Shown here piece by piece: positions 1 to 64,000 of a DNA stretch of 64,000 bases. The notes under the pieces were generated by a model that worked only from the letters and a program-made list of their open reading frames with translations, ran no database searches and was not told where the DNA came from. Numbering within the stretch: the first letter of the stretch is position 1; the number at the start of each line of letters is the position of its first letter. The position numbers were made by a program, and so were the translations under genes. Origin of the DNA: Archangium gephyra (lineage in GTDB: Bacteria > Myxococcota > Myxococcia > Myxococcales > Myxococcaceae); assembly GCF_001027285.1 (NCBI RefSeq), contig NZ_CP011509.1:5030501-5094500 (forward strand), given 5' to 3'.

Positions 1-889
1 ACAGGTCCTGCTGTCCGCTGTAGCGCGAGAGCAGCACCTGGAAGGCAGCCAGCAGGGTCATGAAAGGCGAGACTGCTTCCTCCTGGCTGAGCTGGTGCAG
101 GGCTCGAACCGTCTCCGCCGGCACGTGGAAGCGGTGGAAGTCGCCCCGGTGCCGCTGCTCCGCGGGACGAGGCCGATCCGTGGGCAGCTCCAGCCGCGTC
201 GGAGCGCCCGCGAGCTGCTGCTTCCAATAAGAGAGCTCTTCCTCCAGGCGCGCTCCCTCCATCCACTGCGCCTGCCAGCGGGAGAAGTCGGCGTACTGGA
301 GGGGCAGGGGCGGCAGGTGGGCCTGCTCGCCTCGGCGCGCGGCATTGTAGAAGGTGCCCAGCTCGAGGAAGAGCACCCCCATCGACCAGCCGTCGGAGAT
401 GATGTGGTGCATGTTGAGCAGGAGGACGTGCTCCTCCTCTGCCATCTGCACCAGCGAGCCGCGCATCAGCGGCCCCTTCATCAGATCGAAGGGACGCCGC
501 GCCTCCTGGTCCAGCAGCTCGCGGAGCCGTGGCTCGCGCTCGGCGGGCGCCAGCACCCGCAGATCCTCCCGCTCCAGCCGCGGTGTCCAGTCGGCGAGGA
601 CCTCCTGCATGGGCTCGCGCTCCACGAGGATGAAGCGGGAGCGCAGCGACTCATGCCGCTGGACGATGCGCTGCAGGGCCTGCTCCAGCGCGGGTGCGTC
701 GAGCGGGCCGCTCAGACGCACGAAGGTGGGCATGTTGTAGAGGGGCTGCCCTGGCGCGAGCTGCTCGAGGAACCACAGGCGCCGCTGCGCGAAGGAAAGC
801 GGCGCCGGCGCGGTGCCCTCCGCGCGAGGACTGCTCCAGGTATTGTCGAGGAGGGGGCCGCGGGGGGACAGGCTGGAGGAATCGCTCAT
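1..889 (-). CDS. NRPS, second gene of the assembly line (partial, N-terminal condensation domain)
   Basis: Only the first 296 codons are in the window; the gene continues past base 1. It starts with ATG at 889, one base after the TAA of the upstream NRPS (891-893), so the two are almost certainly co-translated. After a Ser/Pro-rich stretch of about 30 residues comes a condensation domain: core C1 SFAQRRLWFLEQL, C2 RHESLRSRF, the active-site motif MHHIISDGWS (intact HHxxxDG) and YADFSRWQ. The domain would receive the peptidyl chain from the third module of the upstream protein. There is no N-terminal docking helix that I can recognise. Number of further modules and the release domain are not visible. 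Family assignment is secure; the product is unknown. Confidence 0.95.
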   Translation of the reverse strand, partial: MSDSSSLSPRGPLLDNTWSSPRAEGTAPAPLSFAQRRLWFLEQLAPGQPLYNMPTFVRLSGPLDAPALEQALQRIVQRHESLRSRFILVEREPMQEVLADWTPRLEREDLRVLAPAEREPRLRELLDQEARRPFDLMKGPLMRGSLVQMAEEEHVLLLNMHHIISDGWSMGVLFLELGTFYNAARRGEQAHLPPLPLQYADFSRWQAQWMEGARLEEELSYWKQQLAGAPTRLELPTDRPRPAEQRHRGDFHRFHVPAETVRALHQLSQEEAVSPFMTLLAAFQVLLSRYSGQQDL

Positions 890-890
890 T

Positions 891-11762
<10,872 letters not shown>

Positions 11763-11895
11763 GTGGTTCTTCCCTTGTTGTATGGGATTGGAGAAGGGTA
11801 CAGCGCTGGGCCGCGGCAGGGGCTTGAATCCGATGCCGGTTTCCCAGGAGGTGGTCGATGCCCCCTCTCGGTGGATTGTACGTACTCGCGGGCTG
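11763..11895. promoter_or_regulatory. Divergent promoter region between NRPS and MFS exporter
   Basis: About 130 bases separate the chosen starts of the minus-strand NRPS and the plus-strand exporter, so promoters for both should lie here. It contains a plus-strand AGGAGG (11846-11851) followed by a 14-codon reading frame (11858-11902) whose TAA overlaps the proposed GTG start of the exporter. I see no convincing -35/-10 pair. Confidence 0.4.
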
Positions 11896-13224
11896 GTGGT
11901 AAACGGGTGCTGCACCTCCGCACCTTGTCTGGAGCCTCCCATCCTCGCCACCCTGAAACATCGTGACTTCGCGCTGCTGTGGGGGAGTCAGGTCATCTCC
12001 GGCCTCGGGGACTGGCTGCGGAACATGGCGCTGCTCTACTGGGTGTTCTCCATCACCGGTGGGGAGTCACCCGTGGCCACGGCGGCCATCGCGGTCATCA
12101 CCATGGCGCCAGCGCTGTTGCTGGGGCTGACGGCGGGCACGCTGGCCGATCGCTGGGAGCGCCGCCGGGTCCTCATCTCCTGTGATGCCATCCGGGGAGG
12201 GCTCAGCCTGCTGATGTTGCTTGCTGTGGCGACGAGCAATCTGCCGCTGGCGTATGGGGTGGCCTTCTGCTCCAGCGTGGTGGAGCAGCTCTATGATCCT
12301 GCCCGCGCGGCGCTGATTCGCGCGGTGGTGCCTCGGGAAGAGCTGATGGCCGCCAGCTCGCTGAGGCAGACCACGACGAGCGCCATCGCCATGCTGGGGA
12401 TGGCGGTGGGGACGAGCATCTATTTCCTGTTGGGGCCGTGGTGGAGCTTCGTGCTGGACTCGGCGAGCTTCTTCGCGTCGATGCTGTGCGGCCTGGCGTT
12501 GAAGACCCGGAGCGTGGGGACCAGCTCGAGCGCCCTGTCCTCGGTGTGGCGTGGGGCGAAGGAGGGGCTGAGCCATGTGCGCGGCAGCCCCTTCGTGCGC
12601 AGCCTGCTGGTGCTGGGAGGCATGGCCATGCTGGCCTCGGGCCTGCTCGAGGTCGTGCAAATCTATCTCGTCACCCAGCAGCTGGGGCTGCCGGAGGATC
12701 GCCTGGCGTGGCTGGGCACGGCACTGGGCGTATCGATGTTCGCGGGCTTCGCGCTGGTGGGCGTCTTCCACCAGCGGTTCGAGCCGCGGTGGTTGCCGGG
12801 GCTGGGCATCGGCGTGGCCGGCGTGGGAGTGGGAGTCATGGCCGTGGCCCCCTCGCTGTGGGTGGCCATCGCCGGCACGGTGCTGGTGGGGTTGGGCAAC
12901 GTGCTGCTCAGCGTGGGGTTGGGGCCCCTGGTGCAGACCTACGTCGAGAGGGATTTCCTGGGGCGGGTGATGGGCATCTTCCGCTCGGTGAACACGGGCT
13001 GTATGTTGCTGGGGGCCGGTGTCGCGGGCTCTCTGATCGCCATCGTGGACACCCGGCTGGTCATCGGCTCCTCCGGCGTGCTGTTGGTGGTGGCGGCGAT
13101 CGTGACCGGAAGCCGGCTGGCGCGCGAGGTCGTCGCGCTGGAGGGCGCGAAGGAGGACTCGCAGCCAGCGCCCGTCCTGGCGGCCGCCGCCGCATCCTCA
13201 TCGCAGGGCAATGCGAGCCCCTGA
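11896..13224 (+). CDS. MFS transporter, probable exporter of the NRPS product
   Basis: Integral membrane protein of about 442 residues, major facilitator superfamily (EntS/MefA-like drug or siderophore exporters). It begins with the typical LKHRDFALLWGSQVISGLGDW segment ahead of TM1. The loop between TM2 and TM3 has the family motif as GTLADRWERRRVL, and roughly 12 hydrophobic segments follow. The C-terminus is a short Ala/Pro/Ser-rich tail. The start is uncertain: GTG 11896 is chosen, with in-frame ATGs at 11833 and 11752 as alternatives that would reach into the NRPS start. It is divergent from the NRPS and convergent with the ABC ATPase at 13247. Export or self-resistance for the peptide is inferred from position. 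Confidence 0.88.
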   Translation: MVNGCCTSAPCLEPPILATLKHRDFALLWGSQVISGLGDWLRNMALLYWVFSITGGESPVATAAIAVITMAPALLLGLTAGTLADRWERRRVLISCDAIRGGLSLLMLLAVATSNLPLAYGVAFCSSVVEQLYDPARAALIRAVVPREELMAASSLRQTTTSAIAMLGMAVGTSIYFLLGPWWSFVLDSASFFASMLCGLALKTRSVGTSSSALSSVWRGAKEGLSHVRGSPFVRSLLVLGGMAMLASGLLEVVQIYLVTQQLGLPEDRLAWLGTALGVSMFAGFALVGVFHQRFEPRWLPGLGIGVAGVGVGVMAVAPSLWVAIAGTVLVGLGNVLLSVGLGPLVQTYVERDFLGRVMGIFRSVNTGCMLLGAGVAGSLIAIVDTRLVIGSSGVLLVVAAIVTGSRLAREVVALEGAKEDSQPAPVLAAAAASSSQGNASP

Positions 13225-13246
13225 GGGCTCGTGCCAGCGAGCCGCG

Positions 13247-14011
13247 TCACACCGGCTTGGGTGAGGGCGGAGGCGGCGCCTGACGCAGGTGCTCGTCCTG
13301 GACGACGCGCCCGTCGAACAGGCTCACCTTGCGGGTGCCGCGCTGGGCCTGCGCCGGATCATGCGTCACCATGATCAACGTCGCCCCTCCCTTGTGCAGC
13401 TCGGAGAGCAGCTCCATCACCGACTCGCCATTCTTCGAGTCCAGGTTGCCGGTGGGCTCGTCCGCCAGGAGGATGAGGGGCTCGCCCGCCACCGCGCGCG
13501 CCACCGCCACGCGCTGCTGTTGCCCTCCAGAGAGCTGCCCCGGCAGGTGCTGCAGCCGGTGGCTCAACCCCACGCGCTCCAGCGCCTTCTCCACCCGCGC
13601 CTTGCGCTCCGCGGCCGGCATGCCGCGGTAGGTGAGCGGCAGCTCCACGTTCTCGTAGACGGTCAGGTCGCCAATCAGGTTGAAGCTCTGGAAGATGAAG
13701 CCGATATGGCGGTTGCGGATCTGCGCCTGCTCCTCGGCGGACAGCTCCAGCACGGACTGGCCGTTGAGCAGGTAGGTGCCTTTGTTGGCCGAGTCCAACA
13801 ACCCCAGCACCGCCAGCAGGGTCGTCTTTCCGGAGCCGGAGGGGCCGACAATGGACACCCACTCGCCGGCCCGCACCACGAGGTTCACGTCCGAGATGGC
13901 GTGCGTCTCCACCTCCGTGGTCTCGAAGACCCGGCTGAGGCCCTCCAGTTGGATGAGGGTGCGCTGGGGCACGCTCTCCGTGCTGCTGCTTGCCGCCGCT
14001 GTCGTGTTCAT
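13247..14011 (-). CDS. ABC transporter ATP-binding protein (MacB/LolD type)
   Basis: Nucleotide-binding subunit of about 254 residues in the lipoprotein/macrolide-export class. Visible motifs: Walker A GPSGSGKTT, Q-loop FIFQSFNLIGDLTVYENVELP, signature [14 protein letters not shown], Walker B LILLADEPTGNLD and the switch His in VTHDPAQ. The NLDSKNGE stretch and the Q-loop context are characteristic of LolD/MacB ATPases. The start is ambiguous: ATG 14011 is used, while a GTG at 14074 would overlap the permease stop by four bases (GTGA). It is the last gene of a minus-strand operon and surely pairs with the large permease just upstream. Confidence 0.9.
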   Translation of the reverse strand: MNTTAAASSSTESVPQRTLIQLEGLSRVFETTEVETHAISDVNLVVRAGEWVSIVGPSGSGKTTLLAVLGLLDSANKGTYLLNGQSVLELSAEEQAQIRNRHIGFIFQSFNLIGDLTVYENVELPLTYRGMPAAERKARVEKALERVGLSHRLQHLPGQLSGGQQQRVAVARAVAGEPLILLADEPTGNLDSKNGESVMELLSELHKGGATLIMVTHDPAQAQRGTRKVSLFDGRVVQDEHLRQAPPPPSPKPV

Positions 14012-14070
14012 CGCAGTCTGATCCGATCCACCGCGTCCCACGCGGTCATGTCCGAGTGCAGCAGTTCCAT

Positions 14071-16506
14071 TCACTCGCTGCGCATGGCGATGCTCGGGCG
14101 CACGCGCGACGCGCGGCGGGCGGGCACCCAGGTGGCGAGCAGGGTGATGCCTCCCAGCAGCGCCGAGACCGCGCCAAAGGTGAGCGCATCCCGGGCGTTG
14201 ATCCCGTACAGCAAGCTGTCCATGAAGCGCGACAAGGCGAGCGCTCCGGTCAGCCCGATGGCCACGCCCATACCGGCCAGCAAGTACCCTTGCATCATCA
14301 TCATCTTCACCACCTCGCCCGGCCGCGCACCCAGCGCCATGCGGATGCCAATCTCCCGCGTGCGCTGCGAGACGACGTACGAGATGACGCCGTAGAGGCC
14401 CGCGGTGGCGAGGACCAGGGCGATGAGCGAGAAGGTGCCCAGCAGCACGAGATTCATCCGGCGCCCCGCCATGGAGCGCGTGATGAGCTCCTCCATGGCG
14501 AGCACCTCGTCGAGCGGCTGCGTCGAGTCGACGCTCCGCACCGCCTCACGCAGCACGGAGGCCCCCGCCGTCGGGCTCCCCGCCATCTTCACCACCAGGG
14601 AGACGCCCTGGGTGAGCAGGGGAAGGGCGAGGGGCTGGTTGTACGGCAGATCGATCTCGGGGAGCGGCTTCTGATCCAGTCCCGCCTGGCGCACATCCCC
14701 CACCACACCGATGATGGTGGCGGGCTGCTCGAAGATGAGCAGACGTTGGCCCACCGCGCTGCCCTGCGGGAAGTGCCGCTGGGCCAGCGTCTGGTTGATG
14801 ATGACGGCGGGTTCGCCCGTGGCATCCTGCTCGGTGAAGTCGCGCCCGGAGATCAAGGGAATGCCCAGCGCCTTGTAGTAGCCCGGGCTGATGACCCGGT
14901 GCTCGGCCATCAGCTCCTTGCCGGCCTCGGGGAGGGGCCCCCCCTCAACGGAGTAGTTGGAGGAGACGGAGCCCTGCTGGATGGGCAGTAGCAAGGACAG
15001 GCCGGCGGACACCACGCCAGGCCGCGAGCGGACGTGCTCGAGGATGGGTTGGAAGAGGCGCTGGGAGATCTGCTCGGGCGGGTACTTGCCGCCGGGCACC
15101 GCCAGGCGGGCGGTGAGCACTCCGCGCGAGTCGAAGCCGGGCTCCACCTTGAGCAGCACGAGGAAGCCGCGCAGCAGCAGCCCGGCCCCCACCAGCAGGA
15201 CGAGGCAGAGGGCCAGCTCCGCCACCACGAGTCCGTTGCGGAAGCGGTGGTGCGCGCGCGAGGGCGAGGCCTTGGTTCCTTCGACCAGGGTCGCGCGCAG
15301 GTTGGTCCGCGTGGACTGCAGTGCCGGGACGAGTCCGAAGAGCACCGCGCTGCCAGCGGCCACCAGCAGGAGGAACGCGAAGACGCGGCCCTGGATCGCG
15401 ATGTCGCCGGCGAGCGGGAGCGAGCGCTGGACCAGGCCCTTCATGGCGCTCAGCCCCCAGGAGGCCAGCAGCGCGCCGAGCACCGAGCCCGCGAGCGCCA
15501 GCACGAGGCTCTCCACCAGCAGCTGCCGGATGATGCGGGCCCGGTTGGCGCCGAGGGCCAGCCGGATGGCGAACTCCTGGCGGCGCGAGGAGGACTGGGC
15601 GAGCAACAGGTTGGCCACGTTGGCGCAGGCGATGAGCAGCACGAGCAGCACGGTGGCCTGGAGGATGAGCAGCGCGGGCCGCGCGCGCCCCACCACCGTC
15701 TCCGTCAGCGGTACGGCCAGGGCGCTGCGTCCGGACTGGTCCGCGGGATAGGCCTCCTCGAGACGGCGGGCGACCTCGCGCAGCTCGGTGTTGGCGGACT
15801 GGAGCGTCCCTCCCGGCTTCAGCCGGCCGATGACACTCAGGAAGCAAGAGCCCCGGCCCTCCACGCGCTTGCCGATGGGGAGGAAGGGCACGTACAGGTC
15901 CACCGGGGCTCCGGCTCCCATGGGGAACTGGATCGAGCCGGGCAGGACGCCGATGATCGTGTGCGGTTGGCCATCCAGCGTCAGCGTCTTGCCGAGGGCG
16001 TCCGGGCTGGAGGCGAAGAGGCGCTTCCACGCGCCCTCGCTGAGGATCACCACGGGGGCGGCGCCGGGCACGTCTTCCCCAGGGGCGAAGCCTCGGCCGA
16101 GCCGAGGGGCCACGCCCAGCACCTGGAAGAGGTTGGCGGTGGCCTCCACGGTGCGCAGCCGCTCCGGCTCCTGGGCCCCGGTGAGGATCCGGCTCCGCAG
16201 GACATAGGCGCTCAGGCCCTCGGTGCCGCGCACCTGCTGCGTCCAGTCCTGGTAGTTCAGCCAGGACACGGCCTCCCGGGCGTCGGGATCACGCTGGGGC
16301 ACCGTTTCATAGAGTCGGACGAGTCGCTCCGGGGTTGCGTACGGCAGCGGGCGCAGGAGCACCACGTCCACCACGCTGAAAATGGCCGCGTTGGCGCCAA
16401 TCCCCAGGGCCAGGCAGAGCACCGCCACCGTGGTGAAACCGGGGCTCTTGCGCAGCTTGCGTACCGCGAACCGCACATCCCGATAAAAGTCATCTACCCA
16501 ACTCAT
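14071..16506 (-). CDS. ABC transporter permease, duplicated MacB/FtsX type (ADOP-like)
   Basis: Inner-membrane permease of 811 residues. The N-terminus, [20 protein letters not shown], is the hallmark of the duplicated orphan permease (ADOP) family. A MacB-type periplasmic domain follows ([12 protein letters not shown] to [15 protein letters not shown]), then an FtsX block of about three helices, a second periplasmic domain and a second FtsX block ending in [12 protein letters not shown]. The start ATG 16506 is chosen because the homologous region begins at once; 16551 is an upstream alternative in frame. Most ADOP permeases have no ATPase neighbour, but here one follows directly. The substrate may be the NRPS product or a lipoprotein; that is inference from position. 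Confidence 0.88.
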
Positions 16507-16608
16507 CCACGCGAAACTATAGAACGCGTGACGAGGGGTCAATCCGCGCACCCAGGCGCACCCTCTGGACGTACATGCGCGACGAGGGGCCTTCCCTGCC
16601 TGCTTGCT

Positions 16609-17145
16609 TCAGAAGGTGGTGCCCGCCTCCAGCAGGGTGAGGTGCCAGGCGATGCCACGGCCCGGCCAGTCCGAGCCCACGCCGACGCCGAGCTCCAACA
16701 GCGACAGCTGCGTGCCGGAGTGGGTGAAGCGCAGGGGGGCGAGCTGCAACCCCACGGTGAGGGCGGGGCCCTCCACGGGCGTGGAGCGGGTGGGGGTCAG
16801 GAAGCGCATGCCCTGGCCCGCCATCCCCGAGAGCATCACCAGTGCCGCCGGAGTCCACGTCCCGCTGCGCTGGAGGCCCGCTCCCGCGCGCACCTCCACC
16901 ACCTTGCCGAGCGCCATCAGGTAGCTCGCATCCGCCTGGAGGATGAACCGGTCGTCCAGCGTGTCCCGCACGCCGAGCCCACCGCCGACGCCGCCCAGGG
17001 TGCGGGCCTCGGAGAGGTACAGGCTCATGCCCGAGTGGACATAGGCGGTGAGGCGATGGACGGGGGGCTCCTGGGCGCCAGCCGCCGGCCCGAGCAGCAG
17101 TCCGGGCAGCAGCGCGGCCCTCCACCCCGAGCGAGGCGTTCTCAT
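16609..17145 (-). CDS. Exported protein of unknown function, probable small beta-barrel
   Basis: 178 residues, with a signal peptide (basic start, then LLPGLLLGPAAGAQEP with likely cleavage after AGA). The mature part alternates short amphipathic strands rich in Gly, aromatic and Leu residues and ends in Phe (EAGTTF), as many outer-membrane barrels do. The ATG overlaps the TGA of the M28 peptidase gene by four bases (ATGA), so translation is coupled. I do not recognise a family. It resembles the first gene of the operon (18140-18700) in size, signal peptide and strand pattern, and the two may have related roles in the envelope. Confidence 0.7.
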   Translation of the reverse strand: MRTPRSGWRAALLPGLLLGPAAGAQEPPVHRLTAYVHSGMSLYLSEARTLGGVGGGLGVRDTLDDRFILQADASYLMALGKVVEVRAGAGLQRSGTWTPAALVMLSGMAGQGMRFLTPTRSTPVEGPALTVGLQLAPLRFTHSGTQLSLLELGVGVGSDWPGRGIAWHLTLLEAGTTF

Positions 17146-18143
17146 TGGGGTCCCCCTGCCCAGGCGGCCAGGCCCACGGCGGAGATCTGCACGGCCCGGC
17201 GGAAGGACTCGGGGGCGAGCGTGTCGATGACGTCCGTTGCCTCGTGGTAGTGGGGGTTGCGGAAGTCGGCCGTGTCGGTGAGGAAGAGCGCCTTGTGCCC
17301 TGCGTACCAGAAGGCCGCGTGGTCGCTGCGCATCAGGCTCTCGCTGACGGACACGGTGGAGGTGCCATCTCCCGGGGCGATGATGGACACCAGCTTCATG
17401 AGGCCCAGCGCGTCGTTGAGCTGGTGGAGCTCCGTGGCCAGGCCGAGCGAGTGGTCGTTGCCCATGATGGCGAGGAAGTCACCGGTGTCGGGCGCGGGCA
17501 GGCCGGGCAGGGATTTCTGCGAGCCGGGTCTCGTGTCGTAGTAGCCGATGCAGTCGAAGATGATGACGCCCGCCAGCTTCTCCTGGCCGAGCATGTCCAC
17601 GTAGTGGCCGCTTCCGAGCATGCCGGGCTCCTCGAGATCGAAGCCCACGAAGCGCAGGGTGCGCTCGAAGCGGTACTGGGAGAGGACGCGAGCCAGCTCC
17701 AGCACTCCCGCCACGCCCGTCGAGTTGTCGTCCGCGCCCATGAAGTGCGCATCGAAGTGGGCACCGACCAGGACGAGCTCCTCGGGCCAGGTGGTGCCCG
17801 GAAGATCCGCGATCAGGTTGGTGAAGCCGAGCGCTCCGTGCTGGCCCTCCTGGGTGCGCACCTGGAGTCCCACCGCCTCGAGCTGGGACTTCATCAGGTC
17901 GCGCGCCCGATCCCTCGTCATGAAACAGGCGGGGGCGTACTGCTCGCGCTGTACCTGCGTGCAGCTCAGGGGCGTGTCCTCCTGGTGGCTCCGGGTCAGC
18001 GCCCGGACGTGGCCCATCAGCCGCTCGGTCTCCACCTGCCCGGCGAGCGTGGAGAGCCGGGCGAGCTGTTCCTCCGAGAACCTCGAGGTGGGGGCACACG
18101 CGCTGGCCAGCAGCAGGCCCGCGGCGGCGAGTGTCTTCCTCAT
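17142..18143 (-). CDS. M28-family zinc peptidase, lipoprotein
   Basis: Predicted metallo-aminopeptidase of 333 residues anchored as a lipoprotein (lipobox LASAC, Cys16). M28 zinc ligands are visible: His129 and the following Asp in GAHFDAHFMGADDNSTG (128-143), the catalytic/ligand Glu pair in FDLEEPGMLGSG (168-179), an Asp in FDCIGYYD and a His in the C-terminal HYHEATD. Both flanking genes overlap it by four bases (ATGA), so the three form a coupled unit with the ABC transporter downstream. An envelope peptidase beside an NRPS and an exporter could trim or activate a leader-bearing peptide or inactivate the product for self-protection; this role is inference. Confidence 0.87.
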   Translation of the reverse strand: MRKTLAAAGLLLASACAPTSRFSEEQLARLSTLAGQVETERLMGHVRALTRSHQEDTPLSCTQVQREQYAPACFMTRDRARDLMKSQLEAVGLQVRTQEGQHGALGFTNLIADLPGTTWPEELVLVGAHFDAHFMGADDNSTGVAGVLELARVLSQYRFERTLRFVGFDLEEPGMLGSGHYVDMLGQEKLAGVIIFDCIGYYDTRPGSQKSLPGLPAPDTGDFLAIMGNDHSLGLATELHQLNDALGLMKLVSIIAPGDGTSTVSVSESLMRSDHAAFWYAGHKALFLTDTADFRNPHYHEATDVIDTLAPESFRRAVQISAVGLAAWAGGPQ

Positions 18144-18700
18144 AGCCAGCCTCCGAGGCTCAGCAGTCCGACCTGGACGCGGACGCTGGCGTCTCGCGGG
18201 CCCAGGCCGGTGCCGAGGTTCAGCTGGAGCGCGCTCCATTGGACGCGGCCCAGCTGGAAGCGCATGGGGCTGAGCGTGAAGGCGCCGTAGGCCGGGCCGA
18301 GCGTCGCGTCCTCGTACCCCTCGAGCCGGTTGTCGGGATACACGAGGCTGTAGAAGCGCTGGTTGAGGCCCGTCAGCCCCAGCTCGAATCCAGCGGCGGG
18401 CCGCCAGACGCCCAGCTTCGCGCCGAGCTGCGCCTGGAGGAAGGCCTCCAGCGGCAGGTGTCCCGGGGCCGCGGGCCAGCCCACCCGCAGACCGCCACCG
18501 AACTGCACGGCGCTCCAGGGGCCCTCCCCGGCCGCGGTCCGCAGGCCCTTGAGCTCCACCAGCAGGATGTTCGGCGAGGTGCGGAACGTGCCCAGTTGGA
18601 GCAGGGTGGCCACTCCCGCCGACAGCTCGTTGCGGGGAGCGGCGGGCGCGGCGGTGGCCAGCAGCAGGGCCGCCACCAACAACGGGTTTCGAGAGCTCAT
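18140..18700 (-). CDS. Exported protein of unknown function, probable outer-membrane barrel
   Basis: 186 residues, first gene of the five-gene minus-strand operon. The signal peptide is clear (MSSRNPLLVAALLLATAAPA, cleavage near APA). The mature part has many alternating strands (LRVGWPAAPGHLPLEAFLQAQ, RFQLGRVQWSALQLNLGTGL) and looks like a small barrel, but no family was recognised. An in-frame GTG at 18724 is an alternative start. The TGA overlaps the ATG of the M28 peptidase (ATGA). Together with the similar protein at 16609-17145 it brackets the peptidase gene. Confidence 0.7.
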   Translation of the reverse strand: MSSRNPLLVAALLLATAAPAAPRNELSAGVATLLQLGTFRTSPNILLVELKGLRTAAGEGPWSAVQFGGGLRVGWPAAPGHLPLEAFLQAQLGAKLGVWRPAAGFELGLTGLNQRFYSLVYPDNRLEGYEDATLGPAYGAFTLSPMRFQLGRVQWSALQLNLGTGLGPRDASVRVQVGLLSLGGWL

Positions 18701-18949
18701 GCGGAGGGTGGGAGATGAGATCACATCGCGTGGGGCACGCCAAGGTACGGGCCCTCCAGGTCCTCCCGCGCGAGTCCCACCTTGGATGACATCGACGCAT
18801 CCCCCATATGACGTATCCAGCGTCTACTGTTCTTGATCGGATTCCCTTTTGTTCCTGGATGTGAAAAAGTACAGCCCGGTTACTCCCGCAGTGCGTTTGT
18901 GCCATGGGGTTGCGCCCAATCCCGGCGGCCTTGAGGAAGAGAGCTGCAC
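18701..18949. promoter_or_regulatory. Divergent intergenic region (export operon / hydroxymandelate synthase)
   Basis: The 249 bases between the two divergent genes contain a patch of lower GC near 18825-18890 (for example TTCTTGATCGGATTCC and GTGAAAAAGTACAG) where promoters are likely. No operator repeat was recognised. The plus-strand gene has a good Shine-Dalgarno (GAGGAAGAG) just before its GTG. Confidence 0.4.
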
Positions 18950-20038
18950 GTGAACTTCGCTGGCATCGATCATCTCGAGCTGTATGTGAGCAGGCTGGAG
19001 GAGGCGGCGGAGGTGTTCTGCTCCGGTTTCGGTTTCCGGGTGACCGGACGGGCCGGGCCGGAGACGGGGCAACAGGGCCGGAGCAGCCTCCTGCTCAAGC
19101 TGGGCCGCATCCGTCTGGTGCTCACCCAGCCGCTGGTGGCCACGGATGAGGCCGCGGACTACGTCGCGGTGCACGGGGACGGAATCAAGGACGTGGCCTT
19201 CCGCACGCAGGACGCGGCGGCCGCCTTCCACGACGCGGTGCGGCGGGGCGCGACGCCGGTGAACGAGCCTCGGGTGTACGAGGGGCCTCACGGACGTCTG
19301 GTGCGGGCGACGGTGGCCTCCCCGGTGGGCGACGTGGTGCACTCCTTCATCGAGCGCGATGCGCCCGAGGGGGATTTCTGGCCGGGCCGTTTCCAGCCGG
19401 TGGTGGCTGCCGCCTCGGAGCGCGATCTCCTGGTGTCGGTGGATCACCTGGCCCTGTGCCTGATCCCGGGCACGCTCCAGGAGACGGTGGACGCCTACAG
19501 GCGGCTGTTCGGCCTGGAGCAGAGCCACGAGGAGAACGTGGAGACGCGGTACGGGGGGATGAACTCCAAGGTGGTGCAGGAGGTCTCCGGTGGCGGGGTG
19601 TGCTTCGCGTTGATGGAGCCGATGACCGGCAAGCGGCCGGGGCAGATCGACCATTTCCTGAGCAACCACCGCGGGGCGGGTGTGCAGCACATCGCCTTCC
19701 TCACGGAGGACATCCTCGAGTCCGTCCGCGTGCTGCGCGAGCGGCAGATGCCCCTGCTGGACAGCCCCTCTGGCTACTACGAGGCGCTCCCGGCGCGAGT
19801 CGGTGAGCTGGCCGAGGACGTGGAGCAGCTGCGCGCGGGCAATGTGCTGGTGGATCGCGAGGGCGACGGCTACCTGCTGCAGGTCTTCACCCGCTCGGTC
19901 CATGACCGGCGCACGCTCTTCTTCGAGATCATCCAGCGCAAGGCGGCGCGGGGGTTCGGCGCGGCCAACATCCGTGCGCTCTACCAGTCCGTGGAGCAGG
20001 AGATGATGCGCAAGGAGCGGCTGGCGAACGCCGGGTAG
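18950..20038 (+). CDS. hmaS: 4-Hydroxymandelate synthase-like dioxygenase (HPPD superfamily)
   Basis: Non-heme Fe(II) dioxygenase of 362 residues with two vicinal-oxygen-chelate halves. Expected iron ligands are His166 (SVDHLALCL), His247 (GAGVQHIAF) and Glu326 (LFFEIIQ). HmaS and 4-hydroxyphenylpyruvate dioxygenase (HPPD) use the same substrate; HmaS makes 4-hydroxymandelate, the first step to 4-hydroxyphenylglycine. Features favouring HmaS, from memory of the families: the C-terminal helix reads GAANIRALYQ (HmaS-type N-I) rather than GKGNFKALF of HPPD, the stretch LRAGNVLVDRE, and the short N-terminus. GTG start at 18950 follows GAGGAAGAG. Convergent, 22 bases away, is an HpgT-like aminotransferase, which supports the pathway. 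An HPPD for tyrosine breakdown is the alternative. Confidence 0.82.
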   Translation: MNFAGIDHLELYVSRLEEAAEVFCSGFGFRVTGRAGPETGQQGRSSLLLKLGRIRLVLTQPLVATDEAADYVAVHGDGIKDVAFRTQDAAAAFHDAVRRGATPVNEPRVYEGPHGRLVRATVASPVGDVVHSFIERDAPEGDFWPGRFQPVVAAASERDLLVSVDHLALCLIPGTLQETVDAYRRLFGLEQSHEENVETRYGGMNSKVVQEVSGGGVCFALMEPMTGKRPGQIDHFLSNHRGAGVQHIAFLTEDILESVRVLRERQMPLLDSPSGYYEALPARVGELAEDVEQLRAGNVLVDREGDGYLLQVFTRSVHDRRTLFFEIIQRKAARGFGAANIRALYQSVEQEMMRKERLANAG

Positions 20039-20060
20039 CGTCCGCCGTCCGCCGTACTGG

Positions 20061-21383
20061 TCAACCCGCCTGGAGGGCGCGCGCGCCGCGCTGCTCCATC
20101 GCGGACTTGATCAGCCGGGCCAGGCGGGAGATGCCCTCTTCGATCCGCTCCGGCGTGAGGTAGCTGCAGGAGAGCCGGAGCTCGTGTTCGCCTCCGGTGC
20201 CCAGGTAGAAGTAGCGCATCGGTGTCCAGATGACCTGGTGGTGCCGAGCGGACTGCTCGAGCAGGGCCTCATCCACCTCGATGGGCAGCTTCATCACGAG
20301 GAAGTAGCCCCCGTCCGGGACGTTCCACGTCACGTCGCGGGACCAGGCCTCGCTCCTGGGGAAGTGGCGCTCCAGGGCCTGGAGCGTCGCGTCCATGTTC
20401 TCCTTGTAGAAGCGGATCGCCTCGTGGTTCGCCTCGAGGAGGCTGCAGTCGTTCATCACCAACATGCCGCCGATGATGGCCTGGCAGATGGATGACGTGT
20501 TCACGGTCAGCAGGCTCTTGATCTTCGAGAACTCCTCCGCCAGCAGGTGCTGCTCGCCCGCCGGTCCGAGGACGCGCTGGTCCGCCACCGCGTAGCCCAC
20601 GCGCAGGCTCGGGAAGGCGGACTTGGAGAACGAGCCCAGGTAGATGACCTGTCCCTTGTCATCCATCGACTTGAGGGTGGGCTTGCGCGGGCCCTCCCGG
20701 AAGAAGAACCCATAGGGGTTGTCCTCGAGGATGAGCATGTCGGCGCGCGCGGCGAGCTCCAGCAGGCGCTTGCGCGCGGGCTCCGGGAGGCTCCGCCCGG
20801 ACGGGTTGGCGAAGTCCGCGACGAGGTAGAGCGCCCGGGGCTGCTTGCCTGCCGCCTTGAGCGCTTCTAGCGTCCGCTCGAGCTCATTCAGATCCAGGCC
20901 ATCCTCCCGCTCGGTCACCGGAACGACCTCGATGTCCAGGAGCTTGGCCGCGCCGGTGATGCCGATGTAGCAGGGCATGCCCACCAGCAAGACATCGGTG
21001 GGCTTGGAGAACAGCGCGCGCAGGGAGATGAACATCCCCTCCTGGCAGCCAACCGTGACGACGATGGACTCGGGAGCCGCCTTGATTCCCTCGTCCTTCT
21101 CCAGCATCCGGGAGATCAGCCCGTGGATGTGTCCGTTGGTCCGGCCGTATTGGAACAGGTTGGTCCGGATCTGCGCCTCGGTGAGCCCCCGTTCCTGGCT
21201 GAGGTGACGGATGTACGCGTCGAGGTACGTCGTGAGCTGCTGGGTGTCATAGAACTTCTCGTGCGGCCTGCCGGGCGCGAAGGAGATGGCCTCCGGGAAG
21301 CGGAGCGCGATCTCGTTCAAGAAGTTCATGACGTCCAGGATCGGATCCGTCAGGGAAGGATGCAGGGCGTCTTGGAGCAGCAT
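20061..21383 (-). CDS. hpgT: PLP-dependent aminotransferase, HpgT-like (4-hydroxyphenylglycine aminotransferase)
   Basis: Fold-type I aminotransferase of 440 residues. The PLP lysine is Lys254 in LGSFSKSAFPSLRVGY; other PLP-site motifs are DFANPSGRSL (190-199) and LEDNPYGFFF (219-228). The N-terminus LHPSLTDPILDVMNFLNE, followed by AISFAPGRP and FQYGRTNG, closely follows what I recall of HpgT from vancomycin and CDA clusters, which moves the amino group of tyrosine to 4-hydroxyphenylglyoxylate. It lies tail-to-tail with the hydroxymandelate synthase gene. The third enzyme, hydroxymandelate oxidase, is not in the window. A general aromatic aminotransferase is the alternative. Confidence 0.82.
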   Translation of the reverse strand: MLLQDALHPSLTDPILDVMNFLNEIALRFPEAISFAPGRPHEKFYDTQQLTTYLDAYIRHLSQERGLTEAQIRTNLFQYGRTNGHIHGLISRMLEKDEGIKAAPESIVVTVGCQEGMFISLRALFSKPTDVLLVGMPCYIGITGAAKLLDIEVVPVTEREDGLDLNELERTLEALKAAGKQPRALYLVADFANPSGRSLPEPARKRLLELAARADMLILEDNPYGFFFREGPRKPTLKSMDDKGQVIYLGSFSKSAFPSLRVGYAVADQRVLGPAGEQHLLAEEFSKIKSLLTVNTSSICQAIIGGMLVMNDCSLLEANHEAIRFYKENMDATLQALERHFPRSEAWSRDVTWNVPDGGYFLVMKLPIEVDEALLEQSARHHQVIWTPMRYFYLGTGGEHELRLSCSYLTPERIEEGISRLARLIKSAMEQRGARALQAG

Positions 21384-21453
21384 GGTGGGGGCCTACGATA
21401 GGCGAGGTGCCCCGGCGGGTGCCACAGACCCCCGCGCCGGCCCTCTCCGTTGC

Positions 21454-22758
21454 TCAGCCCTTGGATGCTTCCTGGGGTGGCAGGTGGATGCGCACCGAGC
21501 GCACCCGGCGGGGGCTCGCGTCCAGCACCTCCAGCACCGTCCCGTCCTCCAGCGTCAGCTTCGTGCCCGGCCCGGGGATCGTCCCCGCCTGCGCCGAGCA
21601 CAGGCCTCCCACGGTGGACCAGCCCTGGCCCTCCTCCAGCTCCAGCCCCAGCGCCCGGTTGACGTCCCGGATGGCCGCCGTGCCCTGCACCACCACCGTG
21701 GTGGGGCTCTCGCGCTTGAAGAGCTCCTCGGGCTTGTCGAACTCGCTGGCGATCTCCCCCACCAGCTCCTCGACGAGGTCCTCCACCGTCACCAGCCCCG
21801 CCACGCCTCCTCGCTCGTCCACCACGATGGCCAGCTGCATCCGCCGCTGCTGCAACTCCTTCAGCGCGTCGATGGCCCGCATCGACTCGAAGGCGAACCA
21901 GGCCGGCCGCATCACGTCCTCCAGCACGATGAGCTGGCCCTCCCACGCCACCGCCAGCAGATCCTTCGCGACGACGTAGCCCACGATGTTGTCGAGCGAG
22001 CCCTCGTACACCGGCATCCGCGAGTGCCCGTGCTCCAGCAGCACCTGCTTGATCTCCTCCGCGCTCGAGTGCCGGCGCAGCGCCACCATGCGGCTGCGCG
22101 GCGCCATCACCGCCGACAGGGGGATGTTGCCCAGATCGAAGGCCCGCGAGGCGATCTCCCCGGCCCGGGGATCCAACGAGCCCGACTTCGCCGCCTCCTC
22201 CACCAGCTGCTGCAGCTCGTCCGGGGACAGGCGCGACTCGGTGAAGTTCGTCTTGTCCCCGAAGAAGCGCAGGATGAGGTTGGAGCTGGCGGTGAGGAAC
22301 CACACCAGCGGCTGCACCACCCAGGAGACTCCCCGGAGCGGGCGGGCGATGAACAGGGCGTAGCCCTCGGAGTGGCGCAGGGCCAGCGACTTGGGCACCA
22401 GCTCGCCCAGCACGAGCGACAGATAGGACACCAGCCCCACCACGCCCGCGAAGGCCAGGCTCTCGGCCGTCTCCGCCTTCAACCCCAGCTCCGTGAGCGG
22501 CTCCACCAGCCGCTGGGCGATGGAGGCTCCGCCGAAGGCCGCCGCGGTGGCGCCCACCACGGTGATGCCGATCTGCACCGTGGCCAGGAAGCGCTCGGGG
22601 TTGTCCCGCAGGGCCCGCACCGCCTGGGCGGCGCGGCTGCCGTCCTCGAGCAGCTCGCTCAGGCGCGTCTTGCGCACCGACAGCAGCGCGAGCTCCGCCC
22701 CGGCGAAGATGCCGTTGGCGAGGATCAGCAGCAGGATGATGGCGAATTCGAGCGCGAT
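21454..22758 (-). CDS. CNNM/CorC (hemolysin C) family membrane protein, non-standard start codon
   Basis: Integral membrane protein of 434 residues: a CNNM transmembrane domain (first helix EFAIILLLILANGIFAGAEL, then GITVVGATAAAFGGASI and LSLVLGELVPKSLALRHSE), two CBS domains (APRSRMVALRRHSS..., MRPAWFAFESMRAIDAL...) and a CorC_HlyC domain ending near VRIHLPPQ. The family is tied to Mg/Co ion balance. The conserved N-terminus has no ATG, GTG or TTG: it can begin only at ATC 22758 (or ACG 22764) behind GGAGG, because an in-frame TGA sits at 22765-22767. The first ordinary start in frame, GTG 22677, would delete the first helix. Confidence 0.85.
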   Translation of the reverse strand: MALEFAIILLLILANGIFAGAELALLSVRKTRLSELLEDGSRAAQAVRALRDNPERFLATVQIGITVVGATAAAFGGASIAQRLVEPLTELGLKAETAESLAFAGVVGLVSYLSLVLGELVPKSLALRHSEGYALFIARPLRGVSWVVQPLVWFLTASSNLILRFFGDKTNFTESRLSPDELQQLVEEAAKSGSLDPRAGEIASRAFDLGNIPLSAVMAPRSRMVALRRHSSAEEIKQVLLEHGHSRMPVYEGSLDNIVGYVVAKDLLAVAWEGQLIVLEDVMRPAWFAFESMRAIDALKELQQRRMQLAIVVDERGGVAGLVTVEDLVEELVGEIASEFDKPEELFKRESPTTVVVQGTAAIRDVNRALGLELEEGQGWSTVGGLCSAQAGTIPGPGTKLTLEDGTVLEVLDASPRRVRSVRIHLPPQEASKG

Positions 22759-22802
22759 GGCCGTTCAACCTCCGGGCATCGACCTATAGCAGCACGGGGA
22801 CT

Positions 22803-23183
22803 TCAGGCGTCCAGGGATTGGAGCAGCAACGAGAGCTGATCCCGGCTGGCGCCCTTGGGCAGGTAGTAGTGCGGCCCGGTGCGAAGGGCGCCGCCCACCT
22901 CCTGCGCGGCCGCGGCGGTGAGGAACACCACCCGGGGCGGGGTGCCGGTGCGAGGCATCCGCTCCAGCACCTCGAAGCCGTTCATGCCGGGCATGTTGAG
23001 GTCCAGGAGCATCACGCCGTAGCGCTGCCGCGCCAATGAGTCGAGTGCCTCCTGGCCGTTGGCGGCCTCGATGGCCTCGTAGCCGAGATCCTCGAGACAC
23101 AGCTTGAGGAACTCCCGCCAATCCGCGTCGTCGTCAACGACCAGCACCTTGCGTCCGTCGTCTTCGGATGCCCTTCGGCCCAA
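22803..23183 (-). CDS. Single-domain response regulator (CheY-like)
   Basis: Receiver domain of about 126 residues and nothing else. Acidic pocket VVDDDADW (16-23), phospho-acceptor Asp61 in VMLLDLNMPGMNG, Thr in VFLTA and Lys110 in YYLPKGAS. TTG 23183 is used as start because GGAGGAG lies just upstream; a GTG at 23234 would add 17 residues with no ribosome binding site. It ends 44 bases before the CNNM gene. No cognate kinase is adjacent, so its pathway is unknown. Confidence 0.85.
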   Translation of the reverse strand: MGRRASEDDGRKVLVVDDDADWREFLKLCLEDLGYEAIEAANGQEALDSLARQRYGVMLLDLNMPGMNGFEVLERMPRTGTPPRVVFLTAAAAQEVGGALRTGPHYYLPKGASRDQLSLLLQSLDA

Positions 23184-23311
23184 GTCTCCTCCCGGTACGT
23201 GAGGACAACGCGCCGACCTCGACGCGGCATTCACGACGGGAAAAAGGCTGGCCGGAGGGCAGGGGAGGAGGCGGCCCTCGGAAGGTGCTTCAAAGCTGCT
23301 TCAAAGGTAGT

Positions 23312-24145
23312 TCAGAGCAGGGACACCGTCAGCTGGCTGGCGAGGTATTGCAGTGCGGGCATGACGTTGGGGGCCGAGCGCTTGCGCACCGGGGGCAGCG
23401 CCGTGCCCTGCCAGACGGGCGCGCCCACCAGCCGGCCGGCCGCGTGCTGGAAGAGACGGAAGCGGCCGAGCTCGATGGAGCTGCCCGAGTTGTAGATGCG
23501 CAGCCCGCGGCCCTGGGAAGGGCCGAGATCGAACTCGCGGGGCACGTGCCGGTGCCCGTGGAGGATGAGATCGCACCGGCCCTGGACGCGGCGGACGAGC
23601 TCGGCGCCCAGCGCCAGCTCCGAGGCGTGCGGCCAGCCCATGCGGGTGGCGAAGCGCTCCGGGAGGCTCTCCTCGGGCAGGGGCAGCACGTGGTGGTGCA
23701 GCAGCACGGCGGTGAGCGCGCCCGTGGGAGCGGCGCTCAGGGCCGCGTCCACCTCGTCCAACACCGCCCGGGTCAGCTCCCCATGGCAGGCGAAGTAGTT
23801 GCGGTTGTGCGGGCCCGTGGAGTCCACGCACACCAGGAAGAGGCCCTCGTGCTGCTCCACCCGCACCTTCTGGCCATTCATCCACTGGCCACCGGCGTCC
23901 TCACCGGTACGGTCGTGGTTGCCGGGGATGAAGGTGAGCCGGCCGGCGTCGAGCAGCGGAGCGAAGAGCTCCCGGAAGCGCCGGTACTCGCTCCGGCTGC
24001 CCTGGTGGGTGAGGTCTCCCGTCACCACCACGTGGTCCACGCGCTCGGCGAGGAGGCTCTCCACGAGCGCGGTGGCCGTCGCGTCGCTCTCGCGGGTGAG
24101 CTCCAGATGCAGGTCCGACAGGTGCGCCAGTGTCCGGATGAGCAT
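23312..24145 (-). CDS. Calcineurin-like metallophosphoesterase
   Basis: 277 residues with the full metallophosphoesterase motif set: HLSDLHLE (D-x-H), VVTGDLTHQG (GD), FIPGNHDRTG (GNHD), LLHHHVLPL and LHGHRHVP (GHxH). The arrangement resembles CpdA-type cyclic nucleotide phosphodiesterases (class III), but the substrate cannot be read from sequence. No signal peptide, so cytoplasmic. It starts with ATG 24145 and stands alone on the minus strand. Confidence 0.88.
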   Translation of the reverse strand: MLIRTLAHLSDLHLELTRESDATATALVESLLAERVDHVVVTGDLTHQGSRSEYRRFRELFAPLLDAGRLTFIPGNHDRTGEDAGGQWMNGQKVRVEQHEGLFLVCVDSTGPHNRNYFACHGELTRAVLDEVDAALSAAPTGALTAVLLHHHVLPLPEESLPERFATRMGWPHASELALGAELVRRVQGRCDLILHGHRHVPREFDLGPSQGRGLRIYNSGSSIELGRFRLFQHAAGRLVGAPVWQGTALPPVRKRSAPNVMPALQYLASQLTVSLL

Positions 24146-24235
24146 GGGTACGCTTCAAGTACCCAGGCGCTGAAACACTGGAATGGCCCCCCGGTGAAGC
24201 TTCTGGGGGAGCCAGGTGACTTCGCGGTGAACCCG

Positions 24236-25495
24236 TCAGCCCGCGAGCAGTTCGTTCGAGTCGGACTCGGACTCCGGCTCGGACTTGGCGCCGGGGAGGG
24301 ACTCGGGGGTGGGCAGCGACTGCACGGGGGCGGACGCGGGCGGAATCAGCTTGGAGCCGGCCATCACGCGCAGCTTGTTGCCTCGCCAGTCCACCGAGCG
24401 GGCGAAGAGCCCATTGGCCCAGGCCACGAAGAGCAGCACGTCCTTGAGCAGCACGGCCGGCACCGTCATGGCGGGCGTGGGCTGGCCGGGCCGCAGCACC
24501 CGGAAGACCGTCACGTCGTGGACGAGCTTGGCCAGCGTCACCCCGGCCACCACCCCGAGGGCCCGGAGCGAGGGCTCCAGCATCGCGCCCAGCAGGGCCC
24601 ACGGCATGGGGTTGAGCAGCGACTGCGCCAGGTACACCGGCGTGGGGATGCAGGAGTGGTGGATGATGCACCAGCGGATGTAGCGCTTGAAGAAGGCCGA
24701 GACGCTCTTCTTCTGCGACACGTTGTACACGGGGGCGCGGGCCACCACGGCGCGCTTGCCCAGCCCGCGCGTCACCCACCGGCCGATGACGAAGTCCTCG
24801 GCCAGCACGTTGCGCACCGAGTAGAAGCCACCCAGCGCCTCCAGCACCTCGCGGCGCAGCGCCATGGACTTGCCCACGACGATGTCCTGGTCCGCGGCCT
24901 GCTTCGCGGCGATCTGCCCCGCGCCCGTGGTGGTGCTCTGGTACAGGTTGTCCATCAGCGAGCCCAGCGTCTGCTCGCCAATGCCGCTCACCGGGTGGGA
25001 GATGCAGCCCACCTCCGGGTCCTCGAAGGTGCGGGAGATCTCGTGCAGGTAGTCCGGCTCCACGCGCGTGTTGGAGTCGCTGATGAGCAGGATGTCGTAC
25101 TGGGCCACCCCCGCCAGGGTGATGAGCTGATTCACCTTGGGGTTGAGGCCGGGCTCCCCGTGCTGCAGCTCCAGGCGCATCACCTTGGGCCAGCGCGCCA
25201 CGGCCGCCTGGGCTACCTGGTAGGCCGGATCCCGCGTGTCCTTCACGCCGAGGATCACCTCGTAGGCCGGGTAGCCGAGCGTGGCGAAGCACGCCAGGTT
25301 GGCCTCCAGGTCATCATCCACCCCGCACAGGGGCTTGAGGATGGAGATGCCCGCCGGAGCCGCTCCGCTGGAGACCGGAGCGGGGGCCCGGGACAAGCTC
25401 CACTGCCGGCGCAGCACGAAGAAGAGCTGGACTCCGAGGACGAAGGCTCCAATGCCAGCGAGGCTGAGGAGGGTGAGGCTGAGCGCGTGGGTCAT
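24236..25495 (-). CDS. Ceramide glucosyltransferase-like glycosyltransferase (GT21/HpnI-like)
   Basis: Membrane-anchored family-2-fold glycosyltransferase of 419 residues. An N-terminal helix (LSLAGIGAFVLGVQLFFVL) precedes the GT domain: SILKPLCGVDDDLEANL (nucleotide-binding start), LISDSNTRVEPDYL in place of the DxD, VLAEDFVIGR (catalytic ED) and the acceptor-side RYIRW (Q/RxxRW). Two to three C-terminal helices follow, then a Pro/Ser/Glu-rich tail. Relatives are eukaryotic and bacterial ceramide glucosyltransferases and HpnI of hopanoid synthesis. Sphingolipids and ceramides are known in myxobacteria, so a glycolipid role is plausible but inferred. Confidence 0.87.
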   Translation of the reverse strand: MTHALSLTLLSLAGIGAFVLGVQLFFVLRRQWSLSRAPAPVSSGAAPAGISILKPLCGVDDDLEANLACFATLGYPAYEVILGVKDTRDPAYQVAQAAVARWPKVMRLELQHGEPGLNPKVNQLITLAGVAQYDILLISDSNTRVEPDYLHEISRTFEDPEVGCISHPVSGIGEQTLGSLMDNLYQSTTTGAGQIAAKQAADQDIVVGKSMALRREVLEALGGFYSVRNVLAEDFVIGRWVTRGLGKRAVVARAPVYNVSQKKSVSAFFKRYIRWCIIHHSCIPTPVYLAQSLLNPMPWALLGAMLEPSLRALGVVAGVTLAKLVHDVTVFRVLRPGQPTPAMTVPAVLLKDVLLFVAWANGLFARSVDWRGNKLRVMAGSKLIPPASAPVQSLPTPESLPGAKSEPESESDSNELLAG

Positions 25496-25591
25496 GGGCG
25501 CGGGCTGTCTCCTGAAGCGGGGGGGCGCTTTCGGACGCGCATCCTACCCGCTGCGTTCGCGAAGCCCCAAGTCCCGGTATCACGCTCGCTT

Positions 25592-25632
25592 GTCACCTCG
25601 GAGAAATTCCAGTGACAGCGCTTCGAGGTGAC
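25592..25632. repeat. 9-bp perfect inverted repeat between phoU and the glycosyltransferase gene
   Basis: Arms GTCACCTCG (25592-25600) and CGAGGTGAC (25624-25632) separated by 23 bases, in the gap upstream of the glycosyltransferase operon and downstream of the phoU stop (25655). There is no T-run, so a Rho-independent terminator is unlikely in its simple form. It may be a structured mRNA end or a protein site. Confidence 0.6.
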
Positions 25633-25654
25633 CTGTTGCGTCAGACGCGGGGCG

Positions 25655-26347
25655 TCAGGGGGCGGTCGTCAGGTTGCGGCTGCGCGGGTGGCGGATGTCG
25701 GTGCCGCGCACCATGTAGACGACCATCTCCGCCACGTTGGTGGCGTGGTCGCCAATGCGCTCGAGGTGCTTGGCGATGAACATCAGCGCGGTGGCGCGGC
25801 GGATGTTCTTCGAGTCCTCCATCATGTAGCTGAGCAGCTCGTTGAAGATCTTCAGGTAGAGGACATCCAGGTGCTCGTCCTCCTTGAGGACGGCCTCGGC
25901 CTTGGCCACGTCCGAGGAGACGAAGGCATCCAGCGCCTTCTTCACCTGCTGCTGGGCCAGGTCGGCCAGCCGGGGCGTGTCCACGTAGGGCTTGAGGGGA
26001 GGGGCCTCGTTGAGGTCCTTGGCGCGCTCGGCGATGTTCACCGCCAGGTCGCCAATGCGCTCCAGGTCGGTGACGATCTTCAGCGCGGTGGTGATGAGGC
26101 GCAAGTCACTGGCGGCCGGCTGGCGCAGCGCGAGGATGCGGCGGCACGTCTCGTCGATCTCCACCTCCAGGCGGTTGACCTCCTTGTCCGCCTGGATGAC
26201 GCGCTCGGCCAGGGTCGAGTCGCGCTCGGTGAGCGCGCGCACGCTGTCCGCGATGTGCGCCTCCACCTTGGCGCCCATGGCCAGCAGCTTCTCGCGCAAG
26301 TCCCTGAGGTCCGCCTCGAATGCCTTGTCCGTATGTGTCGACGGCAT
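25655..26347 (-). CDS. phoU: Phosphate-signalling complex protein PhoU
   Basis: 230-residue all-helical regulator that restrains PhoR signalling through the Pst transporter. Two PhoU repeats are visible with the metal-binding helices DLRLITTALKIVTDLERIGD and KHLERIGDHATNVAE. It starts at ATG 26347, 20 bases after pstB, and ends the ten-gene phosphate cluster. The length matches the family (about 225-240). Confidence 0.97.
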   Translation of the reverse strand: MPSTHTDKAFEADLRDLREKLLAMGAKVEAHIADSVRALTERDSTLAERVIQADKEVNRLEVEIDETCRRILALRQPAASDLRLITTALKIVTDLERIGDLAVNIAERAKDLNEAPPLKPYVDTPRLADLAQQQVKKALDAFVSSDVAKAEAVLKEDEHLDVLYLKIFNELLSYMMEDSKNIRRATALMFIAKHLERIGDHATNVAEMVVYMVRGTDIRHPRSRNLTTAP

Positions 26348-26367
26348 ATGCCCGCTCTCCCTCGCGC

Positions 26368-27147
26368 CTACCCGAACTTCCCGGTGACGTAGTCCTCGGT
26401 GCGCTTCTCGCGAGGGTTGGTGAAGATCTGCTCGGTGGGTCCGCATTCCACCAGCTCGCCCATGTAGAAGAAAGCGGTGCGGTCGCTCACCCGCGCCGCC
26501 TGCTGCATGTTGTGGGTGACGATGGCGATGGTGTAGCGCGCCTTGAGCTCGTGGATGAGCTCCTCGATCTTCGCCGTGGCGATGGGATCCAGGGCGCTGG
26601 CGGGCTCGTCCATGAGGAGCACCTCGGGCTCCACGGCCAGGGCGCGCGCGATGCACAGGCGCTGCTGCTGGCCGCCGGACAGGCTCAGGGCGCTGTCGTC
26701 GAGGCGGTCCTTCACCTCGTCCCAGAGCGCCCCGTTCTTGAGGGACTTCTCCACGCGCGCGGCCAGCTCCGTCTTGTCCTTCATCCCGCCCACGCGCAGG
26801 CCGTAGGCCACGTTCTCGAAGATGGTCTTCGGGAAGGGGTTGGACTTCTGGAAGACCATGCCCACGCGGCGGCGCAGGTCCACCACGTCCACATGGCGAT
26901 CATGGATGCTGGTGCCGTCCAGCAGCACGGTGCCCTGGTGGCTGGAGCCCGGGATGAGATCGTTCATCCGGTTGAGCGAGCGCAGGAAGGTGGACTTGCC
27001 GCAGCCGGAGGGGCCGATGAGGGCGGTGACCTGGTGCTCGGGCAGGGCGAGGCTCACCGTCTTCACGGCCACCTTGGAGCCGTAGAGGAGGGAGAGCTGG
27101 CGCGCCTCCATCTTGATGCGCGCGGGGACGGCGGGGGAGAGGGACAT
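26368..27147 (-). CDS. pstB: Phosphate ABC transporter ATP-binding protein PstB
   Basis: 259 residues. Walker [11 protein letters not shown]-loop [17 protein letters not shown] (a PstB signature), [16 protein letters not shown], Walker [14 protein letters not shown] and switch VTHNMQQA. The [12 protein letters not shown]-type segment typical of PstB is present as [11 protein letters not shown]. It follows pstA by nine bases and drives high-affinity phosphate import through PstC/PstA. Confidence 0.97.
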
Positions 27148-27156
27148 GGCTCGGTG

Positions 27157-28068
27157 TCAGTGGGACGCGGAGGCGCGCCGGCGGGTACGGGCGCGGATGA
27201 GCACCGCGACGAGGTTGAGGACGAAGGTGAGCGCGAGCAGGACGAGCACCGTGGCGTACAACAGGGGCCGGGTGGCCTCCACGTCCGGGGACTGCGTGGC
27301 CAGCACGTACGTGTGGTAGCCCAGGTGCATGAACTGGGAGTTCATCGTGTCGGGCAGGTCGGGGAGGAAGTAGGCGGCGCCGGTGAAGAGGATAGGGGCC
27401 ACCTCGCCCGCGCCACGCGACACGGCGAGCACGGCGCCGGTGAGGATGCCCGGCAGCGCGCCCGGCAGCACCACCCGGGCCAGCGTCTGGGACTTGGTGG
27501 CGCCCAGCGCGAGGCTCGCCGTGCGGTGGTCCATGGGCACCGCGCGCAGCGCCTCCTCGGTGGAGACGATGACCACGGGCAGCGTCAGCACCGCCAGGGT
27601 GAGCGAGGCCCAGAGGATGCCCGGCTGGCCCCAGTTCAGCTCCTGGTAGCCGAGCAGCCGGTCCATGCTCCCGCCGACGAAGTGGATGAAGAAGCCCAGG
27701 CCGAAGAGGCCGAAGACGATGGAGGGCACGCCGGCCAGGTTGGCCACGGCGATGCGCACCGCGGCCGCCAGCCGGGAGCCCGCGGGGGCGTACTCGTGCA
27801 GGTACACCGCCGTCAGCACGCCCACCGGCATCACCGCCAGCGTCATCAGCAGCGTGAGCGCCGCCGTGCCGTAGAGCGCGGGGAAGATTCCGCCCGCCAT
27901 CATGCCGTCGGAGGGCGGCTGGGAGAGGAACGTCCAGGAGACGTGGCCGATGCCACCGCGCACCACGTCGAAGAGGATGATGGCCAGCATGGCCACGATG
28001 AGCAGCGCGGCGAAGCCGGTGAGGGACGTGAGCGCACCGCCCACGGCCCGGCGCATGGTGTGTTTCAC
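27157..28068 (-). CDS. pstA: Phosphate ABC transporter permease PstA
   Basis: 303-residue inner-membrane permease with six hydrophobic segments. PstA hallmarks: GGIFPALYGTAALTLLM, VPSIVFGLFGLGFF, the EAA loop ALGATKSQTLARVVLPGALPGILTG and SRGAGEVAPILFTGAAYF. It starts with GTG 28068, whose last bases overlap the TGA of pstC (GTGA), giving translational coupling. An ATG nearby is also in frame (MRRAVGG). Confidence 0.95.
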   Translation of the reverse strand: MKHTMRRAVGGALTSLTGFAALLIVAMLAIILFDVVRGGIGHVSWTFLSQPPSDGMMAGGIFPALYGTAALTLLMTLAVMPVGVLTAVYLHEYAPAGSRLAAAVRIAVANLAGVPSIVFGLFGLGFFIHFVGGSMDRLLGYQELNWGQPGILWASLTLAVLTLPVVIVSTEEALRAVPMDHRTASLALGATKSQTLARVVLPGALPGILTGAVLAVSRGAGEVAPILFTGAAYFLPDLPDTMNSQFMHLGYHTYVLATQSPDVEATRPLLYATVLVLLALTFVLNLVAVLIRARTRRRASASH

Positions 28069-29084
28069 GCTCCCGCTCCCGTCAGCCGCTTGAGGACCCG
28101 CCGCGTCCAGGTGGAGGCGACCATGTTGAGGATGAAGGTGAAGAAGAAGAGCTCCACGCCGATGAAGAACAGGAGCGAGTAGTGCGGGCTGCCCACCACC
28201 ACCTCGCCCATCTCCGCGGCGATGGTGGCGGACATGGAGCGCACCGAGTCCGTGAAGTTCCACGACACGATGGCCGCGTTGCCCGAGGCCATCAGGACGA
28301 TCATCGTCTCGCCGATGGCGCGGCCGAAGCCCAGCACGCACGCGGCGAGGATTCCGGGGGCGGCCGCCGGCAGCACCACCTTCCAGGCCGTCTCCCAGGG
28401 CGTGGCGCCCAGCGCGAGCGAGGCCTCGCGGTAGCTGCGGGGCACCGCGGTGAGCGCGTCCTCGGACACCGTGAAGATGACGGGGACGATGGCCAGCGCC
28501 AGGCCGAGGCCCGCCACCACCGCGTTGAGCCGCGTGGGCAGCCCGAAGGTGTCCTGCAGGAAGGTGGCGAGCACCATCAGCGCGAAGAAGCCCAGCACCA
28601 CCGAGGGAATGCCCGCCAGCAGTTCGATGGTGGGCTTGAGCACCTCGCGCAGCCGCCGGGGCGCGAACTCGGCCGCGTACAGCGCGCCCGCCACCCCCAC
28701 CGGCACCGCCACCACCATGGACACCAGTGTCGTCTTCAGCGTGCCGATGAAGAGCGGAATCATGCTCACCTTGGGCACGTTGGACACCGGTTGCCACACG
28801 AAGGCCGGCGGACGGTTCTGCCGCACCACCTGCGGCAGGAACATCTTGGAGAGGCTCGCCTCCTCGCGGGCGTGGGCGTCCAGGAAGATCGTCAGCGCCT
28901 CCTTCGCGATGAAGACGAGGATGAGCACCAGCGCGGCGATTCCCGTGAAGGCCGCCGCCGTGATGATTCCGGCGATCACCTTCTCCCGCAGCTGCCTGCG
29001 CCGCGCGGCCGAGGAGAGCCGCGGAGCCGCGGTGACCGTTTCCACGAGACCCTGACTCTGCATGGCCACCTGTCTATCCATCAT
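28065..29084 (-). CDS. pstC: Phosphate ABC transporter permease PstC
   Basis: About 339 residues: an N-terminal helix (IITAAAFTGIAALVLILVFIA), a periplasmic insert of about 60 residues before TM2 and five more helices. PstC signs are GTLKTTLVSMVVAVPVGV, GIPSVVLGFFALMVLA, the EAA loop ALGATPWETAWKVVLPAAAPG and GRAIGETMIVLMASGN. ATG 29084 is used; ATG 29063 (behind AGGTGG) is an alternative and may be better, because the Pho box at 29101-29118 would put a transcript start close to 29082. It overlaps pstA by four bases. Confidence 0.95.
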   Translation of the reverse strand: MMDRQVAMQSQGLVETVTAAPRLSSAARRRQLREKVIAGIITAAAFTGIAALVLILVFIAKEALTIFLDAHAREEASLSKMFLPQVVRQNRPPAFVWQPVSNVPKVSMIPLFIGTLKTTLVSMVVAVPVGVAGALYAAEFAPRRLREVLKPTIELLAGIPSVVLGFFALMVLATFLQDTFGLPTRLNAVVAGLGLALAIVPVIFTVSEDALTAVPRSYREASLALGATPWETAWKVVLPAAAPGILAACVLGFGRAIGETMIVLMASGNAAIVSWNFTDSVRSMSATIAAEMGEVVVGSPHYSLLFFIGVELFFFTFILNMVASTWTRRVLKRLTGAGA

Positions 29085-29100
29085 TGTTCTCGAGCCTCGT

Positions 29101-29118
29101 GTGACAATCTGGTGACGC
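29101..29118 (-). promoter_or_regulatory. Pho box upstream of pstC
   Basis: On the minus strand two heptamers, GCGTCAC (29118-29112) and TTGTCAC (29107-29101), lie exactly 11 bases apart start to start, the geometry of the PhoB Pho box. It sits in the pstS-pstC gap only 17 bases before ATG 29084, suggesting a second promoter inside the cluster. Confidence 0.75.
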
Positions 29119-29154
29119 GTCCGCGGCTTCATCCTGGGCAACGGCCCCGGGGGA

Positions 29155-29973
29155 CTACTTCACCGGGAAGTAGCCCACCTTGGTGACGATGGCCTGGCCC
29201 TCGGCGGACAGGGCGAAGTCGATGAAGGCCTTCACCTCGCCGGCCGGCGCGTTGCGCAGGTAGAAGTAGAGGTCTCGCGAGAGCGGGTACTTGCCGCTCT
29301 TGATGTTGGCCTCGCTGGGGTCGATCTCCTCGTTGCCCTTCTTGACCTTCAGCTCCTTGATGCCCTTGGCGTAGGCGGCGCCGCCGTAGCCGATGCCGTT
29401 CTTCTCCTTGGAGACGGCGTTCACCACCGCGGCGGTGCCGGGCAGCGTCTGGGCGGTGGCGGCGTAGTCCTCGCCGCCGAGCACGTGGTCCTTCACGAAC
29501 ACGTAGGTGCCCGAGGAGTTCTCACGCGAGTAGATGACGATGGGGGCGTCCTTGCCGCCCACTTCCTTCCAGTTGGTGATGTCGCCCAGGTAGATGCCCT
29601 GGAGCTGCTCCTGGGTGAGGGCGCTCACCGGGTTGGACTCGTTGACGTAGAAGGTGACCCCGTCCTTGGCCACGGAGATCTGCGTGGGGGCCGCCTTGGC
29701 GCCCTTCAGCTTCTCCTGCTCCTCCTTCTTCATGGGACGGCTGGACATGGCGATGTCCGTGGTGCCGTTGATGAGGGACGCCAGGCCGGTGCCCGAGCCG
29801 CCACCCGTCACCTGCAGGCGGCTGGTGGGGTTCTTCTTCATGAACTCCTCGGCCCAGCGCTGGCCGAGGATGACCATGGTGTCGGAGCCCTTGACGGTGA
29901 CGGTGCCCGCGCGCGCCGCGCCGGGAAGGGCCAGCAGCAGCACGGCGGCGATCGAAGCGATGAACGTCTTCAT
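29155..29973 (-). CDS. pstS: Periplasmic phosphate-binding protein PstS
   Basis: 272 residues with a Sec signal peptide (MKTFIASIAAVLLLALPGAARA, cleavage ARA-GT). The mature protein begins TVTVKGSDTMVILGQRWAEEF and contains the phosphate-contacting GGGSGTGLASLINGTTDIAMSSR-type loop (residues about 57-80) and YSRENSSGTYVF. GGGAG lies upstream of ATG 29973. It precedes pstC; the 70-base gap holds a Pho box for pstC. High-level phosphate capture in the periplasm is the expected role. Confidence 0.97.
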   Translation of the reverse strand: MKTFIASIAAVLLLALPGAARAGTVTVKGSDTMVILGQRWAEEFMKKNPTSRLQVTGGGSGTGLASLINGTTDIAMSSRPMKKEEQEKLKGAKAAPTQISVAKDGVTFYVNESNPVSALTQEQLQGIYLGDITNWKEVGGKDAPIVIYSRENSSGTYVFVKDHVLGGEDYAATAQTLPGTAAVVNAVSKEKNGIGYGGAAYAKGIKELKVKKGNEEIDPSEANIKSGKYPLSRDLYFYLRNAPAGEVKAFIDFALSAEGQAIVTKVGYFPVK

Positions 29974-29990
29974 GTGGATGTCTCCCGGGA

Positions 29991-30011
29991 TGTTCCACTC
30001 GGTGTGGAACA
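29991..30011. repeat. 8-bp perfect inverted repeat in the pstS leader
   Basis: TGTTCCAC (29991-29998) and GTGGAACA (30004-30011) flank five bases, 18 bases before the pstS start codon. It could be an operator or a hairpin in the pstS leader RNA. A single good heptamer, TTGTCAC on the minus strand (30067-30061), with a poor partner 11 bases away, lies further upstream. Confidence 0.6.
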
Positions 30012-30081
30012 ACGGTAGGCATCCTGTATGCGGCGTCTGTGGCTGTTTGACGGAAGGCGCGTGACAAATGAGCAACGACGC

Positions 30082-30771
30082 TCAGGCCATGCCCGGCTCG
30101 ACGATGCGGTAGCCCACGCCGCGCACCGTCTCCAGGTAGGCGCGGGCGGGGCCCAGCTTGTCGCGCAGGCGCATGACGTGCGTGTCGATGGTGCGCGTCT
30201 CCAGGTTGCTGGACAGGCCCCACACCTCTTCCAGCAACTGCTCGCGCGACTGCACGCGGCCCACGCGCGTCATGAGGTACTCGAGCAGGCGGAACTCGAG
30301 CGCGGTGAGCGTCACCTCCTTGCCGTCCACATGGAAGCGGTGGGCGGAGATGTCGAGCAGCAGGGGGCCGAGCTTCACGGGCGCGGACTCGTCCCGGGCG
30401 GGAGTGCTGCGGCGGAGGATGGCCTTGAGCCGCAGGACGAGCTCGCGGACGCTGAAGGGCTTGGTGACGTAGTCGTCGGCGCCCACCTCGAAGCCGCGGA
30501 CGCGGTCGGCCTCCTCGCCCTTGGCGGTGAGCATGACGATGAGCACGTCACGCGTGTGGGCGGCGGCGCGCAGCTGGCGGCAGACCTCCACGCCGGAGAT
30601 GTCCGGCAACATCAAATCCAGGAGGACGACGTCCGTGCGCTGCTCCTGGGCGGCGGACAACGCCGACTCGCCCGTGGGAGCCACGCGGGTGGAGAACCCG
30701 GCGGCGCGGAGATTGAAATCAATGAGCTCGGCGAGATCGCGCTCGTCATCGACGATGAGGACGTGGGGCAT
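30082..30771 (-). CDS. phoB: PhoB-type phosphate response regulator (copy next to pstS)
   Basis: 229-residue OmpR/PhoB-family regulator. Receiver: IVDDERDL acidic pocket, Asp52 in VVLLDLMLPDISG, and the Lys of YVTKPFSVREL. Winged-helix DNA-binding domain: LTALEFRLLEYLMTRVGRVQSREQLL, recognition helix TIDTHVMRLRDKLG and VRGVGYRI. It starts at ATG 30771, 38 bases after a three-heptamer Pho box, so it is probably autoregulated. A second PhoB-like regulator sits at 33734-34420 beside phoR; which of the two partners PhoR cannot be told from sequence. Confidence 0.94.
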   Translation of the reverse strand: MPHVLIVDDERDLAELIDFNLRAAGFSTRVAPTGESALSAAQEQRTDVVLLDLMLPDISGVEVCRQLRAAAHTRDVLIVMLTAKGEEADRVRGFEVGADDYVTKPFSVRELVLRLKAILRRSTPARDESAPVKLGPLLLDISAHRFHVDGKEVTLTALEFRLLEYLMTRVGRVQSREQLLEEVWGLSSNLETRTIDTHVMRLRDKLGPARAYLETVRGVGYRIVEPGMA

Positions 30772-30809
30772 GGCGGCGGCGCACTCTGGGCCTCGGCGTT
30801 TGCACCGGG

Positions 30810-30838
30810 GTGACGTGCTTGCGACAACTCTGTAACAT
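30810..30838 (-). promoter_or_regulatory. Three-heptamer Pho box upstream of phoB (30082-30771)
   Basis: On the minus strand ATGTTAC, TTGTCGC and ACGTCAC follow each other at exactly 11-base intervals, separated by AGAG and AAGC. The layout matches the box upstream of the other phoB, including the AGAG first spacer. Confidence 0.75.
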
Positions 30839-30841
30839 CTG

Positions 30842-31342
30842 CTACCGAGCTTGAGAATCGTTGTAACGCACAAGCGTCCGGCCCGGCGCCGCGAGCCACA
30901 CGGGGGAGAAGTGTTTCCCCTCGGGATGGAGCGCGAGCGCGGCGCCCTTGCGTAATTTTCCAGGCAACTCGTCCAGGTCCAGCGCGAGCGCGCCGGCGCG
31001 GGTGAGCGAGGGGTTGTGTCCCACCAGCATCCACCCCGCGCCCAGCTCGCGCGCCAGGTGGAGGATGCGCTTGGGGGCACTGTGGCGGGGAAGCAGCGCG
31101 GGGTGCACCTCCACGCGGCCCAGCCCGAAGGCCTCGGCGAGGAGCTCCGCGGTCTGCACCGCGCGCACCAGGGGGCTGGTGACGATGCCCGCCATGGGCG
31201 TGAGGCGCGCCAGCTTGCGCGCGTGGTTGCGGAAGGCGGCACGTCCCTCCACGGTGAGGGCGCGGGCCTCGTCACCCAGCGGGTGGACGTCCTCGGCCAC
31301 CGCATGGCGGACGAGCAGCAGGGGCATCTGGTGAGGGGACAT
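30842..31342 (-). CDS. sixA: SixA-like phosphohistidine phosphatase
   Basis: 166-residue histidine phosphatase family protein of the short SixA type. The catalytic RHG-type motif is LLLVRHAVAED (Arg12, His13), the second Arg lies in SPLVRAVQTAE and the second His in VGHNPSL. SixA proteins remove phosphate from phosphohistidine in signalling proteins. It sits between phoB and a metallophosphoesterase inside the phosphate cluster, so an effect on PhoR or other histidine-phosphorylated partners is possible but inferred. Confidence 0.9.
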   Translation of the reverse strand: MSPHQMPLLLVRHAVAEDVHPLGDEARALTVEGRAAFRNHARKLARLTPMAGIVTSPLVRAVQTAELLAEAFGLGRVEVHPALLPRHSAPKRILHLARELGAGWMLVGHNPSLTRAGALALDLDELPGKLRKGAALALHPEGKHFSPVWLAAPGRTLVRYNDSQAR

Positions 31343-31396
31343 GGCGGGCCGCGTGCCTAGGCCGCGGCGGCCAGCGAGGCAAGCAACGTTCCCGCG

Positions 31397-32350
31397 TCAG
31401 CCGTCCAGATCCAGCACGCTGGAGATCTGCGTCGGCTCTTCCTCGACGGGCGCGGCGTGGTGGCGCTCCTCGTCGCCCGAGGCCTGCTTGAGCAGCATGG
31501 GCGGGGCCACCACCGGCAGCTCCAGCGGCGTGGGCGTGTGAGGGATGTTGGCCCCTGGAGGCGGGCGCAGCACCGGGCCCGGCGGAGGCAGTCCCGAGTG
31601 GCGGCGCGCGGCCTCCATCAGCGCCTTGTGGTGGCGGTAGCGCGCCTCGACGAGCTTGTGGATGAGCAGCGGGCCGCCCGGCACTCGGCGCGCGGTGAGG
31701 GCCTGCGTGGCCTTGCGCACCGGGTAGCGCACGCGGCGGATCTGCACGCGCCAGCCCTTGGGCGTGAAGGTGAAGACGCCGTAGGCGGGGCGGAGATCTC
31801 CGTCCCGCGGGATGCCGGCGCTGGCCACGTCGGCGATCAGCAGCCGGCCCACGCGGCGCCGGTAGGGGAAGTGCAGGTGGCCGAAGGCGCACGCCGCCGC
31901 GTCCAGGTTCTGGAAGTAGCGCCGGATGGTGGCCTCGTCCAGCGTGGGGTCCAGCGAGTCCTCGAGGTTGCGCGGGTTGGCGTGGCAGACGAAGAGATCC
32001 TGCCCCTTGCGCGGCGAGTAACGCTGGGAGAAGGGCAGGGCGCCCAGCTTCTTGAGCCAGGGCTCACCGAGCTGATCCCTCGTCCACTGCAACAGCTCCG
32101 TCTTCCAGTGGTCGCGCTCGCGGTAGGCCCCGCCCAGGTAGTGGCCGGCGAGGTAGCAGTCGGTGTTGCCCATGAGGACCGCATCACAGCGATCGAAGAG
32201 CAGCTCCACCGTCTCGCGCGGGTGTGCGCCCCGCAGGGCCAGGTCTCCGGCGGCCACGATGTAGTCGGGCGCGACGCGGGCGATGTCCTCGAGGACGGCC
32301 TCGCAGGCGGGGAGGTTCCCGTGAATGTCGGCGAGGATGGCGACCCGCAT
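31397..32350 (-). CDS. Metallophosphoesterase (YfcE/ApaH-like), C-terminal proline-rich tail
   Basis: 317 residues. The calcineurin-like motifs are ILADIHGNLPA (D-x-H), VAAGDLALRG, LMGNTDCY (GNxD/H), FVCHANPRN and FGHLHFPYRR (GHxH). About 230 residues form the enzyme and its extension; the last 90 or so are proline-rich and acidic (GLPPPGPVLRPPPGANIP, EEEPTQISSVLDLDG) with no recognised fold. ATG 32350 lies 12 bases after phoR. The substrate is unknown; its place in the Pho operon suggests phosphate-stress-linked hydrolysis. Confidence 0.88.
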   Translation of the reverse strand: MRVAILADIHGNLPACEAVLEDIARVAPDYIVAAGDLALRGAHPRETVELLFDRCDAVLMGNTDCYLAGHYLGGAYRERDHWKTELLQWTRDQLGEPWLKKLGALPFSQRYSPRKGQDLFVCHANPRNLEDSLDPTLDEATIRRYFQNLDAAACAFGHLHFPYRRRVGRLLIADVASAGIPRDGDLRPAYGVFTFTPKGWRVQIRRVRYPVRKATQALTARRVPGGPLLIHKLVEARYRHHKALMEAARRHSGLPPPGPVLRPPPGANIPHTPTPLELPVVAPPMLLKQASGDEERHHAAPVEEEPTQISSVLDLDG

Positions 32351-32362
32351 GTCCGCCCCATC

Positions 32363-33727
32363 CTAACCCGTCGCGGACGCCGTGGGCACCGCCGCTGGAA
32401 GGAAAATCGTGAAGGTGGAGCCCTCGTTTGGTTGGCTCTCGACCCGGACCTCGCCCCCCATGGCGCTCATCAGGTGCTTGACGATGGACAGGCCCAGGCC
32501 CGTGCCCCCCATGTCCCGGCTCCGCCCTTTGTCCACCCGGTAGAAGCGCTCGAAGATGCGGGCCAGGTGCCTGGGCTCGATGCCCACCCCCGTGTCCCGG
32601 ACGTGCACCACGCACCGTCCCTCCTCTAGAGCGCCCGTCACCACCACCCGGCCCCCCTCGGGCGTGTACTTCACCGCGTTGTCGAGCAGGTTGAGGAGCA
32701 CCTGCTCCAGCCCTCGCTCGTCTCCCCGGCCCACCAGCCCCGGGGGGACGTTCAGCTCGACCGTAATCTTCTTGCCCTGGGCCTTGTGCCGCACCACCTC
32801 GGCGGCCCGGGAGGCGGCCACCGCCAGGGGCACGTCCGTCACCTGCAACTTCACTTCCCGTGACTCCAACCGGGACAGTTCGAGCAGATCCTCCACCAGC
32901 TCCGAGAGGCGCTCGGACTGGCGGTGGATGATGTCCACCATCTTGGGGGCCATGACGGCGTCCTGGAGGGCGCCGCCCTGGAGCGTCTCGGCGTAGCCGC
33001 GGATGGCGGTGATGGGGGTGCGCAGCTCGTGGGAGACGTTGGCGACGAAGTCCTTGCGCACCTTCTCCAGACGGCGCAGTTCGGTGACGTCGTGGAAGAC
33101 GGCGGCGCTGCCGGGCAGGTCCTTCCCCAGGGGGGTCACCCGGATGGCGAGCATGCGGGGGAACAGGCCCTCCAGTGGCAGCTCGAGGCGGGTGGAGGCG
33201 CCCTCGCGGCAGGCGCGGATGACGGCCTCGTTGAGGGCGTCGTTGCGCAGGAGCGCCAGGGGGCGCTGGCCGCTGATGTTCCCCGGGGTCTGCAGCATGT
33301 CGCGCAGCGCGTCGTTGTGGCGCACCACCGTGCCCTCGGCGTCCGTCACCCAGATGCCCTCGGCCATGCCGTCCAGCACGGCGGTGAGGGTGCGCGACTC
33401 CTGGTTGAGGCCGGCGTTGCGCGCGGACAGCTGCTGGTGGAGCGAGTCGATGGCGCCCTGGAGGTTGGCCACCTCCTCGAGCCGATCCCTCTCGTCCTCG
33501 CGGCTGCCGGTGGTGGGGGAGCCCTCGGCTCGGATGCGGACCTGGCGGGCGAGCGAGAGGAGCTGCCGCTTGAGCGCGTCCCGGGCCGCCACCAGCGTCA
33601 GCAGCGAGCCGGTGAGCGTGGCCAGCGACACGAAGAGCGCGTCCAGCCTCCAGCCCAGCAGCAGGAAGAGGACGAGCGCCGCGAGCGCGGGGGCGAGCAG
33701 GGGAAGGAGGAAGAGGCGCAGGGGCAT
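32363..33727 (-). CDS. phoR: Phosphate sensor histidine kinase PhoR
   Basis: 454 residues. Two N-terminal membrane helices (residues about 3-25 and 30-48) without a real periplasmic domain, as in PhoR. A PAS domain follows (AVLDGMAEGIWVTDAEGTVV to VFHDVTE), then HisKA with phospho-acceptor His233 in NVSHELRTPITAIRGY, and a catalytic domain with NLLDNAVKYT, DTGVGIEP and GGTGLGLSIVKH. It starts six bases after the phoB2 stop, so the two form the phoB-phoR pair. Confidence 0.94.
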   Translation of the reverse strand: MPLRLFLLPLLAPALAALVLFLLLGWRLDALFVSLATLTGSLLTLVAARDALKRQLLSLARQVRIRAEGSPTTGSREDERDRLEEVANLQGAIDSLHQQLSARNAGLNQESRTLTAVLDGMAEGIWVTDAEGTVVRHNDALRDMLQTPGNISGQRPLALLRNDALNEAVIRACREGASTRLELPLEGLFPRMLAIRVTPLGKDLPGSAAVFHDVTELRRLEKVRKDFVANVSHELRTPITAIRGYAETLQGGALQDAVMAPKMVDIIHRQSERLSELVEDLLELSRLESREVKLQVTDVPLAVAASRAAEVVRHKAQGKKITVELNVPPGLVGRGDERGLEQVLLNLLDNAVKYTPEGGRVVVTGALEEGRCVVHVRDTGVGIEPRHLARIFERFYRVDKGRSRDMGGTGLGLSIVKHLMSAMGGEVRVESQPNEGSTFTIFLPAAVPTASATG

Positions 33728-33733
33728 GGGCGT

Positions 33734-34420
33734 CTAGCGCGGCGGAGGGCTGAGCTTGTAGCCCACGCCGCGCACCGTCTCGATGATGTCGCCCGCGGGG
33801 CCGAGCTTCTCGCGCAGGCGTTTGATGTGCGTGTCCACCGTGCGGGTGTGGATCTCCGCCTGGATGCCCCACACGTCGGAGAGGAGCACCTCGCGCGTCT
33901 GCACGCGATCGGCGCGCTCCAGCAGCGTGCGCAGCAGGCGGAACTCCAGCGCGGTGAGGACCACCTCCTGGCCCTTCACGCGCACCTGGTGGCGCGAGGT
34001 GTCCAGCTGGATGTCCCCGGAGGACAGCTGGGCGTCCGGGCCCTCGTCCACGTCCGCGCGCCGCAGCACCGCCCTCACGCGCAGCAGCAGCTCGCGCACC
34101 GAGAAGGGCTTCACCACGTAGTCATCCGCGCCCAGCTCCAGGCCCTGGACGCGATCGGACTCCTGGCCCTTGGCGCTGACGATGATGACGGGCACCTTGC
34201 GCAGCTCGGTGTCGCTCTTGAGCATGCGCAGCACCTCGCTGCCCGCGAGGTCCGGCAGCATCAAGTCCAACAACACGAGGTCCGGCACGTTGGCGCGCGC
34301 CCGGGCCAGGCCGCTCGCACCCGTCCCCGCCACCTCCGCCTCGAACCCCGCCGCCCGCAGGTTGTACTCCACCAGTCCGGACAGGTCCTGCTCGTCTTCG
34401 ATGATCAGGATGCGCGCCAT
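33734..34420 (-). CDS. phoB: PhoB-type phosphate response regulator (copy next to phoR)
   Basis: 228 residues, OmpR/PhoB type. Receiver: IIEDEQDL, Asp52 in VLLDLMLPDLAG, Lys in YVVKPFSVREL. Winged helix: LTALEFRLLRTLLERADRVQTREVLL, recognition helix TVDTHIKRLREKLG, VRGVGYKL. ATG 34420 has an excellent ribosome binding site (GGAGGGACG). First gene of the phosphate cluster, under a three-heptamer Pho box at 34481-34509. It and the regulator at 30082-30771 are clearly paralogous across both domains. Confidence 0.95.
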   Translation of the reverse strand: MARILIIEDEQDLSGLVEYNLRAAGFEAEVAGTGASGLARARANVPDLVLLDLMLPDLAGSEVLRMLKSDTELRKVPVIIVSAKGQESDRVQGLELGADDYVVKPFSVRELLLRVRAVLRRADVDEGPDAQLSSGDIQLDTSRHQVRVKGQEVVLTALEFRLLRTLLERADRVQTREVLLSDVWGIQAEIHTRTVDTHIKRLREKLGPAGDIIETVRGVGYKLSPPPR

Positions 34421-34480
34421 CGTCCCTCCAGCCCCCCGGTTGAACAACCCGTGGCCTACCAGATTGGGGGTGGCGGTTGA

Positions 34481-34509
34481 ATGACGAGCAGGTGACGCCT
34501 CTGTGACAG
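34481..34509 (-). promoter_or_regulatory. Three-heptamer Pho box upstream of phoB-phoR
   Basis: On the minus strand CTGTCAC, GCGTCAC and TCGTCAT occur at exact 11-base intervals (spacers AGAG, CTGC). The first 18 bases fit the enterobacterial Pho box consensus well. It ends 60 bases before ATG 34420. Confidence 0.82.
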
Positions 34510-34547
34510 GGCTCGTCCGCCCGCCCGCTGCCGTTCGGAGGGCGAGC

Positions 34548-35048
34548 TCAGGGGGCGAAGGTGGGATCGCACTCCACGGGTGTCAGGGTGATGGCGGCGG
34601 CGATGAGCGGCTCGTTGCGGGCGGCGCTCACGGACTCCAGGTAGTTGCAGGAGCTGCCCAGGAAGCGCGGCGGAGTGGAGCGCGAGAGCGCCTCGATGAC
34701 GACGACGTAGTCGCGGCCCACGGGGATGTCCACGGCCAGCTCCTGGGCCCCGCTCTGCAGCCCCGCGGTGAAGCGCAGGGCGCGCGCCTTCGTGCCGTCC
34801 GGCCCCTGGAGGACGAGCGCCTCCTCGGGTTCCACCTGCTGGTGGAGGCAGGAGCGTTGGAGGTCTCCACACCGGCGTGACTTGCCCTCGGGCAGCACCA
34901 CCACCTGGAAGGCGCCCAGCTCGTCGGCGACGGCGCGCGAGATGCTCAGCTCCAGGGCGAGGCTGTTGCCGGACGAGGGAGGCTCCGCCCCACAGCCAGC
35001 GGCGAGGAGGGGGCCCAGCAGGAGGAGAAGGGAGGGACGCGGGCTCAT
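34548..35048 (-). CDS. Lipoprotein of unknown function
   Basis: 166 residues. Lipoprotein signal MSPRPSLLLLLGPLLAAGC with the acylated Cys at 19. The mature part is a single beta-rich domain with four further cysteines (RRCGDLQRSCLHQ, SSCNYLES, VECDPTF) that may pair as disulfides. No family recognised. The ATG overlaps the stop of the TPR protein gene by four bases (ATGA), so the two proteins are made together and probably act together in the envelope. Confidence 0.75.
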   Translation of the reverse strand: MSPRPSLLLLLGPLLAAGCGAEPPSSGNSLALELSISRAVADELGAFQVVVLPEGKSRRCGDLQRSCLHQQVEPEEALVLQGPDGTKARALRFTAGLQSGAQELAVDIPVGRDYVVVIEALSRSTPPRFLGSSCNYLESVSAARNEPLIAAAITLTPVECDPTFAP

Positions 35049-35947
35049 GGATTGACCCGGATGGTGATGGGGACGCGGCCGCGCTCCTCGGAGGTGGCGT
35101 AGACGACGGCGCCGGCGGTGCCCGCCACGGCCACCGCGCCCACCGCCACCCAGAGCCACGGACTCTTGTACCAGGGGCGCTCGCCGGGCGTGGCCACCGT
35201 GCCGGGCTCGGGCGCTATCTGGAAGACGAGCGGGTTGAAGGCATCGCCCCGGCCCGCCAGCCGCCGCTGCGCCGCGTCCGCCACCTCGAAGTAGTACTCC
35301 ACCTCGTAGGCCGAGGCCGTGGCCGGCAGCTCGTAGGCGGGGATGGTGGCGGTGAAGCGCTCCTTGTTGGCGCGGTCGCGCGCGAAGTCCACCGAGCTGT
35401 AGGCCTGGGCGCCCGCGCGCCGGTAGAAGAGCCGCGCCCGGGCCCCGAGCGCCATGTCCCGGATGAGGGCCTCGGCCACCACCGGCGTGCCGCCCCCGGC
35501 ATCCGGGATGGGGTCCACCTGGAGGGTGACGGGCCGGACGCGCCGGTTCTTGATGTCCTCCTTGATGCGCGCGTAGAGCGTGCGGATCTTCGGCGGCGTG
35601 GTGCGCGGCAGCTCGTAGTCCGGCCGCGCCTGGAGGAGCATCTCGTAGGCCTCGCGCGCCCGCGCCTCGTCCCCCAGGTACAGCGAGGTGAGCCCGAGCA
35701 GGCGGTAGAGCTCCACGAGCTGATCATCCGTGACGTCGGGGGCGTCGAGGCCGGCCTCCAGCGTCTTCACCGCCTCCTCGAACTCGCCGTCGCTGATCTG
35801 CGCCTGGGCGCGGGCGATCTCCGGCCGGGCCGGTGCCGCCTGGAAGAGGAGGGGAGGAGGGAAAAGAGGCCGGGCGAGCGAGGCGCCGGGGGACAGCAGG
35901 CTCGCCACCACGATGCTGGCCACCACGCGATTCCGCCGGTCGTACAT
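35045..35947 (-). CDS. Exported TPR-containing protein with C-terminal membrane helix
   Basis: 300 residues. An N-terminal signal (VVASIVVASLLSPGASLARP) precedes two or three TPR-like helix pairs (AQAQISDGEFEEAVKTLEAG, LVELYRLLGLTSLYLGDEARA), then a beta-rich domain and a C-terminal helix (WLWVAVGAVAVAGTAGAVVYA). Such layouts are common in myxobacterial envelope proteins, but I know no specific function. ATG 35947 is used; a GTG at 35953 is two codons upstream. Overlaps the lipoprotein gene by four bases. Confidence 0.75.
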   Translation of the reverse strand: MYDRRNRVVASIVVASLLSPGASLARPLFPPPLLFQAAPARPEIARAQAQISDGEFEEAVKTLEAGLDAPDVTDDQLVELYRLLGLTSLYLGDEARAREAYEMLLQARPDYELPRTTPPKIRTLYARIKEDIKNRRVRPVTLQVDPIPDAGGGTPVVAEALIRDMALGARARLFYRRAGAQAYSSVDFARDRANKERFTATIPAYELPATASAYEVEYYFEVADAAQRRLAGRGDAFNPLVFQIAPEPGTVATPGERPWYKSPWLWVAVGAVAVAGTAGAVVYATSEERGRVPITIRVNP

Positions 35948-36104
35948 TGGCACCTACCCTAGCAAACGGCCAGACAGCCCTCTAGCGCGAGGACACTCCC
36001 GCAACGGTGAAGGACCCGTGACATCTATAGAGGTTCGGGCGCGTTGACTGCGGGGGGGACCCTCACCATGATGCGTGCCCCTTTTTGGATAGGAACTCGA
36101 GTAG

Positions 36105-36680
36105 ATGCTCGTAAAGATTGAAGAAATTCGCGACACAGGCCTCCAGGTGAAGAAGGAGATGAGCCTGGAAGCGCTCGGAGCCGCGCTCGAGGGGTCCGGC
36201 TTCCGGCCGCTCGAGCCCCTGGTGGTCTCGGCGAGCCTGCGCAAGCTGAGCGGGGGCGTGCTGCTCGAGGGCAAGTTCACCTCGCGCGTGGTGGCCGAGT
36301 GCAAGCGCTGCCTCACCGAGTCGAAGCTGGAGCTGCCGGTGTCCTTCGCCATCAACCTCATTCCCGAGTCGCTCGCCCGCGGCGAGGGCATGCTGGACAA
36401 GGACGAGGAGGCCGACGACAAGGGCCATGGTGAGAGCGGCGGCTCGTTCGCGTTGGATGACGCGGACGAGGAGCTGTTCGACGGGAAGGTGATCAACCTG
36501 GAGCCGATCGTCCGCGAGCAGGTGCTGCTGGCGCTGCCGATGAGCGCCGTGTGCCGCGAGGATTGCAGCGGGCTGTGCGTGAAGTGCGGCCAGAACCTCA
36601 ACGACAAGCAGTGCGGCTGCGACACGACGTTCGTGGACCCGCGGCTGGCGGCGCTCAAGAACATCAAGCTCCAGGGCTAG
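36105..36680 (+). CDS. DUF177 (YceD-like) protein with zinc-ribbon cysteines
   Basis: 191 residues. YceD/DUF177 proteins, in plants and bacteria, are linked to 23S rRNA accumulation and often precede rpmF. Hallmarks: ECKRCLTES in the first half and the C-terminal cysteine cluster CREDCSGLCVKCGQNL followed by QCGCDTTFVDPRLAAL. The middle is acidic (DKDEEADDKG). Unlike many genomes, rpmF does not follow: a strong terminator does, and then an unrelated gene. Confidence 0.92.
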   Translation: MLVKIEEIRDTGLQVKKEMSLEALGAALEGSGFRPLEPLVVSASLRKLSGGVLLEGKFTSRVVAECKRCLTESKLELPVSFAINLIPESLARGEGMLDKDEEADDKGHGESGGSFALDDADEELFDGKVINLEPIVREQVLLALPMSAVCREDCSGLCVKCGQNLNDKQCGCDTTFVDPRLAALKNIKLQG

Positions 36681-36706
36681 TCCGTGCCCCGGGCACGGGA
36701 AGGACG

Positions 36707-36745
36707 AAGGCCGCCACCTCGCACCGGGGGGCGGCCTTTTGTTTT
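36707..36745 (+). terminator. Rho-independent terminator after the DUF177 gene
   Basis: Perfect 9-bp stem AAGGCCGCC (36707-36715) / GGCGGCCTT (36730-36738) with a 14-base loop, followed by TTGTTTT. It lies 26 bases after the stop codon. Confidence 0.9.
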
Positions 36746-36765
36746 CATGCTAGCGTCCTGGTCTC

Positions 36766-37275
36766 TTGACTACGAACGATGCTCCTCGTGGAGCACCCAA
36801 GAAGTCGTTGGTGGTGCTTGGACTGGTCGCGCTGGGCGCGGGCTTGTTCCTGGTTTGTGGTCTGCCCCCCTTCCGGTCCATGAGGGAGCACGACGAGCGG
36901 CTTGCTCGAATCGAGCAGGAACTGCTGCGACTCCCACTTCCAGAAGGCACGGAGCGGCTTGGGGTGTACTCGCGCGTGGGTCTGCTCTCGGGAGGAGGTA
37001 ATCATTGTGACTATGTTTCCGTGATGGCCCTCCGAGGGAATGTGGAGCGGACCGCGCTGGAGGCTCTGTACCGCCAGCAGACGGTGTCTTCGCCAGACGG
37101 ATATGCACTCGAGATCCGGATAGGAGCAGGCGGACTCCAACCCGCGCCAGAGTATGAGGATGCCCTGCTGGCTCGCGAATGGATGGATGCATTTCAGGTG
37201 GACGGGCAGCAGGTCAGGGTCGTGTACGTGTTCGATGCGGGACTGAACCCAGATGGGGACCCTCGCTGTCATTGA
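36766..37275 (+). CDS. Membrane-anchored protein of unknown function
   Basis: 169 residues starting from TTG 36766, without a clear ribosome binding site. One N-terminal helix (LVVLGLVALGAGLFLVCGL) is followed by an outside domain with no family I recognise. GC content is visibly lower than in neighbouring genes. It starts 20 bases after the terminator and ends 36 bases before the transglycosylase-like gene, so the two are likely cotranscribed. A membrane-bound partner or inhibitor of the next protein is a guess. Confidence 0.6.
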   Translation: MTTNDAPRGAPKKSLVVLGLVALGAGLFLVCGLPPFRSMREHDERLARIEQELLRLPLPEGTERLGVYSRVGLLSGGGNHCDYVSVMALRGNVERTALEALYRQQTVSSPDGYALEIRIGAGGLQPAPEYEDALLAREWMDAFQVDGQQVRVVYVFDAGLNPDGDPRCH

Positions 37276-37311
37276 GTACGCTTCGGGCTTCAAGAAGAGG
37301 GGGGGCAGTTC

Positions 37312-38214
37312 ATGGATGAAAAGCGAATGGCTGGCGCCGGGGGGCACTGCGCGAGCCACACAGCGCAACCCACGCTCTCTCAAGAAGCGAGGGGCAAGGC
37401 ACTCCTGAAGGCTCAACGGGTTTCAGTGGAGGCCATGGATGCGGAGGCCTTCTTCAAGTGGCCCAAAACAGCACGGATCAAGTGGTATTGCTCCACGCTC
37501 TGCGCATATCAGGACCAGTTGTTCGAGAGCTCGCGCCGGAACAACGTGCCCGCGCAACTCATCGCGGCCTGCATCCTCAATGAATTGGCGGATATCAAGT
37601 TTCAGGATGTATGGCAGGAGCGGCTGGGCGCGATAAAGGGCTCCCTGGGGCCTGCGCAGATGCAAGTCCAGACGGCCACGGAGTTCGGGCACGTCGATGT
37701 TCCCCGAGAAGTTCTCGAGCGCAATGATGCAGCGAACAGGTTCCAGCCAGAACCTCCCCTCGTTTCGGATGGGTACTCACCTCCGCCGCCCCGGGATCTG
37801 CTCTTGCGCTCCTATGTGGCTGGGCGTTTGAAGATCATGCAGGTGGGCATCGAGGCGGTCGCGCGGGAACTCGCGAGGCTGTTGACCTTGATGGCGAAAC
37901 ACAAGACGAAATCGTGGCAGCAGCAGCATGGTTTCAATGCCCCGGCGCCCGCGGTGGCGCCCCACCCCCATGCCTTCTTCCAGAAGAACAGCTTCCGGGG
38001 CGCCACGGACAATGAACGGTTCGAGCAGCTGTGTGACTCGCTCATTGCCGCGTACAACTCTCCGGACATCATCATCGCGATGAACCCGGGAAAATCCGTT
38101 CTGCTCGGTGGCGCCAGTGGCGCGCCCCCCTACCTCGATGCGCGCCAGCATGGCTTCAACGGCGCCACGATCGGATGGGACATCTTCACTGAAGGGCTGT
38201 TTGTGCAGCCCTGA
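37312..38214 (+). CDS. Uncharacterised protein with a lytic-transglycosylase-like segment
   Basis: 300 residues, no signal peptide. The middle part (about 74-125) reads RNNVPAQLIAACILNELAD followed by GSLGPAQMQVQTATEFG. The order helix with a Glu, then Gly-Ser-x-Gly-x-x-Q-x-x-x-x-T-A, resembles soluble lytic transglycosylases, where that Glu is the acid catalyst. The C-terminal half is unassigned and rich in His/Pro/Gly. GGGGGG precedes ATG 37312. Cytoplasmic location with a peptidoglycan-enzyme-like core would fit a secreted effector or phage-type enzyme, but this is only suggestive. Convergent with the DUF1963 gene, two bases apart. Confidence 0.6.
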   Translation: MDEKRMAGAGGHCASHTAQPTLSQEARGKALLKAQRVSVEAMDAEAFFKWPKTARIKWYCSTLCAYQDQLFESSRRNNVPAQLIAACILNELADIKFQDVWQERLGAIKGSLGPAQMQVQTATEFGHVDVPREVLERNDAANRFQPEPPLVSDGYSPPPPRDLLLRSYVAGRLKIMQVGIEAVARELARLLTLMAKHKTKSWQQQHGFNAPAPAVAPHPHAFFQKNSFRGATDNERFEQLCDSLIAAYNSPDIIIAMNPGKSVLLGGASGAPPYLDARQHGFNGATIGWDIFTEGLFVQP

Positions 38215-38216
38215 CG

Positions 38217-39029
38217 TCAGCCGCACGCCCAGCCGAGCGCGAGGACCTCGGGGTGGTTGGGGCAGCGCGTGATGTGGGCGGTTCCCAGGTCGCCCCACAT
38301 GAGCGGGAGGTTGTGCTCGGAATCAATCTGGAACACGTACTCCATCCGCGTCTTGCACTGGGGGCACTCCGGATACTCCACGCCCTGGATCCAATGCGGC
38401 CAGCCCAGCAGCTTGTCCCCCATCGACGCGTTGGCGACGGTCTCCGCCTCCAGATCGTGGATTCCGATGGGCGGAGCGTCGAGCCCGAGCTCCGCACACC
38501 GGATCCGGACCGTGTTCGCCTCGAAGTCGTAGTCGAAGTCGAGCCCGAGCTCCTCGTGCTCGGCGGCGGAGGGGAGGTCCTCGGCCTGCTTCCAGCCGGA
38601 GATCTCCTTGGGAGGAAACGGCTTCCCGGCCGGCGCGGCCATGTTCCCATGCCCCACGTCGATGATGCGGAGCCGATGCGCCTCGCTGAAGGGAGACCAC
38701 CCGTCGCACTCCTGCTCGCAGTCCTCGTGCTCGCAGTAGAACGCCTGCAGCAGCCCCGGCCCGAGCCGCTGCCGCACTTCCTCGGGAAGCGACAACAGGT
38801 TGAGCTGGAGGAGGAGCCGGAGCGGTCGCTTGCAGTTCCCACACGCCGGGTGGCTCTCGCCGCTCGGGAGCCACGGCAGTCCGCCGAATCGCGACCCGTG
38901 GGCGGGCCCGGGCCCGTTCTTCACCTGGGGCAGCCAGGCGGTGCGCCGGTGCTTGTTCCGCCACGGCTCGAGTGCCTTCAGGATCGCTTCCGCCTTCGCC
39001 GCATCATCCGACTTGTCCGAGGGTCCCAT
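38217..39029 (-). CDS. DUF1963 (YwqG-like) protein
   Basis: 270 residues. The YwqG fold is indicated by SRFGGLPWLPSGESHPAC, LLLQLNLLSLPEE and, at the C-terminus, WGDLGTAHITRCPNHPE. CxxC-like pairs (CGNCKRP, CEHEDCEQEC, CPQCKTRMEYV) suggest bound zinc. Function is unknown for the family; it is often compared with immunity-like or SMI1/KNR4-type cytoplasmic proteins. ATG 39029, stands alone on the minus strand. Confidence 0.8.
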   Translation of the reverse strand: MGPSDKSDDAAKAEAILKALEPWRNKHRRTAWLPQVKNGPGPAHGSRFGGLPWLPSGESHPACGNCKRPLRLLLQLNLLSLPEEVRQRLGPGLLQAFYCEHEDCEQECDGWSPFSEAHRLRIIDVGHGNMAAPAGKPFPPKEISGWKQAEDLPSAAEHEELGLDFDYDFEANTVRIRCAELGLDAPPIGIHDLEAETVANASMGDKLLGWPHWIQGVEYPECPQCKTRMEYVFQIDSEHNLPLMWGDLGTAHITRCPNHPEVLALGWACG

Positions 39030-39045
39030 GCCCGCATCCTACCGC

Positions 39046-40452
39046 TCACGCGGGGAAGTTCGCCGTATGAGGAACGCGGGCGACGAAGCGGGTACCTCCT
39101 TCGGGAGGACTCTCCACCACGAGCTCGCCGCCGTGCTTGCGGACGATCTCCCGGCTGATGTGGAGCCCGAGGCCCACGCCGCTCTGATCGCTCCGCAACC
39201 GGTGGAACCGCTCGAAGATGCGCTCGTGCTCTCCGGCGGGAATGCCGTGGCCGTGATCTCGCACCGCCAGGGTGATGGCGTCCGGTTCCCTGTCGAGCTC
39301 GACTTCGATCCGCGTCCCGGGAGGGCTGTATTTCCTCGCGTTGTCGAGCAGGTTGATCAGCACCTGCTCCATGCGCAGCGGATCGATGACCGCCTCGACC
39401 TTGCCGGAGTCTCGCACGTGCACGGTGTGCTCCGGCGCCAGGGCCTGCATCTGCTCGGCCACCTCCCGGACCAGCGTGGAGACATCACTCGGGACGAGCG
39501 TCAGGGGCAACCGGTCCGAGTCGAGCCGCGCCGTGTCGAGCACCTGTTCGATCAACTTCGCCTGACGCGTGGCCTGGCGGGCGACGAGCTCCAGACTGCG
39601 CCGGAGCCAGTCCGGGTCCACCTCTTGCGCCTTGTTGAGCTTGCGCAGCGCGGCCTGCGTGTACGCGAGCATGCTGGTCAGCGGCGTCCGCAGCTCGTGG
39701 GCGAGCATCGACAGCAGCGCGTCCTTGGCCTGGGCGGAGGCGGTGGCCTCGGCCTGGGCGGCCCGGGCGGAGACGAGCTCGTGCCGCTGCACCTCGGCCG
39801 CGCGCACGCGCTCGAGCTGCTCCAGCATCCACTTCATGCGCGTGTCGGCGGCGGCGCCGTCGATCACCGCGGCCGGCGGCTCGTAGTAGAGGTTGTCGTA
39901 GGCCACCTCTCCCACGGCGACCCACGGGTGGACGCGCATGGCGTCGTGGCAGACCGCCGCGGGGAAGCGCGAGCGGTTGTACATGCAGACGGCCACCAGC
40001 GGCTCGCCCGGGTACAGGTTGTTCCCGAGCGCCTCGTAGTGGATGAGCTTGTTGGCGCCCACCCCCAGCTGCAGCGCCCAGGTCATCTCGGCGACGATGC
40101 GCAGGCCGGTGAAGCCCTCCGCCAGCGTCCGCGCGATGGTCTGGCGCACGTAGGCGATCATCGCGGTGGGATCGAACTCCCCGTCGGGAAAGGACACCTC
40201 CCACCGGTTGACCAGCACCAGGGCCCCGCGCTCGCGCTGCCGCGCCACGTCCACCCCGGCTGCCTCCAGGCTGCGCTCGATGCGGGCGGGATCGTGCTCA
40301 CCCACGACATAGACACAGCGCTCCCCGGCTTCGAACGCCAGGGCGGCGTAGGGCGCCACGAGCGCGAGGGGATCCTCCTGCTCGTCGTAGAGGAGGCAGG
40401 CGTGCTGCCCCCGCTGTAGCTGCCGCACGCAGCCGAGACTCGAATGCTCCAT
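39046..40452 (-). CDS. Sensor histidine kinase with N-terminal MEDS domain
   Basis: 468 residues, soluble. Residues about 12-180 form a MEDS/DcmR-type sensory domain (GQHACLLYDEQEDPLALVAPY, VYVVGEHDP, FTGLRIVAEMTWAL), related to P-loop/KaiC-like folds. Then a short coiled coil, HisKA with the phospho-His in MLAHELRTPLTSMLAY, and a catalytic domain (NLLDNARKYS, DHGHGIP, GVGLGLHISREI). The ATG 40452 is chosen since the domain starts at once. No response regulator is adjacent. The ligand is unknown; DcmR itself responds to dichloromethane. Confidence 0.88.
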   Translation of the reverse strand: MEHSSLGCVRQLQRGQHACLLYDEQEDPLALVAPYAALAFEAGERCVYVVGEHDPARIERSLEAAGVDVARQRERGALVLVNRWEVSFPDGEFDPTAMIAYVRQTIARTLAEGFTGLRIVAEMTWALQLGVGANKLIHYEALGNNLYPGEPLVAVCMYNRSRFPAAVCHDAMRVHPWVAVGEVAYDNLYYEPPAAVIDGAAADTRMKWMLEQLERVRAAEVQRHELVSARAAQAEATASAQAKDALLSMLAHELRTPLTSMLAYTQAALRKLNKAQEVDPDWLRRSLELVARQATRQAKLIEQVLDTARLDSDRLPLTLVPSDVSTLVREVAEQMQALAPEHTVHVRDSGKVEAVIDPLRMEQVLINLLDNARKYSPPGTRIEVELDREPDAITLAVRDHGHGIPAGEHERIFERFHRLRSDQSGVGLGLHISREIVRKHGGELVVESPPEGGTRFVARVPHTANFPA

Positions 40453-40639
40453 GGTGGGTGCTCCGCATCCTCGCCCACGGGGCGGCGAGTCCAATCGGCG
40501 CATTGTGCCGCAACGGGTGTTGCGCGTCCGAGCCGATCTCGCACCGGGCGGACCCGGTTCCTAGAGGATTCGACTGCCCGACACTCCGGTCCGCCGAGTG
40601 TAAGGGGAACCCCCCAGCCGCCGGAGGGCTTCCATCCCC

Positions 40640-41458
40640 CTACGTGCCCGCTCGCTCGAACTTCCTGCCACCGAGAGCGTGGATCGTCCGCGTACCGGCG
40701 GTGAACCGGCCCGAGATGCGCGCGCCCCGGGGGATGACGAACTCCCGCCCGGCGCCGAGCTCCATGTCCATGCCATTGATGCGCAGCACGTAGCGGCCTT
40801 CCAGGACCACGAGGTACTCGTCGAACTCCCGCCACTGCTCGCCGGTGTCCGCGTCGCTCTTCGCGTGGCAGAGGGTGAGCTGGGTGCCGTCCGCGCCGTC
40901 GAACACGTAGGCCTCGACACCGGGAATGCGCAGGGAAGCGTCCGCGACGCGGTTGGCCGCGCTCAGCAGGAACGCGGGGAAGCTGCCCAGGCCGAAGCGC
41001 GCGGCGTATTCCGCGTTGAGCGAGGAGAAGCGCTCCTTGTCGAACCCGGCCGCGGGATTCCCGTCCACCGCCGCCTCCAGGTTGTCCAGGCAGAAGTGCC
41101 AGCCCGTGGCGTCGCGGGAGACGTTCGCGCGATCCGCCGGAATGGTGGTGAAGACGAGCAGGCAGCCCTTCCCCTCGGGCTTCAATTCCCACCGCAGCAG
41201 GTCTCCCTCCCACGTGTACTCGAGCACGCGCGGCGGCTCGAACACGGAGATCTTCCCGGTGGTGGGCTCGCCTTCCGCGAAGAAGAAGCGCAGCGCGGCG
41301 CCGGCCTCCCGGGCGCCCTCGATGCGCGCGGGGAACCAGTGGGCCAGCTCCTTGCTGTCCGTGAGGGCGCGCCAGACCTTCTCGGGTGGGTGGGCGAGGC
41401 GCCGCTCGAACCGGAGCTCGACCTTGTTGCCTGTCGTCGTCAGGGTGCCGTGTTTCAT
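40640..41458 (-). CDS. SRPBCC (AHSA1/START) domain fused to a cupin
   Basis: 272 residues. The N-terminal 150 are an AHSA1-type START domain (RRLAHPPEKVWRALTDSKELAHWFP, VLEYTWEGDLLRWEL). The C-terminal part is a small cupin (GEQWREFDEYLVVLEGRYVL, GAGREFVIPRGARISGRF). The ATG overlaps the TGA of the ArsR gene by one base (TGATG), so the two are coupled. ArsR-AHSA1 pairs are common, and the START protein is usually the regulator's target; a cupin added at its end is less usual. Ligand unknown. Confidence 0.87.
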   Translation of the reverse strand: MKHGTLTTTGNKVELRFERRLAHPPEKVWRALTDSKELAHWFPARIEGAREAGAALRFFFAEGEPTTGKISVFEPPRVLEYTWEGDLLRWELKPEGKGCLLVFTTIPADRANVSRDATGWHFCLDNLEAAVDGNPAAGFDKERFSSLNAEYAARFGLGSFPAFLLSAANRVADASLRIPGVEAYVFDGADGTQLTLCHAKSDADTGEQWREFDEYLVVLEGRYVLRINGMDMELGAGREFVIPRGARISGRFTAGTRTIHALGGRKFERAGT

Positions 41459-41811
41459 CACTTCCTCCTTGGGGCCGGGCCGCGGCGGGTGGGGGCGGGC
41501 GGATCGTCCGCCATGGTGTCCAGGTGGCGCTCCAGCGCGTCGAGCCGCCGGGACCACAGCTCGCGGTACGGCGCGAGCCACGAGTCCAGCTCCACGAGCG
41601 GCTCCGGACGCAGGCGGTACAGCCGCCGTTGGGCGTCCTGCTCCACGTCGACCAGTCGAGCATCCTTGAGCACGCGCAGGTGCTTGGACACCGTGGGCTG
41701 GGTCAGCCCGAGCCGGTCCACCAACTCCCCGACGGGACGGCGCCCCTCGCGCAGGAGATCCAGGATGCGGCGGCGGTTCGGCTCCGCCACGACTTCGAAC
41801 GCGCTCAGCAT
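41458..41811 (-). CDS. ArsR-family transcriptional regulator
   Basis: 117 residues. Winged helix: VVAEPNRRRILDLLREGRRP, recognition helix LTQPTVSKHLRVLKDARLV, wing VDVEQDAQRRLYRLRPE; no metal-binding cysteines, so probably not a metal sensor. The start ATG 41811 is placed after the operator repeats; a TTG at 41847 is in frame but coincides with a perfect -35 box (TTGACA). The leader would then be very short or absent. It should repress itself and the fused START-cupin gene. Confidence 0.87.
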   Translation of the reverse strand: MLSAFEVVAEPNRRRILDLLREGRRPVGELVDRLGLTQPTVSKHLRVLKDARLVDVEQDAQRRLYRLRPEPLVELDSWLAPYRELWSRRLDALERHLDTMADDPPAPTRRGPAPRRK

Positions 41812-41816
41812 GCCCC

Positions 41817-41856
41817 TTATATGCGGATTGAGGCATATGCCTGTCAAGGCATATAA
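41817..41856 (-). promoter_or_regulatory. ArsR operator array overlapping its promoter
   Basis: Three related sites: TTATATGC (41817-41824), the 10-bp palindrome GGCATATGCC (41832-41841) and GGCATATAA (41848-41856). The ATATGC cores lie 16-17 bases apart. On the minus strand TTGACA (41847-41842) and a TATA-rich -10 (around 41823-41816) lie within the array, so bound repressor would block RNA polymerase. Confidence 0.75.
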
Positions 41857-41864
41857 AGGGTCGG

Positions 41865-41900
41865 AAAAAAGCCGCGGGCTCCACCTGGAGAGCCCGCGGC
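41865..41900 (-). terminator. Rho-independent terminator of the OmpA-family gene
   Basis: Perfect 11-bp stem GCCGCGGGCTC (41871-41881) / GAGCCCGCGGC (41890-41900) with an 8-base loop; on the minus strand it is followed by TTTTTT (41870-41865). It lies 29 bases past the stop of the minus-strand gene. Confidence 0.92.
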
Positions 41901-41929
41901 CTCACGGTGACGTCAGCGCCCGGGGACGC

Positions 41930-44900
41930 CTACTTCGCTTCTTCCGCCGTCTCGAGGATGGTGAACTCGACGCGGCGGTTGTTCTCACGCCCCGCGGCCG
42001 TCTTGTTGGTGTCCACGGGCTTCGTCTCGCCGTAGCCCACGGCCTCCAGGCGCTCGGCGGCGATGCCCTGCTCCACGAGGAAGCGGCGGACGCTGTTGGC
42101 GCGGCGCTGGGACAGATCCAGGTTGGAGGCGTCATTGCCCTGGCTGTCGGTGTGGCCCTCGATGCGCACCTTGGTGAGCTGCGGATTGGCACGGAGCACC
42201 GCCGCCACCTGCTGCAGCAGCGGGAAGGAGCGCGGCAGCACCACGTCCTTGTTGGTGGCGAAGTACACCTTCTCCAGGATGAGGATCTTCCCGGCCGTCA
42301 CCTGCACCTTGCCCTTGCCCTCGTCCGGGCAGCCGTCCTCGTCGTTCGTGCCGTTGATGACCTCGGCCTCGTTGGGGCACTTGTCCTGGCCATCGGCGAT
42401 GCCATCGCGGTCATTGTCCGGGTCCGGGCAGCCGTCCTCGTCCTGGAAGCCGTCCTTGTCCTCGGGCTTGAGCGGGCACTTGTCCTGACCATCGGTGAGG
42501 CCGTCCTCGTCGTTGTCCGGATCCGGGCAGCCGTCCTCGTCCTGGAAGCCGTCCTTGTCCTCGGGCTCGTTGGGGCACTTGTCCGCCGTATCCACGACGC
42601 CGTCCTGATCGTTGTCCGGATCGGCGCAGCCGTCCTCGTCCTGGAAGCCGTCCTTGTCCTCGGGCTCGTTCGGGCACTGGTCCTGGCCGTCGGTGAGGCC
42701 ATCGCCGTCGGTGTCGATGTCGATCACCACGGGCGTGGGCTCCTTCTTGGGCGGGTCCTCCTCGGTCCAGGAGAGGCCACCCAGGATGCGGATGGCGGGC
42801 ATGCCGTAGCCACGGATGATGCCGCGGCCCACGCCGAGCGTGGCCAGCAGCTTGGGGGTGAAGCGGTACTGGATGGCGCCCTGGAGCTCCAGGGGAAGCT
42901 CCTCGCGCTGCGTCCTCGTGGAAGCCCCGAGGCCAGCGGCGCCCGCGAGCGACGCGAGGCCGGTGAAGCGGTGGCTCTGGATTTCGAACGGGATGGCGGC
43001 GCCGACTCCGTACGTCAGCTCGGGGCCGACGGAGAGGTTGAGCAGCTCCTGGCGCTCGCGGAGGTTGGCGCCCAGGTTGGCCATCAGGCGCGTGCCACCG
43101 CTCAGCGTGTAGTCCGCGGACAGGCGCGGCTGGAGGCCGAGCCCGGCCTGGCCCCGGAAGTCACTGGCACCGCCCGTGGGGAGGATGAGGGGCAGGGCCA
43201 GACCGAGCCGCAGACCCTCGCTCTCCAGGAGCATCACCTTGGGAACGAGCCGCAGGTCCCCCAGGCCACCGCCCCACGCCGTGTCCCGGTTGCCGGTGGG
43301 CGTGATGGCGGTGACGCTCTGCTGCAGGGCGATGGGCAGGGTGAGGCCGACCTCGAAGCGCTCGCCGAGGCCCACGGCACCGACGAGATCGAAGCCGAGC
43401 TGGTTGTCGACGAGCCGCGTGATGAGGGCGTCATTGGCGGGGTTGATGATGACGAGCGGGTCATCCGCGTAGTTGAGGAACAGGCCCGCCCGCCAACGCA
43501 GGTGGCCGGGCACGCCAGCGCCGTGCAGGCCCAGCACGTCCTCCTTGCCGGGCGCGGGCTTGAACTGCTGGGCGTCGATGGCGGTGGAGAGCGAGGGCGT
43601 CTGGGCCTGGGCCGGAAAGCCCGAGACCAGCACCGCCACCGCACCGAGCGCGGCCACCCCACCGGAGGCGGCGCGCGAGGCCCTCCGGGCCAGGGCACCC
43701 GGGCGGCGCGAGAACACCAGCAGCACGAGGGCCGCCCAGAAGCCGAGGGATGGCAGGTTGCCCGGGCCGGTGGCGCCGCAGCCGCTGCCCACCACCTGGA
43801 GCTCATTGTCGTCCCAGGCGTTCAGCGGGCTCGTTCCACGCCCGGCCTCCACACCGTCGTTCACGCCGCCACCATCGGTGTCCGGGTTGAGCGGGTCGCT
43901 CTCGGTGGAGTCCACCTGGCCGTCGTGGTCGGCATCTTCCTGGCCATCGAGCAGACCATCGTCGTCGCTGTCGGCGTCGAGCGGGTTCGTCTTGCTGCCC
44001 GGGTCGGAGTCGGGGACGAAGACGGTCAGGTTCGTGTCGCTGCCCTGGGGCGTGGTGAGGCCCTGCTCGGTGCCGTCCTGGAGGCCATCGTCATCGGTGT
44101 CGGCATCGCGCGGGTGGGTCTCGTTGGGATCCACGACGCCGTCGTGGTCCGCGTCCTCCGTGCCGTCGAGCAGGCCGTCGTCGTCGGAGTCGTCATCGAG
44201 CGGGTTCGTGCCGCCGGTGTTGACCTCGATACCGTCCAGGATGCCGTCATCGTCGCTGTCGGGGTCGTTCGGATCGGTGCCGATCGCGAGCTCCTCGGCG
44301 TCGCCGATGCCGTCGTTGTCGCTATCGCTCGCCACGGAGACCGTCACCGAGTCGGTGTTGTTGCCGGGAGCCGGGTCGGCCGTATCCGAGCCCACGCTCA
44401 CCGTGGCGTCGATCGAGCTGCCCCCGGTCGTGGGAATCACCCGGAGGGAGAGTGCCGGAGCGCCGCCGGGAGGCTGGCTCGGCAGGGTGCAGGTGACGAC
44501 ACCCGCGGCCTCGGCGCAGCTCCAGCCAGTGCCCGTGCCGCTGACGAAGGTGGAGCCCGCGGGAACGGGGAAGGTGACCACCACGTTGGACGCGGTGCTC
44601 GGGCCGGCGTTGGTCACATCAACGGAGTAGGTGAAGGGGACGCCTTCGACGGCGGGCTCGGTCTGCTCCGTGAGCGTCACGGAGAGGTCCGCCTGGGGGA
44701 ACGCCAGCGTGTCGCTGTCGCTGGCCGAGTTGTTCTCGGGCGCGAAGTCGCTCACGTCCGCCGGGACGCCGATGGAGCCCGTCACCACCAGCGTGCCCGT
44801 GGCCGAGGGCGACACAGCCGCGTTGAGCGCATACGTGAGCGAGCCACCGGGAGGCAGGGTGACGTTCGTGGAGAGGGCACCCGTGCCGCTGGCGGCAGGG

Positions 44901-46693
44901 CAGGTGGCCCCTCCGGAAGCGGTGCACGTCCACTCCAGACCCGTCACCCCCGTGGGCACCGGCAGGGAGATGGGCGCATTGGCCGCCGTCAGCGGGCCGG
45001 TGTTGGAGACGGTGAAGGTGTAGGGCACGGTCGTGCCCGGCACCGAGGTCGTCACCCCATTGGTGAGGGTGGCCGTCAGGTCGACCGGGGCGCAGGCCGA
45101 CAGCGGAAGGGCGTCCAGCGACAGGGTGCCCGTCTCGCCCGTGGCCCCGAGGGTGGCGCCGTTGACGGGGAACTCGGTCACCGCGCTCGACGAGGTGGTG
45201 CCGCTCGCTCCACCCAGGACGGAGGTCGTCACGCCGCCACCCGACACCGCGATGAAGCCGCCACCGCCACCGCCGCCCGGGCCCTCGGCCTCGGCGGTGG
45301 TGATGAGCTGGTCACCGCCCTTGCCACCGTTGGCTTCCAGGGAGATGCCGCCGAGGCTGCTGCTGACGATGAGCACCGTGCCGCCACCGCCGCCGCCACC
45401 GGGCGCGTCGTTGTGGGTGTTGATGGTGCTACCCGCGACAGCACCGTTGGCGCGGATGTGGCCCGTGCCGGTGACGGTGTTGGAGATGAGGAAGACGAGG
45501 CCACCGCCGTTGGCGCCCGGCGCCGACGCGTTGTTGTTGCCATCTCCCGCGCCACCACCGCCGCCGAGGAAGAGGCGCTCGGAGGGTTTCTGGGTGAGCG
45601 GGCGTCCACCGTACCCGCCCACGGGCTGGCGGTTGTTGCCACCCCACAGGGCATTGCCCGGGGCCACGGTGAGCGCGTCCTGGTTGCTGGAGGAGTAGGT
45701 GTAGCCCCCGCGCCCGCCGCCCGATGAGTCGGTCCGCGCATTGCCATTGGCGATGTAGGCCGGGTCGAGCGCCCAGGCGGCGGCTCCGGTGACGCCGGCG
45801 CTCATGACGCCCTGGCCGCTCCATGCCTTTCCATTGAAGCCGTTGGCCCCACCGCCGCCGCCCGCGTTGTGCCCGTTGCCACCACCGCCGCCGTTGGCCG
45901 GCGCGCCTCGTCCGAAGCGCCCACCCAGGGTGGAGTAGGTGGCCGCGTTGCCGGCGATGCTCTCGCCCTTCTCGCCACCGGCCGTGGAGCTGCTGGAGGT
46001 GAAGATGGAGACCAGGGTCGCGGCGTCACTCGAATCAGGATCCAGGGCGCCGCCGCGGAAGCCCTGGCCGCTGGCGCTGATGTCACCGATGAGGGTGGTG
46101 GTGTCCTGCACGTGGAGCACCACCATGCCGCCGCGCGCTCCATTCCACGGCATCGCGGTGATGGAGGCCGCATCCGCCACGGTGAGGCGGGTGAGCTGGG
46201 GCACACGCACCACCTGCGTGTGTCCCGCCGCGCTGTAGCTGTTGCGCAGGCCGGCGCACGCCAGGCGCAGGGTGTTGCCAGACACCGAGCCCACGTAGGC
46301 GAACTCGTACTGCCCGGCGCCCCGGGGGTCCGTCACGGTGCCGTAGCTCGCCGTGTCCGAGGTGTCTATCGCCGCGCCCTGCATCTGGACGATGAGCACC
46401 AGGTCGCCCGCGGCCAGGGGACCGAAGCGCGTGCTGCCGAGGTCCGCGGCATTGACCAGCTCGAGCGAGGTGGCGCCCGCGCTCACGTCGGTCGCGACGG
46501 CGGCGTACTGGTTGAGCACCGTGTTGGCGGTGGTGACCGTCAGCTCACCGTCGTCGCCAAAGAGGGAGGCCTCCTGGTGCGAGGTGGACGGAGCAGGGGA
46601 GGACGGCAAGTCGGTCTGGCCGCAGCCGGCGGCCAGCAGACCGCAGAGCAGCGCAAGCCACGAGCGTGGCCTGGAGAGCGGATTCAGGGACAT
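41930..46693 (-). CDS. Very large OmpA-family lipoprotein with DUF11 and thrombospondin-3 repeats
   Basis: 1587 residues. Lipoprotein signal (RSWLALLCGLLAAGC). The N-terminal third is Gly-rich (nucleotides about 46500-45200), two DUF11 repeats follow (TFTVSNTGP, YSVDVTNAGP), then a Ca-binding Asp-rich repeat region (DSDDDGLLDGTEDADHDG). Around 43790-43680 sits a MYXO-CTERM-like tag (GSGCG, hydrophobic stretch LGFWAALVLLVFSRRP, basic end), directly followed by a signal-peptide-like helix ending FPAQAQ (43603). Then a beta-barrel-like domain, thrombospondin type 3 repeats (42720-42330) and an OmpA peptidoglycan-binding domain (IEGHTDSQGN, LSQRRANSVRRFL, ENNRRVEF). No good ribosome binding site; ATG 46693 is set by the signal peptide. 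It looks like two fused proteins. Confidence 0.9.
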   Translation of the reverse strand: MSLNPLSRPRSWLALLCGLLAAGCGQTDLPSSPAPSTSHQEASLFGDDGELTVTTANTVLNQYAAVATDVSAGATSLELVNAADLGSTRFGPLAAGDLVLIVQMQGAAIDTSDTASYGTVTDPRGAGQYEFAYVGSVSGNTLRLACAGLRNSYSAAGHTQVVRVPQLTRLTVADAASITAMPWNGARGGMVVLHVQDTTTLIGDISASGQGFRGGALDPDSSDAATLVSIFTSSSSTAGGEKGESIAGNAATYSTLGGRFGRGAPANGGGGGNGHNAGGGGGANGFNGKAWSGQGVMSAGVTGAAAWALDPAYIANGNARTDSSGGGRGGYTYSSSNQDALTVAPGNALWGGNNRQPVGGYGGRPLTQKPSERLFLGGGGGAGDGNNNASAPGANGGGLVFLISNTVTGTGHIRANGAVAGSTINTHNDAPGGGGGGGTVLIVSSSLGGISLEANGGKGGDQLITTAEAEGPGGGGGGGFIAVSGGGVTTSVLGGASGTTSSSAVTEFPVNGATLGATGETGTLSLDALPLSACAPVDLTATLTNGVTTSVPGTTVPYTFTVSNTGPLTAANAPISLPVPTGVTGLEWTCTASGGATCPAASGTGALSTNVTLPPGGSLTYALNAAVSPSATGTLVVTGSIGVPADVSDFAPENNSASDSDTLAFPQADLSVTLTEQTEPAVEGVPFTYSVDVTNAGPSTASNVVVTFPVPAGSTFVSGTGTGWSCAEAAGVVTCTLPSQPPGGAPALSLRVIPTTGGSSIDATVSVGSDTADPAPGNNTDSVTVSVASDSDNDGIGDAEELAIGTDPNDPDSDDDGILDGIEVNTGGTNPLDDDSDDDGLLDGTEDADHDGVVDPNETHPRDADTDDDGLQDGTEQGLTTPQGSDTNLTVFVPDSDPGSKTNPLDADSDDDGLLDGQEDADHDGQVDSTESDPLNPDTDGGGVNDGVEAGRGTSPLNAWDDNELQVVGSGCGATGPGNLPSLGFWAALVLLVFSRRPGALARRASRAASGGVAALGAVAVLVSGFPAQAQTPSLSTAIDAQQFKPAPGKEDVLGLHGAGVPGHLRWRAGLFLNYADDPLVIINPANDALITRLVDNQLGFDLVGAVGLGERFEVGLTLPIALQQSVTAITPTGNRDTAWGGGLGDLRLVPKVMLLESEGLRLGLALPLILPTGGASDFRGQAGLGLQPRLSADYTLSGGTRLMANLGANLRERQELLNLSVGPELTYGVGAAIPFEIQSHRFTGLASLAGAAGLGASTRTQREELPLELQGAIQYRFTPKLLATLGVGRGIIRGYGMPAIRILGGLSWTEEDPPKKEPTPVVIDIDTDGDGLTDGQDQCPNEPEDKDGFQDEDGCADPDNDQDGVVDTADKCPNEPEDKDGFQDEDGCPDPDNDEDGLTDGQDKCPLKPEDKDGFQDEDGCPDPDNDRDGIADGQDKCPNEAEVINGTNDEDGCPDEGKGKVQVTAGKILILEKVYFATNKDVVLPRSFPLLQQVAAVLRANPQLTKVRIEGHTDSQGNDASNLDLSQRRANSVRRFLVEQGIAAERLEAVGYGETKPVDTNKTAAGRENNRRVEFTILETAEEAK

Positions 46694-46831
46694 GGGGAGG
46701 GTTCTGGTTGATGCGCTTCCGGTAGAAGCAGGTTCACCGCGCGTATTGCATGCGGCGGGCCATCTCTGTCCAGGAGAAACCGGGGGCGCGGAGTTCACCG
46801 GGATGCACTCAACGCGCCCTATGTCCGTTCT

Positions 46832-46878
46832 GACACGTCAACGGGGATGCCTGACACGTCAACGGGACACGTCAACGG
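46832..46878. repeat. Three direct repeats upstream of the OmpA-family gene
   Basis: GACACGTCAACGG occurs three times (46832, 46853, 46866; steps of 21 and 13). Each holds TGACACGTCA or a one-base variant, itself an inverted repeat TGAC-AC-GTCA. They lie about 140-185 bases before ATG 46693, in the gap after the lipoprotein gene, and may be a regulator-binding array. Confidence 0.65.
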
Positions 46879-46892
46879 AGCCGCTGCCTCGC

Positions 46893-47930
46893 TCAGGGCC
46901 TGGCGAGGCCGATACGGACCTCGGTGTCCACCTGCAGCTCGTCGGCGGCGTCTGCGCCCTCGCCCTGCTCACCGAACGTCACGGCCGTCTTCTGCAACGC
47001 CTCACCTTGCTCGGGGGTGATCGCGCGCATGTCGAGATTCCACGTGCCCGTCTCGGAGGACTTGAATGACTTGACCGTCGCGGAGTAGCCCTCGGGCATG
47101 GCCTCCGTCGTGACCTCCGGGTTCGCGACGAGCTCCTCCAGCTCCATGGAGACCTTGACCTTGTCCCCGTTACGGGATTCGAGCCTGTAGGTCGCACTCT
47201 GCAGCAGGTCCATGCCGGAGCCCGGCGTCCGGGTGAGCACCTGCCACGTGGCTCCGATGCCGATGGGCTCGTCAGGCAACGGAGTGGTGACCTCCGCCCA
47301 GAGTGTCTCGGCGAGGTCATGGAGTGTCGCCTCGTCCTCCGGATCGGGGTCCTCCGGCAACGCATACTCCACCTGGCTGATGTATCCCTTGGGACTCATC
47401 ACGAAGCTCACACTCAGCCCCTTCATCTGGGCCAGGTCGGGGTCCACCTCGTTCTCGATCTTCTCATCCTCCAGGCTGCCGTTCGTGTTGTCGCCCTTGG
47501 CGTCGAGATGCGCCAGCCTGGCCTTGATCTTCCACTCCGCGCCGGTCTGCTCGAGCGGCGTGAGATCGAGTAACACCTCCAGGCTGGGCAACTTGAGCTG
47601 GGGGGCGGTGTGCTCGGCATGGCGCAGGCTCCGGGTCATGTTGAAGCTCATCCGGAGCTGTTCGGTTCTACCCGTGGCGAGCGTGTAGCTGATGTCACTC
47701 CTCGGCTGCGCGCCTGCGTCGAGCAGCTTGACGACCTGCTTGAGCGCATTCTCCTGGGAGATGGGCAGGAGCTTGTCGGCCTCTCCCGCCTGGAGCACAC
47801 CATTCGGTGTGGAAGGCAGCGCGATCCCTTCATGGCTGGAGGAGGGGGCCATCTGCTGGGGCTGTGCGGTCCGGCAGGCGGAGGCGGACAGGGCGAGCAG
47901 CAGGAGCAGCGGAAGTCGAGCGCGTGGCAT
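46893..47930 (-). CDS. Lipoprotein of unknown function (DUF6263-like)
   Basis: 345 residues with lipoprotein signal LLLLLALSASAC (Cys19). The mature part is one long beta-rich domain (LRMSFNMTRSLRH, LSVSFVMSPKGYISQVEYALP, IGIGATWQVLTRTPGSG), with the pattern of the DUF6263 lipoproteins that are frequent in myxobacteria; this match is from memory and moderate. It lies 30 bases after the phospholipase-like gene and is probably cotranscribed with it. Confidence 0.75.
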   Translation of the reverse strand: MPRARLPLLLLLALSASACRTAQPQQMAPSSSHEGIALPSTPNGVLQAGEADKLLPISQENALKQVVKLLDAGAQPRSDISYTLATGRTEQLRMSFNMTRSLRHAEHTAPQLKLPSLEVLLDLTPLEQTGAEWKIKARLAHLDAKGDNTNGSLEDEKIENEVDPDLAQMKGLSVSFVMSPKGYISQVEYALPEDPDPEDEATLHDLAETLWAEVTTPLPDEPIGIGATWQVLTRTPGSGMDLLQSATYRLESRNGDKVKVSMELEELVANPEVTTEAMPEGYSATVKSFKSSETGTWNLDMRAITPEQGEALQKTAVTFGEQGEGADAADELQVDTEVRIGLARP

Positions 47931-47960
47931 GGGATTCCTCGTCAGGGTGGAGCGCGGCCC

Positions 47961-49856
47961 CTACTTCCACGGGAGCACGGAGAACTCGTACGCCGGCAAG
48001 CCGTGCTCCTCGCACACGAGACGGCCTTTTCCCTCGTCGAACTGATAACCCTTCTCGCCCTTCTGGAGCGCGTAGCGCAGGGTCGTGGACTTCCCCCCGA
48101 ACCACCCCAGCACGGAGTTGAGCGTCGAGGAGCCTGAGTAGGCCGCGAGGTAGATGGGATCGATGACGCGCCGCTTTCCATCGATGCTCGGCAGTTGGCT
48201 GTCCGTGGGGGCCAGCGGCATTCCGAGGAAGGCCGCGATGGGGTTGCGGTAGGTCGTCAGACGCCAGCGGCCTCCTCCATTCTCGCCGGGGCCGTAGCAG
48301 AACTCGGAGTTGCCGTAGCAGGCCCGCCGCAGCTCGGTGGGGATGTACTGGAGGGCAGCGAAGTACCGGGCCCGGTTGTTCTCGAGGCCACGGTAGGTCG
48401 CGTCGAGCCGGGTGACGCCGCCAGCCTTCATCACGGAATAGGCGTCGAGCAACGAGCGGAGCCCCACCTGCACCGCCTCCGAGGAGTTCTTGAAGAGCTC
48501 CGCGCTATAGGGGGGACCCGGATCCACATCGGGCTGCTCGGGATTGCGGCGTCCGAAGAGCCGGGAGTCGCCGTAGATGTAGAACTCGGTCCCCGCGAGG
48601 GTGCGGCCCTGCGCTCCGTTCTTGTTGAACGAGGAGTGCCCGGACTCCTCCCACTTCGCCCACAAGGCATAGGGTTTCTTCAACTTCATGGACGTCAACT
48701 TGACGGACGTCGGGGCCCAGCTGGAGCTGGGTGCGTCGAGCTCCTCCTTGCCGCTGGCGATGTCTCCGAGGACTCCCAGCTCGGCCACCCGCGTCCCCCA
48801 GACGCGCAGGGGGTTCTGCTCGTACCCCGGCACCCCGCTCCAGATCTCCTGGGTGGAGGCCTTGCGGTTCACCACCATGTGGCCCGGCGAGAAGAGGTCG
48901 GTGATGCTGTGCAGCCCGTTGGCCTCGTAGTGAATGGCCTTCCACAGGGAGGTCGGGTCGTTGTTCTTCACCGCCAGCATCGCGTGGCGGAGCGCCAGCC
49001 GGTGCATGGCGACGTACCAGGACACCGCTACATCCGAGAAGTGCCAGTCGTTGACACCGGCCAGGCGCATCATCTCATCGCCCCACCAGCCGAACTTGTC
49101 CGACTGGGGTTGCGAGTCTTTTTCGTAAGGCTCCCAGCCGGTCGCGGAGTTGCCCAGCAGATCGATGGGGGGCGTCACGCCGTGCGCGAAGGAGCGGAGG
49201 TAGCCGTGAACGGTCTTCGCGGTGTCATCAGGAAGGACGTTGTCGGTGAGCAGACAATCGTGCCGCTTCTCGTCGCAGGTGACCGCCTTGCGATAATCAC
49301 CGTAGAGGGCGACCAGATCGCCAAACGTGAAGTACGTCCCCTTCTTGCCATCCGCGGTGCCCACCCAGACGACCAGGGGCTCGAGGGACTTCAGCGTCGT
49401 GTCGTCCTGCCGCGGGATGTAGAGGGTCTTGTTGAAGTCCTGGTCCTTGTCCTGACCCAGAGGTGTCGTGACGCTGTGGAGCCCCTGGGCTTGCGTCTTG
49501 TACTTCCGGTTCTCCTCGAGCCCCCAGGACTTGTAGCAGCGCTGCCATTCGTACGTCACCAGCTCGGGCTGCTGACCCGGGATGAAGCCGGACCCCTCGC
49601 TCTCGCAGTTCGACGGCGGACCGACGGTGGCGTCGTAGCTCTTCAGCAGCGGAACCTGGCTCCGGGTCCTGTTCAGATTGCCAAAGACCCCGCAGCCCCA
49701 CCTCCCGTTCTGGACGGGTGCTCCGGCGCGCTGGAGGGACTCGCAGGTGGCGGCCACGGCGGCGCCCTTGTCACCAATGAGCTTGTGCTCCTCCGAGTTG
49801 TAGGCAAGGGCAGGCACGCCCAGACACACGATCACGAGCGACGCGGTCCACCGCAT
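47961..49856 (-). CDS. Secreted zinc-dependent phospholipase C/S1-P1 nuclease-like protein
   Basis: 631 residues with a Sec signal (MRWTASLVIVCLGVPALAYN). The candidate metal site is NDWHFSDVAVSWYVAMHRLA followed by HYEANGLHSITDLFSPGHM: the spacing LHxxxDxxxPxH fits the zinc site of bacterial phospholipase C/alpha-toxin and S1-P1 nucleases. The first mature residues (YNSEEHKLIGDKGA) resemble their N-terminus, where the first residues bind zinc. It is far longer than those enzymes (about 250-370); the remainder is unassigned. CAGGAG lies before ATG 49856. A secreted lytic enzyme would suit a predatory bacterium, but activity is inferred. Confidence 0.7.
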   Translation of the reverse strand: MRWTASLVIVCLGVPALAYNSEEHKLIGDKGAAVAATCESLQRAGAPVQNGRWGCGVFGNLNRTRSQVPLLKSYDATVGPPSNCESEGSGFIPGQQPELVTYEWQRCYKSWGLEENRKYKTQAQGLHSVTTPLGQDKDQDFNKTLYIPRQDDTTLKSLEPLVVWVGTADGKKGTYFTFGDLVALYGDYRKAVTCDEKRHDCLLTDNVLPDDTAKTVHGYLRSFAHGVTPPIDLLGNSATGWEPYEKDSQPQSDKFGWWGDEMMRLAGVNDWHFSDVAVSWYVAMHRLALRHAMLAVKNNDPTSLWKAIHYEANGLHSITDLFSPGHMVVNRKASTQEIWSGVPGYEQNPLRVWGTRVAELGVLGDIASGKEELDAPSSSWAPTSVKLTSMKLKKPYALWAKWEESGHSSFNKNGAQGRTLAGTEFYIYGDSRLFGRRNPEQPDVDPGPPYSAELFKNSSEAVQVGLRSLLDAYSVMKAGGVTRLDATYRGLENNRARYFAALQYIPTELRRACYGNSEFCYGPGENGGGRWRLTTYRNPIAAFLGMPLAPTDSQLPSIDGKRRVIDPIYLAAYSGSSTLNSVLGWFGGKSTTLRYALQKGEKGYQFDEGKGRLVCEEHGLPAYEFSVLPWK

Positions 49857-50138
49857 AGCGGGAAGCTCCTGGCGACGGCGGCGCGAGAGAACAAAGGCCG
49901 TCGGCAATGGCTCGGAACGCTAGGGGGCGTTGCAATGGAGTGTCAAATGCCGGCGGCGCTCCAGGCCGGCCGCCACCCTGGACCGCGTGCGGGGTGCCGC
50001 TTCTTTCGCGGCGGGTGCGGCTTCCACGTCATCGGAGTGACCGCTCAGCCTCTTCTCGCGACCGCTCACCCGGGCTCCCCCGGATCCTTGACCGCCGGTC
50101 CGTAGTCTGCGCTCCGTCATCTCCCAGGGAGGAAGCGG

Positions 50139-51647
50139 ATGGATGCGAGGCCTGTCAGACAGCCGGACCCGATGCAGGTGGCCCCGGTGCTGCCCCCAGC
50201 GCGCGAGGGCACTCCGGTCCCGCGCACGGTGCTGTTGGTGAATCCTTTCTATCCCAAGGACGTGAACGCGAGCTTCGGCAAGCACGTGCTCACGCCCACG
50301 CTCGCGCTCACCAGCCTCGCCGGAGCCACGCCACCCGAGTGGCGCGTGCGTTACTGGGACGAAAACCTGCTGCAAGGCGCCCCACCCATGGAGGAGGTGC
50401 CGCGGGTGGTGGGCATCACCGTGCACCTCACCTTCGCCCAGCGCGCCTATGCGCTGGCCGCCTGGTTCAAGGCACACGGCTGCATCGTGGTGCTGGGGGG
50501 CCTGCACGCCCTGTCCTGTCCGGACGAGGTCCAGGCGCACGCGGACGCCATCTGCGTGGGCAACGGCGTGCCCGTCTGGCCGCGGATTCTACGGGACATC
50601 GAGCGCGGGGAGCTCCAGCCCCGCTACAGCGCCGAGTACCGCGACTACGCCGCCGACCCTCCGCCGGACCGGAGCATCCTGCCGGACTACGGTTTTCTCA
50701 CCCCCGCCTCGCTCATCGCCACGCAGGGCTGCCACAACCGGTGTGACTTCTGCTACCTGGCCACGGGCGACACGCGCATCAAGTACCAGATGCGCACCCC
50801 GGCCCAGGTGGCCGAGGACTTCCGTTCCACGGGCGCGCCCTATGGCGTCTTCGTGGACAACAACCTCGGCTCGAGCCGCCGCTACCTGCGCGAGCTGTGT
50901 CAGGCCCTGGCCCCGCTGGAGAAGATCTGGAGCGCCGCCGTCACCCTGGATGTGACAGACGATCCTTCCCTGGTACGGGAGATGGCGCTCGCCGGGTGCA
51001 CGGGCGTCTTCATCGGCTTCGAGAGCCTGACCGACGACAACCTCCGCGCGGCGGGAAAGAAGAGCCCGCGTGCCGAGGATTACGCCCAGCGCGTGGAGCT
51101 CTTCCACCGCAATGGCATCCAGGTGAATGGCAGCTTCGTGCTGGGCTTCGACCATGATCGGCCGGAGGTCTTCGAGAACCTGGCGCGCTGGATAGAAGAC
51201 ACCCGCATGGAGTGCGCCACCTTCCACATCCTCACGCCCTATCCGAACACGCCGCTGTTCCGCCGCATGGAGGCCGAGGGGCGGCTGCTGCACCAGGACT
51301 GGTCTCTCTACGACACGGCGCACTGTGTCTTCCGCCCCAAGCACATGAGCCCCCAGGAGCTGGAGGCCGGCTATGCGTGGATCTACCGGCGGCTCTTCTC
51401 GCTCTCCTCCATCTGGGCGCGCAGGCCCCGGCAGGCCAGCGCCGTGCTGCCGTACCTGGCGATGGCGCTGCTCTACAAGCGCAGCAACTTCCTGTGGCGC
51501 TTCCTCATCCGCCACCGCCTCACGCACAAGGTGTGGTCACCGCTGGTGCACCTCACCCGCCTGCGCCACCTGCGCTACCGCCGGCGGCTGGCGCGCGAAG
51601 GCTCGCTGCCAGGGCACATGGTGTCCCCCATCCGCCCCAGCGTGTAG
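50139..51647 (+). CDS. B12-binding-domain radical SAM protein
   Basis: 502 residues. N-terminal cobalamin-binding-like domain (VLLVNPFYPKDVN, VVGITVHLTFAQRAYALA, VLGGLHALSCPDE), then a radical SAM core with the cluster motif QGCHNRCDFCYLA (Cys198, Cys202, Cys205), VDNNLGSS, GFESLTDDNL and GSFVLGFDHD. The C-terminus is basic with a possible amphipathic or membrane-near region. AGGGAGGAAGCGG precedes ATG 50139. Relatives such as BchE- and HpnJ/HpnP-like enzymes act on lipids or tetrapyrroles; the substrate here is unknown. Single gene, convergent with kup. Confidence 0.9.
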   Translation: MDARPVRQPDPMQVAPVLPPAREGTPVPRTVLLVNPFYPKDVNASFGKHVLTPTLALTSLAGATPPEWRVRYWDENLLQGAPPMEEVPRVVGITVHLTFAQRAYALAAWFKAHGCIVVLGGLHALSCPDEVQAHADAICVGNGVPVWPRILRDIERGELQPRYSAEYRDYAADPPPDRSILPDYGFLTPASLIATQGCHNRCDFCYLATGDTRIKYQMRTPAQVAEDFRSTGAPYGVFVDNNLGSSRRYLRELCQALAPLEKIWSAAVTLDVTDDPSLVREMALAGCTGVFIGFESLTDDNLRAAGKKSPRAEDYAQRVELFHRNGIQVNGSFVLGFDHDRPEVFENLARWIEDTRMECATFHILTPYPNTPLFRRMEAEGRLLHQDWSLYDTAHCVFRPKHMSPQELEAGYAWIYRRLFSLSSIWARRPRQASAVLPYLAMALLYKRSNFLWRFLIRHRLTHKVWSPLVHLTRLRHLRYRRRLAREGSLPGHMVSPIRPSV

Positions 51648-51678
51648 CGCTCCCATTCATCGGCCCCCGTGGCCAGGC

Positions 51679-53583
51679 CTACAGCTCCACCTGGGTGCCC
51701 AGCTCCACGACGCGGTTGGGCGGGATGCGGAAGAAGGCGGTGGCCGAGCGGGCATTGCGGCTCATGGCGACGAAGAGGGCCTCGCGCCAGCGCGCCATGC
51801 CCGGCTTCTTGGTGACGATGATCGTCTCGCGCCCCAGGAAGAACGTCGTCCCCATGAGGTTGAACTGCAGGCCCTTCTCGCGCACCCGCTTGAGGATGTC
51901 CGGGATGCTCGGGTCCTCCATGAAGCCATAGCGCGCGTACACGCGCTTGAGGCCCAGCTCGTGCGGCTCCAGGGACTCCACCGTCACGCGCTCCTCGGGC
52001 GGCACGTGGGGCACGTCCGCGCCCTGGATGGTGAGGAGCACCGTCTGCTCGTGCAGCACCTTGTTGTGCTTGAGGTTGTGCAGCAGCGCGCTGGGAGCCA
52101 CCTCCGCGTTGCTCGTCATGAAGATGGCCGTGCCGGGCACGCGCACCGGCGGGTGCTCGCCGAAGCTCGACAGCAGATCCTTGAGCGAGAAGGCCGTGGC
52201 GCGCAGCCGCTCGCCCACCAGCTCCCGGCCCCGCTTCCACGTCGTCATCAGGGTGAAGATGATGAGGCCGAGCGTGAGCGGGAACCAGCCGCCATCGGGA
52301 ACCTTCACCGCGTTGGCGCCCAGGAAGGACAGATCAATGGCCAGGAAGAGCCCCGTCACCGGCAGCGCCACCGCGCGCCTCACCTTCCAGCGCTCGCGGG
52401 CCACCACGTACGCCAGCACCGTGGTGATGGACATGGCGGCCGTGGTGGCCATGCCATAGGCCGCCGCCAGGTTGCTCGAGGAGCGGAAGGTGAGCACCAG
52501 CACCAACACGCCCGCGAGCATCAGCCAGTTGATTCCGGGCAGGTAGATCTGCCCCTCCTCCTGCGCCGAGGTGTGCACCACCTCCAGGCGCGGGCTGTAG
52601 CCCAGCTGGATGGCCTGGCGGGTGATGCTGAAGGCGCCGGAGATGAGCGCCTGGCTGGCGATGCTGGCCGCCAGCGTGGCGAGCGCCACCATGGGGTAGA
52701 GCAGCTGCGTGGGGACGAGCTGGTAGAAGGGGCTGTCCGCGGTGGGGTTGCGCAGCAGCAGCGCGCCCTGGCCGAAGTAGTTGAGCAGCAGCGCGGGCAG
52801 CGCCACCGCGAACCACGCGATGCGGATGGGCCGGCGGCCGAAGTGGCCCATGTCCGCGTAGAGCGCCTCGCCTCCGGTGATGACGAGGATGACCACGGCG
52901 AGCAGCAGGAAGCCGTGCAGTCCATTGTGGAGGAAGAAGCTCACGGCGTAGCCGGGCCACACCGCTCGCAGCACCCCTGGCAGCTCCAGGATGGAGCGCG
53001 CCCCCAGCGTGCCGATGGTGACGAACCACAGCAGCATCATCGGCCCGAAAATCTTCCCCACGCTGCCCGTGCCGTGGCTCTGCATGACGAACAGGGCCAC
53101 GAGGATGACGAGCGTGAGCGGCACCACGTAGGGCTCGAGCCCGGGGGTGGCCACGACGAGGCCCTCGGTGGCGGACAGCACGGAGACGGCCGGGGTGATG
53201 ATGCCGTCACCGTAGATGAGGCCCGCGCCAAAGAGCGCCATCCACACCAGCACGCGGCGGTCGCGGCTCGGGTTGCCACCGGCGGTGCGGTGCATGATGA
53301 GCGCCATGAGGGCCAGCATGCCGCCCTCTCCGCGGTTGTCCGCGCGCATGACGAACGCCAGGTACTTCACCGAGATGACGAAGATGAGGGACCAGAAGAA
53401 CAGGCTGAGCACCCCCAGGATGTTGGCGGGCGTGGGCTCGATGGCATGCGGCCCATGGAAGCACTCGCGCAGCGCGTACAGGGGGGAGGTGCCGATGTCT
53501 CCGTAGACGACGCCCAGTGCTCCCAGCGCGAGCAGCGCGAGGCGGCGGGGTGAGTCGGGTTCGGAGTCGTGGGAGGAGTGCAC
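51679..53583 (-). CDS. kup: Low-affinity potassium uptake protein Kup
   Basis: 634-residue integral membrane K+ transporter. N-terminus LALLALGALGVVYGDIGTSPLYALRE is the family hallmark, followed by GEGGMLAL, SVLSATEGL, GGEALYADMGHFGRRPIRIAW and the cytosolic C-terminal domain. About 12 helices are seen. GTG 53583 is used as start, since the conserved region begins 12 residues later. Divergent from the glutaminase gene. Confidence 0.96.
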   Translation of the reverse strand: MHSSHDSEPDSPRRLALLALGALGVVYGDIGTSPLYALRECFHGPHAIEPTPANILGVLSLFFWSLIFVISVKYLAFVMRADNRGEGGMLALMALIMHRTAGGNPSRDRRVLVWMALFGAGLIYGDGIITPAVSVLSATEGLVVATPGLEPYVVPLTLVILVALFVMQSHGTGSVGKIFGPMMLLWFVTIGTLGARSILELPGVLRAVWPGYAVSFFLHNGLHGFLLLAVVILVITGGEALYADMGHFGRRPIRIAWFAVALPALLLNYFGQGALLLRNPTADSPFYQLVPTQLLYPMVALATLAASIASQALISGAFSITRQAIQLGYSPRLEVVHTSAQEEGQIYLPGINWLMLAGVLVLVLTFRSSSNLAAAYGMATTAAMSITTVLAYVVARERWKVRRAVALPVTGLFLAIDLSFLGANAVKVPDGGWFPLTLGLIIFTLMTTWKRGRELVGERLRATAFSLKDLLSSFGEHPPVRVPGTAIFMTSNAEVAPSALLHNLKHNKVLHEQTVLLTIQGADVPHVPPEERVTVESLEPHELGLKRVYARYGFMEDPSIPDILKRVREKGLQFNLMGTTFFLGRETIIVTKKPGMARWREALFVAMSRNARSATAFFRIPPNRVVELGTQVEL

Positions 53584-53814
53584 GGTGAGGCTGACCTCGA
53601 GAAGCGCGGGCCGGCCCGTGGCCGCCCGCTGAAGCCCTCTGCCTTAGCGCACCCGCGTTCCCGAGGCATCAACTCCAGAAAGGAAGGGGAAAGGGCAGTA
53701 AAAACAGGACCTTCCCGCGTTGGCTCAGCCCTTGCGTGGGAGGGGACTCGTCCATGGAGCGCCCTGTGGACCCTCGGCCTGGAGCGAAGTAAGCGCCCGG
53801 GGAGAGGGCACGGC

Positions 53815-54726
53815 ATGGACTATCAGGAGCTATTGAACCAGGTGCTGGAGGAGGTCCGGCCGGTGCTGGGCCAGGGCAAGGTGGCCAGCTACATCCCGGC
53901 CCTGGCGCGGGTGGATCCGGGCCAGTTCGGCATGGCGCTGGCGACGGTGGACGGCGAGCTGTTCGGCGTCGGGGACTGGCGGACGCCTTTCTCCATCCAG
54001 AGCATCTCCAAGGTGTTCACGCTGGCCCTGGTGCTGGCCCGGGATGGGGATGCCCTCTGGCGCCGGGTCGGCAAGGAGCCCTCGGGCAATCCCTTCAACT
54101 CCCTGGTGCAGCTCGAGTACGAGCACGGCATCCCCCGCAACCCGTTCATCAACGCGGGGGCCCTGGTCATCACCGACCGGCTGAGCAGTCTCACGGGTGA
54201 TGCCCGGGGCGTGCTCCGGGAGTTCCTCCGGGCGGAGAGCGGCAATCCCTCGGTGGACTTCGATCCCGTCGTCGCCGCCTCGGAAGCGGAGCACGGCCAT
54301 CGCAACGCGGCCCTGGCCCACTTCATGGCGGGCTACGGCAACATCGAGAACCCCGTCCCGAACGTGCTCGAGCACTACTTCTGGCAGTGCTCGCTGGCGA
54401 TGAGCTGCGCGGACCTCGCGCGGGCCTGCGGCTTCCTGGCGCGCCATGGCCGGCGTGTCAGCGGCGAGCGTCTGCTCACACGCAGTCAGGCCAAACAGGT
54501 GAATGCGATCATGCTCACCTGTGGCACCTACGATGCCGCTGGGGAGTTCGCCTACCGGGTGGGCCTGCCCGGCAAGAGCGGTGTGGGAGGCGGCATCGTC
54601 GCCATCATCCCGAACCGCTGTGGCCTGTGCGTGTGGAGCCCGGGACTCGATGCCCGCGGCAACTCCGTGGCGGGCGTCGAGGCGCTGGACCGGTTCACCA
54701 CGCTGACCGGCCTGTCGGTGTTCTGA
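53815..54726 (+). CDS. glsA: Glutaminase A
   Basis: 303 residues, the usual size of serine-dependent glutaminases, which hydrolyse glutamine to glutamate and ammonia in the cytoplasm. Catalytic SxxK is Ser63-Ile-Ser-Lys66 in FSIQSISKVFTL; other conserved parts are EPSGNPFNSLVQLE, PRNPFINAGALV, HRNAALAHFMAGYGNI, YFWQCSL and KSGVGGGIVA. GGAGAGGG precedes ATG 53815. Confidence 0.96.
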   Translation: MDYQELLNQVLEEVRPVLGQGKVASYIPALARVDPGQFGMALATVDGELFGVGDWRTPFSIQSISKVFTLALVLARDGDALWRRVGKEPSGNPFNSLVQLEYEHGIPRNPFINAGALVITDRLSSLTGDARGVLREFLRAESGNPSVDFDPVVAASEAEHGHRNAALAHFMAGYGNIENPVPNVLEHYFWQCSLAMSCADLARACGFLARHGRRVSGERLLTRSQAKQVNAIMLTCGTYDAAGEFAYRVGLPGKSGVGGGIVAIIPNRCGLCVWSPGLDARGNSVAGVEALDRFTTLTGLSVF

Positions 54727-54735
54727 CGAGGCTCC

Positions 54736-55143
54736 TCAGCTCATCTTCTCCAGCAACCTCCGCAGCTCCTCCTGCTGCGCGGCGCTCAGGCGGCCGAGCC
54801 GCTCGCCGAACGCGTCCGACAACAGCGTCAGGCCCTGGTGCATCACCTTGCGCCCGGCCGGAGTGAGCCGCAGCCGGTGGCGCCGCATGTCCTCGGCGTC
54901 GATCTCCCGGCTCACGAAGCCCGCGGCCTCGAGCCGCTTCACGTACACCGTCACCGTCGGCTTGGGCATGCTCAGGGTTGCCGCCAGCTCCGCGGGGTAG
55001 GGGTGCTCCTCCAGCGCCGCGAGCACGAACAACTCCTTGGTCTCCATCCCCAGCCTGGCGACGTCCGGGGTGACGTGGGAGATGACCGACATCAGCAGCC
55101 GGTAGCTCAGTGACCAGATCTTCGCCGGGTCGATTTTCGACAT
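54736..55143 (-). CDS. MarR-family transcriptional regulator
   Basis: 135 residues. Winged helix: LGMETKELFVLAALEEHPYPAELAATL, recognition helix MPKPTVTVYVKRLEAAGFV, wing SREIDAEDMRRHRLRLTPAG. ATG 55143 is chosen; the frame extends upstream across the intergenic operator. Divergent from an aldo/keto reductase with 91 bases between, so it probably controls that gene and itself. Ligand unknown. Confidence 0.9.
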   Translation of the reverse strand: MSKIDPAKIWSLSYRLLMSVISHVTPDVARLGMETKELFVLAALEEHPYPAELAATLSMPKPTVTVYVKRLEAAGFVSREIDAEDMRRHRLRLTPAGRKVMHQGLTLLSDAFGERLGRLSAAQQEELRRLLEKMS

Positions 55144-55171
55144 GGTCCGTTGCGCGGAAAATGGTTCCAAA

Positions 55172-55185
55172 TTAAATAAGTTTAA
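55172..55185. promoter_or_regulatory. Probable MarR operator in an AT-rich divergent region
   Basis: TTAAA-TAAG-TTTAA, a 5-bp-arm palindrome, sits in the only strongly AT-rich stretch between the divergent MarR and aldo/keto reductase starts (55144-55234). Its location fits a repressor site covering both promoters. Confidence 0.6.
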
Positions 55186-55234
55186 AGCTGAATCATTTCG
55201 GCTTCCCCACGGTAGCACGTTCCCAGGAGCCTTC

Positions 55235-56320
55235 ATGCCTCTCGATCATTATGTGACGCTCGGCCGCTCGGGCCTTCGCGTCAGCCCGCTGTGCCTTGGT
55301 GCGATGACGTTCGGTGAAGGCCTCGGCTGGGGGTCCAGCGTCGAGGAGTCCCAGCAGATCATCGACCGGTACATCGAGCTCGGCGGCAACTTCATCGATA
55401 CGGCGAACTTCTACACGAAGAGCCACTCCGAGAAGATCATCGGAGACCACATCGGACGCCACCCCGCCCGGCGCGACCGCCTGGTGCTCGCGACCAAGTT
55501 CAGCGGAAACCTCTACCCGGGGGACCCGAACGGCGGTGGCTCCGGCCGCAAGTCCATCATCTCGGCGTGCGAGAATTCGCTGCGCCGCCTGCAGACGGAC
55601 TACATCGATCTGTACTGGCTGCATAACTGGGATGTGCACACGCCCATGGAGGAGACGATGGCCGCGCTCGAGGACCTCGTCCGCGCGGGCAAGGTGCGCT
55701 ACCTCGGCGTCTCCGACACGCCGGCCTGGAAGATCGTCGAAGCCAACATGCTGGCGCGCTTCCGCGGCTGGTCGGCGTTCATCGGACTGCAGATTGAGTA
55801 CTCGCTGCTGGAGCGCACCGTGGAGCAGGAGCTCGTCCCGATGGCGCGCGAGTTCGGCCTGGGCATCACGCCCTGGTCGCCGCTCAAGAGTGGCGCGCTC
55901 AGCGGCAAGTACACGCGCGCGAACGCGGGGAAGCTCAAGGGCGACCGGGGGATGTTCCTGGAGCCATACCTGAACGAGCGGACCTACACCGTCGTGGACG
56001 CGCTGGAGGCCATCGCCCGGGCGCACGAGAGCACCGTGGCGCGTGTGGCGCTGGCGTGGGTGCAGGCGCAGCCGGGCGTGACGTCCACCATCATCGGCGC
56101 GCGGCGGCTCTCGCAGCTCGAGGACAACGTGAAGGGGGTGGACGTGAAGCTCACCGCCGAGGAGCTGGGGCGCCTCGATGCGCTCACGAAGCCCGCGTTC
56201 GGATTCCCGCAGAGCATGCAGCCGATGTTCCCCGCCATCCACAACGGCGGCACGACGGTGAACGGCATCTACGCGCCCGCGTCCCCCTTCGGAATCGAGA
56301 AGGGTGAGAAGCCCTACTGA
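55235..56320 (+). CDS. Aldo/keto reductase
   Basis: 361-residue NADPH-dependent oxidoreductase of the YajO/Tas type. Catalytic Asp and Tyr are in FIDTANFYTKSHSE, the Lys in VLATKFSG and the His in YWLHNWD; the nucleotide-binding end reads TSTIIGARRLSQLEDN. CCAGGAG precedes ATG 55235. Divergent from a MarR repressor, so its expression is likely induced by an aldehyde or similar ligand; the substrate is not predictable. Confidence 0.93.
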   Translation: MPLDHYVTLGRSGLRVSPLCLGAMTFGEGLGWGSSVEESQQIIDRYIELGGNFIDTANFYTKSHSEKIIGDHIGRHPARRDRLVLATKFSGNLYPGDPNGGGSGRKSIISACENSLRRLQTDYIDLYWLHNWDVHTPMEETMAALEDLVRAGKVRYLGVSDTPAWKIVEANMLARFRGWSAFIGLQIEYSLLERTVEQELVPMAREFGLGITPWSPLKSGALSGKYTRANAGKLKGDRGMFLEPYLNERTYTVVDALEAIARAHESTVARVALAWVQAQPGVTSTIIGARRLSQLEDNVKGVDVKLTAEELGRLDALTKPAFGFPQSMQPMFPAIHNGGTTVNGIYAPASPFGIEKGEKPY

Positions 56321-56349
56321 CGGAGCGTGAAGCCCAGCGCCGCCGTGAG

Positions 56350-57228
56350 CTAGGACGGCGTGTCCTCATGCAAGGTCCTGAGGATCGCGCGCAGCTTGTC
56401 GGGGTTGCGCGTGACGTAGATGGTGACGATCCGGCCCTCCTCGATGGCGAGGGCCGTGGATTGCCAGACGCCATCGGACTCGACGGTCACGAACCCGGGC
56501 AGCCCGTCGATCTTCCCCTCGTACACGAGGCGCGAGGCGTTGGGGCCCGTGCGCTGCAGCAGTCCCGTGACGAAGCGCAGGTTCTTTTCAAGTCCGTAGA
56601 TGGGATTGAGGGCCGCCTTCGCCTTGCCACCGCCATCGGAGTACAGGACCACATCCTGGGCGAGCAGCGTCTGGAGCACGCCCAGGTCTCCGCTCCGGGT
56701 CGCGGTGAAGAACGCCGAGGCCAGCTCGCGGCCCTGCTCTTCCGTCACGGGAAAGCGGGGCCGGGCCTCGCGCACATGGCCTCGCGCCCGGCTCGCGAGC
56801 TGCCGGCAGGCGGCGGGGTCGCGGTCGATGGCCCGGGCCACCTCGTCGAAGTCCATGCCGAACACGTCGTGGAGCAGGAACGCGGCCCGCTCCAGGGGGG
56901 ACAAGCGCTCCAGGGCCATCATCAGGGTCAGCGTCAAGTCATCACCCTCCATGGGCTCGACGATGGGCTCGGGCAACCACGTGCCCACGTACTGCTCGCG
57001 CCGGACGCGGGCGGACTTCAGGACGTCCAGGCACAGGCGCGTCACCGTGCGCACGAGCACGGCGCCCGCGTCCCGGACGGAAGCCCGGTCCGTCTGGTGC
57101 CAGCGCAGCCAGGCTTCCTGCACCACGTCCTCCGCCTCCGCGGCACTTCCCAGCATCCGGTAGGCGATGCGGAGCAGCCGCGGGCGGAGGGGATCGAAGC
57201 GGCTCGTGGAATTCTCTTCAGGCGGCAT
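56350..57228 (-). CDS. ECF41-type RNA polymerase sigma factor (SigJ-like) with SnoaL-like C-terminal domain
   Basis: 292 residues. Sigma region 2 (LLRIAYRMLGSAAEAEDVVQEAWLRW) and region 4 (LSPLERAAFLLHDVFGMDFDEVARAI) are followed by a C-terminal extension of about 120 residues with a SnoaL-like fold and the ECF41 hallmark SDGGGKAKAALNP. ECF41 factors have no classical anti-sigma partner; the extension controls activity. The ATG 57228 overlaps the end of the carboxymuconolactone decarboxylase gene by 11 bases, matching the conserved ECF41 gene pair. Confidence 0.93.
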   Translation of the reverse strand: MPPEENSTSRFDPLRPRLLRIAYRMLGSAAEAEDVVQEAWLRWHQTDRASVRDAGAVLVRTVTRLCLDVLKSARVRREQYVGTWLPEPIVEPMEGDDLTLTLMMALERLSPLERAAFLLHDVFGMDFDEVARAIDRDPAACRQLASRARGHVREARPRFPVTEEQGRELASAFFTATRSGDLGVLQTLLAQDVVLYSDGGGKAKAALNPIYGLEKNLRFVTGLLQRTGPNASRLVYEGKIDGLPGFVTVESDGVWQSTALAIEEGRIVTIYVTRNPDKLRAILRTLHEDTPS

Positions 57229-57679
57229 CACTGCGCGAGGCTACCGGATGAATGCTCCGGAAGCCGATGGCGATCCGGTTCCAGGCGTTGATGGTGGTGA
57301 TCATCAGGGTCAACTTCACCACCTCCTCCTTGGAGAAGTGCGCCCGGAGCGCCTCGTAGTCCGCGTCCGGCGCGTGGGTCTGGGAGACGAGCGTCAGGGC
57401 CTCGGTCCAGCCCAGGGCCGCCCGCTCGCGGTCCGTGTAGAGGGGCGACTCGCGCCAGGCATTCAGCAGGTAGATGCGATCCTCGGTCTCTCCGTGGGCG
57501 CGGGCGTCCCGGGTGTGCATGTGGATGCAGAAAGCGCAGCCGTTGAGCTGGGAGGCGCGGATCTTCACCAGCTCCAGGAGGCTCTTCTCGAGCCCACTGC
57601 TCTCGACCTTCTCGCTCAGGGAGATCATGGCCTTCAGCAGTTCCGGCTCGGCCGTGTAGGGATTCAACCTCGGGTTCAT
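57218..57679 (-). CDS. Carboxymuconolactone decarboxylase/AhpD-family protein (ECF41 target)
   Basis: 153 residues. The AhpD redox motif is NGCAFCIHMHTRDAR (CxxCxxxH). These proteins are the usual partner genes of ECF41 sigma factors. ATG 57679 behind GGAG is chosen; the frame is open up to an ATG at 57748, but that stretch is the promoter. It overlaps the sigma factor gene by 11 bases, forming an operon under the ECF41 promoter. Likely peroxide- or quinone-related redox enzyme; substrate unknown. Confidence 0.92.
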   Translation of the reverse strand: MNPRLNPYTAEPELLKAMISLSEKVESSGLEKSLLELVKIRASQLNGCAFCIHMHTRDARAHGETEDRIYLLNAWRESPLYTDRERAALGWTEALTLVSQTHAPDADYEALRAHFSKEEVVKLTLMITTINAWNRIAIGFRSIHPVASRSDAA

Positions 57680-57720
57680 GTGCGGCTCCATTCCGGGCAG
57701 AAGTGCCTGCCCGCCCCCAG

Positions 57721-57747
57721 GACGAAATACCCGCACCGGTTGTGACA
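57721..57747 (-). promoter_or_regulatory. ECF41-type promoter of the decarboxylase-sigma operon
   Basis: On the minus strand TGTCACA (57747-57741), then 16 bases, then CGTC (57724-57721). This is the published ECF41 promoter consensus with its spacing. It lies 42 bases before ATG 57679, so the sigma factor should drive its own operon. Confidence 0.88.
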
Positions 57748-57866
57748 TGGCGTCCCGTGGGCCACCTGAAAGATAGGGGCTACCCGGTGATGGAGGGGGG
57801 CCTGCTCAGCTGGCCTCGGAGCGGCGGACCGGTCGCCTCCAGGCGGGGGGCCGGTCCGCTCGTCGT

Positions 57867-60800
57867 TCAGCGACTGGCCTTCACGGCCTCGAGGTTGTCG
57901 TCCTTCTCACGTACCTCCCAGTCGAGCAGGTGGTACGGGTCGATGCCGGCCAGGACGGGCTTGCGCGGCACTGTCACCGTGATCGTCTGCTCGCCGGGGC
58001 GGATGCGATGCATCCGCACGTACAGCGGCGCGCTCAGCTCACCGGCGCCCTCCTCGGCGGGGCCGAAGACGCCGATCGGCACCCACTCGTCCATCGGCAC
58101 TTCGGTCTCCACGCCCGCGCTGTCGTACACCCTCTTGCGGGCCCGCACGTCGAGCGTCACCTGCCACGTGTCGGCTCCGGTCTGCTCCGCCATGGCTCGC
58201 TTCGTCTCGAACTCCCAGAGCGTGTTCACCTCGAACAGGTCGTGCAGGAGGGGCTTCAGCGCGTCCGGTGTGACCGCGCGGAGCTCGCGATACAGGTCCA
58301 GGGTGGTCGCCCGGGGGGCCCCGGCCGAGTCGTGCTTCTCGATCAGGCGCCGCAGGGCGAGGTTCACCTGATCCACACCGACGTACTCGCTCAAGGCGTA
58401 CATCGCGAAGGGACCCCTGCGGTAGGAGAGGTACGGATCGAGCGCCCGGAGCAACGGTTCACCGCGGCGGATCGGCGGGTACGGATGGGGTTGCCGCATG
58501 AAGGCCAGGAGCCGCCGAAGCTCCTCCTCGCCGCGTGACGCTTTCACGGCCTGCATCGCGGAGTACCAGGCGAGTCCCTCGCTCAGAAACGGAGCCCCCT
58601 CGACGAGTGCGTAGGGGAGGGTCCACTGGTGCGCCATCTCGTGTGCCACCACCGCGGAGGGGAAATCGAGGCTCCTCTCTTCATCCTCGGGACGCCAGAA
58701 GGGGAAGCCCTCCCCATGGGTGAGCATGCTGGCCTCGGCGTGCATCCCCGTGCCGGGGCGGCCGGGATGCTCGACGACGCTGAGGTGGTGGTACGGATAG
58801 GGACCGAACTGCTCGGTGTAGTAGTCCAGCGAGGCCCGCACGCTTCGCATCACGCGGTCCAGGTGCGCGGTGTGTTCCGGGTGATGGAAGATCCGGATCA
58901 CGACATCCTTCCACCGTCCTTCATGCACCGCGTAGTGGGCGGAGAAGAAGGCCCACTCGCTCCCGATCGGGGCATCGCTGGAGTAGTGGAAGTAGCGGCG
59001 GCCGCCTTCGGTCCACGTCCGGCGCAACGCTCCCGGCGCGACGGCGACCTGGTCCTCGTCCGTTCCCACCACCGCCTCGAATGCGATCCCCCCACCGCGT
59101 GACGCGGGCTCGCGCGCTTCGGCGTCGGAGAGAGCGGCGAGCACCGGGCGCGGCTCGAGCCCGTGCGCCCGCCGGTCCGAGGCGCTCACGAGCTCGCGAT
59201 GCCGCTGATAGCCGACGGAGGGGAACCACGCCCCATTGGTGAAGGCGCTGCCGTTCGCCACCACCGAGGGGTCGACGCCGCGGTTGCCGAAGCCACGCTG
59301 CTCGACATGCACCTCGAAATCGAGCCGCAGCGTGCCGCCGGGCTCGAGCGGCCTCTCGAGGGCGTAGATCCGGTGGCCGTGTTCCGCGTCGTCGACCGTG
59401 AGCGTCGCCGTCCGGTCGAAGGTGACCGCTCGGGTCTCGACGCCACCCGCCGCCGTCGCCACGTGGATGGAATCGATCGGCAGTGCGCTGCCATTCACCA
59501 GACGGTAGGTGCCGCGGAGCTCCACCGCCCGCCGCTCGGGGTAGAGCTCGACTCGCAGGTGGGCCCCTGTCAGCCGGGGCTGCGGGATGCTCTCGTACCG
59601 CCTGTAGCGTCGCTCGTACTCGGCGCGCCGCTCGGTGATGTCGGACCCGCTGAGATACGGGTTCAGGACGTGGGTGTTATAGAGGATGAAGCCGCCCAGC
59701 GTCAGGATGAGCACCGCCGCCGCGCCTGCGACCCAGGCCGTGGGACGCGTGAAACGATGGCGCGCCAGCTGGAGCCGCACGCCGAGGCCGCTGTCCTTGC
59801 CGCGCACCCAGAGCAGCCTCGCCACCACCGCGAGCAGCAGCGCCCACGCAGCCCAGTAGAGCTTGAACCACAACCACGGCCCGAGGAACGGCCCGAACCC
59901 GCGCATCTCCGTGTAGGACCACCCCGGGCCGGCCCCATAGACGAGCAGGTTGTGCTCAATCCCGAGGACCGCCGCCAGCACGGCGATGAACACGAAGGCC
60001 ATGATGGCCACCAGGTGACCGACGTACTTCTGGTCCACCAGCACGTGCACCACGAGGGCGAGCAGCGCGAAGAGGAGGTATTCGGGAAGCTGAAGCCCCA
60101 ACAGGACTTTCAGGTACAGCCCCGGCTCGAAGTCCTGATACCCCCGAATCACCTGGGCAAGCATCCCGGCCGTTGTCAGCAGTGCCATGAACACGGCGAG
60201 CACGAGGCCGAGTCCCAGGAGCTTGCCGAGGAGAGGGGCCCATTCCGACCCCGGCAGGGCACCGGTGAGCTCGCCCAGTCCGGCTTCCCGCTCCCGCCAG
60301 ACCAGCTCGCCGGCGAAGAACACGATGAGGAGCGGGATGATCACCCAGCGGCTCAGCTCGGCGGAGAGAGGGGCTGTCAGTTCTCTGAGGACTCGCGCGG
60401 TCGTGGGGACCAGCGGGGCGCCGATGGACACCAATTGATCGAGCACCACGGGCACCGTCAGCAACGGAATGCCCACCAGCAGGGCGAGTCCAGCCCCGCT
60501 CGTGGCGATGGTCCGGAATGACGTCCACGCGATGGCGAGCGTCTGACGCGCATGGAAGGCGAAGCCGAACATCCGTGGGGCCCGCGGGACGGAGGTGGGC
60601 GCGCTCGCCGTGACGCCGATGCCCTCCGGCCTCGGGGAGTGCGCATCCTGGCGGCGCTTCCCGCGCCTCCACCCGCTGCTCTCGGTCCGATGGGCGAAGC
60701 GAAAGCGCAGGGCGGTGACCGCGAGAGCCCCTAGCGCGATGCCGAGCCACAGGAGGCGGTTCGTGAGCACCGAGCCCTTCAGCTCGAGCAGGCGCCAACT

Positions 60801-61481
60801 CTTCTCGCTCGTCGTCCATGAATGCGACAGATCTTCGACGATGAAGCGGATACCGATCGGATCCAGCAGCGTCCCCAGGCCCCGCTTGAAGAGCAGCAGG
60901 GAGGCGACGAAGAAGCCCATGAAGAAGAGGAGCAGGCTTCCGAGGTAGCTCGCCATGGCACGGCCGCTCCGCGCCGCCAGCGAGAACTGGAGCGCCGTCG
61001 CGACGAAGGCGTTCGGCAGCGCGATGAAGGCGTAGGCCGTGAGGTATGCAGCCGGCCGGAACGGACCGATCGCCTCGGCATCCACGCCAGGCGCGTAGAC
61101 ACCCAGCAGGATGCCCACCGGCACGGCGAGCAGGATCAAGGCATTGAGCACGAGGGCGGCGAGGAATCGCCCTCCGAGGTACTCGGCCTTGCTGATGGGG
61201 AGGGTGTAGGTGAGGGGATGCATGCCCGTCGCCACGTCCCGCGCCGCCGCGTCGCCGGCGACGGCCGCGGCCACCAGGAGCCAGATCAGGCTGCCGAAGA
61301 CCGTGGTCTTCGCGATGGCGAAGGGCGAGTTGAGAAAAAAGTCCTCGTAGAGCGCCTCGGCGAGGGAGGCGTCTCTCGTCATCAGGAAATCGAAGACGAG
61401 CAGGACGGCGAAGAAGAGCCAGGGCCAGGCACGGCGTCCCTGGTAGGCGAGCTCGAAGCGGCAGATCGCCAGGAACTTCAT
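57867..61481 (-). CDS. ABC-2-type permease fused to an M1-family aminopeptidase domain
   Basis: 1204 residues. The first two thirds hold two ABC-2 permease blocks (start MKFLAICRFELAYQGRRAWP; second block FHARQTLAIAWTSFRTIATSG), each with about six helices, and a spacer helix at about 59760-59650. The C-terminal part is an M1 peptidase: GTGMHAEASML in place of GAMEN, and the zinc motif VVAHEMAHQW (58650-58625) with the third ligand Glu in LSEGLAWY. Such permease-peptidase fusions occur in Bacteroidetes and Proteobacteria. The ATG overlaps the stop of the ABC ATPase gene by four bases (ATGA), but that ATPase lacks its core, so the transporter may be unpowered or use another ATPase. Confidence 0.9.
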   Translation of the reverse strand: MKFLAICRFELAYQGRRAWPWLFFAVLLVFDFLMTRDASLAEALYEDFFLNSPFAIAKTTVFGSLIWLLVAAAVAGDAAARDVATGMHPLTYTLPISKAEYLGGRFLAALVLNALILLAVPVGILLGVYAPGVDAEAIGPFRPAAYLTAYAFIALPNAFVATALQFSLAARSGRAMASYLGSLLLFFMGFFVASLLLFKRGLGTLLDPIGIRFIVEDLSHSWTTSEKSWRLLELKGSVLTNRLLWLGIALGALAVTALRFRFAHRTESSGWRRGKRRQDAHSPRPEGIGVTASAPTSVPRAPRMFGFAFHARQTLAIAWTSFRTIATSGAGLALLVGIPLLTVPVVLDQLVSIGAPLVPTTARVLRELTAPLSAELSRWVIIPLLIVFFAGELVWREREAGLGELTGALPGSEWAPLLGKLLGLGLVLAVFMALLTTAGMLAQVIRGYQDFEPGLYLKVLLGLQLPEYLLFALLALVVHVLVDQKYVGHLVAIMAFVFIAVLAAVLGIEHNLLVYGAGPGWSYTEMRGFGPFLGPWLWFKLYWAAWALLLAVVARLLWVRGKDSGLGVRLQLARHRFTRPTAWVAGAAAVLILTLGGFILYNTHVLNPYLSGSDITERRAEYERRYRRYESIPQPRLTGAHLRVELYPERRAVELRGTYRLVNGSALPIDSIHVATAAGGVETRAVTFDRTATLTVDDAEHGHRIYALERPLEPGGTLRLDFEVHVEQRGFGNRGVDPSVVANGSAFTNGAWFPSVGYQRHRELVSASDRRAHGLEPRPVLAALSDAEAREPASRGGGIAFEAVVGTDEDQVAVAPGALRRTWTEGGRRYFHYSSDAPIGSEWAFFSAHYAVHEGRWKDVVIRIFHHPEHTAHLDRVMRSVRASLDYYTEQFGPYPYHHLSVVEHPGRPGTGMHAEASMLTHGEGFPFWRPEDEERSLDFPSAVVAHEMAHQWTLPYALVEGAPFLSEGLAWYSAMQAVKASRGEEELRRLLAFMRQPHPYPPIRRGEPLLRALDPYLSYRRGPFAMYALSEYVGVDQVNLALRRLIEKHDSAGAPRATTLDLYRELRAVTPDALKPLLHDLFEVNTLWEFETKRAMAEQTGADTWQVTLDVRARKRVYDSAGVETEVPMDEWVPIGVFGPAEEGAGELSAPLYVRMHRIRPGEQTITVTVPRKPVLAGIDPYHLLDWEVREKDDNLEAVKASR

Positions 61482-61951
61482 GGCGCGGCCTCCGGCTCTG
61501 GCTGCTCGCGGCGCCGGCCGAGGTGCCCCGCCATCGTGCTGAAGTAGACGTCCTCGAGGTCCGGTTCGACGGGCTCGAAGCCAGGGCCGGGCGCCGTGTC
61601 GCTGAAGACGCGCACGACCGTGCGCCCGGCGAGGAGCTTCGTCGAGATCACCGCGTGCTCGCGCTCCACCGCGGGCAGCTCGTGCTTCGAGATGATCCGG
61701 CGCCAGATGCGGCCGTGCAGGCCGGCGACCGCGCGCAGCGGCTCCGCCTCCAGCAGGAGCTCCCCCTGGTCGATGATCGCCATCCGCGTGCACAGCTCGC
61801 TCACGTCCTCGACGATGTGCGTCGACAGCAGGACGGCGCCGTTGGGCCCGAGCAGGCCGTACATCCCCGCTGGGATCGTGAGCGTCACGTCCTTCAGCGC
61901 CCGCACGCCGTTGGGGTACGTCTTGGATACGCCTCGAATGCGCAGCTCCAC
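61478..61951 (-). pseudogene. ABC transporter ATPase with the catalytic core deleted in frame
   Basis: 157 codons against about 290 for relatives. It starts normally (RIRGVSKTYPNGVRALKDVT) and reaches the Walker A beginning GLLGPNGA, then jumps at about 61834 to VLLSTHIVEDVSELCTRMAI, which in intact relatives follows Walker B and the D-loop. Missing are the Walker A Lys-Ser/Thr, Q-loop, signature and Walker B; the frame is kept to the normal C-terminus. It cannot hydrolyse ATP. Coupled by ATGA to the permease-peptidase gene. A sequencing or assembly deletion is the main alternative. Confidence 0.82.
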
Positions 61952-62086
61952 GGGGGTCTCCTCATGCCGGCGTGCCTCGACCGTTCTCAGAGGGAGGAAT
62001 GTGGCAGCGTCGGCGCTCGAGGTTCCGGGAGGTTGCCCGAACGGTCGGTATGCCGCGGGGAGCGGTCGCAGGGGGGCCTGGGCCCA

Positions 62087-64000
62087 TCAGGCCGGGTGGT
62101 AGGGCATCTCCAGCGTGAAGGTGGCCCCGTGCCCCGGACCCTCGCTGTGGACGGTGAGGACGCCTCCCATCTCCTGGGCCGCCAGCGCACTCGAGTGCAG
62201 TCCGAACCCGTGTCCCTCCTCACGGGTGGTGAAGCCATACTGGAAGATGCGCGTGAGCATCTCCGGCGCGATGCCCATGCCATTGTCGTGAATCGAGATC
62301 CGGACGTGGTCGCTGGGGGTGTGCTCCAGCTTGACGATGAGGCGCCGCTCGTTCACGGGCACCCCGTCCATGGCGTACTTGGCATTGCTGACCAGGTTGA
62401 CCAGGATCATCAGCGTCTTGTGCTTGTCGGTGAGGACCGGAGGAATCTCGGCCAGCTGCCGTTCCACCGTCACCTGGTGGCGGGTGAGTCCAGCCGCGTT
62501 GATGCGCAGCGCGTCCTCCACCAGTCCGGCCAGGTGCACGGGCTCCTGCAGCCGGGGAGTGCGCGCGTAGTTCTGCTGCACCTTGACGATGTCGCCCACG
62601 TGCTCGGTGTAGCGGCCGACGTCCTCCAGCAGGGTGACGATCTGCTTGCGCTCGTCGAGCAGGTTCTGCCCCAGCTTGCTCATGAAGGGCATCAGGTTGC
62701 GGCCGCGTGCGTCCTGGGTGAGGAAGGTGCCGAGCTCGGACTGGTTCTCCTGGAGCATGTCGGCCACGCGGCCCACGTGCTCCAGCCGCATGTCCGTCAT
62801 CCGCTCCCTGGCGAGCTGGGCCGAGGTGTAGACGCTGTTGAGCACGTTGCCCACGTTGTGCAGCACGTTGGTGGCGATCTCCGCCATGCCGGCGCGGCGG
62901 GCCGTCTGCACCAGCTGCAGGTGGACCTCCTTCAGCTCGCGGGTGCGCTCCTCGACACGCTGCTCCAGGCTCTCGTTGACATGGCGCAGCTCCTCCTCAC
63001 GGCGCTGGACATGATCGGCCATGAGCCGGAAGGCGCGAGCCAGTTGCCCCAGCTCGTCTTCACGTGTGGTGTCCAGCTCGACCTTGAAGTCCCCGGCCGC
63101 CACCCGGTCCGTGGCCTGGGTGAAGGAGAGCAGCGGACGGGTGATCTGCTGCCGGAGCACCCAGGACACGACGGCCAGTTCGATGAGCAGCGACAGCACG
63201 CCGAGCAGCAGGACGATGCGCGCGGCCTGGAGGGCGGGGCGGGACACCGCGCTCTCGGGCAGGACGGTGACGAAGTACCAGCCGGGGCCCTTCAGCCGTG
63301 TCACGGCCAGGTACTCACCGGTCCCCGGATGCGTCTGGATGACCTGGCCGGAGGGGCTCGACTTCACCTGCTCGACGATGCTGCGCAGGTGGGCCTGCTG
63401 CTCCTCGGTGGTGCCCCCTTCCTGCTTCAGCCCGGGATGGGCGATGAGCTTGCCGTCATCGCGAAAGACGAGGTTGTAGGACTCGGGGAGGTGGTCGTGG
63501 ATGGTGCGGGCCATCAACTCCTCGATCATGACATCGTGGCTGATCGATGCGACATGGCGGCCATCCATGTCCAGGGGAGTCGTGACCGTGGACATCGCCT
63601 GCAGGGAGACCGGCTCCTCGTAGATGGGGGACCAGGTCGTCTGCCGCTTCGGATTGTTCTCCGGCAGGCTGCCGGGAAAGAAGTCCTGGGTGATGATCGA
63701 CGTGGTGGGATCGCTCTCGTGGATCCAGTTGGGGCGCTCCGGCCAGAACATGACGAGCGACCCCTCGGGCAGCGTGATGAAGGAGTCCGCGAAGCGTGTA
63801 CGAAAGGCGGGCCCGTACTGGAGGAGCACGTCGTACGCGGCCAGGAGCCGGCGGCGCTGCTCCAGGTCGACGGGCACGCCCCGGGGGACGAAGAGACAGG
63901 GCATCCTCGTTCCGTCGAACATCTCGGGACGGTTGCGGATCGCGCCATCGGGCATCAGCGCGAACAGGCTGTCGAAGCGGGCACTCACGTCCTCGTGCTG
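62087..64000 (-). CDS. Sensor histidine kinase with dCache-like domain and HAMP (partial)
   Basis: The frame is open to the right edge, so the N-terminus and the first membrane helix are missing. Visible: a periplasmic Cache-type domain (SLQAMSTVTTPLDMDGRHV, PGWYFVTVLPESA), a membrane helix (ALQAARIVLLLGVLSLLIEL), HAMP (RPLLSFTQATDRVAAGDF), a coiled coil, and a kinase core with the phospho-His in NVLHNVGNVLNSVY and catalytic motifs NLVSNAKYAMDG, DNGMGIAPE and GHGFGLHSSALA. The H-box belongs to the less common LHNVGNVLNS class. No response regulator in view. Its signal is unknown. Confidence 0.9.
   Translation of the reverse strand, partial: QHEDVSARFDSLFALMPDGAIRNRPEMFDGTRMPCLFVPRGVPVDLEQRRRLLAAYDVLLQYGPAFRTRFADSFITLPEGSLVMFWPERPNWIHESDPTTSIITQDFFPGSLPENNPKRQTTWSPIYEEPVSLQAMSTVTTPLDMDGRHVASISHDVMIEELMARTIHDHLPESYNLVFRDDGKLIAHPGLKQEGGTTEEQQAHLRSIVEQVKSSPSGQVIQTHPGTGEYLAVTRLKGPGWYFVTVLPESAVSRPALQAARIVLLLGVLSLLIELAVVSWVLRQQITRPLLSFTQATDRVAAGDFKVELDTTREDELGQLARAFRLMADHVQRREEELRHVNESLEQRVEERTRELKEVHLQLVQTARRAGMAEIATNVLHNVGNVLNSVYTSAQLARERMTDMRLEHVGRVADMLQENQSELGTFLTQDARGRNLMPFMSKLGQNLLDERKQIVTLLEDVGRYTEHVGDIVKVQQNYARTPRLQEPVHLAGLVEDALRINAAGLTRHQVTVERQLAEIPPVLTDKHKTLMILVNLVSNAKYAMDGVPVNERRLIVKLEHTPSDHVRISIHDNGMGIAPEMLTRIFQYGFTTREEGHGFGLHSSALAAQEMGGVLTVHSEGPGHGATFTLEMPYHPA

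Follow-up and report, generated by a model that had tools for sequence, protein, structure and literature searches.

The window, a 64-kb stretch of the Archangium gephyra genome, carries two convergent open reading frames separated by 22 bp, a dioxygenase gene and an aminotransferase gene, both present as the first-pass annotation had described them (Table 1). The start of NRPS1 (11951, minus strand) lies 7.0 kb from that of the dioxygenase gene, in agreement with the distance of about 7 kb given there. Among the genes in between, those for a 178-aa protein and an M28-family peptidase form a pair that recurs beside two other NRPS clusters bearing the adenylation code described below; the true start of the peptidase is probably near 18701, which gives, by eye, a predicted signal peptide. 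No PhyH or EamA gene was seen beside the dioxygenase–aminotransferase pair. An FMN_dh search of the window found no match, so the oxidase that would complete a 4-hydroxyphenylglycine (Hpg) pathway is indeed absent from it, as had been claimed.

Table 1. Coordinates of the genes and domains discussed; positions refer to the window unless marked as genomic.
Feature	Position	Strand	Remarks
NRPS2, N-terminal part	2..889	-	4528 aa in all, extends left of window; four C-A-T modules + TE
NRPS1	891..11951	-	3686 aa; C-A-MT-T / C-A-T / C-A-T (Pfam)
A domain of NRPS1 module 3, proposed Hpg-activating	1212..2732 (approximate borders)	-	Code DALHLGCTFK; class read, among the family genomes examined, in HmaS-bearing ones only
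MFS transporter, start uncertain	11752..13224	+	72% relative flanks NRPS1 homologue of genome G049
MacB/LolD-type ABC transporter ATPase	13247..14074	-	
ADOP-family MacB/FtsX permease	14071..16551	-	TIGR03434, 918 bits
178-aa protein, no Pfam match	16609..17145	-	Paired with M28 peptidase
M28-family peptidase	17142..18905	-	Pfam
HmaS-type dioxygenase, putative	18950..20038	+	362 aa, GTG start; solved-chain matches, helix residues, clade 100/100
HpgT-type arylglycine aminotransferase, putative	20061..21383	-	440 aa, convergent with HmaS; identities, operon contexts, clade
HmO2 (L001), candidate hydroxymandelate oxidase	7119012-7120106 (genomic)		2.07 Mb from window pair; FMN_dh 472.7 bits

The dioxygenase gene

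The dioxygenase shares with HPPD its fold family, iron triad (H166, H247 and E326, a 2-His-1-Glu set) and substrate class, and scores 343.5 bits against TIGR01263 (HPPD), for which the cut-off is 277. All four HPPD-family members in the genome exceed this cut-off, hence the model cannot tell HPPD from 4-hydroxymandelate synthase (HmaS). Among solved chains, the best match is 2r5v (255.9 bits), followed by 7yvv (246.0), 3zgj (243.0) and then 1t47 (223.4). The structure listing labels 7yvv and 3zgj as HPPD and 2r5v as PCZA361.1; we take all three to be HmaS. For the A. orientalis structure, this identity is supported in passages of one paper, which also place Ile355 and Tyr359 in the tunnel lining of S. 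coelicolor Hms (PMC3720870). Through the numbering of 3zgj, these two residues map onto I341 and Y345 of the dioxygenase, so that Ile and Tyr stand where HPPD has Phe and Phe. The N340-I341 pair singled out in the first-pass annotation is correct and lies within GFGAANIRALYQSVE of the product. The full helix pattern (N340-I341/Y345/V348) matches the HmaS-type rows of the alignment, whereas nearly all HPPD-type rows read N-F/F/I. Some variation is seen inside the HmaS-type group, with V at position 341 in three members (G051, G003 and G007b), and F at position 345 in several rows or A in 3zgj. A Microcoleus protein (L088) has the N-I helix yet falls just outside the group in the tree, and hence the N-I helix alone is not diagnostic of HmaS.

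From 80 loci, three (L049-L051) were left out as duplicates of the G051 and G044 rows, giving 77 in the protein set, and the dioxygenase trees were built from 57 of 97 rows (33 HmaS-type, 24 others). The dioxygenase lies with 2r5v, 7yvv, 3zgj and members of Streptomyces gene cassettes on one side of a branch that holds 33 of the 57 rows (100/100), and the split persists with the diagnostic columns removed (SH-aLRT 100). It is thus on a branch separate from HPPD, and together with the helix residues this grouping bears out the HmaS-like assignment that had been proposed. The product can be read as a 4-hydroxymandelate synthase-type enzyme, which would convert 4-hydroxyphenylpyruvate to 4-hydroxymandelate. 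It is scarcely credible that the enzyme is a standard HPPD whose homogentisate goes into tyrosine breakdown or pigment. Such an enzyme would also pass the TIGR01263 equivalog cut-off, and public annotation does name the Streptomyces plasmid cassette members hppD, but the tree position and helix residues argue against it, as do the oxidase and aminotransferase that accompany the gene in 11 of 11 HmaS-bearing family genomes. Moreover, the genome holds two HPPD-family members with the N-F helix, one beside a homogentisate dioxygenase gene (7.85 Mb) and the other beside a fumarylacetoacetase gene (11.1 Mb), so that tyrosine breakdown is already provided for. A further paralogue at 9.13 Mb (L006) was considered as a second HmaS and rejected, as it has Val for Ile and Phe for Tyr and lies on a long branch outside the HmaS-type group. 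It comes after an acylhomoserine-lactone synthase gene.

The aminotransferase and a candidate oxidase

For the second gene of the pair, Pfam gives aminotransferase class I/II models only, with no MocR DNA-binding domain, and NCBIfam gives only sub-threshold MocR/MppQ matches; the PLP lysine, read by motif, is K254. The protein is 56-58% identical to the aminotransferases of Streptomyces HmaS-HmO-PhyH-AT-EamA cassettes and 49% identical to one on an HmaS-bearing replicon of Nonomuraea gerenzanensis. The latter lies 68 kb from an HmaS match in a plasmid record that is unannotated there, and from this spacing we presume that it belongs to the A40926 (dbv) cluster. Other relatives sit in Hpg, dpgABC (Dpg) and phenylglycine-type operons. 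In the tree, the clade is split (100/100) from a second aminotransferase type and from the MocR-like paralogues of the same genome; the earlier HpgT-like assignment is therefore upheld as membership of the arylglycine (HpgT/DpgT-type) family, apart from general aromatic or MocR-type aminotransferases. Members from Hpg, Dpg and Phg operons are intermixed inside the clade, whose rows were placed by operon context, with no biochemically characterised HpgT among them. This mixing is expected if one transaminase may serve both Hpg and Dpg, as stated in part of a published account (PMC8773403). In a plasmid collection, a 2r5v query (E 1e-60) gave HmaS-like matches in nine records, all of which carry the window-type aminotransferase as well. 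In 25 of the 34 records with this aminotransferase family, no HmaS accompanies it, and these include Dpg and phenylglycine-type operons. The Archangium enzyme would transaminate 4-hydroxyphenylglyoxylate to L-Hpg.

The search of the rest of the genome that the first-pass annotation had advised returned five FMN_dh matches, full-length at 7.12 and 0.38 Mb and partial at 4.66, 6.86 and 7.60 Mb, and the match at 7.12 Mb (HmO2) co-occurs with HmaS. HmO2 has the catalytic Tyr, Arg, His and Arg of the FMN_dh family, read by eye against glycolate oxidase and a residue list in an excerpt of PMC6677016. It lies outside the clade of the cassette-linked HmO, in a separate one that is 45-48% identical to canonical HmO, and its neighbours in the Archangium genome are kinase, AAA and DUF genes, with no pathway partner alongside. 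Its role as a hydroxymandelate oxidase is proposed because of co-occurrence and because of Hyalangium versicolor, in which a 74%-identical relative directly follows HmaS, with an 81%-identical aminotransferase on the opposite side. In genome G049, an NRPS match lacking the DALHLGC(L/T)FK code lies ~1 kb from HmO2, which may therefore belong to that cluster there. The missing third gene appears to be this distant FMN oxidase. Two other candidates were rejected: the 0.38-Mb FMN oxidase (L002), which is found throughout the genus and is present also in four HmaS-less genomes (G028, G037, G012 and G014), and a FAD oxidase resembling DprE1 that is encoded downstream of NRPS2 (L016:5412-6896); the latter scores 308 bits for DprE1, below the cut-off of 500, and has only weak similarity (50 bits) to the glycolate oxidase GlcD.

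A sample of 58 family genomes, taken from a larger group, contained HmaS in 11 (E 1e-50). Among the matches listed, six of these held canonical HmO (identity to the L041 oxidase of 65% or more) and the remaining five held HmO2 (73% or more to L001). The HpgT clade (at least 64% identity) was found in seven and the second aminotransferase type (at least 72%), among the matches listed, in the remaining four, where the G003 copy is a contig-edge fragment. The two oxidase sets are disjoint, as are the two aminotransferase sets, and each union equals the HmaS set (11/11). None of the 47 HmaS-less genomes held either clade of oxidase or aminotransferase at the identity limits used, among the matches listed; absences of canonical HmO, the second aminotransferase and the code are less sure than those of HmaS, the HpgT clade and HmO2, and the canonical-HmO search scored 35 of 60 candidates in the Archangium genome, missing L001. 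Four genera (g1, g11, g23 and g26) each include genomes with and without the set, the genes being matched every time.

An end product other than Hpg, namely 4-hydroxymandelate or 4-hydroxyphenylglyoxylate (e.g. as a hydroxy-acid unit), with the aminotransferase supplying only 4-hydroxyphenylpyruvate, is quite unlikely given the oxidase and aminotransferase clades in 11 of 11 HmaS genomes and the presence of this aminotransferase family in arylglycine operons. Four HmaS loci (L053, L054, L055 and L057; 10 kb flanks) do fit it, being without an oxidase or either aminotransferase type; the L054 and L055 genomes have no window-type aminotransferase at E 1e-60, although another HmaS locus of the former (L056) has the second type next to it. 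A decaying relict set that no longer works would be in keeping with the dispersal of the genes, the oxidase being 2 Mb off, and with the dN/dS of HmaS against A. violaceum (0.43), the highest among the genes compared with that species. We consider it very improbable, since none of the three genes has a broken reading frame, their dN/dS is far below 1 (aminotransferase against A. violaceum, 0.21; HmO2 against G051, 0.20) and the code-bearing NRPSs are intact as well, the longest reaching 12,222 aa.

Adenylation codes of the NRPS genes

Adenylation codes were read by alignment to a segment presumed to be that of GrsA. Modules 1 to 3 of NRPS1 read DVENIGAITK, DAFFLGGTFK and DALHLGCTFK, and the four modules of NRPS2 read DAFFLGVTYK, DAFFLGVTFK, DAFFLGVTYK and DIWHFGQIDK. 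The third NRPS1 code is not the classical Hpg code, which we take to be DIFHLGLLCK: the two have D235, H278, L299, G301 and the assumed K517 in common and differ at five of nine read positions (four for the L form), with I236, F239, L322, L330 and C331 of the classical code missing. It equals a Val-type code, DALWLGGTFK, carrying W278H and G322C, and being near this code and far from the classical one, it could accept another substrate. Codes were read at the 30 best of a larger number of A-domain matches, and these loci cover 9 HmaS-bearing and 12 HmaS-less genomes. Among the best matches listed, DALHLGC(L/T)FK was found in 9 of the 11 HmaS genomes; it is absent from the best matches of 12 of the 47 HmaS-less genomes, and the other 35 have no match at E 1e-60 (Fisher p 5e-9 for 9/11 vs 0/47, kinship ignored, among the matches listed). 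Two genomes with the complete gene set, G029 and G052, gave no A-domain match at E 1e-60, and the code is missing from the A domains read in the vicinity of HmaS in G049, G011, G007 (5.84 Mb), G031, G054 and Hyalangium (one domain).

The position of the pair beside an NRPS, on which the first-pass annotation had relied, is real but says less than it might seem to. For the pair in A. violaceum Cb vi76 (G044), synteny on the right-hand side is conserved and the remaining 5.8 kb up to the contig end contain no NRPS match, and the NRPS1 homologue of G049 has DAFFLGVTFK at the module-3 position and no Hpg-like module. The Archangium genome also holds two 8-module NRPSs at 5.477-5.550 Mb, 0.43-0.50 Mb from the pair, with four Hpg-like modules, and this other cluster may be the main user of Hpg. 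That Hpg is made to serve these two NRPSs (5.48-5.55 Mb), the pair being next to NRPS1 by chance, is a real if doubtful possibility. The A. violaceum arrangement is in its favour, as a large NRPS on contig 321 of that genome has two DALHLGCLFK modules, whereas the presence of the same code class in NRPS1 module 3, where the G049 homologue differs, speaks against it, as does A. lansinium, in which two HmaS copies each adjoin NRPSs carrying the code.

Proposed pathway and comparison with known systems

Very probably, the window pair represents two thirds of an Hpg supply pathway, with HmO2 the third and Hpg loaded by DALHLGC(L/T)FK modules. HmaS would provide 4-hydroxymandelate, HmO2 would oxidise it to 4-hydroxyphenylglyoxylate in an FMN-dependent step, and the HpgT-type aminotransferase would yield L-Hpg, with tyrosine as the probable donor; this would regenerate 4-hydroxyphenylpyruvate, a cycle described for HpgT in part of PMC8773403. 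Loading would fall to NRPS1 module 3 and the four modules of the 8-module NRPSs. These enzymatic steps, the specificity of the code for Hpg and the nature of the products are our reading of the family membership, residues, clades and co-occurrence observed in the sequences. For myxobacteria more widely, we favour, with less assurance, a mix-and-match Hpg pathway with dispersed genes, which supplies several NRPS clusters at the same time, has its own code in DALHLGC(L/T)FK and leads to undescribed Hpg-rich peptides. It would combine one HmaS group with two interchangeable oxidase clades and two interchangeable aminotransferase types, often at separate loci, and its products would include octapeptides in which as many as three residues are Hpg. 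In open-licence full texts, no report of Hpg or its pathway in myxobacteria was found, nor any paper on the code.

Hpg is characteristic of important antibiotics from actinobacteria. If the proposed pathway is true, the code makes NRPS modules of Archangium, Corallococcus, Myxococcus and relatives readable, flags specific clusters for isolation and indicates a set of peptides yet to be described, while the HmaS, oxidase and aminotransferase would be new enzymes for making Hpg. Unlinked clusters could draw on one supply pathway, which cluster-by-cluster annotation therefore misses, and the public hppD label on HmaS-like Streptomyces plasmid genes conceals Hpg-type pathways.

The chemistry itself is already known from actinobacteria and Herpetosiphon. 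For Herpetosiphon aurantiacus, a member of another phylum (Chloroflexota), an Hpg pathway is noted in PMC3368417, which cites work on gene duplication and catalytic divergence in 4-hydroxyphenylglycine biosynthesis; by description, the likeness is that of Hpg supply genes beside PKS/NRPS genes in a gliding predatory non-actinobacterium. In our dioxygenase set, the Herpetosiphonaceae row (L065) is of HPPD type. The actinobacterial pathway, which comprises HmaS, HmO and HpgT with prephenate dehydrogenase, is found in vancomycin-type glycopeptides, CDA and nocardicins, as outlined in part of PMC8773403. The Archangium set has the same three enzyme families, HmaS-type helix residues and the same aminotransferase family, but its oxidase lies elsewhere in the genome and belongs to another FMN clade, its A code is not the classical one, and other myxobacteria use the second aminotransferase type, 29-30% identical to that of the window. 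A likeness is also seen with the five-gene Streptomyces cassette HmaS-HmO-PhyH-AT-EamA/DMT (S. noursei and an S. angustmyceticus plasmid; aminotransferase 56-57% identical), from which the window pair differs in having an NRPS nearby and no PhyH or EamA gene. A Cystobacter fuscus-like genome (G029) reproduces this cassette with all five gene types and an unchanged gene order.

A probable hydroxyphenylglycine gene set

As the first-pass annotation had proposed, genes for an HmaS-type dioxygenase and an HpgT-type aminotransferase (AT) lie near an NRPS: both open reading frames are real and convergent, with 22 bp between them, and the start of NRPS1 is 7.0 kb away. The proposed supply of 4-hydroxyphenylglycine (Hpg) also stands, and is larger than first stated, with the whole gene set dispersed beyond the window in a genome of one contig (12,489,432 bases), of which the window covers 5030501-5094500. 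On sequence comparison, the reading that stands is of a dispersed, complete set of predicted Hpg genes that is shared patchily among myxobacteria and linked to one A-domain code. Actinobacteria are already known for this chemistry, and Hpg outside them is not new, since excerpts of PMC3368417 report the pathway in Herpetosiphon aurantiacus. Searches of open-licence full texts found no account of myxobacteria making Hpg; in excerpts of the PARAS paper (PMC13126170), Hpg and Myxococcota are both mentioned, but separately.

A search of the genome for the oxidase, which had been noted as missing from the window, returned two full-length FMN_dh proteins, at 0.38 Mb and 7.12 Mb. The former was rejected as genus-wide and also present in HmaS-less genomes. 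The latter is the candidate, and is 74% identical to an oxidase beside HmaS in Hyalangium versicolor, where the oxidase match starts 87 bp past the HmaS match and an aminotransferase (81%) lies on the other side of HmaS. Among the matches listed for 58 family genomes, the clade of this candidate (HmO2) was found in exactly the five HmaS genomes without canonical hydroxymandelate oxidase (HmO), which occurs in the other six. The window AT clade was likewise listed in seven HmaS genomes, and a second AT type (72–75% identical to its G031 member, 29–30% to the window AT) in the remaining four. No HmaS-less genome fell within the oxidase or AT unions at the identity levels used, again among the matches listed; weaker oxidase and AT matches (54% and below) occur in HmaS-bearing and HmaS-less genomes alike. 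These counts come from genomes that share ancestry, with canonical HmO and the second AT type scored among the matches listed, and four genera hold both HmaS-bearing and HmaS-less members. This complementarity, invisible from the window alone, is the strongest evidence for the predicted Hpg pathway.

Between the window genome and A. violaceum, dN/dS was 0.43 for HmaS and 0.21 for AT; it was 0.20 for HmO2 (window genome against A. lansinium), and 0.26 and 0.31 for two flanking genes. The compared genes look free of decay, with HmaS the loosest.

Positions of the genes, clusters and cassettes discussed
Feature	Genome or locus	Position	Remarks
HmaS	window	18950-20038 (+)	
AT	window	20061-21383 (-)	
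HmO2 candidate	L001, window genome	7119012-7120106	
NRPS1	window	891-11951 (-)	three modules, methyltransferase in first
NRPS2	window genome	left of window and window's first 889 bases	4528 aa; four modules and thioesterase
Two consecutive NRPSs	L206-L210, window genome	C1:5476760-5550290	12,217 and 12,222 aa; 8 modules each by motif; together four DALHLGCLFK modules
NRPS1 homologue and following NRPS	L282, L283 (G049)	C1:3795342-3815748	homologue 60% identical over 3635 aa
M28 peptidase and 178-182 aa protein	window	16609-18905	beside NRPS cluster with Hpg-like modules
Same pair	L037	5892-7438	as above
Same pair	G051 (A. lansinium MIWBW)	C1:7500001-7502105	as above
HmaS-HmO-PhyH-AT-EamA/DMT cassette	L041 (G029, Cystobacter fuscus-like)	5213-10596	
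Same cassette	L061 (Streptomyces noursei)	9986-15414	
Same cassette	L231 (S. angustmyceticus plasmid)	4788-10258	
HPPD-family paralogue L006	L018	9821-10948	genome 9.13 Mb
DprE1-like FAD oxidase	L016	5412-6896	
HmaS-like gene and AT	L235 (Streptomyces finlayi plasmid)	2566-9275	

Dioxygenase and aminotransferase families

The closest structural relatives of the window dioxygenase are solved chains that we take to be HmaS. In the phylogeny, a fully supported branch sets the HmaS-type rows apart, and it keeps full support after the diagnostic columns are taken out. In the 97-row alignment, HPPD-type rows that extend into the diagnostic helix show N-F..L-F..(I/L). Two rows outside the HmaS-type group deviate from this: L088 from Microcoleus (N-I..L-F..V) and the window genome's own paralogue, L006 (N-V..L-F..F). 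The pattern in HmaS-type rows is N-(I/V)..L-(Y/F).., with A in the solved chain 3zgj, and the window dioxygenase has N-I-L-Y-V; in S. coelicolor Hms, the residues equivalent to this Ile and Tyr form part of the substrate tunnel lining, according to excerpts of PMC3720870. The L006 gene lies directly after an acylhomoserine-lactone synthase gene, a type that excerpts of PMC7862692 describe, within myxobacteria, from A. gephyra and Vitiosangium sp., and before an FAD monooxygenase gene. HmaS-type genes of two Rhodanobacteraceae, Rhodanobacter sp. T12-5 (L072) and Oleiagrimonas citrea (L073), cluster with G007's second HmaS copy and have NRPS matches within 10 kb, a span holding no match to HmO or either AT type.

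The nearest named non-myxobacterial relatives of the window AT (56–58% identical) belong to Streptomyces HmaS-HmO-PhyH-AT-EamA cassettes. Among farther relatives (44–48%), one sits inside an annotated dpgABC operon (S. globosus) and another adjoins a type III PKS and enoyl-CoA hydratases (S. cellulosae); on the basis of gene content, the AT-bearing operons of S. xanthii and S. sp. NBC_01294 are interpreted as phenylglycine operons. In a plasmid collection, AT matched 34 records (E 1e-45), which include all nine with an HmaS-like match (2r5v query, E 1e-60). By sequence, the family is one of putative arylglycine aminotransferases. Its tree did not separate Hpg members from those for the related arylglycines Dpg and Phg, in line with the single transaminase serving both Hpg and Dpg in excerpts of PMC8773403, and the Hpg assignment of the window AT is therefore made through its HmaS partner.

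Streptomyces and a Cystobacter-type myxobacterium share the five-gene cassette, and the stretches read at its three loci contained no NRPS match. Its product is possibly a secreted free arylglycine derivative, and the cassette may have moved between phyla. On the S. finlayi plasmid, the HmaS-like gene and AT accompany an FAD-linked oxidase (C-terminal domain type), a racemase and NRPS parts, with no FMN oxidase annotated across the 17-kb stretch; the oxidation may here be achieved in a third way.

The adenylation code and its candidate users

Read by alignment, the A-domain code DALHLGCLFK or DALHLGCTFK is present in nine of the 11 HmaS genomes (G000, G003, G007, G011, G031, G044, G049, G051, G054), and keeps D235, H278, L299 and G301 of what we take to be the classical Hpg code. 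Twelve of the 47 HmaS-less genomes had an A-domain match at E 1e-60, with the code absent from the best match of each (two read for G039); the other 35 had no match at that threshold. Against a strict link between code and pathway, G029 and G052 hold the full gene set but gave no A-domain match at that threshold. The code is also absent from the A domains read in the vicinity of HmaS in G011, G007 (5.84 Mb), G049, G031, G054 and Hyalangium, although other clusters of those five numbered genomes have it.

In the window genome, the code is found in one module of NRPS1 and in four modules of the two 8-module NRPSs, each of which has a thioesterase-like motif near its end. A large NRPS on contig 321 of A. 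violaceum Cb vi76 has a code order similar to that of the pair. In the G049 homologue of NRPS1, module 3 reads DAFFLGVTFK (Ile/Val-like) in place of the Hpg-like code, with the MFS gene conserved, so NRPS1 may be an older scaffold that received its Hpg-like module by a swap; the homologue lends itself to comparison in the study of such exchanges.

The region upstream of NRPS1 carries, on the strand of NRPS1, genes for an ABC ATPase, an ADOP permease, a 178-aa protein and an M28 peptidase, the last divergent from HmaS. In A. lansinium, the M28 and 178-aa pair likewise adjoins code-bearing NRPSs, at about 9.14 Mb (identities 74 and 77%) and at 7.50 Mb (44 and 53%); it is a candidate maturation or self-protection pair. 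Directly downstream of NRPS2, on the same strand, is the gene for the DprE1-like FAD oxidase, whose similarity to hydroxyacid oxidases is low by profile.
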